Part shown: positions 1-64,000 of the stretch, piece by piece
Numbering within the stretch: the first letter of the stretch is position 1
How the letters are laid out: each line of letters begins with the position of its first letter
Assembly (NCBI GenBank): GCA_021234155.1
Contig: JAJEKV010000001.1
Coordinates: forward strand, 16,313,491-16,377,490
Direction of reading: 5' to 3'
DNA: 64,000 nt
Source: Isoetes taiwanensis
Taxonomy: Eukaryota > Streptophyta > Lycopodiopsida > Isoetales > Isoetaceae
Notes under the pieces: model-generated
Databases searched by the model: none
What the model was told of the DNA's origin: nothing
What the model saw: only the letters and a program-made list of their open reading frames with translations
Made by a program: the position numbers and the translations under genes

Positions 1-1202
1 TAACCTAACGTCGCGTTTAGAAGCGACCTCGACCTGCGGCTGCTGGGTTGGCCTCGGTAGTCCGAATCAACCAGGGAAGCACATAAAACTTCCCGTTTTC
101 ACTTATAGATTTCTGGATCATTTCGGCCTGCTTGTGGCATGATTTGGTTGGTTTCAGGTCGGTTCCTGGCCACCAGGATCAGGTTATTCACAGCCAAAGT
201 CTACTCCAATCCTCCGGATTTTGCATTCTTTCCACATTTCGGCCTTCCTAAGGCCCAAATCGGCCCATTTCAGGGCGATTCCCATACTTTTCAGACATTT
301 CCATTCGACAAGATCATGCCGACTCTGCATGCTGCATGCAAGAGAAATTCCACTGTCTTTGCTAGTTCTGGCTTCATCACTTAATTTTAACCCATTCTTA
401 TTCAAACATCCTAACCAATCTAACCCATCCCAGCTTCCTCTACCACGGATTACAGTCACACCTCTTACTATTACCATGATGGAAATTTCAGAAAAATATT
501 CAATTTGTCAATATTAAAGAATCACTATCCATGCCGTGCGTTCATGTTAACAACCATGCTCATACAATCCAATTCTATTCCCAGGCTAGATACATAACCA
601 CAAATTTAAGCAAGCACATAAATGCTACACTAGAAAACCCCAGGTGTAAGTCTTGATCCCCACCTGGAATCCCCCTTACTTCCTCTGCACTCCAACATGC
701 TCCCAAAGTATTGCTCACACCTTGCTCCTTCAGCAATTCGACTGCAATCTATCGCCTTCCAAATGCTTCACGCTGTACTTGTATTTATTATTAATCACCA
801 GTATATTTATCCGTATAATCTCTACATATACGATATATATACTCTGCATGCATAGTATTTTAATTATTATTCCTTTGCATCCTTTAATAAAATAATTCCA
901 CAATGTACCTCAAAATCCTAGGTCCGTTACTTGGTGCTATTTATGAGACCATTAATTTAAACTTGAACCTAGAAACATATTGAGTTGGTGCTCAAATACG
1001 CGAATTAAATTGGTGCTTAATTCGTTTATGGACACAACTGAGAACAACTGCCTTCAGAAAGGAGGAATTATTATGGATATGTTAGCTCAGGGGAGTGGGC
1101 TTGAACATTAGTCTTGGTGGACTAGCATGGGTGTGCAAGATTGGTGAATTAATGGCAAGGCAAGGTAGTTAAATTGGCAAAGACATCTTATATTAGTGGT
1201 GG
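1..1202. other. AT-rich stretch, no recognisable gene
   Basis: Only short unconserved reading frames on both strands (for example about 80-98 codons between 139 and 517). I recognise no domain, RNA gene or repeat here. Confidence 0.5.
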
Positions 1203-1232
1203 TTAAATAATATCTTATAAGATATTATTTAA
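1203..1232. repeat. 30-bp perfect palindrome
   Basis: The two 15-bp halves are exact reverse complements (left half TTAAATAATATCTTA). It would form a loopless AT hairpin. It lies in AT-rich DNA with no gene attached. Confidence 0.9.
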
Positions 1233-2190
1233 TGGTTAAAACATTATAAGACTTTGACTAAAATAGGTAGAGCCATAATTGGAAAAGGGGCAGCGATCTT
1301 TTTGAAAAGGGGCCAGCTTCGGATATATAGAGGTTGCATCGAATCTTCAACCATTCAGTTTCCGGATATTCTTCAATAGGCTGCTACAGTCGGATTTGCC
1401 TGCGACCAACTCCACCCTTTAAGCCAATCGAATTCTTCTTACTGGAAATCCTGATCCTTGCTTGGAGATTTGCGATTGCCTTCTGCCTTGCTGTTAATTT
1501 TGCCAGATCTTAACACTGTTGGCCCAGTTGGGTGGTGAACTGCCATTAATTGTCTTTTATCTTGGATCTTCCTCTAGTTTTGATGAACTAGAGCCAGATC
1601 ATTCCGCGTTATTGGTGTAACTCATAATAAATAGGAGCTATGAGTGCGAACTGGGATCAAAAACTGGTGGCGCCAAAAGTGGCCTAGGATTAGGTTTTAA
1701 TCTCTTACGCATTGGCTACAAGAGGGTGTGTTCATGTGGCAGATCACCTATAGGGTGAAGCCATATGGAACCCTCCTAAGGTTGGTTAAGTTATATAATT
1801 TACTTGACCATGCCCCATATTTGGTGCATACAAGTCTACCAATATAGATTTATATGGTGGCATGGCCCAGAATATACATATTTATATTGTATATTCTAGG
1901 GAAACGTCATAACAATGTTACAATTCGAGAGAAGTGAACAGAATCTTTGTAAGCACAATCCTAATATCAGAAAAGTCAACCTCCAGCTAACCAAGAGACT
2001 GTAAGGGTTTTCGTGTGCAGATGACAGACATTGAAGTCCTACCCAGGTTAAGGCAATATAAAATATCTAATTGGTAATACCCAGGAACATCTTAAGATAT
2101 TCATGCACTAGCTTCACTGCGTTCTTCATTATGTTCTAATTACCAGTTATTTAGTGGCGGGATTAAACCGCTCCAAACCAGGTAAGAGCC
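1233..2190. other. Unassigned stretch with small hairpin
   Basis: No gene recognised. Holds a 9-bp stem, 11-nt loop hairpin at 1869-1897 (AGAATATAC / GTATATTCT) and a TATA-like tatatag near 1324. A TGGCGCC stretch near 1669 recalls an LTR primer-binding site, but no LTR pair is visible. Confidence 0.4.
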
Positions 2191-2323
2191 GGTTCACATG
2201 CAACAATGGTGGGAGAGGGGCCCTGTTATACCCTTTGTAAATTCGTGACGGTCCGTGATGGTGGGCGTAAAATGGCATGGCATTTTACATGATGGTGAAG
2301 GTGGCGATGGTGCATGTGAATCC
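2191..2323. mobile_element. Small MITE-like element with imperfect inverted ends
   Basis: Left end GGTTCACATGCAACAATGG and the reverse complement of the right end (GGATTCACATGCACCATCG) match imperfectly over about 20 bp. The interior holds a further hairpin, GTAAAATG-gcatgg-CATTTTAC. No clear target-site duplication, so the class is unknown. Confidence 0.4.
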
Positions 2324-2361
2324 AGCCTAATAAGATATACACTATGTCAATCGTAATACAA

Positions 2362-2784
2362 GCCAGGGCCTGATTACTGTCTTTTTGCCCTAAAATTATG
2401 GCACGCAATCCTTTCGCCGCTTCCCTGCTTTCCTCCGCTTCCATTTCTTTTCTCTCTTTCCGCAGGTCCCCTTGTGGCTCTGCCCTTCCTTTACTTAGCT
2501 TAGATTTCTCTTCTTAGCTTAGATTTCTTTCTTTTCGCAGGTCGGGCAAAAGCAGAGATCAAAGCAAAAGCAGCAGAGATCCGGCGAAAGCAACAGAGAT
2601 TCAAGCAGCAGAGATCCAAGCAGAGGCCCTATTTTTCGATTCTTCCTTCAAACGGCTCTGCTTTACTTTGGCCTTCGATTCTTCCTTCAAAGGCCTTATT
2701 CCTTCGATTCTGCCTTCTTCCCTTCAACGATTCAAACTTGCTCTGCTTTGCTTCGTTTTCTACTGTTCGTAATCAGGCCCTGGC
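2362..2784. repeat. Perfect 16-bp inverted repeat bounding 423 bp
   Basis: GCCAGGGCCTGATTAC at 2362-2377 is repeated exactly in inverse orientation at 2769-2784. CAGGG-type ends are common in hAT elements, but I see no 8-bp duplication outside them. The interior has a tandem TTAGCTTAGATTTCT pair (about 2500-2530) and repeated AGCAGAGATC and TTCGATTCTTCCTTCAA motifs. Confidence 0.45.
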
Positions 2785-4796
2785 GTGTAATATATTATGT
2801 CCCATAATTCCACGGCTGGGAGGGGATGCACGCACAGTAGGGCTTCTTTCGGCGGCGGCCACAAGCCTCGGCCCGGGCACTTCAGCGGCTCAGGCTCGTC
2901 GCGCCTCTCTGGCGCTGGCGCCCGCTCGGCCGATTTTTCTAACCTCTTAGGCAAGGGCAATAAATCATTTTCAAAACCAGTGACAACAATTAACATCGTA
3001 ATGGAATGCAGCATTAATGATTAACTATTCAGAGTATGCTATTCATAACGAATAATCTGAGAACAAACAGAGTTATCTGCAGTATATTCAATATGAATAA
3101 ACCAAATATCCACCAGTTTTATCTCACAATCAAGCCATAATCTAACAGTAACGGAAATGCATCACAACAAGCTTGATAATAAACAAGAATCATATACATA
3201 GTTCAGATTTGCATAACAGAATAATGGATAGACTTATCTCTTAATAGCCACAACCAACAGCCATAAAATTATCAGATCTTCTGGTGACTCTCCATGGTTC
3301 TGCACTGGTCTGGTCGGATTTGCTTCCTCGAAATCTTCTGCTCTGATATACTTCTACTCTTCCTGCTCTCTAACAGAATAATGGTTGGCCTCCCTAAATC
3401 TGCTATGTTTGCACCTTATCTGGTCGGCCACTTCCTTTAAATGCTTCCTGCCTGGTTTGCCTCTTTCTCTGATCCATTCCTGCCCTTCCAGATCCGCTCG
3501 CCGCTCCTCCCTTCGTTCTCCTCCTTTCAACCGTAACCTGCTTTGCTGCCTTCATGCCTTTTCAATTCAAAAGGGGCTTTTGTTCTTAACCCTTAGATTC
3601 TAATAAATCTCCACCCTTGGTTTTATTTTAATAATGTCAAGGTAAGTGGATCACCATTCTTGTATCTTCTTGAACCATTCTTGTCAAGAATGACAAATCG
3701 CCCTCCAAAACCTGTAGAATCCAGTCTGCCTTACCTTGACGTAGTAGAAATGGCATGGGGTCAGCAAGAATGGCTTTCCCCATGCCATTCTACATAACAT
3801 CTCTTTCTTCAACCATTCAAACAATATAACCCCTACAAGGTTTATAACTTCAAATAACATCCCCACATGCTAATATTGCTAATATGACCCGTTTTGTAAA
3901 ACTTAGCATGGTAAGATCACATGGCATTGCTCCTTTGATCACGTTTTCACCCAAAATGCACAATTTTGAACAAATTATTCCTTCTACAGAGACCCGTCAG
4001 TATTGACTCTAGTGTATTGTTTGACTCCTAGGAAATACATCGTACTTTTTTGCTAACATCCATTAACTAGCACATTGCAATCCGAAATACCCGGTCTTCT
4101 CTTCCTAAGCTATACTATTCTCAGACCATGAACTCATATAATTTATTTGTTGCCCCATATAAATGGCTTGGTTGTAGTCTCCAAACTTATGCTGGAATTG
4201 CTAGCATATTATTAGATTGTTTATAGAAGACGTACTGGAATTATAAAGATGAAAAGTCTGCCTTTGAAGTGTTTTAAAATTACCTGCCTTATTGGACATG
4301 GGAATTGTGGTGGACATACTTGTTCCATCGGATTAAATTCTTGTTTCCTGATTCTCTAACCATCAAGATGGTTGATTGTAAATTTCTCAATCTTTTCAAA
4401 AACATCAAGCATCTTTTCAAAGCCATTATCTAGCTGTAGGATCTGCAACCTTTGCTAAAATTCTAGCATTGAGTGCATCTTTCACCTTTTTTTAAACACC
4501 AATAGCTTCATTCCCTGTCAAAAGTTGCAATAAAAAGATCCCAAATGCAAAGACATAATGCATGTGTGACAATATATTCAGAGTCCATAACATTGTGTCA
4601 CCAATTGTGTCCACTTTTGGAACCTGTCAGAGTACCTACAATTGTTACTTCAGAAATGGATATTGTTTTCTTGTTCTTTCTATCAAAGACAATTGAAAAG
4701 TTCAAATTAAAAGTCCAAAGCATGTTAATATTCAAGGTCAAGGTAAAGAAAGTACTAATGGAGGTGGAAATGAATGAATCCAATTTAACACTTACA
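2785..4796. other. No recognisable gene
   Basis: A GC-rich patch at 2800-2950 could encode short peptides on either strand, but none is recognisable. The remainder is AT-rich with only short frames. Confidence 0.4.
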
Positions 4797-4834
4797 AGAA
4801 ATTTATCGCGGCGGCCGCCGCCGCGAACATTTCT
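4797..4834. repeat. GC-rich hairpin (38 bp)
   Basis: TCGCGGCGGC (4806-4815) and GCCGCCGCGA (4817-4826) are exact complements around a single C. Outer AGAAAT/ATTTCT arms extend the stem with a small bulge. It stands out as a GC island in AT-rich DNA. Confidence 0.85.
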
Positions 4835-5886
4835 CTTGACCGACTTGATGTTATTTCGAGATGAAATTTTTCTACTAAATAACCTATTCATTAGTCGAGT
4901 TAAATGCCAGTCTAAAAGTTAATAGGCAACAACATTTAAATACATGAAATCAGTTTCTTTAAATGGAATGGTGAATTGGGCTTTTAAGAATTCTAGGAAC
5001 TATGACCCTCAAATTGAATATTGTCTACTTCAGGAACTTGATGGGAAACCTTAGTGTTCCAATGGAACAAACAAATATCAAAGAAGATACAATCATGGTC
5101 TACGCCTAGTATTGTCCTTCTCAAGTTAAATCTTGGGCAGAAGATAGAAAGCACAAATGACTAGGTCATAAATCCTTGGCAAACACTCGTCATAAATGAT
5201 GTGAATGCTAGGACTATCATTACTTGTTCAGCACCTTCTTGTGCAACTCTAATGCTTTAAGAGTTCCTATTTCACAAATCATGGGGCCAACATGTTCAAA
5301 ATCATCTGTATTATATGGGTTTTAAAATAGTAAGAATTTTAGATTGATTGATGAGATAAGGTTTGTTGCAAATGTTTTTACGAAAATTTTGGTCGAAGCA
5401 ACAAAATTTAAAAAGAAATAATTGTTTGCAATTGTTGGAAAAACGAAAAAAGGAAGATTGTTCGAGAAAAAAACACAAAAAAGATGTTGAAGAAAGAAAA
5501 AGCTTCATGGCAGCGTCTTCTGCCAACCATGCTGGATTGGAAGCACAATGCAACAGCCCTTGACATGGAGCATCGCATTTTCTCTTCCAATTTCCATGCA
5601 GTTGGATGATTTTCGACTAACGGCCACTGGAAGATTTTCTATGTGCATGCTTGATGGAGATGGGGGAGGAACTAAAAATAGCACGACAATTCCAACATCA
5701 TGAATTGACAATGGGTATGCCACATCCAACATTTGCTGCAACTTGCAATTTCAATCATTATAGCAATCATTGGTCTATGCCTTTGTGTATATTTACAAAT
5801 TTAAAAGTATTTATATGATTTATACTTCTACACAATGGCCACTACGCCAAGCCATTTGGAAACTTATGGAACATGTGCTCATACAT
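4835..5886. other. No recognisable gene
   Basis: Short lysine-rich or phenylalanine-rich frames around 5360-5590 overlap on opposite strands and match nothing I know. Confidence 0.4.
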
Positions 5887-6636
5887 GGACAGACCATAGC
5901 TACCGGGAACCAAGTTCCGAACTTGGTTCCCGTTCCCAACTCCGTTCCCGAGCGTCCTGAGTTCCGGGAACTCCGAGCCAAGTTCCCACTACATGTGCTA
6001 CCGGGAACTTCGTTCCGGACGAAGTTCCCATAAATGGAAACTTGAGTTCCCGGTAGCAAATTTTTTGGGAACTAAATTTACAAAGGAATGGAAAAAAGAA
6101 AGTGTCGAATATGATTTAAAACAATGCTATTTTTTCCCTCCTATTTTTTTTACAAGGCTTAAGATTTATTCTTCACCGCATCTGCTAAATGCAACCTTTT
6201 GCTACACAATTTGTTAACTTTGCAATAAAAATCTTTTCCAGTCACGTTTCCATATTTTTGCAATTTGAAATCTTCCCAAACTAAAGTTTTATGTTGGTAT
6301 TAAAGGTGTTTTCAGTTTTATGTATTTTTAGTTACTATATTCTAGTTATGTGTTCTTTCTAAAAGCTTATAACTTCTTAAAATTGTTGTTTTCAAACTTT
6401 ATATGAGCATTAAACAGTGGTTTTATCTATTACGTTCACACATCACTATGTATTTCACTTTTTTCTATTCTATGTGTTCTATAATGATCTACATGCAAAG
6501 GGAACTCCAAAACCGTTTGAATTTTTAAAAAATTCGAAGGTTGGACGTTCCCGTTCCCATCCGTTCCCGTTCCCGTTCCGAATTTTGGGTCCGAGTTCCC
6601 GTTCCCGTTCCCGTTCCGGGTAGCTATGGGACAGAC
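5887..6636. mobile_element. Non-autonomous hAT-type MITE with target-site duplication
   Basis: The element spans 5895-6628 and is bounded by the 8-bp direct repeat GGACAGAC (5887-5894 and 6629-6636). Its ends are a 16-bp inverted repeat, CATAGCTACCGGGAAC and GTTCCGGGTAGCTATG, with one mismatch. An 8-bp duplication plus CA...TG ends is diagnostic of the hAT superfamily. About 160 bp at the left end and 80 bp at the right end are filled with GGGAAC/GTTCCC motifs in both orientations, as expected of subterminal transposase-binding arrays. The middle is AT-rich and encodes no transposase, so it would need one in trans. Confidence 0.88.
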
Positions 6637-8525
6637 TAGTTTTAATAAGATTTCGATTTCTGAGACTTTTATAGAAGTGGCCATTATTTATTAACTGAAT
6701 GACATAGATCAACTTATGCAAAACTCCAAAGACAAAAACTTTAAATTGCCTTAAAAATATTAACTTAGATGGAAGCTTTTGCCTAAATTTTGGAACAGAT
6801 GCATAGTATCCATACATTCATTGTGGAATGGGATTGCAACTGAAACCTTAACCTTATGGCAGATGAGCTTTTACTGATCTGGCTTCTACTTGAGACAATC
6901 TAGAATTGACCTTCCCCTTCTCCAAATTTCTATTTTGCCTATTTATATTTTCCATGCAGATGTTCAATGTGCTGCTGCAACTTTGCTATTTCCTGCACAA
7001 CAACAAAAGGAAGCATCATGAAAAAAAAAATATCCATTCTCAACTTGCAAAAAGATGGAACTATGGAAAATGCCTATTGGACCAATCACTGTATGCATGC
7101 ATTCTCAATGCCAAACTCAAATCCTGTGAGGGTGATAGGCTCTTGAAAGCACATGCAAAGTTTTCTCATAAGATAAAACCATATCTTTCTGGTTCTGTTA
7201 TAGAGTTGGGCTGCGTTGTCATCATCGCATCACAGCATATGATTCGATAAGTGCAGGCGCGGCCCCAAACTAGAAATAATAATAAAAAAAAGACTAAGAA
7301 CACATGCAGCAGCCAGCTCTTTTATTTACATAAGCTGAACAGAGTATAAGCAACAGACCAGAAGTTCATCTTCATGGTGCAAAAATTGTCTGTTTGATAT
7401 AGGCTAAACACTAGTTCAAACTTATTCAAGCCATCATGCTCTATTATGCTCTGTGATACATGAGAAGAGAAGTCTTGCCAGTTCTGAAAGGAGTTGCTAC
7501 TGCAATCCATATGCATGTGAGCACAACTTGGTGTCCCACAATAAATGGTCGTTCCAGCATCAATTTTACAATACATCATCCCCCTGTTTTTTTTAAGGGC
7601 AAGCCATCTCATAATTTAATTTAGAATTCCTTACTCTTGCCTCCTCATAATCATTGGGCATCTCAACAAAATATTAGCATAATCAATGCCTCAGCCAACT
7701 TATTATTCAAAATGACGATTAATCAGCAAGTTGCAGCTTCCAATTTAAATGCCAAGAAATTCTGGCAAAATTTAGTGCAACCAAGCAACAATGAGCCCAA
7801 ACAACACTGCCAAGGATGCGCAACACCCCTCTTCTCAGCATTTAATATGGGAAAGCAGGCAAACAAATGAGCACATGCAAGATTTAAAGTAATGGATGGC
7901 ACGTGATATAAACAATGCATGCACTTACCTAGGATACCAGAAAGTATAAAGATGAAGACATGCAGTAAGAATACTATACCATTTTTGTAACTTTTGCCCA
8001 TGATGTTCTTTCCAGAGATGAAAATGTAATTGTTCTCCTTTCCAAATTGATTTCCTAGCAGTTGGCATCAAACAGAAATACTTGCTCAGAAGAGAGCATC
8101 CATTTAACAGAAAACCAAACTTACGTTGCAATCTAAACAAAATGTAAGCTAGAAACACCGACTCTAAGGAGCAAACAAATGATGGCAACTACTGTGCGAA
8201 TGGTCGCAGAGATGCAAAACCTTCTTGTGCTGGCTTCAGGGCAGTAGGTTCCCCGATGCCTTTTTGGGGTTTTTTTTTTGGTTTTTTTTGGGGAAATGTT
8301 GCCTGCCGCTGAAGAGGGCGGTGGTTTTGTGCCCTGCTTCTACATGGATGGCCGGATCTGGTTGTCTGGTTTTGGCATGTCTGTGAGTAGCTACCTGGCA
8401 GTGAAATCGTCCTGCTCCCAGGTCGTTGTGGCAAATTCCCTCCGAGTTTGTGGGAGGCTGGCCGCGTGGCCCTGCCTTCTGGGAAGCTGTTTTGGGTCTT
8501 TAATTGTGCATGCTGGTGCAGCGGG
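6637..8525. other. No recognisable gene; G/T-rich tract before the HUH locus
   Basis: 6637-8190 has only short frames, including a 96-codon minus-strand frame at 7322-7612 that I do not recognise. A G/T-rich tract at 8260-8295 precedes an abrupt rise in GC and may mark the left edge of the next element. Confidence 0.4.
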
Positions 8526-8583
8526 ATGGCGAGCAGCAGCAGGTCTGCGGAGGGAAGCAATCCATCTGTTGGGGCATCTGCAG
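8526..8583 (+). CDS. Possible first coding exon of the HUH/Rep-like gene
   Basis: An ATG in favourable context (GCGGGATGGCG) opens a 19-codon Ser/Ala-rich frame that ends at a strong donor, CAG|GTAACT, at 8584. An acceptor at 8751 (TTGTAG) or 8694 (GAGCAG) would join it in phase to the large frame downstream, skipping the weakly coding 8604-8694 or 8604-8751 stretch. A 168-bp intron would match the second predicted intron (172 bp). This is inference from splice signals; the simpler alternative is initiation at the ATG at 8604. Confidence 0.4.
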
Positions 8584-8603
8584 GTAACTTGTAAATTCCC
8601 TTC

Positions 8604-10082
8604 ATGTTGAAACGATTGGCCAGAGAGTGGAGAGGAGGGAACGGTTCCCTTGATGAGGAGGGCAGGCCTCCTGAAAGCAGTAAAGCTGGAGCAGCCAGGA
8701 AGAATTCCGTGTCCCTTATGTGCGGCCCTGCTTTGCTGGATAGTGTTGTAGGTTGTCCCCAGGTTGCCTCTTATCCGCTTTTCCACCGTAGTACCTATGT
8801 AGAAGTTCCCTCTGAGGAGCTCCACCTGAGCGCAGAAAGGGCCCAGCATAATCTGAATGTGCTTGCTGAGGCCTGTAACGCTGCTGTGCCAACAAGGAAG
8901 AGAGGCAGACCACGCAAGGAGGCGGCAATTGTTATCCATGAGCAGAATCAGAGGGACGAGATGAAGAGAAGGAAACAGCAGGAGAGAGATGAGAAGAAGA
9001 AGGAGAGAGAGCAGAGGCAGAAGGAGAAAAAGGAGGCCCGTGAGCTTGCAAAGAGGGAGAAAGAGGAGAAGAGATCTTCGAGGAGACAAAAGGGGCAAGA
9101 GGGTGATGATAGGAGTAATGTTTTGGACGTGAGCGTAACAGTCACAATTAGTGGGTCGGATATAGCAGAGGACCATTACCTCAGGGTTTGCAAATTTCTT
9201 GATTCAGATTGCATAGCTGGTATGGTGGCAGTTGAGCGGGGATCGGAGCTGGATCACCTGCATTTGCAATGTGTGTTCCGTGTCCCTATGACAACTCCTG
9301 CAGCTGTCAATGTGCGCCTCAGGAATGCTCTGGACTGGACTAGCCATCGTCCACCAGGAGGTGTCATCATGTGCAAGGCATTGAAAGATACCCGCCTGCA
9401 CTGCTTCGAAGGAATGCTAGGATACTGCTTAAAAGACAAAGGGAAGCTACATTTTAGGAGTCATATGAAAGATGTCACTGCAGACCAGCTAGAACGTGGC
9501 AAGAATTTGTATGCGCTTTATGGCGCAGGAGAGATCAAGCATTGTGTCGTGCTAGATAACAGAAACCTTTTTGGTCGTGCTGGACACTTTGTCATGTACC
9601 ATGGTAGACGGCAGCGCACTCCAAGCTTATGCTACACTATTGCACGTATGCTCCGTACTGGAAAGTTTGTCCTCTCAAGTGCATGGGTGCTGCCATGGAA
9701 TTCTGCCCGGATTAGTTATCATAGGGTGGAGGCTGCTTGGAGATTGACGCTAGATCCCAACCATGCTTCCATCAAGGATGTTCGGTGTGTTATTTATGGC
9801 CTCCCTCCAGGTGAAGAACCCATAGAGAAGGTTGGCAAGAGACGGCGCAGATTCTGGGATGATGCATTAGATTGCAAGGAATTAGACAGACTTGACGCGA
9901 TGCTGGAGGAAGAGAGCAGCACTGGGGAAGGGGACGATGCAGTTGATGTTGTAGATTATCCTACAGATGAGGAATACCGTGAGGAGACCGCAGCCTTCAT
10001 ACCTCCTGTAGACCCGAACCAGTATTGCTTGGCAGATTACATCCCCTTAGACGTAGAGGACCATGCTTTCCAGATTGGATAG
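8604..10082 (+). CDS. HUH (Rep-like) endonuclease of a Replitron-like transposon
   Basis: The 492-codon frame has four visible parts. Residues 98-105 form an AT-hook (RKRGRPRK). Residues about 112-165 are a highly charged Lys/Glu/Arg segment, probably coiled coil. Residues 174-281 look like a rolling-circle nuclease core: a beta-strand motif-1-like VSVTVTIS, then ELDHLHLQ with the His-x-His pair at 218 and 220, then GYCLKDKGK with the candidate nucleophile Tyr274 and Lys277. A conserved-looking basic region (282-410) and an acidic tail follow. HUH enzymes nick single-stranded DNA and form a 5'-phosphotyrosine link. No Walker A motif is present, so no helicase, which separates it from Helitrons. 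The locus is GC-richer than its flanks. A lone-domain HUH transposon (Replitron-like) fits best; an endogenised CRESS-type Rep is the alternative. Confidence 0.75.
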   Translation: MLKRLAREWRGGNGSLDEEGRPPESSKAGAARKNSVSLMCGPALLDSVVGCPQVASYPLFHRSTYVEVPSEELHLSAERAQHNLNVLAEACNAAVPTRKRGRPRKEAAIVIHEQNQRDEMKRRKQQERDEKKKEREQRQKEKKEARELAKREKEEKRSSRRQKGQEGDDRSNVLDVSVTVTISGSDIAEDHYLRVCKFLDSDCIAGMVAVERGSELDHLHLQCVFRVPMTTPAAVNVRLRNALDWTSHRPPGGVIMCKALKDTRLHCFEGMLGYCLKDKGKLHFRSHMKDVTADQLERGKNLYALYGAGEIKHCVVLDNRNLFGRAGHFVMYHGRRQRTPSLCYTIARMLRTGKFVLSSAWVLPWNSARISYHRVEAAWRLTLDPNHASIKDVRCVIYGLPPGEEPIEKVGKRRRRFWDDALDCKELDRLDAMLEEESSTGEGDDAVDVVDYPTDEEYREETAAFIPPVDPNQYCLADYIPLDVEDHAFQIG

Positions 10083-10150
10083 TATGCTTCTTGCAGTTTG
10101 AATTGCCTGTGTTGCATGAATGGATTAATTGAGTCGTCTTCTTCTTGTAG

Positions 10151-10539
10151 GTCCCACTGGAAATGTAGCAGCGCGTGAGGAGGTGGAAGATGGTTGCCCC
10201 GCAGCACCATTCTCCGCTTTCATCTCCTTGGATCCTGATTCCCTAGAGGTGGGCGCTGCTGGAGAAAACAATCCTCCACACGAGGGGCCTTTTTTGGACA
10301 TCGATTGGTTGAAGGAGCAGACTTGGAGATCTGTGCGTACGCTGTCGCTCGCCTTGGCCAACATAGTTGATGTGTTGGAAGAGGCCTTGACGGCGATGGA
10401 TGATCCTGAGATCGCTGTTGACCAACGGAACAGAAGAGTTTTCAGGGCAGAAGTGAATCACGTGAGGGCGATGCTGCTGTCCAAGCTCCGCCAGTTACAG
10501 GAGCTTGCTTCAAGGCACCCCCGCACCATGAGAGCTTGA
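10151..10539 (+). CDS. Probable last exon of the HUH/Rep-like gene
   Basis: This open frame of about 129 codons (extending back to 10129 if unspliced) starts right after a pyrimidine-rich tract and acceptor TTCTTCTTCTTGTAG. A donor GTGAGG at 9979 inside the upstream frame would join it in phase, completing an Arg codon across the junction and removing a 172-bp intron. The encoded segment is acidic and Pro-rich first, then helical with many Leu, Glu and Arg residues, ending near 10539. I recognise no domain in it. Without splicing, the upstream protein instead ends at 10082 with a different tail of about 33 residues, so two isoforms are possible. Function is unknown; dimerisation or DNA binding is plausible for a helical tail. 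Confidence 0.55.
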
Positions 10540-10723
10540 TAGAAAGAGCTTCTCTTAGTGTTTATATATATGTGTATAGCGGAAGTTTCTATGTTGCTGT
10601 GAATGGTTTTGACGGTTCAGTCGTGTAGCTGAAGTTGTTGGCAAATGGAGTGTACATGAGCTGTTCATGTACTGTTTCTCTGTGTAATGTAATGCTGTTA
10701 TAATCTGACGTGCATATAAAGTC

Positions 10724-10771
10724 ATGGGTCTCGATTAGGATGGGTCTCGATTAGGATGGGTCTCGATTGGG
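10724..10771. repeat. Three tandem 16-bp repeats downstream of the HUH gene
   Basis: ATGGGTCTCGATTAGG occurs at 10724-10739 and 10740-10755, and once more with one change at 10756-10771. About 185 bp after the last stop codon, where an element end or origin-like iteron could lie. No equivalent is visible at the left side. Confidence 0.85.
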
Positions 10772-12844
10772 GCAGAAAGAAATGAACTAAAATTTAAGGG
10801 CGGAGCTCTTCTTATTTATAGACAAAGGAAAAGGAAACAACTTACAGCTTATTCAACCATGTTCTGGCTGTCTGCGATCCTACCACCTGTCTGCACATAT
10901 CCATACAGCTGTTTGCCGGAAACAGATCCACCACAAATTTGTGACAGATGGCTGGAGCACCAAGGCGCTGCACAAAAACTCGGCAGGCTGGCCTGACCTA
11001 GCAGAATCATGGCGGCGTCTATGGCGCCGAATAGCTCCAATTGGCGCCGGATTAGCGAACGCAGTGCTCCATTGTCGGCAGCGTAGATTTTTTCAGGTTT
11101 TTTTTTTTTTTGCTATTTTTTTTCCCACTCGGGAATCAAAGAGGCATCAAGGCATCGAATCTTGGTGTATATAAATTATATAAGAGTAGATAAGTGCCCA
11201 ATACCGAGATCAAAATTAGTAACATCTCATATTGTTAACTGATATTATTCTGCCATGGATCGGTGTGTGCTTATAACTTTATAAAAACTTGAGACCTTGC
11301 CTGAATCAGCAATAAGGCTACCGACATGTACGGCAATAACATGATCCTGGTCTTAAGCCTTATCTGGGTTTATGGTTGCTTGGGATTGTTCCTACGCAAG
11401 AACACGTCATTTATAAATGAATATAACGGAATTAAGTATTTTAAGCCTAGTGACGGGATCGAGGAGATGCATCCGACGCTGGAGTGATCTTAGATTTTCG
11501 CTCATGGAAGAAAATGGGTGAAAACTAGTAAATAAGAATGCTAATTTTTAAACAGAAAAAAAAAAAGTTATGAAAAAAGAAAGAGAGAGTCGATTACAAT
11601 TTTTTTCTTCGATAATAGTGAGATTAGTATCCTCAACATCACATATTCGTTACTAAGTTTGAGATGCTAATTCTTACTATAACATTGCCACAGCTCTGCA
11701 ATGCAGATCAATTTTAATATACCTATCATTGCTGTCGATATAGATTATTGACTTGCAAGAAATATGCTTAGGTAGAAACAAAACAAAGATAGTGCCGAAC
11801 AATCAAGAAAAACCTTGAATAGGCGATGCACATTTACTTGCCCGAAAGAATAATCCGATGTTATGATGCCCTTGAAGAAAGAATGACTGTCATCTGACAG
11901 CCAATTGTTAACTGATTGTCAAGGAAAAAATCAACAGAAATATCTGTTGTGCCATAGCTCTGGCAACTCGAAGAAGAAGCTAGAAAGCTACAAAAGATGG
12001 AAGAGGGGGTAGAAGAAGACAGAGGCGGCGAAAACTCAAGCTACTTCTCAATCCCCCCCAAAACTATTTTTTTTTTCCATAAACATGTGTCGCCGGTATA
12101 TTAAAATAAGGTAGTGGCTGGAAGCGGTGTAATACAATTACATAAGTTTGGATAAAACGCATGTTGTAATTACTTGCATGCAACAGTAATATTAATTTCG
12201 CATTACTTAAAAAAAGTGTAATTTGGTTGTAATATACACAATGTCCTTTTTGGACGATATACTAACAAGACATTGGTCTTATTATTGGTTTATGATTACG
12301 ATTAAATTATTTTAACCATGCTCTCATCATAAATATATGTCCTTGCAATAAACTAAAAACTTATTTTTTACATTAGCCATGTTCGTCTTATGGCCTTCAC
12401 TAGGTAGGGTGAGTGAGTGGAAAACCACAAAAAAAGTAATGATCATAACATATACAAGACATTTAACGAGGGAGCAAGTGGTTGCTTGAAAGTTCCGCGT
12501 CAAGTTGAAATGGTGGAAAAGTGAAGGAAAGTGGTGCAAAGACGTGTGTCCCTCCATTTCCTTGGGGAATCCTCTACATCATTCAAGATTCCATCAAGAT
12601 TCTCCTATTATTCCTCTCCATTTTCTTAATTTTCTTTCAAATTCAATAAGATTGCATTGTGATTCTAACATATTCCTGCTGTTGAGACTCCTTCAAGGTC
12701 CTTCCAGGGTTCCCTCGAGTTTCTTTAAATTCTAATAGGTTCTATTTCCTTTGATTCTGCAAGATTCCTATAGGCTCCTTGAAATTTCATTAAATTCGTT
12801 AGGATTCCTTCATAACTCTCCAAGATTTCTGACAAATATCTTAG
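10772..12844. other. No recognisable gene; possible retroposon 3' end
   Basis: A 63-codon minus-strand frame at 10849-11040 is unassigned. A T-tract at 11099-11112 is followed by AT-rich DNA. Another T-tract near 12066-12076, followed by TATATTAAA-like sequence, resembles the poly(A) end of a minus-strand retroposon, but no body is recognisable. Confidence 0.35.
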
Positions 12845-13428
12845 AAGTAGTTATTGTCATGCGCATATAAACCCCATTCGGCACATGGACCATAAGCTTG
12901 TTTGCCTACTTCTTTTTTTAAAAAGAAGTTTGTAGCTATTGCATCAACTTGTACAGGATCCCACCAGCCACAAATTGAAATAGGTAGGTGGGATCGACCG
13001 ACATTGCCATGAGATGCGAGATTATAAGATTATATGAATGTTGCTAGCTACATGTCATTGAAGTTAAAAACCAAACACTTTTGGGTTGCCTTGCATTTGT
13101 GATGACTAAGAACTGGTATTTGACATTAGCATTACATTCCACGCTTCCACAACTTCTCAGAGCACCATCTGTGCATGACTTGGCCAACTTGGCATTATAC
13201 ATTCTTGAGGTTCTAGATTTGCGTCTTCAATTGCCAAGTCAACATCGCTCACATTATCTTCTTTGTACAAATTGATTTATTATTGTTTTTCTAGTATCAT
13301 CATTAATGCAAAGCTTTTACCATCAAAATCTTATGATTTTTTTATCCTAGTAGTAATGGTTTATACTAACCCATTATATAAGTCCCACGACCCATTGATC
13401 TTCATGGATGTTAAAAATTCTATTATAG
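12845..13428 (+). mobile_element. LINE copy A, 3' end remnant
   Basis: The whole stretch aligns by eye with the end of LINE copy H (27975-28520): shared landmarks include CTATTGCATCAA, the CATTCCACGCTTCCACAACT stretch and ATTCTTGAGGTTCTAGAT. It ends in the family 3' block (GTCCCACGACCCATTGATC...GGATGTTAAAAATTCTAT) preceded by an AAAATC-ttat-GATTTT stem-loop. The coding part (zinc-finger end of ORF2) is heavily decayed. Confidence 0.8.
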
Positions 13429-13439
13429 ACTTTAAATAA

Positions 13440-14172
13440 TCTCTTAAATATTCCAATATACATACAAGATTCACAAGAGGTGCACCAGAGCTAGGGCATG
13501 GGACCACTCATTTAGAGAATCTCGCAAAGAAGAATTCAACGACATCATTCCACTTATTCGATGCTCCTGCATATAGGGAACATCACTCCCGAACAGTGGA
13601 AAGAATAATTGCAGCAGCTTTATGATCTCCAGGGTGCCCGGACAGCTGTACCTGTCCAGAATGGCTCAGTGATGGAAATCACGGAGGCTGATGTAGTTTA
13701 GGGCGTGCAGCATCTTGCCAATGGGAAAGTGCCAGACCCATGGCGCCAGTCCTAACTGCCTTGTTCAACAGGGCGTTAGAAGTAGGATTTTTCCCACAGT
13801 GGCTTGCTAACAGAGTTGTGCCCATCTACAAGGCAGATGACCCGCATTGCATGGCCAATTATCGAACGATCATGATCAGTTTGGTGTTCACCAAACTGCT
13901 AGCCGGAATTCTCGAGCATCAACTGACTGGTTGGGCCGAGCCGACAGAAGTGTGGGCCTTTACACAAGCAAGGTTCACGGTGCAAACCCTGGTCGAGAAC
14001 AACAGGAACCTTAGGCAGGACTTGTACTGCTGGTTCGTAGACTTTGCCAAAACTTTTGATACTATGCCTCGAGAAACGCTATGGGTACAGTTGTGAGAAC
14101 TAGGAGTCCTTGCAGATCTACAGAATATACTTTATAGGCTATATGAGAGGTGCTCAGGCCAAGCAGAGTATA
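13440..14172 (+). mobile_element. LINE copy B, reverse-transcriptase fragment interrupted by copy C
   Basis: The frame at 13740-14096 reads as the RT finger and palm region: NRALEVGFFPQWLANRVVPI, then YKADDP, SLVFTKLLAGILEHQLTGWA and VDFAKTFDTMPRETLW (RT block A region). Upstream, a stop at the EADVV site and a deletion after NGKVPD break the frame. Copy B stops at RLYERCSGQAEY, where copy C's tail begins on the opposite strand. The same reading resumes at about 19.0 kb (copy D), so B and D are halves of one older element. Confidence 0.8.
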
Positions 14173-15103
14173 TAATAGAATAGAATAGAATATGATTTTA
14201 TCGTCCACGAAGACCAACTGGCCTATGGGACCCAAGTACAAAGAGAGAGCAAAGCAGCGACACTACCGTGATTAAAAACCCCAAACCAAGGGTTTTGGGG
14301 AAAACCTTAGTAGAAATAAGGATGCCGACATACCGCACGCTTATATACATAATCACAAGTACACCGAGGTTAATGCCTGACGGGGGGCATAACCGAAGTC
14401 CAGCGTATCCATTACCTCCTCCCGAGGTACGATCCCAACAAGCCTACAGAGGCCGCTTTCGAGTAGCTCATGCAAGGCCCGATGGGGCACAACTAACCGA
14501 GCATACCGAGCCCGATATGCTTATGCGCCGGATAGGCCCGAGGGCGTGACTTTCATCCTCAATGGCGCCCGTTGACAAAGCATTGGCGGACTCCTCGCCC
14601 TCACGCTGCCCCTCGAATCCATCTCCCTCGCCTCAATGCGGAGGTGGTGTGCACCTCGCGGCGATGGAAGCAATCACCCCCGTTTTTCATGGGTAGATGG
14701 GTGCACGGTAGTGGTGTGGGCCCCTCGTGAGCATGGGATTAACCTCGCCGCCGATAATTTGCCACCTTGACATGTGACAGGGGCCTCTGCATCCCAAAGC
14801 TTGGCCATGAAGCAAGCATCCAATCTTGCTTCAAGGCGTAGCGTTCCTTCAGTGTATGCACCGGTCCACATCGTATTGCCTCGCACATTCCATAGCGAGA
14901 ACCACTGGGCTTGCTTTGTCTTTCCAGCCCGAAGCTTTGAGTCGCTGCGGGCCCATCGCCACTGCCAAAGCAAGGTTGGGCAGCCGGGCTTCATCCATAG
15001 CCACCACCTTCTGGAAGTAAATAATGTGACGTTCCAGCCATGCCCTCAGAATGGAAGGAAGCCTGCCTCCCCGGAGCAAGATCCGATATGGGACCCGTGG
15101 ATT

Positions 15104-15834
15104 TCACTCCCAAAGTGCCCGGGCCAAGAAGGCCTTCTGTACCTGCTCTAGATCGTTCCAAGTGGTGAGGGATATCACTGGCCCCCACACTTCTGCCCCA
15201 TAGAGGAGGACCGGTTCAACCAAGGCCCTGAACAAGTGTGCCTGGTGACCCCATGCATACAAACTCTCCTTGTGACTTGTTTTGCATTGCATCTGTGGCT
15301 TTCCACCTGCAAAGACCCGTAACCCGATGGATGCATCCCAAAGTGTGGTAGTAGAAAACTCAATGCCCAAATACTTATAAGAATGAGCCACCTCCACTAC
15401 CCCGCCCCGGTAAGTGAATGAGGGAAGGCGTGGGTGCCGGGATGATGGGACCAAAGAAGACACCCTTGTCTTGGCCAAGTTAACTCTCATGTCGCTGAAT
15501 TGGCGCGTAAAGTCCAAAGCATCCGTGGCGCTGCATGTCCTCCCTGGTATATGCGCAGGTCAACATCATCAGCATATATGAGTTGCCGGATTATGTGGTG
15601 CATCAACCGAGCCTCCCCATGCTCGCCTAGCCATTCTTCTAGCTGGTCAATGTACAAGCCGAAGAGCGTCGGGGATAGAGGGCAGCCCTGGCGCACCCCA
15701 ATGCTACTAACAACGGGCTCCCCCGACAGTATGAGACGACCGGAGCAAGCCTCGTATAGTCTGTATATAGCATTCTGCAAGTCGACGGGGGTCCCTAGCT
15801 GTCTCAATCTGTCCCACAACTTATCCCGAGGCAA
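15104..15834 (-). pseudogene. LINE C reverse transcriptase palm and thumb
   Basis: Two overlapping minus-strand frames encode the palm and thumb. 15487-15834 reads DLQNAIYRLYEACSG, then IGVRQGCPLSPTLFGLYIDQ (RT block with RQGCPLSP) and IYADDVDL, the catalytic YADD box. 15104-15517 continues with NLAKTR, HSYKYLGIEF and FRALVEPVLLYGAEVWGPV, typical of LINE ORF2 after the palm. A frameshift between YADD and NLAKTR separates them. The conserved YADD and RQGCPLSP are intact, but the protein as a whole cannot be made. The enzyme would copy element RNA at a nicked target. Confidence 0.85.
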
Positions 15835-15939
15835 TCGTGGTCAAAAAGCCTTTGCGAAATCCACAAAGCAACGTAAAGACAGCATTCTCAAGGCCGATTC
15901 CGGCTATCCTCTATGAGTGTTCGCAGAGTGAAGATATGG

Positions 15940-16278
15940 TCAATAGTAGAATGCCTGGGCGGAAGCCACTGCGAGAGCCCCAAGACTTCTCCATCCTCTC
16001 GCCCAAAGTGTCAATCGCCAAGAATCCCTAAAGCAACTTGGCAAAGACGAAACCCCACCATAATGGTACGATAGTTGGTGGGTCAGGGGGTCCCCCGCTT
16101 TGTATATGGGCACAACTCTACCGGTAGTCCAAAGTCGCGGGGAAGCCTTCTTGCAATGCCCCGCTGAAGAGTGTCTTTGAGAACCGGCACCATTGGGGGC
16201 CCGCCCCATTTGAGAAGCTCTGCCGCGCATACCATCCAAATCTAACGCCTTCCCGCTAAGCAGGCGTTGCGGGCCCAT
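15940..16278 (-). pseudogene. LINE C RT finger region, decayed
   Basis: Holds GRVVPIYKAGDP, the same motif found in copies B (VVPIYKADDP) and H (IVPIYKAGDK), then goes out of frame. It lies directly 5' of the palm fragment on the minus strand, in the order expected for ORF2. Confidence 0.7.
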
Positions 16279-17204
16279 TATGACATCCCTTCAAGAACGA
16301 CCGGTGCTAGGCCTTGTGTCTGCGGAGGTACCGGTGCCCGGCTTCCCATTGGGTCATACAAATCCGCAAGTATCTCACCCATTGTTTCGGGGTAATATTT
16401 CGTGGTCGCGGGGCTTACTCAAGACCTTTCTCCGTAAGGCCCTAGGGTGGCGGTCTAGAAGACCAAACATCATTCTTTGGGTGCTCTCGCAAAGGTACCC
16501 GCTTTCTTGGTCTTGAGGAAGGAGCGTATTGACGGACGGCGGCTCAACGGGCGAATGGTGGGGTCCAAAGACTTGGCGGAGCCATCGTTTCAGCCTCCGA
16601 CATTAGCCATCGAACCGGATGATTCGCGAGGGAAGGTGATTGCAGCCCCCGTGGATCGCCGAGCGGCCTCTCCCAAAGCATCCGCCCCCTACCCTCGGCG
16701 AGCCGGTCTGGGCTTTGGCCGCCTCGCCGTTGAAGTGTGGGGAGTTGCAAGACTTCCGCAGCTCATGCTCAAGCATCCTCGCATAGACCGCCGCATGATC
16801 ATAGTCCGGGCGCAACCGCGGGTACATGGGGTGTTAGGGCAATGGGTGCTCTCGGTTGGTCCGCCAATCTATCCGCAAGAACAGGGGGCTGATGGTCTGA
16901 GTCTACTTCCTCGTCCCCGCCACCGGCCCCGACACTAAAGCCGAAAGTGATCAAGTGTAGGCATTGCTCGCCCCGCTAGCACGTAATCCACCACACCGGG
17001 TGCCGCCCCCACGGTTCTCCTCGTCTACAAGTGAAGCGGCCGGAGGGGCCGGCCATTGTGACGGGTCAAAGATATTGCCCAGCAACAAGAAATACCCGGC
17101 CATACCGCGGTCACCTAATCGCATCCGACGCCTTTGGCCAAAACCATCTCTAAGGGTCCATTTGCAACACATCCTCGCCTAGAGGTGCGAATTTTGGGAT
17201 TCGC

Positions 17205-17699
17205 TCACCCCTCGTCGCGCGCATTGAAGTCTCCAAGCAACATGACCTTGCCCAATTGTTCAGACCGGCTGTATGTCATCATATAGATCGACATAGGGCT
17301 CCCGCCCATCCACATCCAAGTGCGTGTGGTAAAAGTTGCTCTCAAAGATGTGGGAAGTAGCAAGCCGCCACAAAGAGAGGGCTGCCATCGCTGTTCGCGC
17401 TTTCGCACCTACGTATCTGTTGTGCCCTATCCGCCTTGCACGGGGGAGACCGATTGGGCCAAGGCTGCCCGGGTAGTAACACGCAATTCCTCCGTGTCCT
17501 CGCTTCCGGTGCACTCATTGAAGACGAGTAGCCCGGTATCCCGCAAATCGTAGCCTGTGACCAAAGATGTTCCCATGTTTCCATGAGGAAGATAAGGTCC
17601 ATGTCCATGGCGGCATGCATTGAAATCGCCCCTTCTCGCCATGGAAAGCCACGGCAATTCCAGATACCACGCTGAGGCACGATCCCTAGTTAGTGGCAT
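17205..17699 (-). pseudogene. LINE C apurinic-type endonuclease domain, frameshifted
   Basis: Three minus-strand frames together give the AP-like endonuclease order: GIWNCRGFPWREG, then MDLIFLMETWE (catalytic Glu region), GIPGYSSS, a middle segment shared between frames, and LLGDFNARDEG (the GDFN motif) near 17210-17230. This domain nicks target DNA to prime reverse transcription in LINEs. At least two frameshifts break it, so it is not functional. It lies 5' of the RT, as expected. Confidence 0.75.
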
Positions 17700-17970
17700 G
17701 CATGCGCCACTTCAGTCCGGTGGTAGTGGTGGTCCCGTGGGGAGCGGAAGATGTGGATGCCTCTTGTTGGGCCCCCTCGAGAAGACTTCGAGGGGCCGGA
17801 GTGCCCCCGATTCCCTGTTTGGCTGCCTCAATTCCCGCATCCTTCCCTCGGACCAGCCCCGCTGCCCCTCCATGTTCAAGGGTAGCCCCTCGACTTTGGC
17901 CAGACTCACGCCTTCGGTCTCTTGCCGCGGCTGGGGTCAAGTCCCTGGCCAACGTCTGCATCCGTCCCCT

Positions 17971-18990
17971 TCAACTTCCGCCCCCGACGCAGATGGCCAC
18001 CCGCCTCGCACGCCTCTCAACCGTGAAGATGACCACCCGCTGGGCGATCGTCCGGAATTCCATGACGACTTCGCCTTTCCAATGGTCACGTGTCTTTGGG
18101 AACATCATCCGGTCCAAGATCCGTATGCAGGTCTGGAAGTGAGATGTTCCCCGACTCCTCCGTCCGCCCTCGCGACTACCACATTCGGCGCTCCTGGCCT
18201 CTGTTCCCGAGTTCGGGTGGGGCCGCACTGTGTTTGGTTGAGGTGGGTGAGGCATAGGGCCGGGTACGGGCCGGGGTGATGGCGGCCCGGCGTGATCCGG
18301 GATGTGTCCGGCATGTGTTCCGTGTTGACGCCCCGTAGGTTGGTGGGTTCGCGGGTTGGTATGTTCTTTGGTCGCGGGTTTCGCTGTTCTCGAGTCCGAG
18401 GTCGCCTCTTGCGGATCGTTGTCATGTCTTGCCATCTCCCCGCTGCAATGGCGAGTTGCTCATGTGCTCGCATGGAGGCCCTTGCCTTTGCCGGGCAACG
18501 CCAAGCTCCCCGAAAGCTCCCGATCTTTCGTATAGCAATCCTTACTCCGGCGAGCGCCAGCTTCGCCTCGCTAGCTTCCGAGCAGCCTGGAATCCTGTCT
18601 CACAGTGGCGGCCTCCTCGCAACCTCGGACAGGAGGGCGCCTGTGCTCCTCGTGGTCGGGCCTTGGCCTCCTCAACTCGCCTCGATCCGATCGAGGTGGT
18701 TACGAGTGTCTCCTGCTCTACTCGGTTCACATCTGCCCCCCGGCCCCCATATAGCTGCCAACACGGTGTCTACACGCCCCTCATATCTGCAAAGCTCCTG
18801 GTTGGTATTGCCGTTGTCAAATTGTAGCAAGTGGATGCTATCATCTCGCTTTTGCCGTCGCATTTCGACTCCAATTCTGCGGATTCGCCGTTTTTCGCAC
18901 CAATCGCTGCGCAACATCCAAGATGTTATGTTCTCCACCTCTGTCGGGAGGCCTGCAAGGCGTGCACTATTGGCCTCAACCCTCGCCTGG
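17971..18990 (-). pseudogene. LINE C ORF1-like region
   Basis: Minus-strand frames here are basic, Pro/Thr-rich (17971-18473) and, further 5', helical with RIQARVEANSARLAGL and RRIRRIGVEMRRQKR (within 18672-18990). They occupy the ORF1 position. No zinc knuckle is seen, so the assignment rests on position and composition. Confidence 0.45.
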
Positions 18991-18994
18991 ATGC

Positions 18995-19715
18995 GGCTCC
19001 AAGGTTCGACTGGCGGATTGCCTGTATGGCCCGCCTGTCGGGTCGACTGATAGTAGTATCGGGGTCCCTCAGGGATGCCCTCTCTTCCCAACATTCTTTA
19101 GACTCCACATTGATCAGCTCGAGCACTGGCTTGCCGACAATGATGGGAATGGGATTCAACTATTGCACCAGATCGCCAGATAGCTAATATGTGCAGATGA
19201 TGTGGATCTTCTAGCCTACATCTTGCAGACATGCAATGCCACCTTGATGCCTTGGACACATTCTGCCAGGCAACAGACATGGACGTCAACCTGGCCAAGA
19301 CCAAGGTGGTCCTCATATCATCATCGCGCCTGCTAAGGATCCCTTCCATCAGTTACCACGGACAAAATGTATAGGTGGCACGAAGTTACAAGTACCTGGG
19401 AGTGGAGTTTCTTTCTGCCATATACTGGGACACTTCCATTCGGCTGTGGATGATAGCACGTTGGAATGCACTATATGCAATGCAGAACAACATCCACATA
19501 GCGGAGCTGTATGACTGGACTCATCAATCGCACATGTTCAGGGTCTTGGTGGAGCCTTTCCTTTTGTACAGAGTTGAAGTCTGAGGGTCAGTGGTGTCCC
19601 TCGCCGCCTGGAATGAATTGGAGCACGTGCAAAAAGCCTTCTTGACACAGGCATCTGGGGTGAAGTCTACAGTCCCGTATCAAATCCTGTTGCAGGAGAC
19701 AGGCAGAGCGCCAAG
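18995..19715 (+). mobile_element. LINE copy D, continuation of copy B
   Basis: Plus-strand RT palm resumes with SIGVPQGCPLFPTFFRLHID, a stop, then LICADDVDLL (YADD changed to CADD), followed by ARSYKYLGVEFLS, MFRVLVEPFLLYRVEV and VPYQILLQETG. It begins at essentially the residue where copy B breaks off, which marks copy C as a nested insertion. It ends near 19715 without a tail. Confidence 0.75.
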
Positions 19716-19892
19716 AAGTAAGAGAAGGTTAATGACCTTTTCATAAAATTTTTAATCCAAAATGCCAAACGACTATAATTAAGGATTCAAACACTGTATA
19801 TAAATTGTTTCTTCAGATGACCAGGCTTTATATTCTATTTCTCGTTCAGAACCCATTTTAATTTCATTATTTAGAAATTAGAGGTTCTTTAC

Positions 19893-21255
19893 ATTTTGAT
19901 TAAGTTGAATTGAATTGAATGTGCGTTAATCGTTCGCGGGGACCAATTGGCCTATGGGACCCGAATAAAGAAAACAACAAGCATATTATTGTCAGGATTA
20001 AAAAACCCCCACTTCGAAGGGTTTTTTGGGGGAAGAACCTTGGCAGTAATAGGCATGCTAACAAACTATACAAAGCTGTACAATGATATATGAAGGTACA
20101 ATTTAGCGTTGTGCCAGAGGACATAGATGAGTGCGTGTATACATGATGTCTTGAAGATATGATCCCAGTGAGCCCACAGAGGCCGTGACTAGCAGCATGT
20201 AGTGGCTGATTAGGCGGACTAACTGAACATAGCATGCCCGGATATGATCATACGCTGGACAACTCTGAAGGACATGGCATTCATCCTCAATGGCTCGCTG
20301 CTGACAACATTGACAAATCCTGTCCTCGTATGCCCCCCGAGTCCATCTGCATCTCTCAATGTGGAGGTGATGCACCCCTGTTCGAATGGAGGCTATCAAT
20401 CTGCGCCTCTTCATGGGCAGATGTGTATGCAGATAGCGTTGTGGACCTCATGTCAGCGTGGGATTGATCTGCTGCTTGTAGTGTGCCATTTTAATCCGTT
20501 TCAAGGCGCTCACATCCCAAAGTTTGCTAATGAAGCAAGCATCAAGGTACTACCGTAAATAGTGGTGGTCCTCTTCAGTTTGGACCTGTATGCATCTCTG
20601 CTACTGCATGCTCCGTTGCAAAGAACCACTGGACTTATTTCTCCTTTCAACAAGCCTTGAAGCATTGTGGCCACAGTGTTACGACATAAACAAGATTGGG
20701 GAGATGGACATCACCCGTATCGACCACTTTCTGGAAATAGATGATGTGGAAGTTCAATATTGCCTGTTGGAGAGGCAAGAACCATGTTTCTTGCAGCAAA
20801 TTCTGATAAGGAATTGTGGACTTTACCCCAAGTGTGCGAGCTATGAAAGCTTTCTGCACCTGCTCCAGATCATTCCAAATGGCAAGGGATATTACTGGAT
20901 CCCAAACCTCAACCCCATATAGAAGAACGAGCTCTATCAGTGCTCTGAACAAGTGTGATTGATGAGCCCAAGCATACAACTCTATGACTGTTGTTCGGCA
21001 TGGCATACCATGCTTTCCAATCTATTGTGATGCACAGACAGATGGAAGTGTCCCAGCATGGTCGAAGGGAACTCCAATTCTAGATACTTGTAAGTGGAAG
21101 CTACCTCTACATTTTGCCCCTGATACGTGAAAGAAGGAGCTCTTGGCTAGCGCATTGATGAGATAAATAACACCTTAGTCTTGATCAAGTTGATACGCAT
21201 GCCAATGCACTAGCAAAAGGTGTCTAGGGAATCCAAATGGCGTTGCATCACAAGG
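19893..21255 (-). mobile_element. LINE copy E, 5'-truncated with 3' end
   Basis: Minus strand. The RT thumb at 20647-21006 reads AHQSHLFRALIELVLLYGVE, VWDPV and NDLEQVQKAFIARTLGVKS. The ORF2 end at 20103-20414 has a zf-RVT finger (CQCCQQRAIEDECHVLQSC). The 3' block and stem-loop (AAAAAACCC...GGGGGTTTTTT) lie at 19920-20035, and the tail is a pentamer repeat CAATT. Truncated at about 21255 within the RT. Confidence 0.85.
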
Positions 21256-21834
21256 CCCCTAAAATTGGACCATTATGATTTTTTTTAATGGTTTATTAGT
21301 GGAAACTAAATTTATAAATCAGTAAACGTTAGTGGGTTCAAAAGTTTATAAACCATCAACATATTTTTCTAAGGTGATAAGACAATATTGTTTTATGACA
21401 TGGTATTAAAACATGGCAATTTTAGTTGGTCTCTATAACAACCCGAACTATATGGTTCATCAACATATCTTTCTAAAGTTATAAGACAACATTTGGCATG
21501 GTATTGAAACATGACAATTCTATATGATATGTATTACTGTTTAGTATGTCAAGTTTATTAGACTAGTATTTGATCACATCTATCTTCTTCAATATATAGA
21601 TATGGTAATTTTAGGCGCATAATTCTCATGACGTTCTGCAGTGTTTAATCACCAATACACAATGTGGTAAACGATCTTGGTTTAAATATGTTAATATGAC
21701 TTTTTTATCCTATTTTTCTCCATGGTACTAAAACATAATTATCTCAGTTAGTTTATCTAACAACTTAAAATGTCTGATACGAGCTTATGCTTAGTATTTC
21801 AAGTTTAATAGAATGGTATTTGATCATATCTATC
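21256..21834. other. No recognisable gene
   Basis: AT-rich sequence with a loose duplication: AACCATCAACATATTTTTCT (about 21352) and TTCATCAACATATCTTTCTA (about 21456) and their surroundings repeat at roughly 100-bp spacing. Confidence 0.4.
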
Positions 21835-22387
21835 TTTCTTGAATCCAAGCTACTTCCTACCTTCAAATCCTTCCGATGGCTCCATTCTTGCCTCCCATAA
21901 CTCCTAATACTCCCCAAATCCCTCCAAAGGATATAAAATTACGGAATAAAACCAACCTTTAAGTAGAGAGACTCTAAGATAAAATTTCAGGAAGAAAGAA
22001 GAGAAAAATTGATATTTCACCACCCATACTTCAAGGACCTCCATACCTTAGATTGAAGCTCAAAGATCATTCCAAACAGGCCCAAACTGAACTGAAATCC
22101 CCCTTTTTTTGGCTAAAATGCTCCAACACTGTTACAAGCTCTAGCCCCTCCTACAAGCTATTCCAAGCTCCAATCCCCACCAAAATATTAAAAAAAAAGG
22201 GTCCCTAGGACGGATTTGTGATGTCAATCCATGGAAGTGGCCTTACTCACGAAAAATCAGCACAAAACAGCTCCAAATCAAGCTAGAGCGGTTTAAGAAA
22301 ACACAAAATCGAGATGAAAGGCTATGAAGGGCGCGCCCTTCGGGCGCACTTCATGCGCCCAAGTGCCCTTGGGGGGAATGGGGGGAA
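21835..22387. repeat. Old copy of the P block end
   Basis: CTTGAATCCAAGCTACTTCCT... through TAGATTGAAGCTCAAAG matches 54717-54955 with many substitutions. It is joined to a Q repeat, as P is at 55250, so this is a diverged relative of the right-hand array unit. Confidence 0.75.
22326..22360. repeat. Two adjacent GC hairpins
   Basis: GAAGGGCGCGCCCTTC (22326-22341) is a perfect palindrome. GGGCGCA-cttca-TGCGCCC (22342-22360) follows immediately. Confidence 0.85.
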
Positions 22388-22888
22388 TTAGGATTCGATG
22401 TGGTAGGTGGAGTCATGTATGAACCCAAAACGACTAGCATGTGCTCCTGAGGTAGACGAAGACTCTGCATGAAGCGACCATAGAACACACACCAACACCA
22501 GACCAACTCCAAACAAGAAAACCAAAAGAAGGCGACACCAAATGGTCAAGGGAAAGGACGTCAGATGCGGGTATACATCTATGCAGCACACTTGACCTGG
22601 AATACCCACAAACCAAATAAGCGCAAGCACGAGGACAGAGAAGAATATCAAACACTAAAACAAGCATCCACGCGACACACCAAGCGCAAGTAACAAATAA
22701 GACAAAGGGGAGCGGGAGAGGGAACCGACTTTCGGGAGAGGGTTATGGGATGTCAACATGAAGCACGCACTCAATCCTCCCCCCCCAAATACAAGATCCA
22801 TCACTTGGCTCTAACCAAACAGGACTGACTCTTAGGATGCTAGATGGGTGTTAGTTTTAATCATTCTTATAACCACATTAGACCCTAA
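22388..22888. repeat. Repeat Q, old copy (Q1)
   Basis: Starts TTAGGATTCGATGTGGT and ends with the imperfect inverse ACCACATTAGACCCTAA. The interior includes CAACTAGCATGTG-like text, CACGCGACACACCAAGCGCAA and the GGATGCTAGATGGG landmark shared by all Q copies. More diverged than Q3-Q8. Confidence 0.8.
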
Positions 22889-23300
22889 TGGTCCCCATAG
22901 ATTCCCCCCATACGGGGGGTCAAAGGAAGTGGGGCCTTCCCCTTTTGAAAGCCAAGTCACCAAAGACATCCCCATGATACTGCCACTATACCCCCCCTCC
23001 AAAAAAAAAAAAAAAAAAAAAAAACAATGCATGGATGCCCTTGTCCCTGTTTGTAACCATGCAAAGAAAACCATGCACAAAAATAGGGCATGAAAGGCAC
23101 AAGATATGACAGGGCGGGTGCGAGGCTTCATACCTCCAGCACCCTCGAGTACAATGAGGCCCCTATACATGGGCCAATAAGAGGCTCTCATCAAAAAAAA
23201 TTTGCCCCGTACGAGGTGTCAAGGGGGGAGACCAGGCCCTCTGAAGAACCTAGAAAATACTTCCAGCCCATAAAATTTTTTTTTTTTTGTGGACTTGTCC
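22889..23300. repeat. Q-distal segment with A- and T-tracts
   Basis: Continues the homology to 53364-53870: GAGGTCAAAGGAAGTGGG-like text, an A-tract at 23001-23024, a GCGGGTGCGAGGCTTC landmark and a T-tract at 23278-23288 preceding P-like sequence. Confidence 0.7.
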
Positions 23301-23766
23301 ATGTGTGCCCAACTTGGCTGCTGGACACCATGCCAGTTATGCTGTTTCTTGCAATTTGAAAAATATTTAGTCTCACTAAATATATTTCAATCAGGATGGA
23401 AGGAATAAAAGGAAAAGCTCAGTGTCGAGAGGAACGGCTTTCTTTATGAACTTCTACTCATCCAACCCATGTGAAATAGCAGGTAATTCTAATGCTTTTC
23501 AAGTTGTTATTTTCTGATAAATAAGCTTGTCTATGTTGTCAACATTAAAGCCTAACCATAAAATGTCCTTAAGGAAGATCTATAAGATGCATACATCATA
23601 AGCATAAGTACCCAATTGGGGATGATTCATGATTTGGGTAATCAAAATGCTGGAGGACTCTATTTTGTTGGCAAATGATGAGGCACTTCTGCAGATTGTC
23701 TTCAGGAGATCAAGATGTCAGAAGAAAAGAACGGGCACATTGGAAATGACTGACATGACAACACTA
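23301..23766. other. No recognisable gene
   Basis: AT-rich, short frames only. Confidence 0.4.
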
Positions 23767-23830
23767 CTAAAATAGAATAGAATAGAATAGTTTTTTTTAT
23801 CGTCCACTGAGACCAATCGGCCTATGGAGT
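23767..23830 (-). mobile_element. LINE copy F, minimal 3' end
   Basis: On the minus strand only the family terminal block (AGGCCGATTGGTCTCAGTGG, then ACGATAAAAAAAA) and a (TCTAT)n tail remain. It is a severely 5'-truncated insertion of about 60 bp. Confidence 0.8.
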
Positions 23831-24722
23831 GCATTTGTCTTGCAACCTTGGCATTTGTCTTGCAAATGTTGGCACGTTGTACAAGTTGTATCTTTCTCAC
23901 AATTAATTTCGACATGCCTAGTGGCTGCCAAGGTAGACGAGCCCATAAACAATTGTTTTGGATCTTGGCCCATTATATTTTGTGATATGTGTAACACAAG
24001 ACGACACAAGTCCATGCCACTAAACCTAGAGAGCAGCAATAGAGTTTTATGGTACCAAGTCTTGAAGCATTTTGCTGATTCATTCAGCCTCATTTAAGCT
24101 TTAATACTACCATATAGCTTTTGCTGTAGATCCACATTATGTAGTAGGGGAACTACCACTCGAGAAAATTCCTCAAAGGAATTTCCTGAGGCGGCCAGTT
24201 GCTTCAAATTTCCATTGCTGACATTGTGCCACATCAGCAGCCACCTCAGCATTCAATTTTTTTCTTTGCGGCTACAACACTCGCATTTCCTTTTCGCCTT
24301 AATACATCCAATCTAGCTATGGCCGGAAGCATTTCTTCTTAATATTGGCTGCCCTGTTGCTTCCTATGTTCATACCGCAATGTTCATCACTTTTGCTTCG
24401 CTTCTTTATCTTTCTGCTCATTAGATATCTCTGTAATGGCAGCGAGATTTATTTAACAATGGGCTTGGTTATCTCAAAACCTATTTTTTCTTGAGTCCTG
24501 ATTCAAAATCTGCGATTTAAGTGAGAATGGCCGCAGTAAAATCTTCGGATCTGCAAAAGTGAAGTGATTCTTTTTTGCATCTAAGGGGCTCTGATAAGCC
24601 AAGCAAAGAAGGCCATAGCCAGCCCGCTTCATGATCCCCTCTAATTGTTCAAAAACAGTGCAAAAATAAAGGGCAGCGACGCCGCACCATAAATAACGGC
24701 GTAAAATTCCGCCTAATAATTC
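23831..24722. other. No recognisable gene; one hairpin
   Basis: A minus-strand frame at 23797-24093 has several Cys residues (CTTCQHLQDKCQGC), but I recognise no domain. AAATTCCT-caa-AGGAATTT at 24166-24184 is a perfect 8-bp stem. Confidence 0.4.
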
Positions 24723-24723
24723 G

Positions 24724-24845
24724 TAAGATAAGATAAGATGAATTTTTACGTCCACGGGAACCCAACGGGTTATGGGACGGCACATGCAAGGGCAACAACC
24801 CATCTAAAACCTGGGGACTAGGCCCCATCACCAAACACAATAACC
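24724..24845 (-). mobile_element. LINE copy G, divergent 3' end
   Basis: The minus strand reads GTCCCATAACCCGTTGGG, then TTCCCGTGGACGTAAAAATT and a (TCTTA)n tail. Same architecture as the other 3' ends with a different pentamer and a different hairpin (GGGGCCTAGTCCCC). Confidence 0.7.
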
Positions 24846-25785
24846 AAATATTAAAAGACTACCGAAAAGAAGATAATGCTAATGCTAGTGGTATAGAGGC
24901 AGTACAGAACTTTATTACGTTGCAACAAAACTCCTCAATTTGGAATTTTTTACCACCTGATGCAGAACTGGTATAGCAATTTATAAAGGCATGAGACAAA
25001 GCAGATTGTCAGAAGTCCAAGCCAGGGTTCCTGTTCCATCTGTTTGGTCTCTAGCAGTATTTGATGCATAAGCAGTAGTAAGACAGGTATTTGCTGATTC
25101 TTGACAGGACAAATCTATAGGAAGTAGTATCAGTTTTTTCTTTCTAAGGGATAGAGATTCAGAAGCAGCGTGCAACATATTAGCATTCAAACGGTGCTCA
25201 GTGTTAGCAAAATTTGGATGATGGGTTTATATACTTCCTGTAATTTCTTATGACAGCACAGAACTCTTCTTATACTAGCATCTCGGGCATTGATTTTGTT
25301 ATGTTTGTTGTTGGCCGTTAGATTACGTCTTTGGAAGTTTTGAAGGGAAGCATCGCTTCTTCCCAAACCATTTTCTTCCCAAACCGTTCTCCTCTTATGA
25401 TTCCTTCCCTATTCAAAAATCCGTTGTTACTTGGGCAACAAGCTTGATATGTTTTTCATCCTTATCATCAGTGTTATGCTTTGCCAAGCGGATTTCTTGT
25501 GGTAGATTGATGGATGCTGAAGATTTATAGCTAACCTTATTTTGTGCCAGAGCGACTGAGCATTAGGGCTTAGGATTATTATGCAGAGCTTTCATGCAAT
25601 TCAACAACACTTTTGCAGCTTATTCAAGCTATTATCACATCTAGACTCTAGATCATATTTAATCCATGGTTATGTGTTTTTGAAGTGGATTCCCCTACGC
25701 ATTTGCTTTTTTCTAATTGTATTGATTCTATAAATCCGATTCAGAGAGGGAGACATTCTTTTCACAATGCAGACTATGTGCACAT
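24846..25785. other. No recognisable gene
   Basis: AT-rich; short frames only. The 5' limit of LINE H may extend into the right end of this stretch. Confidence 0.35.
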
Positions 25786-26159
25786 TTGAGAAGATTCATT
25801 TGGTTAACCGACCAGCGATTCTGGCTCCACCTCCATAGCCAATTCTGGTTCCACCATCATAGCCAGCAGCACCACCAGGGCTGGAACTTGACGATAGTAG
25901 ACTATTGGGATAGGAATAACAAGAAAAGTTTAGATCGTGCGTTATGGGAGCAAAATATGGTCAATGAAGCTGATGGGAATGGTGAAGGGAATGGCGAAGA
26001 TGATCGTTTAATGCTGCAAATTCAAACTCAGCGTCAGCCACTGCCAATGCCACTGAAAGCAGCACAGGACGAAATTGAGTTCTTTAATCCTTTGCTGGTA
26101 GGAAATCCTTTCCTAGAAATGCTTGGTTTGATGAAGACTGCAAGCAGCTTAAAAAACAA

Positions 26160-26744
26160 TTGCGAATGATAGTTGAGCGAGATATGCGACATAATGCCAT
26201 TCAGAATTATAAGCCTGTTTTGAAATGCAAGAAGGCACGTTTTGTTGCTGAGCATCAGAAGCAAGTGTTTGAATTATTGCTACGTGAGCCTCGGACCTTC
26301 TGGCGCAAAATATTATATCGACCACCTCCTACCCTTGGACATATTTCTATGCAGCAATGGGATGAGCGATTGGTCCACTTATATGATCATCCTGGGGTCC
26401 TTAATTCTGTGCCTCCTTTGGTAGGTGATAATCTTCAATTCACAGAGGAGGAAGTCAAAGAAGGACTGCGGCATCTATCTAATGGCAAGTCTCCTGATCT
26501 TCAAGGTTTGCAAGTAGAATTGCTTAAATGGAGGGGTCCACTATTGCTTCCAATCATCACTACTCTTATAAATCAAGCTTTGCAAGAAGGCTTGCTAGAA
26601 TCTTGGGCTGTCAGTAAGATCGTACCAATTTACAAAGCAGGTGATAAGCATGACCCTTCTAATTATCGCATGATCATGGTAAGTTCCATATTTACAAAGC
26701 TCTTAGCCGGCTTCTTGAGAAGCAGCTTGACATCATGGGCGTAA
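26160..26744 (+). pseudogene. LINE H RT finger domain
   Basis: The longest clean RT piece in this family: QLRMIVERDMRHN, then ELLLREPRTFWRK, LQFTEEEVKEGLRHLSNGKS, INQALQEGLLESWAVSK, IVPIYKAGDKHDPSNYRMI and SSIFTKLLAGFL. These are the pre-palm and finger motifs of LINE reverse transcriptases. The frame is entered by a shift from the preceding frame (NAWFDEDCKQLKK is read across it) and leaves its frame near 26744, so no enzyme is made. Confidence 0.85.
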
Positions 26745-26934
26745 CATACCGTGTATGCGTCTTTGTAGGGACAAAGTGTGCTTTTCGTCAATGCCATTCT
26801 ACAATAGACCATATTTTCACATTGTGCATGCTTATTGAACATAGTCGAAGTTTGAAACAAGACCTCTATATATGCTTTGTGGATTTTACTTCTGCTTTTG
26901 ATACAAAGATTACCCGCTTCTTCTTTGGCAGCGC

Positions 26935-27210
26935 TTGCGTGCACTTTGGGTTCCACAAGATCTTCAAAATGCGGTTTATCGGCTCTATGAAAGGTTTTTT
27001 GCTAAATTTCCAAAGATCGGTACTCAAATCACTAGCAATATTGGAGTTCGTCGTGGTTGCCCTTTATCTCCTACACTCTTTGGCTTGTACATTGATCAAT
27101 TGGAAGAATGGCTTGATAATCATGGCGGCGGAGGTCCACATTTGGCACACTATATCATTAGGCAACTTATGTATGCCGATGATGTTTCACTTCGCACATA
27201 CTGCCGCTAG
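26935..27210 (+). pseudogene. LINE H RT palm with YADD
   Basis: Reads VPQDLQNAVYRLYERFF, then SNIGVRRGCPLSPTLFGLYI, DQLEEWL and IIRQLMYADDVSLR. The YADD catalytic box is intact; RQG is changed to RRG. Closely parallels copies C and D, which supports a single family. Confidence 0.85.
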
Positions 27211-28536
27211 TATGCAAAGAACATTTACATGCTCGCGACAGTTTACGTGAGAACACAGTGCGTGTGTTAATCTCAAAAGACCAAGCTTTTGGTAGTTCAA
27301 TCTTCTCGTCACAATGTTCCCCTATGCACTATGATAGCGCGAAGTTGAAGTTGTAGATAGCTACAAGTATCTTGGTGTAGAATTACGTAAGAACACACTT
27401 TGGGGAACAAAGTGTATTACCAAGCCGGTAGTCTATTTGGATGGAGAGCACTCTATGCAATGCAAAACAATTGTTTTCGCAGAAATTCATGATTGGCCAC
27501 GGAAAAAGCCCACTTGTTTTGGGCTTTGGTAGAGCCTGTTTTCTTGTATGGTTCTCAGTGTGGGGCCACGCTATTAGTGCTAGTGCTTGGGAGAGCTTGG
27601 AGCGGGTGCAAAAGTCCTTTCTCACTTACAGCCTCGGAGTTAAAACAACGGTGTCCTATGCTATTCTTTTACAAGAGATAGGTTTTTGGCCTCTTCAACA
27701 TTCTGCCATAAAGCGCCATCTCCACTATATCTGTAAGGTGCACCACATGGATGATGTTAGGTATCCCCGTTCTTGCACTTGCCATGGTGAATCTCCTCGG
27801 TTTTGAAACGATGTTGGAAAGAGCATTGCACTACATGGTTTGCCCAATTGGCGGCAAACAGCGAATCCTTTGCGATGCTTGCCGGTTCGATCCTCGAGCT
27901 TTTGCAACAATATCTCAATGGTCGTTTTTCTCAAAAGATATGGGACGCAGTTACTTTGGCCCAAGTGAAAACTGGTCATTATCATGCACATATAAATCCC
28001 ACCTTGGCACGGGGCCCCAAGCTTATTTGCTTGCTTCATTGTCCAGAACAAGCTTGTAGCTATTGCATCAATTTGCACGGGGGTCCCACAAAGGCGGATT
28101 GAGACAGGTAGATGGGAGCGGCCGCAATTGCCGCGAGAAGCGAGATTATGTACCGTTGCCGCCGCTGTGTTATTGAAGATGAAAGCCATACTCTTCTCGA
28201 GTTGCCCCTTGATTTTGAGATAGTCCGAATCATTTTTTTGACCTTAGCATTCCATTCCACGCTTCCACAACTTCTCAGAGCACCATCTGTGCATGACTTG
28301 GCATTATACATACTTGAGGTTCTAGATAAATGTCTGCAATTACTAAGCCCTTGGTAGTCATTATCTTTGCTTGTCTAGTATCATCATTACTGCAAAGGTT
28401 TTTCCCTTGAAAACCTTTTGAGGCAGGGGTTTTTTTAATCCTAGTAGTAATGATTGTACTAGCTCATTGTATGGGTCCCATGACCTATTGGTCTCTGTGG
28501 ACGTTAAAAAAACTATTCTATTCTATTCTATTCTAT

Positions 28537-28876
28537 TAGTTATTTGAAATTCTCATTAGTTAACCATTATCTCTGGCAGTGATTCGGAACTTCTATGTAT
28601 CATGCATTCTTCTTAAAAAACGTGTATGCCATTATCTCTGGCAGTGATTCAGAACTTATGTATCAATACGTTCCCCAAAAAATGTGAACTATGAAAGGCA
28701 AGTATATTTAGTCAAGTTTATTTAGTTTACTTAGTTTGATTTATTTAGATGATCGTTTAATGCCGCAAATTCAAATTCAAAGTCAGCCACTGCCAATGCC
28801 ACCGAAAGCAGCACAGGATGAAATTGAGGAGTTCTTAAATCCTTATTAGTTATTTAAAATTTTCATTAGTTGGTAA
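28537..28876. repeat. Short duplications next to LINE H
   Basis: TTAGTTATTTGAAATTCTC (28537) recurs as TTAGTTATTTAAAATTTTC (about 28849). CATTATCTCTGGCAGTGATT occurs near 28564 and 28630. 28750-28845 duplicates 25998-26090 of LINE H (GATGATCGTTTAATG..., CAGCCACTGCCAATGCCAC). Confidence 0.75.
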
Positions 28877-29908
28877 TAAGCATGATTTGCAGTAGACCTA
28901 ACCCTCCAAATGTAATGAAGAAAAGAAAAATAGAAAAAAATAAATAAACTTCAAATGGAGTTTCAACCCAAAACGCATATATGACATATTCAACAAAATT
29001 TGGACTTATTCAGATTTAATAGATAACAATTCAAGGATGCCATTATAAGAATATATGTATTGTGTGATTCTTCTTGATTGTTATAATTTTTATAAGTTTA
29101 TCTTTAAATTGAAACTATAATGGTTATCAAAGAATAAACTTGATTTCCAAAATAATTTTTATTTGAATCTATTTAGAATTAGACATTTTAAGAATATAAA
29201 AATTTTAATTTTTATTGATTTTACAGATTCAAGATTTAGCAATCATGATAATTAAATGAAATCTGATGGTTTGATAAGCGATCGACTTAAAACTATTATT
29301 AGAATTTCACAATTTACAAACTTTTACACTTTTAAAAATACTTTAAGGAAGCAAGGATTGACCCACAAATTGACCCCTCATCATTCCACATGTATGGCAA
29401 CAAATCCCTCACACATGTGGCAAATAAAGCCTCACATGTGGTACCCACCCCATATGTGATTTTGACCTTAGTGGTCACATCAAAAAGCAAGTAAAGAGGT
29501 TTGAACCTCCCCTATTTATAAGGCCAACAACCTATTGAGGCTATATTATGCCAACTAGGCAAGAGTATCATTTTGAATTCTTTCTCCACATTTGGTTGTT
29601 GCTCTCTGAAAGAAACAACCAAAAAGGTATAATGTCATTTGTCGAATTTATTAACTTTATTAAAAAATAGTCACATCAAAAAAGTATAATGTCATTTAAT
29701 GGTTGGCCTCTTACACCAAAAAAGAATAAAGAAAACTCAATTACATACATAGTTAGATAACATCTGGCGATGGCCATAACAAAAGTTGCGAAATTTGAAG
29801 AATATCGATTCATAGCAGAATGTGAAGTAAGAAAGATCCATGAAATGCTATAAGTCACTCACTTTCGTCGTCATTTCATTGCTGCTTCCGTTTAGGGCCA
29901 TAACAAAG
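28877..29908. other. No recognisable gene
   Basis: Very AT-rich. A cluster of ACATGTGGCAA/ACATGTGGTA motifs at 29385-29455 is the only local pattern. Confidence 0.4.
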
Positions 29909-30283
29909 GATTCAAGACTAGTGTTGTCCCGTACGCGTACCGTACCGTACGTACTGTACGTATTTTTTAAAAAATATGTATTTTTCAGCCATACGTACCT
30001 TACGTACGTTTGGAGTATTTTTTAAAAATAAAAAAATAGTGTTTAAATAGAATAAAACAGTGAAAAACATAAAATTGATGTAGGGGAAGTTGGTTAGCAT
30101 GTTAATGTGCTATCTAGAAGGCCCAGGTTCAATTTCTGGTAAGTGCAAGTTTACTGTTTTGTGAAAAACAAGTAGTATTTAAAAAAAAAACGTCAGGAGT
30201 ATTTTTTAAAAATACGTACAAGTACGGTACGGGATGGATCCTTTTCAAAAAATACGCGTATTTTTGCAACACTGAATCAAGAC
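29909..30283. mobile_element. hAT-like MITE with GTAC-rich ends
   Basis: Element about 29919-30273. Ends TAGTGTTG...CAACACT are inverse, with further inverse matches TACGCGTA inside each end. Flanks GATTCAAGAC and GAATCAAGAC form a 10-bp duplication with one mismatch. The left end is dense in CGTAC/GTACG repeats. No coding capacity. Confidence 0.6.
30081..30150 (+). repeat. tRNA-like / SINE-like segment
   Basis: GTTGGTTAGCATGTTAATG and CCAGGTTCAATTTCTGG resemble polymerase III A and B boxes at tRNA-like spacing. No complete cloverleaf, so not a tRNA gene. It lies inside the hAT-like element. Confidence 0.4.
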
Positions 30284-31237
30284 TATGCTTCTGCTTCCGG
30301 CCAAAACAAAAGAATCAAGATCTAGCCATAACAAAAGAAACAAGATTATGCTTTCTTTTCCGGCCATATTTTAATTCTGTGTTATAATGTATATTTTATA
30401 TGTGACTATTTATATACATTTTCTCTATTAAGTATAATGTCATTTGTCGAATTTATTAACTTTTTATCTTTTTTTTTTGCACGTTTGCATAAACATTGAT
30501 ATTTTAAAGAAATGTTGCACGAGCTGGGATTCTTATGCATGTGGAAACCTTTAGATTGTGCATGTGGAAACCCTTAGAATCATTGGATCTCATCGACGGT
30601 CACAGAAAATTAATGAAAATTCCAGCATGTACATTGCTAGCGTTGGGAAGTTATATCGGGGTTTGGGAGAATTAGCAATTGAACTGATTTTCTAGTTCCC
30701 TCATAATCTGTCTGCAATCTTCAAATTCGGATTTCTTGGATCGTTTAGTTGTGCTTCGTTTTGAATTGTGATATTTTGGTTTAAACTTTATTTTTTCTTT
30801 TCTTTTTGAGGATTGATCTCTGCTTTGTATTACGACAGAAAACTTTCAATGCTTAGAGAGGACAGTGATGAAGAATACTCTTCAACTGATTAGGAAATTT
30901 CCATTTTTGAATCCGGCTATGGCTGGTCTTTTTAAGAGTGTTTTTTTGGCTTTTTCAAGATTGTTTTTCTTGCATAGATGAGCAAGAAGAAGAAGTAGTA
31001 GAGAACTTATTTTCCTATGATATCCTGCGCTGCTTTGACTTAAAATATAGTCTCTGACATCTTTTCTTGAAAGCTAGTAACAAAGAGCATAGACCGGAGA
31101 CAGTCAGAACCGAAGGAAGATTGGGAGAATCTCATGCTTGCCTACACTTTGGAGAATGGAGACTGGTTTGGTGTTTTTTAAATTTGGCAAAAGAAAGTTG
31201 TATCTAAAATGACCAATATCATATAATCGTTATCAAA
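30284..31237. other. No recognisable gene
   Basis: AT-rich; contains repeated AAAACAAAAGAATCAAGAT / AACAAAAGAAACAAGAT near 30300-30345. Confidence 0.4.
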
Positions 31238-31545
31238 ATGACACATTGGATGATTAGCTTCAATGGATCTGCATATGGTCAGCTTCAAAGAGTTAGAATC
31301 AGCGCACACTCTTTACATTCCGTGGTTAGCTTGGAAGCTGTATTCATTGGCTTTAAGTTACAAGGTTCTGCTTTTGAAGAGCTTGCAAAACATTATAAGA
31401 CCAAGGCTTGGTTTCCTGTAGCGATGAGCCCTTTGAGAAGATTATGGAAGAGTACGACTTTGATAAAGTCCCAGCAGTAGTGGCTTTGCATTTGAATCAC
31501 AATGAGCAACATGTTTTTTATGGTCATTTTGGAGGTAGTTATTTG
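31238..31545 (+). pseudogene. Frameshifted thioredoxin-fold-like exon fragment
   Basis: Two frames combine into a plausible protein segment: VVSLEAVFIGFKLQGSAFEE and LAKHYKTKAWF (31325-31415), then after a one-base shift SDEPFEKIMEEYDFDKVPAV and VALHLNHNEQHVFYGHFGG (31420-31530), ending at a donor-like GAG|GTAGTT. The pattern of a lysine/aromatic segment followed by VPAV and then a strand ending in a G-x-F-G turn recalls thioredoxin-like domains of large eukaryotic proteins. There is no CxxC. I am confident it derives from a protein-coding exon, less so about the family. No neighbouring exons were found, so it looks like an isolated relic. Confidence 0.4.
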
Positions 31546-31685
31546 TTTAGCTTCTATTTTCATTCTACACATGCAAGTTTTAAGATTTCAAGATGTGGCA
31601 GGCCAATATCTGGCTTAGCACAATCTTCCTCCCTTGGTAACTGTTATAACAAATAATAAGGACCTTCCCACTGAATGTTTCACGT

Positions 31686-31914
31686 GGCAATTGTTTTAAA
31701 ACTTTATTGATTTCCTCCATATCATTGTCCTTCTTAGCGGGTTGTTGCTACATTAGAGCCAACTATCGCTAACTATTGTTGCATAGCAACCACAATCTTT
31801 CGGGCGGCAATTTTTTTAAAACTTTATTGATTTCTTCCATATCACTGCCCTTCTTAGCAGCTTGTTGCTACATTAAGGCCAACTATTGCTGCATAGAAAT
31901 CACAATCTCTTCAG
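31686..31914. repeat. Tandem duplication of about 117 bp
   Basis: GGCAATTGTTTTAAAACTTT (unit 1, about 31687) and GGCAATTTTTTTAAAACTTT (unit 2, about 31805) begin two adjacent copies sharing CATATCA, CCTTCTTAGC, TTGTTGCTACATTA and CACAATCT. Confidence 0.85.
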
Positions 31915-32540
31915 TGACTATAGGGATATTGCTGCCCCAGCCTCAAGTGTTTCACCTTCTGACTGCATCCTAACCAGTCACTTGAAGAAAAAGACTCATT
32001 AAACAGATTTTGATAAGATCTTTTCAGAACTTGGCATATAGCCCTCCCTCACGTTGAGGTCCAACAACTTTTCGACGACATTGCTTCAAGCTCAATATTA
32101 TGGAGACATAATAATTTCTCATCTTTTTCACACAATATATAAAATTTTATTAAGTCTTTGTTAATTCATATTTAAAATTCCTAAAGGAAAGAATAAAATA
32201 TATGAAGGAAAATATAAGAACTTTGTTAGCATTGTAGCATGCGTATAATGAAAGATAGATATCGATCACAATGCCTTCACTTGAACTATGATCATTCATG
32301 TCTGTTGATACGTAGTTTTTGAAGACTTCGTTCTTTACAAAGCCAACATCAGCACGAGGTATAAGTTTTTTGAATGTTTTATTATAAAACATAATTATTC
32401 AAAATGTTTTATCTCTAATATATAATTCTAATAAGGAAGGTAAGGGGCCAGCTTAAGTGGCGGTGCCTTTAATGGAAAATTATGATTTGAATTGTATACG
32501 TGTGTGTGTATACAAAAAGTTTGAAACGAGGTAGTTTCCT
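31915..32540. other. No recognisable gene
   Basis: AT-rich; short frames only. Confidence 0.4.
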
Positions 32541-32640
32541 CTGAAAGTTTCGACTATGTGCGTGAAGTTTTGGCCGAGTTTCTGGAAGTTTCCAGCCTAT
32601 TCTTTGGCGGTATATATAAAGCGCAGAGGTCAGGTGCTCG
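32541..32640 (+). promoter_or_regulatory. Possible heat-shock-type promoter
   Basis: CTGGAAGTTTCCAG (32582-32595) contains a perfect GAAnnTTC heat-shock element core, and a weaker GAAAGTTTC lies at 32543-32551. TATATATAAA follows at 32611-32620, the right spacing for a TATA box. Downstream, ATG at 32723 opens only 18 codons before a stop. No conserved product is visible, so the promoter may be orphaned. Confidence 0.4.
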
Positions 32641-33233
32641 GGTCAACGCAAGGAGAAGCCGATAAGACGTCCATAAAGGAGAGCCAGATCCAACATCGAA
32701 GTTTATCTGTCTTTTATCTGCCATGGAAGGCAAGCATGCATCCAGGTTAAATTTGCAGGGCACAAAAAGCACAAAATAAAATGAGAGCTTTGGATTCGTT
32801 AGTAGTAGAAGTACTGCTGCAGAGGTTCTAGAAGGTCAACTTGCCGCTTTTATTTTCTGTGGAGAATTATTAAAAACGATTTTATTCCAATAAGATCAAT
32901 CTATCCTTGAAAGATTGATAATCATAGGTCAACTTATAATAACTAAAGATTCTCCTTCAATTTGTTCTCGTTAATACTAATCCAATATATCTTGCTTCAC
33001 TTGGATGTCAGGCTTCTACTTGCATAGCCCTGTTCAATGCAGAACTCAAAAAGTTCATCTGGGATGGCCTTACGACAATATTATAGATTGAAAACATATC
33101 TGCTCTTTTGATGGTTTACTTCAAAGATGGGACAGAGTAGGTCCGCCAGAGTGCTTCACACTCACGTTTACGTTTGTGTGACTCCAATTCAGCGGCATAA
33201 AAGCCAATATTTACTCTTCCAGATCAACACCTC
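32641..33233. other. No recognisable gene
   Basis: Beyond the 18-codon frame at 32723 I see no coding or repeat signal. Confidence 0.35.
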
Positions 33234-33320
33234 TTTTTTTTTTTTTTTTTTTTTTGAGGAACTGTGTCAAATATATTAAAAGAATGGTAATGTTACAAAG
33301 CAAGTGAGGAGGAAGCCGGG
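33234..33320 (-). mobile_element. Retroposon 3' end (minus strand)
   Basis: A T-tract (33234-33255, poly(A) on the minus strand) is followed by ACTGTGTCAAATATATTAAA and GAATGGTAATGTTACAAAGC, matching the insertion at 35170-35238 in inverse orientation. The 5' side extends further here (AAGCCGGGGGGTGC on the plus strand). Confidence 0.65.
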
Positions 33321-33445
33321 GGGTGCAACTAATGTAAGGTCTATATGGCATGTGCGTGCACGGGGTTAAAGAAAAAGGCCCTTATACGGTTAAAAAACTA
33401 GAAAAAAATCCCCTTATACGGAATTTTTTAGAAACTCTAGATATA

Positions 33446-33575
33446 CCCCCTACCATATACATACACTGAGTTCTATAAATTCCTTCAAACCCCCTACCAT
33501 ATTTGTACAATGAATTTTGTAAATTCAACCAAACCCCTTACCATATTTTTATAATCAGTTTCATAAATTTAGACC
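33446..33575. repeat. Three degenerate tandem units of about 44 bp
   Basis: Each unit starts ACCCC(C/T)TACCATAT and ends in (T/C)ATAAATT- or GTAAATT-like sequence. Confidence 0.65.
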
Positions 33576-35154
33576 TCATCTATAAGCCGCTACAAGCCCG
33601 TCCACAAGTGTCTTCAATCAAATTGTGTAGGGGTTGTGTATGTCGTTGACTACTTGATTGACTGGGTTGAGTGTCAAGTAGATTTAAGGTTTAACTCGGG
33701 CTTAACTTGGGGACGAAGGACAATCATAACCCTCGAGGTGAAACATATCACGTGAACCATTGGCTTATTTATTGCCTTTTGAATTGGTCAGTTCTTGAAC
33801 CTTAAGGGGAAAGTTAACACATGGTCTCGCACATGGTCAAATAACTTATAGACCAAATAGAAAGTATTCATAGAAATCCAATATTCATATTCGTGACACC
33901 CCAACACCAATTGCATCTATACATTTTTCTAATCCCATTGCAGTCAATTATAAATACATGCTTACAACGGGATTTAGTTAATTATATTCTAGTTCTTCTA
34001 AGGGTTGCACTTGGAACGTTTTTTCAAGATCGAATTTTCACATTTGAATAACAATGGTTTAATTGAACTATTAGTTTGAAGGCCAGAATTCTTAGTCCAT
34101 TGGGAGAGCGATCTTGAGAATGCTTAGCATAGTATGATTTTACAAGTATTCAGCTTTGTTAGATACTAGCTATAAAAAATAAACACTTGATACTACCATT
34201 TGAACTAGTTATAAAAAACAACGTCGACCACGTTTATCTTTATATTGAGACCCCTTTGTAAACAGTGATTTTTGCAAAATATAGATTTTTCAGCATTCCG
34301 GATATTATCAGATCGTGTTCCCCTTCGTTCTCTTAATTGCTCCCCTTTTTCAATTACAGGTTCCGTCTCCAACCTATGTATCTTCCGGAATCATCATCAA
34401 CCTGCTAATTCAATCTTACTATGAATAAAACGACCTGCTATTTTTACCTGTCGGGCAGGCTTCAGAGATACGCACAGATTATTTCTTTTCTTTTTTGTTA
34501 TACCCTAGGTTCACAAGATAATGATTTCTATTGACAACAATGTTATAAAACATAACCATTAACTGCTTAACCATTAACTTCTCAACAAGCTTTTTGAGGG
34601 TTGCCCTATCGAATTGTTGGCCAAGTACCTGAGCCAGTAGTGAGAAGGAAGACAAGCAGGTTGTGCAATAGTGTCCATGTCCTAAGAAATGAGAAAGTAC
34701 TTAAATTTGATAGGTGTTCTAACATAATACAGGATGCCTATGTATATGATACTCTAATCATCATGTTGTCAATTATACCTGCTGTAATTTGTCACATGCA
34801 GACACTGTAATACCTGCTGAATTTTGGTCACATGCCCAGCTGCAGAACTTATACAATTTGCAAACAAACATACAAGTATTTTCTTACAAACTGGAGCCGC
34901 ATGCAGCCATGCTAGGGAAGCTAAAAATCAGCATAACTGTGAAGCTTAGAACCTGCAACTTGAGGAGCAACAACCTGCAAAATGACCAGCAAATGAAAAG
35001 CAAATAAAATTTGATATCATTATAGTAACAAGAATATATCATCGTGAAAACAAACTACCTTTCTTGGTCCTTCAAATCCTTCCAGATCAAAGACATGCCT
35101 ACTGAAGATCCAATCTTTGATTCTGTATCAGGTCGCTAATGCACTGAAGCTCCA
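33576..35154. other. No recognisable gene
   Basis: Short frames only on both strands. No repeats stood out. Confidence 0.35.
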
Positions 35155-35253
35155 AGAGTCATTTATGCACTTCCTCCTCACTTGCTTTGTAACATTACCA
35201 TTCTTTTAATATATTGATGACACAGTAAAAAAAAAAAAAGAGTCATTTATGCA
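35155..35253 (+). mobile_element. 5'-truncated retroposon with 15-bp target-site duplication
   Basis: AGAGTCATTTATGCA occurs at 35155-35169 and 35239-35253. Between them lie 56 bp ending ATATTGATGACACAGT and an A-tract of about 13 (35226-35238). Duplication plus poly(A) identifies target-primed insertion of a LINE or SINE end. Confidence 0.85.
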
Positions 35254-35280
35254 GCAAGTAGGCATATGGAATATTAAGAA

Positions 35281-35530
35281 CAAACTAGTAAACGTGTGCC
35301 AGGCATTGCCGGGCTAATGTCCTAGCTCGTGTTTTTACTTGGCCTTTAACATCCATTTGTGCAACTTTCGACAATATTACAGGTTAATTCTTGCAAAAAG
35401 GCACATGGTTTACTTTTGTGGTTGTGGTTCATCACTCGCATATTTATGGTGACCTCAACATGATCCGAAATATAGGTGTACTTCAAGGAGGCAAAATCTC
35501 CTTCCAAAACAATAATGAGTCCCCAAAATA
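35281..35530 (-). repeat. Inverted duplicate, copy 1
   Basis: The reverse complement matches 38795-39050: shared GAGATTTTGCCTCCTTGA-like text, AAAGTAAACCATGT, AACCTGTA(A/G)TATTGT and GGCACACGTTTACTAGT. A short reading frame (ending MNHNHKSKPCAFLQ) is partly shared, but I cannot name a product. Confidence 0.75.
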
Positions 35531-37239
35531 ATCTCTCACATTTAGAGAATAAGGTAAAGGAATGGCACATAAAGGAAACACCTAGCAAGCTACTATAAAA
35601 CAAAACATAGATGCTCATCTTCAAGTTTACCTTCTGCAGCCATGCAGATACCACAAACTCCTAAGGTAGAAATTCATAAAGGAGAAGCAAACCACACTTT
35701 TAATGCAAGTCTATGCATATCATGATGCCAATGTCAGGAGTTGAGATGCAAGTCTAGCAAATGTATAAAGTGTTGTCCTGCCATTTGTTAGACTTGCATT
35801 GTGTACACAGTTAACAGCGTGCATGATATATTCACTTGGGTAATACCTTAATAGCTGTGAAGGATTTCAATTTTGTTGTTGCAATCATACAACTATCCAA
35901 ACATTTGTCTCAAGCATTGTGTCATAAAAAAAGTGATATTTTTCATAGAGATGTTGGTTGTGATTGAGTTATCTAGCATTAATCCCATCATTGGGACTTG
36001 CCTCTAGTGACTATTGTTGTCCATTTAGAATGTCTTCTAAAAATTGTTATCAAATTGTAAGGGTATGGATATAACAAAAGAGGACTTTGTATCAATGGTA
36101 TTTGTTGCATGTCCAGAGCCACCATGGATTCATTTGAAGTTCAAGTTGACAATGAAATGCCTTCCTTCAATTTCAACTCAAGTCAACATTTTCATGTCTT
36201 GCAAGCAACTGGTGATATACTAATTCACGCATGCTACTAATGCCATTCCTTATACCTTTATCCTCTAAACTTGGATCCATAGTGCATTACGTTCAAGCAT
36301 ATAAAGGGAATGTGATGAAGATGCTAGATGCATGCAGCTGAAAAACCCAACACAAATCCTACAGCATGAAAAATCACTAAAAAACACGGCCATTTAGTTT
36401 TGTTCTTCTCTGCTCGCTCGGCCATAAGATTCTTCGCCAGAAGGCCCTTCCTAACCTTACCTCTTCCTTAATCTCCTCCACTGTTATTTCCCCTCCTCAC
36501 AGAAAAAATCAGGGCCATATTCATGGCTATAGCATGTGGATTGTATACCGACTTTCATTTTCTACACTCAAGCAAAGAAAAGCAAAAACCGGGCAAAAAA
36601 TTAAGAGCCTAAGTTTAATACACTCACCTCCTTCAACTGCTCTGCTTCAAAGGAATGAACAGAGCTTTTTAGCCCTCAATCTAGCTGGAGGCACTCTTGT
36701 TTCAACCTCAAAAAAGTGTGGCCGGAAGAAAATGATGCATTGCGGTATTCTGATTCAAATAAAATGGATCTGCTGATTTTAGGCATAAAGAATGAGATCC
36801 GTTCAAACAGGACAAAAGCGGATGAAGAACTTAAAATAGACGATCCATCTGGGCCAAAATGTGGATTTATCAGAGAATGAACATCAGATAAAGAGTTTGG
36901 TTCATGATCTTAAGCAACTGTGCGAGATTTTGGTGGAATCCATAATAAAAACGCATGCACTGTCTAAAAACAAAGATCAGAGTGGGCCAAAGCAGATTAC
37001 TCACGCACATCCATCGCAGCCCTTGTTAATCCATTGTAAATCCGTTGCAGAGCTTTATTCAGAGCCTCTGCTGTGCTGGAAGTGGCTGAAATTTGTCAAG
37101 AATTAGACTTGAAAATGGATTTGAAGAGCTGGGAATAGGATTATTTATGTCCATCTGACACCCAATGTAACAAAATTTGATGCCGGAATTTGATGCCTGA
37201 ATGCTTCAAATAAAAAACTCAACCTGTTCCACCTGATTC
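35531..37239. other. No recognisable gene
   Basis: Short frames (for example 80 codons at 36534 and 81 codons at 36861, plus strand) match nothing I know. Confidence 0.35.
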
Positions 37240-37715
37240 TTGACGGACCGCCGTATTTAGAGTCCGGGATGTGGTATTTCCGGACTTTTTTTTGTGGTAT
37301 TTCCGGCCACCCGTTATCAGCCACTGTAACTTCACAGTTTCAAGCCCAGAATCAACTGTTTTTGGGCATTTTTGGATCAATCTGGCTCGATCTGGGCTCA
37401 AATCGCTTCCTCTCTTCATCAAACTAACGTTAAAGAGGCAGACAAAGTGATTAGAAGGGCTTTTGAAGCAGTTCAAGCCGTCCACGGAGCTGCAAGAACG
37501 ATCCGACCAAAGATTTCAGCTCCGCCGCGCAGTTTCGCGCTTGGTTTTTGGCCAGAGATACCACTTTTTGGCCGGAAATACCAACCTTTTGGCCGGAAAT
37601 ACCACATTTTTTGGTCGGAAATACCACCTGGCTGATAACGGATGTCCAGAAATACCATCAAGAAAGTCCAGAAATACCACATCCCGGACTCTAAATACGG
37701 ATGTCCTTGACGGAC
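37240..37715. mobile_element. MITE with long inverted termini and 9-bp flanking repeat
   Basis: Element about 37249-37706. About 70 bp at each end are inverse copies (left CCGTATTTAGAGTCCGGGAT, then GTGGTATTTCCGGAC, ending CCGTTATCAGCC). TTGACGGAC flanks both sides (37240-37248 and 37707-37715). Internal GGCCGGAAATACCA motifs repeat at 37560-37625. Long TIRs and a 9-bp duplication point to a Mutator-like origin. No transposase. Confidence 0.8.
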
Positions 37716-38085
37716 GTGTCCAGATATAAAGCTCCAATCTTCAGCCGATTTTTTGTCTCTTGCAGATGGATTTGCATGTTTTGATAAGAAGAAAAGAAAG
37801 TTCAAGGCATGAGAACAAATAAAATAGAAAGAGATCTACCTGCACCCAGTGGTTCCAAGGCATACCGATCTTATGAAACTGAACCGTAAGATGGACTGGA
37901 GCTTAAACCTGACTTCGGAAATCTTGAAAAAAAAGAATAAAATACTCAAGCTTCCTGCCCTGCATCTCCAAGCTCCACACCCAATGCCCTCTTTAAGCTC
38001 CAAGCCTGCGCTCTTACCCAGCCGGTCCATCTAGCAGCCGAGCTCAGCTGGGGCTCCACGGATACGGCCGGTTTGTGGAGCGGCT
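37716..38085. other. Spacer before a coding-like fragment
   Basis: Contains a TATA-like GATATAAAG near 37724. Nothing else recognised. Confidence 0.3.
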
Positions 38086-38383
38086 ATGGCGGATTCGCTA
38101 CTTCGTAAAGCGATGCTTGAAGAACAGAGCAAGAAGAACGATTTGCCCCTAAACTTAAAACCCTAAGGGACGCTTCACATGTCACCGGCAAAAACTTGCC
38201 GGACGTCAAGCCGTTGGAGACGCTCAGCTGTAAACTGCTCCAGCAGTTCGGGACGAACGACTCAGACGTCGAACCGGCCGTCTCAAATGAACTGCATGTG
38301 AATACAGAAAAATTTACATGTGAGGCTGCGACTTGCATTGGCTTGCGTTGTCGTAACGTCGATCCAACCCAACCACTGCCATA
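38086..38383 (+). pseudogene. Coding-like fragment of unknown family
   Basis: ATG at 38086 begins MADSLLRKAMLEEQ. After an apparent one-base shift the next frame reads EERFAPKLKTLRDASHVTG, then KNLPDVKPLETLSCKLLQQF and GTNDSDVEPAVSNEL, to a stop near 38383. Composition and codon-like regularity look like a real first exon, but I do not recognise the protein. The frame as read is broken, so it is a decayed exon, a captured gene fragment, or contains a sequencing error. Confidence 0.35.
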
Positions 38384-38794
38384 ATCACACCGAGATCCAT
38401 TGCTCCCGAGAAATCTGCCATTTCAAAAAAAAAAAAAAAAATCCACTCCTTGCAACCGAACGGGAGAGTTTGCCGGAAGAAAGGGAATATTGCCCGGAAA
38501 TAGCTTTTTGGGTTCCAAAAGTCACACCCTGAAAAGGGCACACCGGCATCAGCAAAGAAACCCAAAAAGTTTTTGGATCTGAAGACCATTTTGTGCAACA
38601 GATTTAACTTTGTAGACAATTAGAATTATAGTTTACAACTTTGCATTTGAACAATTGAATAACACTTAAATCTTGAGAGTTAACGATATTTAATGTATCC
38701 AAACGTAAAAGTTGGGAGCGCACCATATAGAAAAACATGGTTGGCAATGTGGAGCAATCACTACTGCTGTGTAAAAAACTGGAGGATTCATTGT

Positions 38795-39050
38795 TGTTTT
38801 GGGAGGAGATTTTTGCCTCCTTGAGCTACATCTATATAAACACTACAAATATACGAGTGATGAATCACAATTACAAAAGTAAACCATGTCCGTTCTTGCA
38901 AGCATCAACCTGTAGTATTGTTGGAAGTTGCAAAATGGCCAACTAAGAACACAAGCAGGACATTAGCCCGGCAACGCCACACAAGCCAGGACATTAGCTC
39001 GGCAACGCCAGGCACACGTTTACTAGTGGAATATTAAGAACAAATTAATC
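38795..39050 (+). repeat. Inverted duplicate, copy 2
   Basis: Partner of 35281-35530. Contains an extra local duplication of CAGGACATTAGC(C/T)CGGCAACGCCA (about 38956 and 38988) absent from copy 1. Confidence 0.75.
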
Positions 39051-39821
39051 AAGTGTCCTCTCTTACTAATGATATTCATGGGCCCTTGAGTTATTAACTA
39101 AGGGTGAACCAACCTACATAAGAATCAGCATGCACTAGCCATACTAGAATCAACCACGGTCTGTTCAATATTTCATAAATCCTATCAAGTCCTAGATCAA
39201 GACATGTAGAGGCCAGTAGACAATGATCTATAATATAGATGAAATAGAATCCAATGTAATTATATTGAACATGCTACAAGCCTGCATGTCTAAAACCAAA
39301 GCTAAGATACTAGCTTAAGTTGCGACAGGGCATACTTAATCCAGAAGCAATATCTAATTCATCCTGTGGCTTTAATTTCCATACAATATCAGCATTATAT
39401 AAGACACAAAGGTGGTCTCTAATATCTGATAAAAGTCTGCTCAATGATATTTCTTAAGAGGTCTTACATTTTTAGACAAAAAAGCCATAAATGCTTCAAT
39501 ATTTTGTGTTCTTCAGAGTTTAAATCTTTAGCACTTTTAAAGCACGCAGACAGCCATCCTTCACTAAAGTTTAAGGCGGATCATTTCATCATATCCTATA
39601 GCTAACATAATAAAGAGTGTACAGGCAAAGACAATGCAAGAGAAAATGCCCTAGTTGAGATATCCTTGATCGTTTACAAGCAATTCTTGGAGCAGCACAT
39701 CCATCCTCCAGAATATCACTTGTATGTCATTTCCAATATCTTAAAAACACAAAAAGACTGTAGACATCGTACTACAAATTGCAAAAGCTATGAAGCAGAC
39801 CTGCATGACTAGCAGACCTGC
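39051..39821. other. No recognisable gene
   Basis: AT-rich, short frames only. Confidence 0.35.
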
Positions 39822-40175
39822 ATGACTAGATGCAAAAAGAACCTGCATGACCTGCCATACATATTCACAAGTGCAATCCCAACATTCAGCTACTCTGATT
39901 CAAAACCACAGCTTAGCACTTCAGTCTGTATTTCTTCACCACTTTGCAAGGCTGCAAGGCCAGAGCAGGCATCAAGAGAGCTTACAAAGCTAAACTTATC
40001 AGGCTTCAGCTCGGTAGCGTGCATTTCTTGAAATAATTGAAGGCATTCTTTGCCACAGTCATTTTGTGCATAGGCAACCATGATGGCATTGTATGCAAAT
40101 ACATTCTTGGAACGAATATTATCGAATACCATACATGTTTACAACGGCAGTCTTAACAACAACATCTGTATCAAA
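39822..40175 (-). pseudogene. Pentatricopeptide repeat (PPR) protein fragment
   Basis: The minus strand encodes a plant PPR signature: VFDNIRSKNVFAYNAIMVAY, AQNDCGKECLQLFQEM, then LKPDKFSFVSSLDACSGLAA and LQSGEEIQTEVLSCGFESE. Upstream of the ATG the frame reads VVKTAVVNMY, but the dozen or so residues that normally link NMY to VFD are missing. Downstream a stop follows GFESE, after which LNVGIALVNMYGR reads on. Deletion plus stop make this a pseudogene fragment covering about two repeats. PPR proteins bind organellar RNA; the P-L-S type with VFD(N/E)I motifs is typical of land plants. Confidence 0.85.
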
Positions 40176-40416
40176 TAGACTATCTAAGCTACAAGCATGA
40201 ATACAAATTGGCCATTTGACAGGATTATGAGAAACGCTGGCCTACTGCAGAGACTTCTTCCAGCCAGCAAAATATACAAATTCTTAACAAACAAGAAATT
40301 TAAAACTCAGAAAGTTTTGACACATCAGCCATTAAAACTCCAACAACAAATTATATTAAAACTCCAACATATAAAGTATCATGCTTCATATAAAAAGAGA
40401 GAAAGAGAGGGTTTAC

Positions 40417-41499
40417 CACTTGGTGGAAAAAGTTTTAAACCCCTTGAGCAAATGTCACAGGTGATGAGGATCTTCTTGAGGTTGCTGTAGTCTCCAACAG
40501 ATGGGGTGTATAGCGAGAATGAAGTGCCATTTTCCATTGACCATTTCGCAAGCTCACCCTCCATCAAGTCTTGAACTCTTTTTTTATTGGCTACCAATGC
40601 AAGTTGTTCACGTTCTTCTGTGCATCCAATCAATAGGAAATAGTTAAGAAATAGAATGTTGTGGAGCAAATAGTTCCTAAAATTTACAATTTTTATTTCC
40701 AACAGTGAGCTGAACAATCCAAAAAAAATACTGACCTGCACCGAGGGCACCGAGACTTTCATCTTCTTTCACCCTAGCAAAATATTTGTCCAGATGGGCC
40801 TTGGTTTTGCAATGCGAAGAAAGGAAGTTATACCACATATCTTCACTACCTGTTCCGTATGTACTATTACATTCACGACAAAATATTTTGAATCTGGCTT
40901 TCCCATCCTCATCGCATGAAGTGAGCTCAAACTTATCATGCCTGTTGATTGCCGCAAGTTTGCACTTTGCATTATCTAGACGTCGTCTTTGAGCTGCTAT
41001 TTCTCCAGGTTTTGCAAGCTTTGATTGCATCATAGTGACCTCTCTAGAGCCATCACTGAAAGTTGTAATCGAGTGTATTAATAGTCATGGCTGCAATGAA
41101 ATGAGGAAAAGCAAATATATTATGAATATGAGTTCTATACCTTGTATATGTTTCTGTCGTGCTTTTCGAAGAATTTGTTATCACAACATCAATTCCAGTT
41201 TCAATCCAAGGTTTCTTGGCAAGTGGCTGAGCATATTCATCCAAAGTTTCTATAGCATTGGGGATATCACATTCATTGATTGCTTCATATACGGGTTCAC
41301 ATACAGCTTGCGTCAATACCTGGTTATTTGAAAATGCAACTTCAACTGTATTTTCACGACAAAAATGCCTCTCTTCCTGCCTTCGTGAAATGGGGATGCG
41401 TCGTAAACCCAAGAAACAAAAGTTTTTGCCCTTCAAGGCATCTAACTCATCTACTTCTATCTCTCTTCGAACAACACTGTAACTACAGTTTGTGGGCAA
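40417..41499 (-). CDS. Spliced gene with C2H2/BED-like zinc finger, family unknown
   Basis: Three minus-strand exons join in frame: 41499-41141 (upstream limit uncertain), 41055-40736 and 40617-40417. Introns are 41140-41056 (85 bp, donor GTATAG, acceptor TTTCAG) and 40735-40618 (118 bp, donor GTCAGT, acceptor GCACAG). Exon 3 ends at a further donor GTAAAC, so more exons may follow. Exon 2 carries FCRECNSTYG followed 18 residues later by H-x5-H (C-x2-C-x18-H-x5-H), a C2H2 or BED-like finger inside a basic, helical region (LDNAKCKLAAINRH). Exon 1 is acidic; exon 3 contains ALVANKKRVQDLMEGELAKW. BED-like fingers occur in transposase-derived and host DNA-binding proteins. Continuous frame over two introns argues for a real gene or very recent relic. 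A PPR fragment lies just downstream. Confidence 0.55.
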
Positions 41500-42138
41500 T
41501 GCACATACCCGATCTCAGTCTTCTCTAGCAAAATGAACAGTGGCCTTACTGTATCTTCTTGTGCCATGCCAAATGCCGACCAAATGAGATTTATTTGGAG
41601 CACCACTGGAAGAAGTGAATACTGCCAAACCCCTGCCAAACCAAATGACCGGAATACTGCAACTTAATACCGATGATTTCAAGTGAATACTGCAACTGAG
41701 ACTGGAAAAGACGCCTAATGCTAGATGTCGGAAAGTTCCCAGGAGCTCTCGAATGCCAGAACCTCAATGATACTCCGGTGATACTGCAGACCGCCCGAGA
41801 TCGGGAGCCCCTCGACGTTTACTTCACCCAAAAACAAAAAAATACAAAAGCATACCCCTAATGTATACGAAAATATGGGGGTAGACCATTGCATCCTACC
41901 CCCTAACGTACCTAGACATTTTTGGACCCCTATGTCATCTGTACATATACGTATGTAAATACCTTGAATTAAATCCCCTTCCGTACACACACGTATTTTA
42001 TACGGTCCCATTGTGTGCACCTCCTGGGGGAGGAAGGAGAACTGCCCCAAAGAGACAGCCCCAAAGAGAACTGCCCCCTCGACACTCCACAATAAACTCA
42101 CAGAAAAAGTACAACTTTACTGCTGTACAAACCAACCA
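41500..42138. other. No clear gene
   Basis: A minus-strand frame at 41457-41639 could be an upstream exon of the finger gene but is not recognisable. (G)GAATACTGC(A/C) recurs at 41622, 41652 and 41684. Confidence 0.3.
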
Positions 42139-43056
42139 TCACCATCTACAACACCCAAAAAGTCCCGCCAAATGGCAAACTTTCGCTCTACAAATCCCGG
42201 GAACACCAGAAAGCTTTGAAATAGCTTGTACCTGAGTCGAGGAATCAGAGAGGCTGCAGGTTGCTAAATCCTCTGAAAGATCCACAACCGCCGCCGCTTC
42301 CAAATCAGCCACACCAACCAAGCCACGCACAGATGCAAGGCTTGCTGCAGCAAGAGCGGCCAAGCACCAGGATACACATGAAGCAGCAACTGCTGGCTAG
42401 TCAATCTAACCTGAAACAGAGCCATGACCCAATCCCAGGCAGGCTGCAAGTGAGGGCATAAAATCCAGACAATGCTCCACAGTCTCACGATGAAGGCCAC
42501 AACAAGGGCAGAGAGGGCTCACACCCGGCCTAAACTGACTCACAAGGGCATTCACCCTGATACAATGGTGCACCACCTGCCACAGAAGCACCCTAACCTT
42601 CAGTGGGGGAAGTGAGCTCCATGTTCACGTCCAAACCGAGCGCCATCGAGAACCCGGAAGCTGCAGAGACCACTTGCCTGAAGGGGGCAGAGTGTCATGA
42701 ATAGCTAGCACCCGGTAACAAGACCGCACAAAACAAGAAGACACAACATCCGGATGAACCTTCCAAACCTGCACCACCACATCATCCTGAGGGACTATAG
42801 GTATGTGTAGCGGAATACTCCCCGCCACTTGTTTCCAGATAGCCCGGTCACTGCCCCTCAGGCGAAAGCGAGCTCGAAAGAACTCCCACGAAGCTAGCTG
42901 ACCACCCCAATACCAATCCTCCAAGGTGAGCACAGCAGCTCGCCTCCAATGGGCCTGCATCCGAGCATGCACAGTGGCAGCCCACAAACTAAGAGCGAGC
43001 ACTAAGACAAAGAAGAACGTCAGACGCCAGGCATCCACGCGACACACCAAGTGCAA
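42139..43056 (-). mobile_element. LINE copy J, C-terminal ORF2 remnant
   Basis: The minus strand reads through zf-RVT in two frames: LASWEFFRARFRLRG, SCYRVLAIHDTLPPSGKWSL and SRWRSVWT (42625-43056), then LLWQVVHHCIRVNALVSQF and GVSPLCPCCGLHRETVEHCL (42406-42591; CPCC then HCL zinc ligands), then a tail with WLVWLIWKRRRLWIF in a third frame. The Cys/His layout and the trailing W-x-IW-K are typical of LINE ORF2 ends. Frames are broken. Its 5' side merges with a Q repeat. Confidence 0.75.
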
Positions 43057-43335
43057 GCACTACTAGACGGGGGGTGGGAGGAGGAACCAACTCACGGGGA
43101 GGGTTACAAGATAAGCATAAGCACACACTCACCCTCCAAACATAGGATCTCAAGCATCCAAGAAGAAATCAAGACAGACCCTCAGGACGCTAGATGGGTA
43201 TAAGATATAATCATTCTCGGACCACATCGGACCCTAATGGTCCCAAGAGAGCCCCCAAACAGGGGCCAAAGGAGGTGGGACCATCCCCCTTTGAGAGCTA
43301 AGTCACCAAGCAAAGACCAAGGGCCACGCCATATA
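43009..43335. repeat. Repeat Q, partial copy (Q2)
   Basis: GAAGAACGTCAGACGCCAGG and ATCCACGCGACACACCAAGT match 56066-56110 exactly over about 48 bp. The right end ACCACATCGGACCCTAATGG matches the Q terminus. The Q left end is replaced by LINE J coding sequence. Confidence 0.8.
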
Positions 43336-43396
43336 GCCCCTCCATCCCTTAGGGAGGGAGGGAGTTACATGTTAAAAGACAAGAGCTCAAGGAACA

Positions 43397-43562
<166 letters not shown>

Positions 43563-43585
43563 TTTTGAGCTAGGATGGAGGAGGA

Positions 43586-43732
43586 GACGAGACCATAGGA
43601 GTGGGGCTTCGGGCTAGGACGGAGAGCCACAAAAACCCCAGGCTAGGAAGGAGAGAGAGAGACAAAAACGGGGTGGGTTGGGGGGATGAGAGGGCAAAAA
43701 GAAGGGGACGAGACCATAGGAGTGGGGCTTCG
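43586..43732. repeat. 26-bp direct repeat pair
   Basis: GACGAGACCATAGGAGTGGG plus GCTTCG occurs identically at 43586-43611 and 43707-43732, 121 bp apart. The second copy leads into CTTCGTACCACC, similar to the CTTCGTACCTCC landmark of the Q-distal segment. Confidence 0.85.
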
Positions 43733-43949
43733 TACCACCAACTCCTACTTCTGATAGAAAAATACAAAAAAACTCCCTACATAGCAAGGGGGCTCGAACT
43801 CCAATCCTCGTGGCTACTAGGGAGGGCCCTTACCATGAAACCCGATCCTTGGATTACAAACTTCTCTCCAAGGGAAGACTAATAGCCACATGCCCTTGAG
43901 GACCATAGGCAGGAAAAAAAGATAATTTATTTTTATTTTTTTTATTTTT

Positions 43950-44400
43950 TATTTATTTTGCTCGAACCTTTGACCTTGGCGATACCAGAATATATTCTTT
44001 CCAATATGCCCTGTTTTTCTGATATGAGCATTTTCTTCAGCATAATAGGGTGCTTGGGAATAGAGACAAGGGGCAAAAAGTGTTTCTGGCCAGCCTCGAA
44101 CCATGGAGCTTGCCTAAGCCAGCCCCTATTTTTCCCAGGCTGTCCCATTTTTCCAAGCTATCCCACTTTCCTGTTTTGGATCCCTTCTTCAACATAATAG
44201 GTGGCTTAAACTTGGGAGTAAAAGGGCCAAACCTATTAATGCCCAACCTCGAACCTTGGCCTTGGCTGTGCTAGTCACTAATCCTTCCAAGAACCTCTGC
44301 TCTTCCTATTTGTGTGTCTTTTACTTCAAGCAGGGTTTAAGTTTGAGAACAAGGGATTAAAATGTTTATGACCAGTTTCGAACCTTCGACTTGCTGCGAC
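43950..44400. repeat. Degenerate tandem array, about 130-150 bp period
   Basis: CTCGAACC(T/A)(T/A)(T/G)G or TTCGAACCTTCG recurs near 43960, 44095, 44248 and 44377, preceded in three units by AGGGG/GGGATTAAAA-like and CATAATAGG(G/T) text. The motif's complement resembles a Pol III B box, but no tRNA fold is seen. Confidence 0.55.
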
Positions 44401-44539
44401 CTGGTATGACCATGAGCTTCTTATAACCACACTGTACTTCAAGCGACAAGAGGATTAATGCCAATTAGTCTGTTAAGATCTGCTGGAGCATACAGTCTGG
44501 CCACAGCCATGCAGTGCTCGACATGCAGGTGGGACATGC

Positions 44540-44620
44540 AAATAGGTTTGCTCCACGTGTCCCGCATGTTAGCGCATGCTCTGATTGGTGCATATAAGCC
44601 CCCTAACCACGTGGGTGCGA
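44540..44620 (+). promoter_or_regulatory. Possible orphan promoter
   Basis: CCACGTGT (G-box core CACGTG), CTGATTGG (inverted CCAAT) and GCATATAAG (TATA-like) occur in order within about 60 bp. No convincing downstream gene before the LINE end at about 44800. Confidence 0.3.
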
Positions 44621-45015
44621 TTTTTCCCCAATTCTTTTACCTGGCATGGATCTGTTGTTCCTCCCCTGAAAGTTCCGGCAAGGTTTGAAGATCTCGATCA
44701 GCGCCAAGAGTTACTGGAGGGTCTGAGCTTCATTATCGGGATACCAGCTTTGTTCAATTCGGGTCGATCTTGATCTTCAGCTATGACTTTTTATGCTTTT
44801 CTTATTATTTTTTTTGTTTTTCCTGTTTTTGCTGACAGATTAACTCTGCAGTCTCTGCAATCTTGGACCTCAGGATCAAGCTAGGAGTTCCCCGTGCTTG
44901 GCCAAGACTTTATTCACTGGAGTGTGGGGCTTTTACTACTGTGAAGATCTGCATCAAATAAGAGTTAAGCATCTTACTCACTTGCTATGCATGAGCCCCT
45001 TCTCACCCCTGTTGA

Positions 45016-45300
45016 TTAATGTTCTAGGATCCAGGTCGGGGGAGTCCAGTTCCATTTCGGTTCTGTCTCCCTCCTCGTAGCAAAGGTTGGGCACCATATA
45101 TCAATCCATTTGTTGGCCTTCTCTTCTTTTTTGTCATCATTGATTTTCTTCTCCAAGATCCAGGCATGCTGGGCTGCTATTGTTGCCACAATATTGGACC
45201 ACAGTTCTACCATTAGCAGGTTTATTGGGATCTCCCTTTGTTCGAACAACATAACAGTGTAGCATTTCCAGATGCACCATACTGTGTAAGCTCTTATCAC
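45016..45300 (-). pseudogene. LINE L ORF2 C-terminal tail
   Basis: Reads IRAYTVWCIWKCYTVMLFEQ, then AQHAWILEKK and ends after WNWTPP. W-CIWK followed by helical text is the usual ORF2 end after zf-RVT. Same frame as the upstream zf-RVT fragment but separated by a stop between 45337 and 45300. Confidence 0.65.
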
Positions 45301-45336
45301 TATCCAGATTTCTTGATCATTTCTAGTTCCATTGAT

Positions 45337-46467
45337 CTAGTATGGCCCAGCTGTCTCATTGAACAGGGGCATTGTGGTTCCTGCCCAGTGCCATGTGATT
45401 ACATTCTGGTCATAAGTCATTTCATCCTCTTTCATGCCCGTGAGGACCATGTGCCACGAGATGCTGCTGTACAAGTTTGTTATTGTGAGTTGCTGCCATA
45501 TTTTTATTGCTTTCTTCCATATGCTTTGTGCTTGTTGGCATAACCAGAAAACATGTTTTTGAGTTGCAGGTTCTCCACACCACTTGCATGCATAATATGT
45601 TGGGGGCTGACCCCTTGTATAAATTCTGGGGATTGCACTTTTGTTTGCCATCAGCCAAGTTAAGTATTTGACTTTTGCTTGGCAGACATTGGACCAGATA
45701 AGCTTTAGCAATCTTGCTCTTTTGATGTCTCGTTCTATTCCCATGGTTATAGCTTTCTGAAATAACTTTGATGTTTCATTTTTCTGTACAGCTTGCACGC
45801 CTATCTTGGGGGTGAAGGAGAAGAAATTGAACTGCCCTGTACTGCCATATTTCCAATACCACATTAGGGGGTCCCAGTCGAGCTCTTCAGCATTGCAATT
45901 TCTGAATATCATTAGATTGACAGGTTGGTCTTTTTCCACCTCTGGATCCAAGGTCATGTCTTTTCCTTTAAGGTCCACCACTCTTATCTCTTTGCATTGT
46001 ACTAGTTTTTTATCCTGAATGTCTGCTACAATTTTTTGCTGAATGTTTCCTCTTTCATTGGCAGTGAGTTTATATCCCCTATTCTCTATGGCTGAAGGTT
46101 TGAACCAGACCTCTCTTTCATTGTTGCTATTAGTTGCTGGGATCCAATGCCATTTCTCTTGTACAATCATATTCTGGTGAGTTAACCCTGCCCAACCATC
46201 TTTTATTGCCTGCAATAAAATTTCAACATCACTTACAATTCTTTTCCTTGTACATGGTCCTAAGACTTGCAGAATCTTTTGCAAAGTGGCTTCTCTTGTT
46301 GGCATGATGATCCTGTCAAGATCCTCCACCACCCTGATACCCCTTTCATGTAGCCATCTCCAGCCTAGCTTGTATCTGTCTTCCCCTAGTTGCTGGTCCC
46401 TAAACTGGATTCTGGAGTTATGGTAGAGGAGCTGTTTCTTGAATTGATCAGGTGTAATCTGCTCCAA
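45337..46467 (-). pseudogene. LINE L ORF2 connection and zinc-finger region
   Basis: A 376-codon minus-strand frame. Residues 1-110 (LGWRWLHERGIRVVEDL, AIKDGW) form the RT-to-finger connection. Near residues 265-315 it reads LIWSNVCQAKVKYLTWLMAN, then CKWCGEPATQKHVFWLC, which supplies the C-x2-C and H-x4-C ligands of zf-RVT, preceded by the usual W-x-x-x-x-x-x-KV. This region probably assists RNA binding in LINE ORF2 proteins. It is long for a decayed copy, suggesting fairly recent loss of activity. Confidence 0.8.
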
Positions 46468-46483
46468 CTATACCAGCATTGGT

Positions 46484-46768
46484 TTAAATTGTTCCCAAAG
46501 ATTGAATAGGCCAGCCGAGAATCCCTGGAGACCTTTGGCTTTGAGGGGACAATTTGCAAAGATCCATTCCCTTTTTTCTGTCAGGGGTAGCTTTTAGCAG
46601 TATGTGTCTAAAGAGGAGCTTCCAAGGTTGCTGCCCTGGCGAAAAAGCTCTCACAAATATCTTAAATAATAGGGCTTTTGCCTGTTTGACTGGGTCTATC
46701 AGGCCCAAGCCACCGAAGTCCTTTGGCAAAATGACATTTCTCCAGCCCACTTTGGAGGCTGGGTTCAT
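46484..46768 (-). pseudogene. LINE L ORF2 thumb-connection fragment
   Basis: Reads KVGWRNVILPKDFGGLGLID, then PVKQAKALLFK. The GG(L/M)G(L/I) with downstream N-x-ALL-x-K is a hallmark of plant L1 ORF2 after the RT domain. Out of frame with both neighbours. Confidence 0.8.
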
Positions 46769-46925
46769 TGGCCCTGCTTTGCCCCTCTATAGATAAATTC
46801 TGATATGTTTGATTATCTCATCCAGATATTTCCTTTTTACTACCCATCCACTTGTGAGATACCACAATGCTCCCAATATTATGATGTTTATAACTGTGGC
46901 TCTGGCAGGGAGTGAGAGACCTTTG

Positions 46926-47312
46926 TTAGCCCATTTTGCAAGGTGATTTTTTATCAGTGCCACCATATGCGTTTCCTGGTCTGAATTTGTTGATATCAGG
47001 TCCGACTTGAAACCCCAGATATCTCACTGTTTCATGTTGCTCCAGCCACTTAAATCCCCTGTCAATTCCCCAGTTGGTCCTTTGCTTGCTAGAGACCCAG
47101 ATGCCATTTAATTTCCCCCAGTTGATTGCTGCCCCTAATGCTAAACAAAAGGTGGAGAGACAGGTTTCCATTTTATCCAAGTTTTCCTGCGAGCCATTAA
47201 TGAACAATGTTGTGTCATCAACAAATTCACACTCCCTAAGATCCATGTCTTGCAAAGCCAGATCTCTGAGGTATTCATTGTGGTTGGAGGTCCAGGCCCT
47301 GGGGTCCATCAT
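46926..47312 (-). pseudogene. LINE L RT catalytic fragment with FVDD box
   Basis: Reads ECEFVDDTTLFINGS (the YADD-equivalent catalytic box, FVDD here), then LGAAINWGKLNGIWV and VRYLGFQVG, the RT thumb motifs. It starts at a frameshift from the preceding frame, overlapping it by 38 bp. The double Asp is retained. Confidence 0.85.
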
Positions 47313-48528
47313 TGCTGGCTAAATAATATCCTAAGGCTTCTGCCATAAGGATAAATAGGGCTGGAGCTAGGGGGTGGCCTTGTCGTACAGATCTATGTAA
47401 TTGAATTTGTCTGCCCAAGCACCCATTGATACAAGTTCTGCTAGTAGTGCCCCTATATAACATGGAAGCCATTGAAATAAAATGGTCTGAGATGCCCAGT
47501 TTAGACATAACTTTCTCCATGAAAAACCAGTCAGTTCTATCATATGCTTTCTCGAAATCTAGTAGAATGATTGCCAAGTCTTTATTAGATTCCATGGCCC
47601 ACTCTTGAGCAAGCTTTAGGGTAGCAATATTCTCAAAGATAAGTCTGCCCTTCACAAATCTAGTTTGAGGGCTTCTTATGATGGTGGGGAGAATGTCCCT
47701 TAGTCTCATAGAGAGGGTTTTTGCAATGATCTTGTATAAGGTGCACATCATAGAGATGGGGCGCCAGTTTTTCAGATGTGTTAGGTCCCCCTTCTTTGGC
47801 ACTAGGGAAATACACCCCTCAAGGAAGTCTTGCTCCCATCTGCCTTGTTCAATTGCATTGTTCCAAGACTGAAGAATGATCCGGCCTATCCAATCCCAAC
47901 TTTTCAGAAAAAAAGAGGGGGGGGGGGGAATGCCATCCAATCCTGGGCTTTTCTCCTCATTTAATTCTTTCAATGCTTTCTTGAGCTCCTCTGTTGTAAA
48001 GGGCTTGTTCAGAGCTGTATTCATGTCATCACTTAACAATTTGGGGACCTCATCCAATACTTTTTTTATTGCTCCCAGTCTGTTTGAATCAATAGGAATA
48101 GCCTGAAAGACTTTTGAGAAGTAATTATCAACCAAGTCTTGCATTTCATTCTGTTGTGTGACCACTTGCATGTTTAAGTTTTTAAGCCCCAAAATAGGGG
48201 GAGTTGCTGATTTTCCTTTCAGAGCCAAATAGTGGGCATGGGATAATTTCCTCTCATTTAGGAGCCATGAGACATTGCTTTTTTTGAAGTAGTTGAGGAT
48301 TTTCTCTTGCTCCACCTTTGAGATTTCATCTTTAATCCTTTCCATTTGTCCTCTTGCCCATTCATTACTCCTGTCCCTTTCAACGATCATTTTTGCAGCT
48401 GCAAGGTTATTACTTAATGCAATTTCTTTTCCAAACAGCTTTTTTTTACAATTGCTTGCATTTGCCTGGCCTTTTGGGAGATCCATTTCATCAATCCTGC
48501 TAATCCCTGCTCCTGGTTTTGTTCCCAA
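47275..48528 (-). pseudogene. LINE L reverse transcriptase, finger and palm
   Basis: A 417-codon minus-strand frame. Residues 80-100 KKSNVSWLLNERKLSHAHY, 175-205 FTTEELKKALKELNEEKSPG followed by LDGIP, 238-275 CISLVPKKGDLTHLKNWRPI then SMMCTLYKIIAK, 286-296 SPQTRFVKGR, 318-331 ILLDFEKAYDR (first catalytic Asp) and 379-395 SVRQGHPLAPALF. Canonical plant L1 has RQGCPLSP; Cys to His and Ser to Ala are changes here. A proline run after LDGI coincides with a C/G homopolymer (about 47926), suggesting slippage. The frame ends before the catalytic FVDD, which is in the next frame. Confidence 0.9.
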
Positions 48529-48565
48529 TATTCAATGGCTGTTCTCTGCAACTCTGCATCCTCTG

Positions 48566-49223
48566 CTATTGATTTTCTAATGCTGACTTTTCTTTTTTCC
48601 CATTTCTATTGTCCATTCTGTTGAGGTACATGAGCGGTCTGTGGTCAGAGAAGTCTGAAAAATCCGTATTGATTTGCATGCCCCCTCCCCTTCTACAAAA
48701 CCATTCTGTTGCATAAATTCTATCCAGCCTTTCTTGTACCAGTCTGGCATTGGACACCCAAGTGAAGGAAACAATCTGAGAGGCCAAAGTCAAAACATAT
48801 TTCAAACCACATTATCTTTTCCCCCTCAGACATTTGGAGTTCATTATTGCCCCCCATTCTGTCTTGGATGTCCTCCAGAAGAAAGCCAATTTTATCATTG
48901 CCATACTTTATTACAATGAGCTGGACCTTGCCTGGGAACAAAATTTGGTGGCTTTCCACCAGAGGGATCCATTTCGGTCCCACCACCATGAGGGTGCCCC
49001 CTCCAGCTCTGGCCTCCATTATTGTGGCTGGATTCCAAAAATGTTGCCCTGCTGCTATTTTTCTTCTTTCATTACTGTCATCTATTTTTGTTTCCTGGAT
49101 TGCTATTATGTCAAATTTTCCTGTTTCAGCTTCCATTTCTTTAATGTGCAGTTTAAGTCTGTCCAATTTGGTGACTCTATTATCCTTCGAGCTTATTCCC
49201 TGCACATTCCCAAAGTTAGTCAT
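48566..49223 (-). pseudogene. LINE L endonuclease with internal deletion
   Basis: First frame (49223-48720): FDIIAIQETKIDD with the catalytic Glu motif QETK, FWNPATIMEARAGGGTLMVV and VQLIVIKYGNDKIGFLL, then EDIQDRMGGNNELQMSEGEK. Second frame (48805-48566): IVSFTWVSNARLVQERLDRI and DFSDHRPL, the terminal SDH motif. The NVYAP and GDFN motifs expected between IGFLL and DRMGG are absent, so a segment of perhaps 40-60 codons has been deleted. A frameshift near 48790 separates the halves. Not functional. Confidence 0.85.
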
Positions 49224-49241
49224 TCTGGTACATTTAGCCCC

Positions 49242-50839
49242 CTACTTCTGAGGGTTTGAGGTTTGAACCATAAGAATCCTGCTTTTGGGTCCCCCTCTGG
49301 GGTTTCTTTCAGCAATCAGTACCATGAAGTTAATGTTTTCTTCAATGCTTTCAATAGTTCTCAACTTAAATGAGACTCGAGGCCATCCAGTGAGACTTAA
49401 CATGTTAATGGCAATCTCTTCTCTTTCCTTGGTATCTTGTGGGAGCATAACTATGGGAAACTCACCTGAGTCTCTGTCAGCTAGCCAGTGCTTTTTCCCC
49501 TTGTAATACCATTCATGTGCAACTGCCAGAGTATATTGAGTCATACTCATCTGATTCACTTTGTTTGTTGCTAAATTTTGCAGGTTGAGCCCATCCTTAT
49601 CTGTTGGATTGATGTCAGCATTTGTGGCTCTGCAATTGGTTTGGGTAGTACTAGCTCCTTCTCTGTTTGTTTGCTGGTCAGGGGCATTAGTTGCAGCAAC
49701 TCCCATTATAACGTTGTTGAGATCCTGGACTTTAGGTGTGGCTCCTTCCTTCTGCACTTTATTGAATTCCATGATAAGGTCTGTTGCAGTGTTTTCCTTA
49801 GGGCCCATGTCTTTCACCTGCTGCTTCTCCTTTTGAACCCATTGTTTGATAATTCTGGGTTTTTTTTGCTCTTCTTTGAGAGGCTTCCAGAGAGGTTTCC
49901 CAACCATGTTGATTTTGTTCCTGGTGTTGTTCCTCCCTTGCCAAGTTCTTTGTTGCATATTCTCCATTACTTTGAACTCCCTTTTTGTTAGAATATTTCG
50001 TGGTATTCTGAGCTTTGTTGCTATCATTCCACATGCAGGAGTTGACTTAGTCTGTGATCCCAATTTGGCCTTAAGGTTTGGACAGTCCCTTTTCAAGTGT
50101 CCATCTTCTTTGCAGTAGTTGCATGATATGCCTAAATTCAGTACCTCAATATTCATGATTCTTCCAGCTACTGCAATTGCTTGAGGGATTTTACCTGGGT
50201 TATCAATTAGGATTGTGACTTTTGCTTTGCCTCTTATTCCTTGTTCCCCAATATTGTCTTCTCTAAAACTACTGATAGCCCTTGCCATTACACTTGGAAT
50301 TCTTAGTTCTCCCGGGATGTTGGACAATAAAATTTGAACCTCCTGTTCTCCTTTCAGCAGTTTTTCCCCCTTTTGAGGGTCAAAGTTTTCAATCCAAGGA
50401 AGGGTGGTGGCTCTGTTTCCTTTTGAATCTATAAGCCTTTTCTTGTCCAACACACTCCTGACTTCTTTGAAACAATTTCGAACCATGCTGAGCTTAAGGA
50501 GGCACACCTGATACCTGTAACTTTTGACATCTGTGCATCATCCATAGAGGTTATCTGTACTTCATTTACTTTGGCTTTTTTCTTTCTTTCAATGCTCCCT
50601 TTTCTCATAACATGTTCAATGTCCTGTTGTGGCAGGGGTGTCCAGCTTGGTTTTGTTCCATCCAATTTGATCACACTTGCTCTAGCTGAACAACTAGCAG
50701 GTTGATCTTTCTTTGGAGTATTTCGTTGGGCAGACCTCAAGTCTTGATTAATGTTGGCATCCACTTGTTGTGACATGGCAAAACTCTGCTTTAGTAGGAG
50801 TATTTTGGACCTGATATACATGGCTTGGTCCTGCTCCAT
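49242..50839 (-). pseudogene. LINE L ORF1, zinc-knuckle half
   Basis: Two overlapping minus-strand frames (50839-50429, then 50507-49242) give a gag-like protein. The second reads ILLSNIPGELRIPSVMARAI, AKVTILIDNPGKIPQAIAVA, then LGISCNYCKEDGHLKRDCPN, a C-x2-C-x4-H-x4-C zinc knuckle near residues 125-140, followed by a Gln/Asn/Lys-rich low-complexity tail. ORF1 proteins of plant L1 elements bind element RNA. A frameshift near 50480 splits it. Confidence 0.85.
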
Positions 50840-51540
50840 CAGTTGTTGCCCTGCTTACTTGTGCTTTGAAAGCTTCAGACTTAAAGCTTCCCTGCAATTC
50901 TACTCCTTTTAGTTCAGCATTCACTGCCACAACATTTACTTCCGGGAATAGCTGGAGGTGGGTTATCTCACACTTTGCTGCTTCAGGTATGCCCACTCCA
51001 CTGCTTTGGGCTACAGGAGTTGCAGCCATTACCCTAGTTATGCTTATCAGATCTGCAGGGGTTGCAGACATTACCCCAATACTCTGGACTGCAGGGGTTG
51101 CAGTCTTTACCCCAGTTTAGATATTTTGCTCCTTGTTTTGAGACTGTTTTCCATGGCTAGGACTTGCTTCATCTGTTGCTGCCCTATTTGCTTGTGCTTT
51201 GAAAGCTTCAGCCTTAGAGCTTCCCTGAAATTCTACTCCTTTTTTATAAGCATTGGCTGTCTCAAAATTCAGTTCCAGAAATAGCTGGAAGTGTGTTAAC
51301 TTACATGTTGAATCTTCAATGCTGTTTCCCTTTTTTATCCCCATCCCACTGCTTTGGGCTGCAGGAGTTGCAGCCATTACCCCAGTTACTAGTCAAGCCC
51401 GCAGGGGTTGCAGGCATTACGCCGAGACTTTGGACTGCAGGGGTTGCAGTCTTTACCCCAAATTTGTCCGTTTGATGCAAATTATGAGATTGTTTGCCAT
51501 GGCTAGGACCTGCTCCATCTGTTGCCCGATTATTTTCCTC
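50808..51540. repeat. Tandem ~340-bp repeat inside LINE L ORF1
   Basis: About two units. GTGCTTTGAAAGCTTCAG recurs at 50861 and 51194 (333 bp apart) and GGGGTTGCAGTCTTTACCCC at 51094 and 51440 (346 bp). The encoded minus-strand peptide repeats KTATPAVQS, VMAATP(A/V)AQSSG, (L/E)ITH-QLF and DGAGPSH(G/V). Confidence 0.9.
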
Positions 51541-51677
51541 CATAAGTTTGCAACATTTTGAGTGTGACATGGTGTCCATTGCCCTGTAAACTACAATCTC
51601 TTTTCTTTTTGTGTCATTTTCATCATCCTTTATGACAGAAGTTTGGGAATTACCCTCTCCTTTTACCGCTGCCGATT

Positions 51678-52229
51678 TTACCTCTTGGTATTCTTTGAAA
51701 GCCATTTGGAATCCCTTTGTTTGATCTTCATATCTTTTTCTGTTAAGACCTTGGGATCTTCTATTTCTTTTGACTTTGCCCTTTTTAATTTCTTCTGTTT
51801 TGTGCAGGGCTGCACCAGAGGCTGTTCGTCGCTGTCTTCCTTAGCTAGGGAATCTTCTGATTCATCTGCCGACGAGTCTACTAACAACAAAGGAGGGCAT
51901 TTCGTTCTTGCTATTTTCTTATTTTTCCTCTTGTCCTTTTGCATTGTGCCCCGAATTTGATCGATGTCGTTGCTGTCAGCCGGGCTTCCATTGATTTTTC
52001 TTTTCTTTCCCTTTACTGTTTTTGAGCTTGATGCTTCTGATTCTTTATTTTCCAGCTTATTTCTTGGAGAGGATCTTATGGCTATCGCCAGGTTGCCTAC
52101 GGGCCGATCCTCGTTTGGGTGCCCTTTATTTGTGCGAACAGCCGATTCTGATTTCGATTTTTCATGCTCCTTTGCATGTTTGCATTTCCCTCTATTCACG
52201 GCTATTAACTTCGCACTTGCACATGTCAT
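51678..52229 (-). pseudogene. LINE L N-terminal charged ORF1 region
   Basis: A 183-codon minus-strand frame rich in Lys, Glu and Ser, with KTVKGKKRKINGSPAD and LVDSSADESEDSLAKEDSDE. It resembles a nuclear-localising basic/acidic tail rather than a fold. It precedes the repeat region in the same orientation with a frame change, so I treat it as the start of ORF1; it could instead be host sequence next to a shorter element. Confidence 0.5.
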
Positions 52230-52239
52230 ACCACCCTGA

Positions 52240-52657
52240 ACTTAAGCAAAAACCGAATCAACAATGAGAATCGATCCACTTCACAAATTAAACCCGATTG
52301 CTGCCCAATCACTATTCAAACTAGCTTAGCCGAGCTCGTAAATCACTAGATTATCCCGATCTAACGAATCGCAGCGTTAGGCAACTTTCGGACTCTGTTA
52401 GACGAATCATGGGGCTTCCCCCAACTATGGGCAAATCTGTATTTGCTCGAAAGCTTACAATCTTAGCAGCACGATTCTGTGATCAAAACTTCCAGCGCTT
52501 TCGTCTACAACCCTGAAATTTTCCAGAAAGATCTCGCAAGAATTCGGTCCCGGCAGCTTGACGTTTACGATCAGAGTGGAGACGGGCTGTCAGGCATGGC
52601 CAGGATACGGAGTGCAGGGGCTGTTGGCCTAGGTGTCAAACTTTGGTTGGCCTTTGC
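52240..52657. other. No recognisable gene
   Basis: Unique-looking sequence between LINE L and the duplicated array; short frames only. Confidence 0.35.
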
Positions 52658-52845
52658 TGACCCCGTACCCCTTGACATGCGGGAGCAGGGAGGGGAACTT
52701 TAGGGGGGAAAAGTGGGTGGGGAAATGACGGGCGGGGGAGAAGGGCGATGAAGAAGGGGGGCAAGGGGGAGGCCCAATTGCGCAAGTGCCTAGCGCCTAG
52801 GAGGAGGGGGAGGGAAGGGGATTGGGAATTAGGGTTCAATTACAC

Positions 52846-53363
52846 TTAGGGTTCGATGTGGTAGGTGGAGTCATGTATGAACCCAAAACAACTAGCATGT
52901 GCCCCTGAGGTGGACGAAGACTATACATGAAGCAACCATAGAGCACACGCCAACTCCAAAACAAAAGGCCAGAAGAAGGCACCATCAAACGGACAAGGGA
53001 AGAACGTCAGACGCGGGAGCTAATCTACGCAACACACTCGACCTGGAGCACCCACAAACCAAAATGCAAACACAAGGACAGAGAAGAACATTAGACGCGA
53101 AACAAGCATCCACGCGACACACCAAGCGCAAGCACCAAACGGGGAGCGGGAGAGGGAACCCCGACTCTGAAACTTCGGGAGAGGGTTACAAGATGTAAGC
53201 ATAAAGCACGCACTCACCCCCCAATAAAACGGATCCATCACAACCTAAGAAATCTAGACCAAACTTGGACTCAAGACCAAACCAAAACCAAACCAGAACT
53301 GACTGCTCAGGATGCTAGATGGGCGTAAGTTGTAATCATTCTCGAAACCACATCGGATCCTAA
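52846..53363. repeat. Repeat Q3
   Basis: 518 bp, TTAGGGTTCGATGTGGT to ACCACATCGGATCCTAA (imperfect inverse, 2 mismatches in 17). Confidence 0.85.
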
Positions 53364-53853
53364 TGGTCCCAAAGAATCCCCCCGAGCCGGGAGGTCAAAG
53401 GAAGTGGGACCTTCTCCCTTTGAATGCCTATGACACTACACTAAAATCCTAAGGTAACGCCAATATACCCTTCCTCACAAGAAGAGAAAGGGCGAACATG
53501 TTAAGGGACATAGGAACATGTCGCCAAGCTAGACCCAAAGGAATGTCACTTTACCCCTCCTCCCTCGGGAGAAGGGGCTAACATGTGAAGGGACATAGGC
53601 TAGAACTACCCCCCCCCTTTTTTTTAACCCCCATAATCAAGGATGCCCTTGTCCCCGATTGTATGCATGCAAGGACACAAGACTCGGTGAGGCGGGTGCG
53701 GGGCTTCGTACCTCCAGCACCCCCGTATGCAACATGGGGCCCAAACATGGGCCAATAATGGGCTCTCGATCATAAAAAAATCACCTCATAAGAGGTGTCC
53801 ATGGGAGACACCCTTCCCCATGGGTGGCAAGAAAAAAGTACAAGTCCATAAGA

Positions 53854-55249
53854 TTTTTTTTTTTTTTTAATTCCACCCTGTCCCTTGGTGCCCACATCGG
53901 CTGTAAGGCACCTGCCACGTGCCCTTGGATACTTGCCACGTGTCCCAATCCCATAGAGTCAAGGTTTGACCTTATTCCCCCAAAAAAAAAAAAATGGTAG
54001 TGGTTGGGGGAGGTCCCATCACTCATGCCACCCTGCCATGTCAGGCCTGCCACCACTGCCATTTCAGCCTGCCACTGCTGCCATGTCAGCCACCTAATCA
54101 TGCCAAGTGTACTTTTCCAAGATTGCACCTAAATCGGCCTGGTTTTTCACTTTCCTTGATCAGAATTTCCAATTCCTTCAATTCACAGCTCAATACTCCA
54201 AATTGAGGTCTGAAAACTTGCTACATGGGTCGGCCCATGCTTCCGAATCCAACCATGTGAAAAACCCCTTCAGATCTGCTGTAATTTTAGATCCATTTTG
54301 AAAAAACTATTTCTGTGGGGAATAGAAGATCTTTGATTACTTCCCCAATTCTCAGAATTAGCTTTTTAAACTTCTACTATAATCAAACATGGCAAATCCG
54401 AGCATGGATTTGCAAAAACTCCCATCAAATTCCTCCTCTTTTGGGCCTAATTAGACATCTAAATCTGCTGTTCTTCCCCAAATCTGGGACAGTCATAAAG
54501 AAAGATGAACAATCCACAATAATCTAGCATTTTTGGTGATCTAAACCCGAAAATAGACCATCCTAGGACTTCAATAGCAAACTTATCTACTCCATACAAG
54601 AAAAATTGATCAAAGAATGCCAAACCAACCTGGATTTTCAGTCTTGAAATGCCCATTATCTGATTTTCTGATATAGGCAGCCCCTAGCCTGTTTTGCATT
54701 CGATTTTGGTGTTTTCTCCCTTGAATCCGAGTTGCTTCCTATCTTCAAATCCTTCCCATGGTTCCATTCTTGCCTCCCAACACATCTGCTACTCCCCAAT
54801 CCCTCAAAAGGATACAATATTATGGGGTAAAACCAACCTTTAAGAAGAGAGACTCTAGGATCGAATTTCAGCAAGAAAGGAGAGACAACTTGAAGCTATT
54901 CAACCACCCATACTTCAAGGATCTCCACACCTAAGATTGAAGCTTGGACCTCCTTCAAAACCGGCCTGTTTTCTTGTGATTTCAGCCCCACAAGACCATA
55001 AGCTCCCCAAGTATACTCAAATAAGCCAAATCCAGTCTCGTGTGTCCTCCTTCTTAGTGAATAGATGCCCCAAACTGCCCATTGCAGCCCCCTCTCCCCC
55101 CCCCCGGGAATGGCCAATGGGACTTACAAAAGCTCGTTTAATGACGAAGAATGGCAAATCCGACCCCTTCAGTGGCCCAATCCGAGCTCAAATGAGGGGA
55201 TAATCATCTTGGGCACCTCCTTAGAGCTCCATTCCCTATTTTCCATCAC
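53854..55249. repeat. P block, unit 1
   Basis: Begins with a T-tract (53854-53868), then a segment with paired GCCACGTG motifs, GTCAAGGTTTGACC and repeated TGCCA(C/T) words, and ends against Q4. The T-tract could be the poly(A) of a minus-strand retroposon. No protein family recognised. Confidence 0.7.
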
Positions 55250-55753
55250 TTAGGGTTCGATGTGGTGGGTGGAGTCATGCATGAACCCAAAACAACTAGC
55301 ATGTGCCCCTGAGGTAGACGAAGACTATCCATGAAGCAACCATAGAGCGCACACCACCTCCAAAACAAAAAACTAGAGGAAGGCACTACCAAACAGTCAA
55401 GGGAAGAACGTCAGACGCAGGAGCTAACCTACACAACACACTCGACCTGGAGCACCCACAAACCAAGAAATGCAAGCATAGGGACAGAGAAGAACATCAG
55501 ACGCCAGGCATCCACACGGCACACCAAATGCAAGCACCAAATGGGGAGGGAGAGGGAACCGACTCTCGGGAGAGGGTTATGGGATGAAAACATGAAGCAC
55601 GCACTCATCCCCCAAAAAAACGGATCCATCACACCCTAAGAAATCTAAACCAAACTCGGACTTACCCAAACTCAAGACCAAACCAGGACTGACTGCTCAG
55701 GATGCTAGATGGGCGTAAGTTGTAATCCTTCTCGATACCACATCGGATCCTAA
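55250..55753. repeat. Repeat Q4
   Basis: 504 bp; same termini as Q3, joined directly to the P block. Confidence 0.85.
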
Positions 55754-55831
55754 TGGTCCCAAAGATTCACCCCGAGCCGGGAGGTCAAAGGAAGTGGGAC
55801 CTTCTCCCTTTGATTGCCTAAGACACATCAC

Positions 55832-56337
55832 TTAGGGTTCGATGTGGTGGTTGGAGTCATACCAGAACCCAAAACAACTAGCATGTGCCCCTGAGGAAGA
55901 CGAATACTATACATGAAGCAACCATCAAGCGCACACCGACTCCGGAAACCAAAGGAAGGCACTACCAAACAGTCAAGGGAAGGACGTCAGACGCGGGAGC
56001 TAATCTACGCAACACACTCGACCTGGAGCACCCACATACCAAGAAATGCAAGCACAAGGACAGAGAAGAACGTCAGACGCCAGGCATCCACGCGACACAC
56101 CAAGTGCAAGCACCAAACGGGAAGTGGGAGAGGGAACCGACTCTCGGGAAATTCGGGAGAGGGTTACAAGATGTAAGCATAAAACACGCACTCACCCCCC
56201 AATAAGGATCCATCACACCCTAAGAAATCTAGACCAAACTCGGACTCAAGACCAAACCAAGACCAAACCAGGACTGACTGCTCAGGATGCTAGATGGGCG
56301 AAAGTTGTGATCATAGTCGAACCACATCGGATCCTAA
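55832..56337. repeat. Repeat Q5
   Basis: 506 bp, 78 bp after Q4; same termini. Followed by the Q-distal segment and then the 18S fragment. Confidence 0.85.
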
Positions 56338-56794
56338 TGGTCCCAAAGATTCCCCCCGAGCCGGGAGGTCAAAGGAAGTGGGACCTTCTCCCTTTGATTG
56401 CTAAGTCACCAAACTAAGGTCCAAAGGCGCCAATAAACCCTTCCTCTCAAAGAGAGGTAGAGCGAACATGTTAAGGGACATACATCACCAAGCTAGAACC
56501 TAAGGAACGTCACTTTACCCCTCCCCTGAGAGAAGGGCTAAACATGTTAAGGGACTTAAGCTAAAAACTACCCTTTTTCCCCCTTATACGATGCATGGAT
56601 GCCGTTGTCCCCGATTGTCATGCGAAAAACATGTACGAAAGATGCAAGGACACAAGGCACAATAAGGCGGGTGCGGGGCTTCGTACCTCCAGCACCCCCA
56701 TATATATCATGAGCCCCAAACATGGGCCAATAATGGGCTCTCAAATAAAGAATCACCTCACATGGGGTGTCCATGGGAGAGACCCTTCCCATGA

Positions 56795-57040
56795 GAGAGA
56801 CGGCTACCATATCCAAGGAAGGCAGCAGGTACGCAAATTACCCAATCCGATACAGGGAGGTAGTGATAATAAATAACAATACTGGGCTTCTACAAGTCTG
56901 GTAATTGGAATGAGTACAATCTAAATCCCTTAACGAGGATCCATTGGAGGGCATGTCTGGTGCCTGCAACTGCGGTAATTCCAGCTCCAATAGCGTATAT
57001 TTAAGTTGTTGCAGTTAAAAAGCTCGTAGTTGGATCTGGG
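56795..57040 (+). pseudogene. 18S rRNA-derived fragment, copy 1
   Basis: Matches the eukaryotic small-subunit rRNA from GACGGCTACCA(C)ATCCAAGG through GTAATTGGAATGAGTACAAT, AATTCCAGCTCCAATAGCGT and AAAAAGCTCGTAGTTGGATC. About 246 bp, roughly nucleotides 390-635 of plant 18S. The near-invariant 530 loop reads GTGCCTGCAACTGCGGTAA instead of GTGCCAGCAGCCGCGGTAA, so it is not a functional gene. No flanking 18S sequence. Confidence 0.95.
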
Positions 57041-57059
57041 GGTGGAAAGTTTGTCTTAT

Positions 57060-57370
57060 GTATCTCAGATTTACTAATTTGTATCATTGGCATATAGGGC
57101 AAATTTGATATAAATGATGATTTTGAAAAAATTGACATATATGACAAATTTGACATATATGATAAATATGAAATATATGACAAATTTGATATAAGATGAC
57201 AATTTTAACAAATGACATTTGATACCTATGAGAAATATGACAAATGTGATATATATATATGACAAATATGACATGTATGATAAAAATATATGACACGTTT
57301 GACCTAAGAAAAAACAACATTAACAAATGACATATGACGTTTGATACATATAATGAATAATCATAATTAA
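57060..57370. repeat. AT-rich minisatellite, copy 1
   Basis: Degenerate repeats of TGACA(T/A)AT(A/T)TGA-type words, directly after the 18S fragment. Confidence 0.8.
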
Positions 57371-57399
57371 TAAGTAGAATAGGGAATGGTCTCCATGTT

Positions 57400-57642
57400 T
57401 TGCATAGCAAACTGAAACACGCTCGTCAAACCATCAAAGGTTTTAGATATCAATATTTTTGTGGCACATGGAGGCTTTATTCTTTTCAGCTAACATGGAC
57501 TGCTTAAACCAATTTGTACCTTTTGACGTCTCATATTTCTATTCAGTTAGCATTCTTCAGATTGCATTGTTGCTCTACTCAGTTGCATTTCGCGGTGTTA
57601 TTGAAGATCATCACAACAACGCTAACAAAGCCAGAGACACCC
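57400..57642. other. Unit-internal spacer
   Basis: A 71-codon plus-strand frame (57459-57674) recurs almost unchanged in unit 2. Identity reflects recent duplication, so it is not evidence for a gene. Confidence 0.4.
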
Positions 57643-58020
57643 TTTTTTTTTTTTTTTCAAATTCTACCTTGTAGACCTTGGGTGCCCACCTCAGCTGTAG
57701 GGCACTTGCCACGTGCCCATTGGACACCTGTCACGTGTTCCAATCCCATTGGGTCAAGGTTTGACCCTTTTTCCCCCAAAAAAATTAGAGTGGTTTTGGG
57801 GGGTTGGGGGGGGTCACATCACACACCGCCAACCTGTCATGTTGGGCCTGCCACAACTGCCAATTCAGCCTACCACTGCTGACCTGTCAGCCACCCAAAC
57901 ATGCCAGCATGTCCTGCTTTCAAGATCAAACTCAAAATCGGTCTGTTTTTTTATCAGAATTTCCAATTTCTTCAATTCCGAGCTCCCTACTCCAAATTGA
58001 GATCTGAAAATTTGCTACAT
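57643..58020. repeat. Partial P block, unit 1
   Basis: T-tract (57643-57657) then P-type sequence (TTGCCACGTGCCCATTGGAC, GTCAAGGTTTGACC) truncated where unit 2 begins. Confidence 0.8.
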
Positions 58021-58217
58021 TGAGATCTGACCCCCGTACCCCTTGACATGCGGGAGCAGGGAGGGGAACTTTAGGGGGGAAAAGTGGGTGGGGAAATGAC
58101 GGGCGGGGGAGAAGGGCTGAAGAAGAAGGGGGCAAGGGGGAGGCCCAATTGCACAAGTGCCTAGCGCCTAGGAGGAGGGGGAGGGGAGGGGAATTGGAAA
58201 TTAGGGTTCGATTACAC

Positions 58218-58735
58218 TTAGGGTTCGATGTGGTAGGTGGAGTCATGTATGAACCCAAAACAACTAGCATGTGCCCCTGAGGTGGACGAAGACTATACAT
58301 GAAGCAACCATAGAGCACACGCCAACTCCAAAACAAAAGGCCAGAAGAAGGCACCATCAAACGGACAAGGGAAGAACGTCAGACGCGGGAGCTAATCTAC
58401 GCAATACACTCGACCTGGAGCATCCACAAACCAAAATGCAAACACAAGGACAGAGAAGAACATTAGACGCCAAACAAGCATCCACGCGACACACCAAGCG
58501 CAAGCACCAAACGGGGAGCGGGAGAGGGAACCGACTCTCGGGAAACTCGGGAGAGGGTTACAAGATGTAAGCATAAAGCACGCACTCACCCCCCAATAAA
58601 ACGGATCCATCACAACCTAAGAAATCTAGACCAAACTTGGACTCAAGACCAAACCAAGACCAAACCAGAACTGACTGCTCAGGATGCTAGATGGGCGTAA
58701 GTTGTAATCATTCTCGAAACCACATCGGATCCTAA
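58218..58735. repeat. Repeat Q6
   Basis: 518 bp, duplicate of Q3 at +5372 bp. Confidence 0.85.
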
Positions 58736-59254
58736 TGGTCCCAAAGAATCCCCCCGAGCCGGGAGGTCAAAGGAAGTGGGACCTTCTCCCTTTAAATGCC
58801 TATGACACTACACTAAAATCCTAAGGTAACGCCAATATACCCTTCCTCCCAAGAAGAGAAAGGGCGAACATGTTAAGGGACATAGGAACATGTCGCCAAG
58901 CTAGACCCAAAGGAACGTCACTTTACCCCTCCTCCCTCGGGAGAAGGGGCTAACATGTTAAGGGACATAGGCTAGAACTACCCCCCTCCCCTTTTTTTTT
59001 AACCCCCATAATCAAGGATGCCCTTGTCCCCGATTGTATGCATGCAAGGAATGCACAAACATAATAAATGCAAGGACACAAGACTCGGTGAGGCGGGTGC
59101 GGGGCTTCGTACCTCCAGCACCCCCGTATGCAACATGGGGCCCAAACATGGGCCAATAATGGGCTCTCGATCATAAAAAAATCACCTCATAAGAGGTGTC
59201 CATGGGAGACACCCTTCCCCATGGGTGGCAAGAAAAAAGTACAAGTCCATAAGA

Positions 59255-60648
59255 TTTTTTTTTTTTTTTTAATTCCACCCTGTCCCTTGGTGCCCACATC
59301 GGCTGTAAGGCACCTGCCACGTGCCCTTGGATACTTGCCACGTGTCCCAATCCCATAGAGTCAAGGTTTGACCTTATTTCCCCCCCAAAAAATGGTAGTG
59401 GTTGGGGGAGGTCCCATCACTCATGCCACCCTGCCATGTCAGGCCTGCCACCACTGCCATTTCAGCCTGCCACTGCTGCCATGTCAGCCACCTAATCATG
59501 CCAAGTGTACTTTTCCAAGATTGCACCTAAATCGGCCTGTTTTTTCACTTTCCTTGATCAGAATTTCCAATTCCTTCAATTCACAGCTCAATACTCCAAA
59601 TTGAGGCCTGAAAACTTGCTACATGGGTCGGCCCATGCTTCCGAATCCAACCATGTGAAAAACCCCTTCAGATCTGCTGTAATTTTGGACCCATTTTGAA
59701 AAAACTATTTCTGTGGGGAATAGAAGATCTTTGATTACTTCCCCAATTCTCAGAATTAGCTTTTTAAACTTCTACTATAATCAAACATGGCAAATCCGAG
59801 CATGGATTTGCAAAAGCTCCCATCAAATTCCTCCTCTTTTGGGCCTAATTAGACATCTAAATCTGCTGTTCTTCCCCAAATCTGGGACAGTCATAAAGAA
59901 AGATGAACAATCCACAATAATCTAGCATTTTGGGTGATCTAAACCCGAAAATAGACCATCCTAGGACTTCAATAGCAAACTTATCTACTCCATACAAGAA
60001 AAATTGATCAAATAATGCCAAACCAACCTGGATTTTCAGACTTGAAATGCCCATTATCTGATTTTCTGATATAGGCAGCCCCTAGCCTGTTTTGCATTCG
60101 ATTTTGGTGTTTTCTCCCTTGAATCCGAGTTGCTTCCTATCTTCAAATCCTTCCCATGGTTCCATTCTTGCCTCTCAACACACCTGCTACTCCCCAATCC
60201 CTCAAAAGGATATACAATATTATGGGGTAAAACCAACCTTTAAGAAGAGAGACTCTAGGATCGAATTTCAGCAAGAAAGGAGAGACAACTTGAAGCTATT
60301 CAACCACCCATACTTCAAGGATCTCCACACCTAAGATTGAAGCTTGGACCTCCTTCAAAACCGGCCTGTTTTCTTGTGATTTCAGCCCCACAAGACCATA
60401 AGCTCCCCAAGTATACTCAAATAAGCCAAATCCAGTCTCGGGTATCCTCCTTCTTAGTGAATAGATGCCCCAAACTGCCCATTGCAGCCCCCCCCCCTCC
60501 CCCCAGGAATGGCCAATGGGACTTACAAAAGCTCGTTTGATGACGAAGAATGGCAAATCCGACCCCTTCAGTGGCCCAATCTGAGCTCAAATGAGGGGAT
60601 AATCATTTTGGGCACCTCCTTAGAGCTCCATTCCCTATTTTCCATCAC
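59255..60648. repeat. P block, unit 2
   Basis: Duplicate of 53854-55249 with a T-tract at 59255-59270. Confidence 0.8.
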
Positions 60649-61152
60649 TTAGGGTTCGATGTGGTGGGTGGAGTCATGCATGAACCCAAAACAACTAGCA
60701 TGTGCCCCTGAGGTAGACGAAGACTATCCATGAAGCAACCATAGAGCGCACACCACCTCCAAAACAAAAAACTAGACGAAGGCACTACCAAACAGTCAAG
60801 GGAAGAACGTCAGACGCAGGAGCTAACCTACACAACACACTCGACCTGGAGCACCCACAAACCAAGAAATGCAAGCATAGGGACAGAGAAGAACATCAGA
60901 CACCAGGCATCCACACGACACACCAAATGCAAGCACCAAACAGGGAGGGAGAGGGAACCGACTCTCGGGAGAGGGTTACGGGATGAAAACATGAAGCACG
61001 CACTCATCCCCCAAAAAAACGGATCCATCACACCCTAAGAAATCTAAACCAAACTCGGACTTACCCAAACTCAAGACCAAACCAGACCATGACTTTCGGG
61101 ATGCTAGATGGGCGTAAGTTGTAATCCTTCTCGATACCACATCGGATCCTAA
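60649..61152. repeat. Repeat Q7
   Basis: 504 bp, duplicate of Q4 at +5399 bp, with local changes near 61082-61100. Confidence 0.85.
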
Positions 61153-61227
61153 TGGTCCCAAAAGATTCCCCAGTAGGGAGGTCAAAGGAAGTGGGACTTC
61201 TCCCTTTGATTGCCTAAGACACATCAC

Positions 61228-61733
61228 TTAGGGTTCGATGTGGTGGTTGGAGTCATACCAGAACCCAAAACAACTAGCATGTGCCCCTGAGGAAGACGAA
61301 TACTATACATGAAGCAACCATCAAGCGCACACCGACTCCGGAAACCAAAGGAAGGCACTACCAAACAGTCAAGGGAAGGACGTCAGACGCGGGAGCTAAT
61401 CTACGCAACACACTCGACCTGAAGCACCCACATACCAAGAAATGCAAGCACAAGGACAGAGAAGAACGTCAGACGCCAGGCATCCACGCGACACACCAAG
61501 TGCAAGCACCAAACGGGAAGTGGGAGAGGGAACCGACTCTCGGGAAATTCGGGAGAGGGTTACAAGATGTAAGCATAAAACACGCACTCACCCCCCAATA
61601 AGGATCCATCACACCCTAAGAAATCTAGACCAAACTCGGACTCAAGACCAAACCAAGACCAAACCAGGACTGACTGCTCAGGATGCTAGATGGGTGAAAG
61701 TTGTAATCATACTCGAACCACATCGGATCCTAA
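61228..61733. repeat. Repeat Q8
   Basis: 506 bp, duplicate of Q5 at +5396 bp. Confidence 0.85.
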
Positions 61734-62201
61734 TGGTCCCAAAGATTCCCCCCGAGCCGGGAGGTCAAAGGAAGTGGGACCTTCTCCCTTTGATTGCTAA
61801 GTCACCAAACTAAGGTCCAAAGGCGCCAATAAACCCTTCCTCTCAAAGAGAGGTAGAGCGAACATGTTAAGGGACATACATCACCAAGCTAGAACCTAAG
61901 GAACGTCACTTTTCCCCTTCCCCCCTCGGGAGAAGGGGCTAAACATGTTAAGGGACTTAAGCTAAAAACTACCCTTTTTTTTTCCCCCTTATACCCGATG
62001 CATGGATGCCGTTGTCCCCGATTGTCATGCGAAAAACATGTATGAAAGATGCAAGGACACAAGGCACAATAAGGCGGGTGCGGGGCTTCGGACCTCCAGC
62101 ACCCCCATATATATCATGAGGCCCAAACATGGGCCAATAATGGGCTCTCAAATAAAGAATCACCTCACATGGGGTGTCCATGGAAGAGACCCTTCCCATG
62201 A

Positions 62202-62447
62202 GAGAGACGGCTACCATATCCAAGGAAGGCAGCAGGTATGCAAATTACCCAATCCGATACAGGGAGGTAGTGATAATAAATAACAATACTGGGCTTCTAC
62301 AAGTCTGGTAATTGGAATGAGTACAATCTAAATCCCTTAACGAGGATCTATTGGAGGGCATGTCTGGTGCCTGCAACTGCAGTAATTCCAGCTCCAATAG
62401 CGTATATTTAAGTTGTTGCAGTTAAAAAGCTCGTAGTTGGATCTGGG
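62202..62447 (+). pseudogene. 18S rRNA-derived fragment, copy 2
   Basis: Same 246-bp segment as copy 1, with a further change in the 530 loop (GTGCCTGCAACTGCAGTAA). Carried along in the 5.4-kb duplication. Confidence 0.95.
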
Positions 62448-62465
62448 GGTGGAAAGTTTGTCTTA

Positions 62466-62770
62466 TGTATCTCAGATTTACTAATTTGTATCATTGGCAT
62501 ATAGGGCAAATTTGATATAAATGATGATTTTGAAAAAATTGACATATATGATAAATATGAAATATATGACAAATTTGATATAAGATGACAATTTTAACAA
62601 ATGACATTTGATACCTATGAGAAATATGACAAATGTGATATATATGACAAATATGACATGTATGATAAAAATATATGACATGTTTGACCTAAGAAAAAAC
62701 AACATTAACAAATGACATATGACGTTTGATACATATAATGAATAATCATAATTAATAAATAGAATAGGGA
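62466..62770. repeat. AT-rich minisatellite, copy 2
   Basis: As in unit 1 but shorter by one repeat of about 18 bp and by 4 bp of a TA run, consistent with slippage. Confidence 0.8.
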
Positions 62771-63047
62771 ATGGTCTCCATGTTTTGCATAGCAAACTGC
62801 CCTAAGTGTCCAAAAATAAACACGCTTGTCAAACCATCAAAGGTTTTAGATATCAATATTTTTGTGGCACATGGAGGCTTTATTCTTTTCAGCTAACATG
62901 GATTGCTTAAACCAATTTGTACCTTTTGACGTCTCATATTTCTATTCAGTTAGCATTCTTCAGATTGCATTGTTGCTCTACTCAGTTGCATTTCGCGGTG
63001 TTGTTGAAGATCATCACAACAACGCTAACAAAGCCAGAGACACCCTT

Positions 63048-63049
<2 letters not shown>

Positions 63050-63080
<31 letters not shown>

Positions 63081-64000
63081 CCAAATTCTACCTTGTACAC
63101 CTTGGGTGCCAACCTCAGCTTGTAGGGCACTTGCCACGTGCCCATTGGACACCTGTCACGTGTCCCAATCCCATTGGGTCAAGGTTTGACCCCCCCAAAA
63201 AATTAGAGTGGTTTTGGGGGGTTGGGGGGGGGTCACATCACACCTGCCAACCTGTCATGTTGGGCCTGCCACAACTGCCAATTCAGCCTACCACTGCTGA
63301 CCTGTCAGCCACCCAAACATGCCAGCATGTCCTGCTTTCAAGATCAAACTCAAAATCGGTCTGTTTTTTGATCAGAATTTCCAATTTCTTCAATTCCGAG
63401 CTCCCTACTCCAAATTGAGATCTGAAAATTTGCTACATGGGTCGGCCCATGCTTCCGAATCCATCCATGTAAAAAGCCCCATCAGATCTTCTCTAGTTTT
63501 GGACCCATTTCAAAAAGATAGTTTCTGTGGGGAATAGAAAATCTTCAATTGCTCCCCCAATTCTCAAAATTGGCTAATGAAACTTCTTCTATAGATTAAA
63601 TGGCAATTCCGAGCATGAATCAATCAAAAGCCCCATCAAATTCAGCCTAATTTGGGCTTAATTAGATCCTCTGTTTTGCTGTTCTTCCCCAAATCCGGGA
63701 CTGTCATAAACTAGGCTGAACAATCTCCAATAATCTAGCTTTTAGGTTGATCTAGAGCAGCAAATAGACTATCCTAGGGCTTAAACAGCAAATTTACCTA
63801 CTCCAATGAAGCAAAATTGATCAAAGAATCAACAAACCAACCTGGATTTACAATCTTGAAGTGCCCATTTTCTGATTTTCTGATATGGGCAACCCCTAGC
63901 CTGCTTTGAACTCGAATTTGGTGCTTCCTTCCTTGAATCCTGGCTGCTTCCTAGCTTTAAATCCTTCCCATGATTCCATTCTTGCCTCCCAACATCCCTG
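63050..64000. repeat. P block continuing past the window edge
   Basis: T-tract 63050-63080, then P sequence that after 63437 parallels 54225 onward (GGGTCGGCCCATGCTTCCGA) with more divergence than the two units show from each other. The array therefore extends to the right. Confidence 0.8.

Follow-up and report, generated by a model that had tools for sequence, protein, structure and literature searches.

HUH nuclease chemistry is common to Helitrons and the Reps of CRESS viruses, and in the Reps of CRESS-DNA viruses and plasmids an HxH motif is combined with a single tyrosine in the YxxK arrangement. Replitrons, of which few members have been described so far, are said in the founding paper on the group to occur in non-seed plants at high copy number and to insert by a copy-and-paste route in Chlamydomonas. 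The sections of a review considered here (PMC10741241) list Replitrons in liverworts, mosses, lycophytes and ferns and attribute to them a length of 0.9–4 kb, target duplications of 2–8 bp and direct terminal repeats of 5–11 bp; the Helitrons of the same source encode a protein with Rep and helicase parts and insert between A and T, leaving the target unduplicated. An earlier note on the DNA analyzed here stated that a land-plant member with a DNA-binding N-terminus would be notable. Occurrence in a land plant as such finds no support as a notable feature, and a claim to the first land-plant member would fail, given that these sections already report lycophyte Replitrons (PMC10741241).

The locus analyzed here lies in a stretch of 64,000 nucleotides of the lycophyte Isoetes taiwanensis (hereafter, the window; Table 1). 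We identify it, with high confidence, as a well-preserved copy of a Replitron, i.e., a transposon of eukaryotes with a single-tyrosine HUH nuclease (a predicted activity) as its transposase and no helicase.

Table 1. Features of the element, and LINE-like frames in the window
Feature	Position in window	Strand	Basis
Target duplication GGGCA(G), left copy	8239..8244	+	single in unoccupied sites
Whole element, 2526 bp	8244..10769	+	flanks adjacent in L031; four unoccupied target copies
5' terminal motif GTAGGTTCCCCGATG	8244..8258	+	genome pattern count
Predicted exon 1 of second transcript, 58 nt, ends CAG/GTAACT (donor after CAG)	8526..8583	+	aligned across families
HUH nuclease ORF, 492 aa	8604..10082	+	open, complete; inside predicted intron 8584-10150
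AT-hook-like motif, residues 97-106	8892..8921	+	Pfam score under cut-off
Replitron HUH domain, residues 177-303	9132..9512	+	Pfam match
His218	9255-9257	+	HUH domain residue
His220	9261-9263	+	HUH domain residue
Tyr274	9423-9425	+	HUH domain residue
Lys277	9432-9434	+	HUH domain residue
Predicted exon 3, C-terminal helical region of second protein, acceptor TTGTAG/	10151..10539	+	conserved frame 3' of HUH stop
3' terminal tandem repeats, ATGGGTCTCGATT(AGG) x3, final copy ends CGATT	10724..10768	+	similar 3' ends in other families
Target duplication GGGCA(G), right copy	10770..10775	+	single in unoccupied sites
LINE-like frame, zf-RVT	45340-46467	-	Pfam
LINE-like frame, RVT_1	47278-48528	-	Pfam
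LINE-like frame, zf-CCHC	49245-50507	-	Pfam

The nuclease gene and its relatives

The long frame that the earlier note had described is present and its residue numbering is right: the 492-aa product carries RKRGRPRK at residues 98–105, a charged stretch at about 108–170, HLHLQ with His218 and His220, and YCLK with Tyr274 and Lys277. The span given for it, 8526 to 10771, holds only in part, because 8526 is an upstream in-frame ATG whose frame runs into TAA at 8592, whereas 10771 falls within 2 bases of the 3' end of the element and is not the end of the ORF. The proposal of a Replitron-type HUH enzyme in a plant is borne out by the Pfam profile Replitron_HUH (PF21859), which matches the ORF product with an E-value of 7.6e-20 and 72 bits (cut-off 28.5) over profile positions 1–127 of 128. 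Likewise as claimed, there is no Walker A motif (GxxxxGK[ST]) in the 492-aa protein and no helicase family among its five Pfam matches at E <= 1, the four non-Replitron matches all being under their cut-offs; viral Rep families gave no match at that level either. The AT-hook stands as a peptide, its Pfam score of 13.7 bits falling under the cut-off of 17.4.

The single-sequence AlphaFold2 model of the product has a mean pLDDT of 40.6, too poor for fold assignment, and places Tyr274 in a strand; in the PDB, the protein sequence drew 8 weak matches and a six-row alignment 1, none of them HUH by name, and the PHROGs profile search gave a single chance match (E 0.39). The statement that this is the only long uninterrupted transposase-type frame in the window is partly right, as LINE-like frames of 376–421 aa are also there. 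Elsewhere in the window, the G+C-rich segment 14000–19200 (52–58%) contains long frames at 17620–18279 and 18292–19050 that match no Pfam family.

The gene belongs to a large family. At least 150 Replitron_HUH domains over the cut-off are present in the host genome (2165 first-look candidates, of which 150 were scored, all of them passing), compared with none in 14 control genomes, and a protein search of the host genome with the window ORF yielded 99 matching stretches. His218, His220, Tyr274 and Lys277 are all kept in 17 of the 22 frames that span the site, the exceptions being L009, L015, L018, L020 and L024 (L-numbers denote the loci analyzed). The closest sister copy, L009, is 93% identical at the DNA level over 2480 bases, contains a frameshift and carries Thr at the position of Tyr274. 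For the HUH ORF, dS is unsaturated in 11 of 66 pairs, whose dN/dS ranges from 0.074 to 0.560, including a value of 0.317 for the window copy and L009 that takes in the out-of-frame tail of the latter; in the other 55 pairs dS is saturated and dN is 0.129–0.446. For exon 3 (see below), the ratio was measurable in 46 of 66 pairs among 12 copies, ranging from 0.129 to 0.865 and lying below 0.4 in 43. Judging from these substitution ratios, both coding parts evolve under purifying selection.

Outside the host, the only relative found in bacterial and archaeal genomes is 33% identical and lies on a 5-kb contig of a Cyanobium MAG (L035, 1945–2481). The split frames on this contig suggest introns and an algal source, so that it is probably an algal contaminant. 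Within the Isoetes genome, the main copy in L021 is accompanied by a Replitron HUH frame of greater divergence (45% identical; 3–614), which represents a second lineage, and L026 (1353–7690) holds three head-to-tail Replitron copies, 94.8% alike, in which the 3' repeat end abuts the next 5' end with no duplication between them. The L026 copies are candidate rolling-circle multimers. Two further head-to-tail junctions were considered in the same light and rejected: in L011, exon 3 is joined to a point inside the 5' region, which fits an ordinary rearrangement, and the junction in L013 fits one copy inserted in the CGA/TT end of another.

A predicted second protein

The ATG at 8526 probably lies in exon 1 of a separate transcript. 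The sequence that starts there can be aligned with ATGCCGAGCAGCCAAGG... of other families, and a good donor closes it. The length of this exon is 1 modulo 3 in the window copy and in 13 of the 14 other copies tabulated (an indel accounts for L016), and the one leftover base fits the acceptor phase of exon 3; the donor counts are partly by construction, GGTA having been sought after the ATG, whereas the agreement in phase is not. Among nine copies tried, which were chosen for having both exons, the join of exon 1 to exon 3 is open in eight, giving 148 aa in the window copy and 141–154 aa overall; the predicted splice fails in L016, and in L012 the C-terminus is shifted. Exon 1 is not recognisable in the more distant copies L024 and L025.

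The exon 3 frame has at least 150 matches in the host genome (150 scored out of 843 candidates). No Pfam family scored over its cut-off against the predicted protein. In a single-sequence model, the exon 3 part forms two long helices, 50–82 and 91–121, with a mean pLDDT of 71.3 that rises to about 80–91 within the helices. Taken at the sequence level, the element thus appears to encode a second protein, with the whole nuclease gene lying in its intron.

It is unlikely, to our judgment, that the flanking exons are to be read otherwise, with exon 3 being a separate downstream gene or being spliced in another way to the HUH protein rather than to exon 1. Many copies have a GTATGA-like sequence that overlaps the HUH stop, and the exon 1 frame is open toward the HUH ORF and in frame with it in several families (L010, L011, L013, L019, L022, L027 and L028), whereas a stop closely follows the donor, ahead of the HUH ATG, in the window copy, L009, L015 and L017, and an indel brings one about in L023; moreover, the model was built from genomic sequence rather than from transcripts. 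Splicing at the GTATGA-like site, however, would keep the stop codon and produce the wrong phase, its GT is missing in 2 of 15 aligned copies (L012 and L022), and the phases of exons 1 and 3 agree.

Termini, target sites and mobility

The 15-base 5' pattern GTAGGTTYCCCRATG occurs at 187 places in the genome, compared with 4 for the reversed pattern. In all 29 junctions of the fetched loci, which are partly non-independent owing to a flank made common by later duplication in L012/L048 and in two junctions of L040, the base before the 5' end is A. This A belongs to the target in the empty site of the window copy and in the duplications of L011, L018, L023 and L049, and, on the basis of these five copies, looks like a target requirement. 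A G shared by the target and the first base of the element leaves two placements for the 5' boundary of the window copy, 8244 or 8245, and lets the duplication be read as GGGCA or GGGCAG.

At the 3' end, the copies typically show a T-rich stretch followed by tandem units ending in CGATT or CGATTAGG, with three units in the window copy. Long terminal inverted repeats are absent, none of the six inverted pairs in the element being located at both ends. Terminal direct repeats are weak: 5' GTAGG and 3' TTAGG share no more than TAGG, and AGG is missing from the last of the 3' repeats in the window copy. A 3' hairpin with a predicted stem at 10652–10672 was rejected as a candidate terminator, its z of -1.0 being not unusual. 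In the sister copy L009, the 3' subterminal segment (2600–3010) is repeated several times, suggesting that 3' ends grow by local duplication. A palindrome, TCATTGGGAATTCCCAATGA, near the 3' end of L010 (about 2735–2800, minus strand) repeats part of the 5' terminus of the same copy, TTCCCAATGA; L011 and L021 are similar.

The unoccupied state of the insertion site can be read directly. The window flanks 7700–8244 (99.8% over 545 bases) and 10770–11196 (98.4% over 427) adjoin in L031, on another contig. Farther left, over 6742–8244, the likeness to L031 goes down to 94.4%, with gaps, indicating that L031 carries a paralog from a host repeat and not necessarily an allele. Four places in the genome (L031 and L036–L038) match the 45 bases of flank and nothing of the element itself; each is uninterrupted across the insertion point and has one GGGCAG, against the two that surround the element. 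The insertion target is a repeated host sequence.

Target duplications were assessed in the 12 copies with both ends placed by eye. Five have an exact duplication, of 5–6 bp in the window copy, 6–7 in L049, 10–11 in L011, 16–19 in L023 and 20 in L018; in L010 it is imperfect (about 23–26 bp) with repetitive flanks, and none longer than 4 bp was seen in the remaining six (L009, L012, L016, L019, L021 and L045). The left flank of L009 is repetitive, and no clean empty site was seen for this copy. For the window copy, automated flank matching returned an internal chance repeat (10 bp), and the real duplication was read from the empty site. The flank-match control was contaminated by homology between elements and also gave a few matches of 16 bp or more, so that it is their location next to the 3' repeats that supports the longest duplications.

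Four unoccupied target copies together with a target duplication indicate a mobile element and not a host gene. The earlier note's view of an intact-looking transposon gene accordingly holds, the ORF being open, complete, multi-copy and mobile, and the search that it proposed for copies and empty sites turned up both, the homologs not being single-copy host genes. Domestication from a Replitron, with the gene retained for a role in the cell instead of for transposition, would agree with an intact frame under purifying selection but is very improbable for a copy that sits between element ends, inside a target duplication, and has hundreds of relatives with the same ends. That the locus derives from a Helitron or a CRESS-virus Rep that lost its helicase we consider hardly credible, despite the shared HUH chemistry, as Replitron_HUH is the best and sole significant family, no inspected copy has a helicase part, the target is duplicated with no insertion at an AT site, and viral contigs searched for relatives yielded 14 pattern matches, none of them confirmed.

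Proposed mechanism and comparison with known systems

By analogy with the family, the Replitron protein would bind the element through its AT-hook and basic coil, and the His-x-His metal site and Tyr274 would introduce a single-strand nick between A and GTAGG at the 5' end, with the nuclease becoming covalently joined to the DNA. The strand ending at the CGATT repeats would then be transferred to a target nicked after A, the copy being made by host DNA synthesis, and two target nicks at variable spacing would give rise to the target duplication. The predicted second protein, from whose message the HUH ORF would be spliced out, might act as an accessory factor or regulator.

We give roughly even chances to a combined proposal in which an unspliced or retained-intron message would yield the HUH nuclease, and exon 1–exon 3 splicing a helical-hairpin protein of about 140–150 aa, so that splicing would decide between the enzyme and its partner or repressor, and in which insertion would be strict for the preceding A, with target duplications freely variable up to 20 bp. 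Such variability would point to two independent target nicks rather than a fixed stagger, and the wide spread of lengths would limit the ways in which the second target strand can be cut. With its intact nuclease, exact ends, empty site and duplication, the copy supplies an enzyme and a substrate (A/GTAGG and CGATT ends) that can be put to the test, and through the spliced second protein, if real, one could investigate the control that an HUH transposon exerts over its copying.

The element resembles CRESS-DNA virus and plasmid Reps in combining HxH with a single Tyr in the YxxK arrangement, and differs from them in that its protein has neither an SF3 helicase nor Walker A. With Helitrons it shares the HUH nuclease and the absence of terminal inverted repeats, but it lacks a helicase or Walker A, has a target duplication and other ends, and is inserted in GGGCAG. 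The likeness to Replitrons is as follows: the HUH domain covers nearly the full profile, there is no helicase and there are no long inverted repeats, many copies occur in a seed-free plant host, and both the length of 2526 bp and the window duplication of 5–6 bp lie within the 0.9–4 kb and 2–8 bp given in the sections of the review considered here (PMC10741241). Measured against the same sections, the direct terminal repeats of the window element are weak, its relatives L011, L018 and L023 have duplications of 10–20 bp instead of 2–8 bp (PMC10741241), and a second spliced protein is predicted, a contrast that is drawn with the description in that review. The predicted second protein and the long target duplications are two features by which the element may be a variant Replitron.
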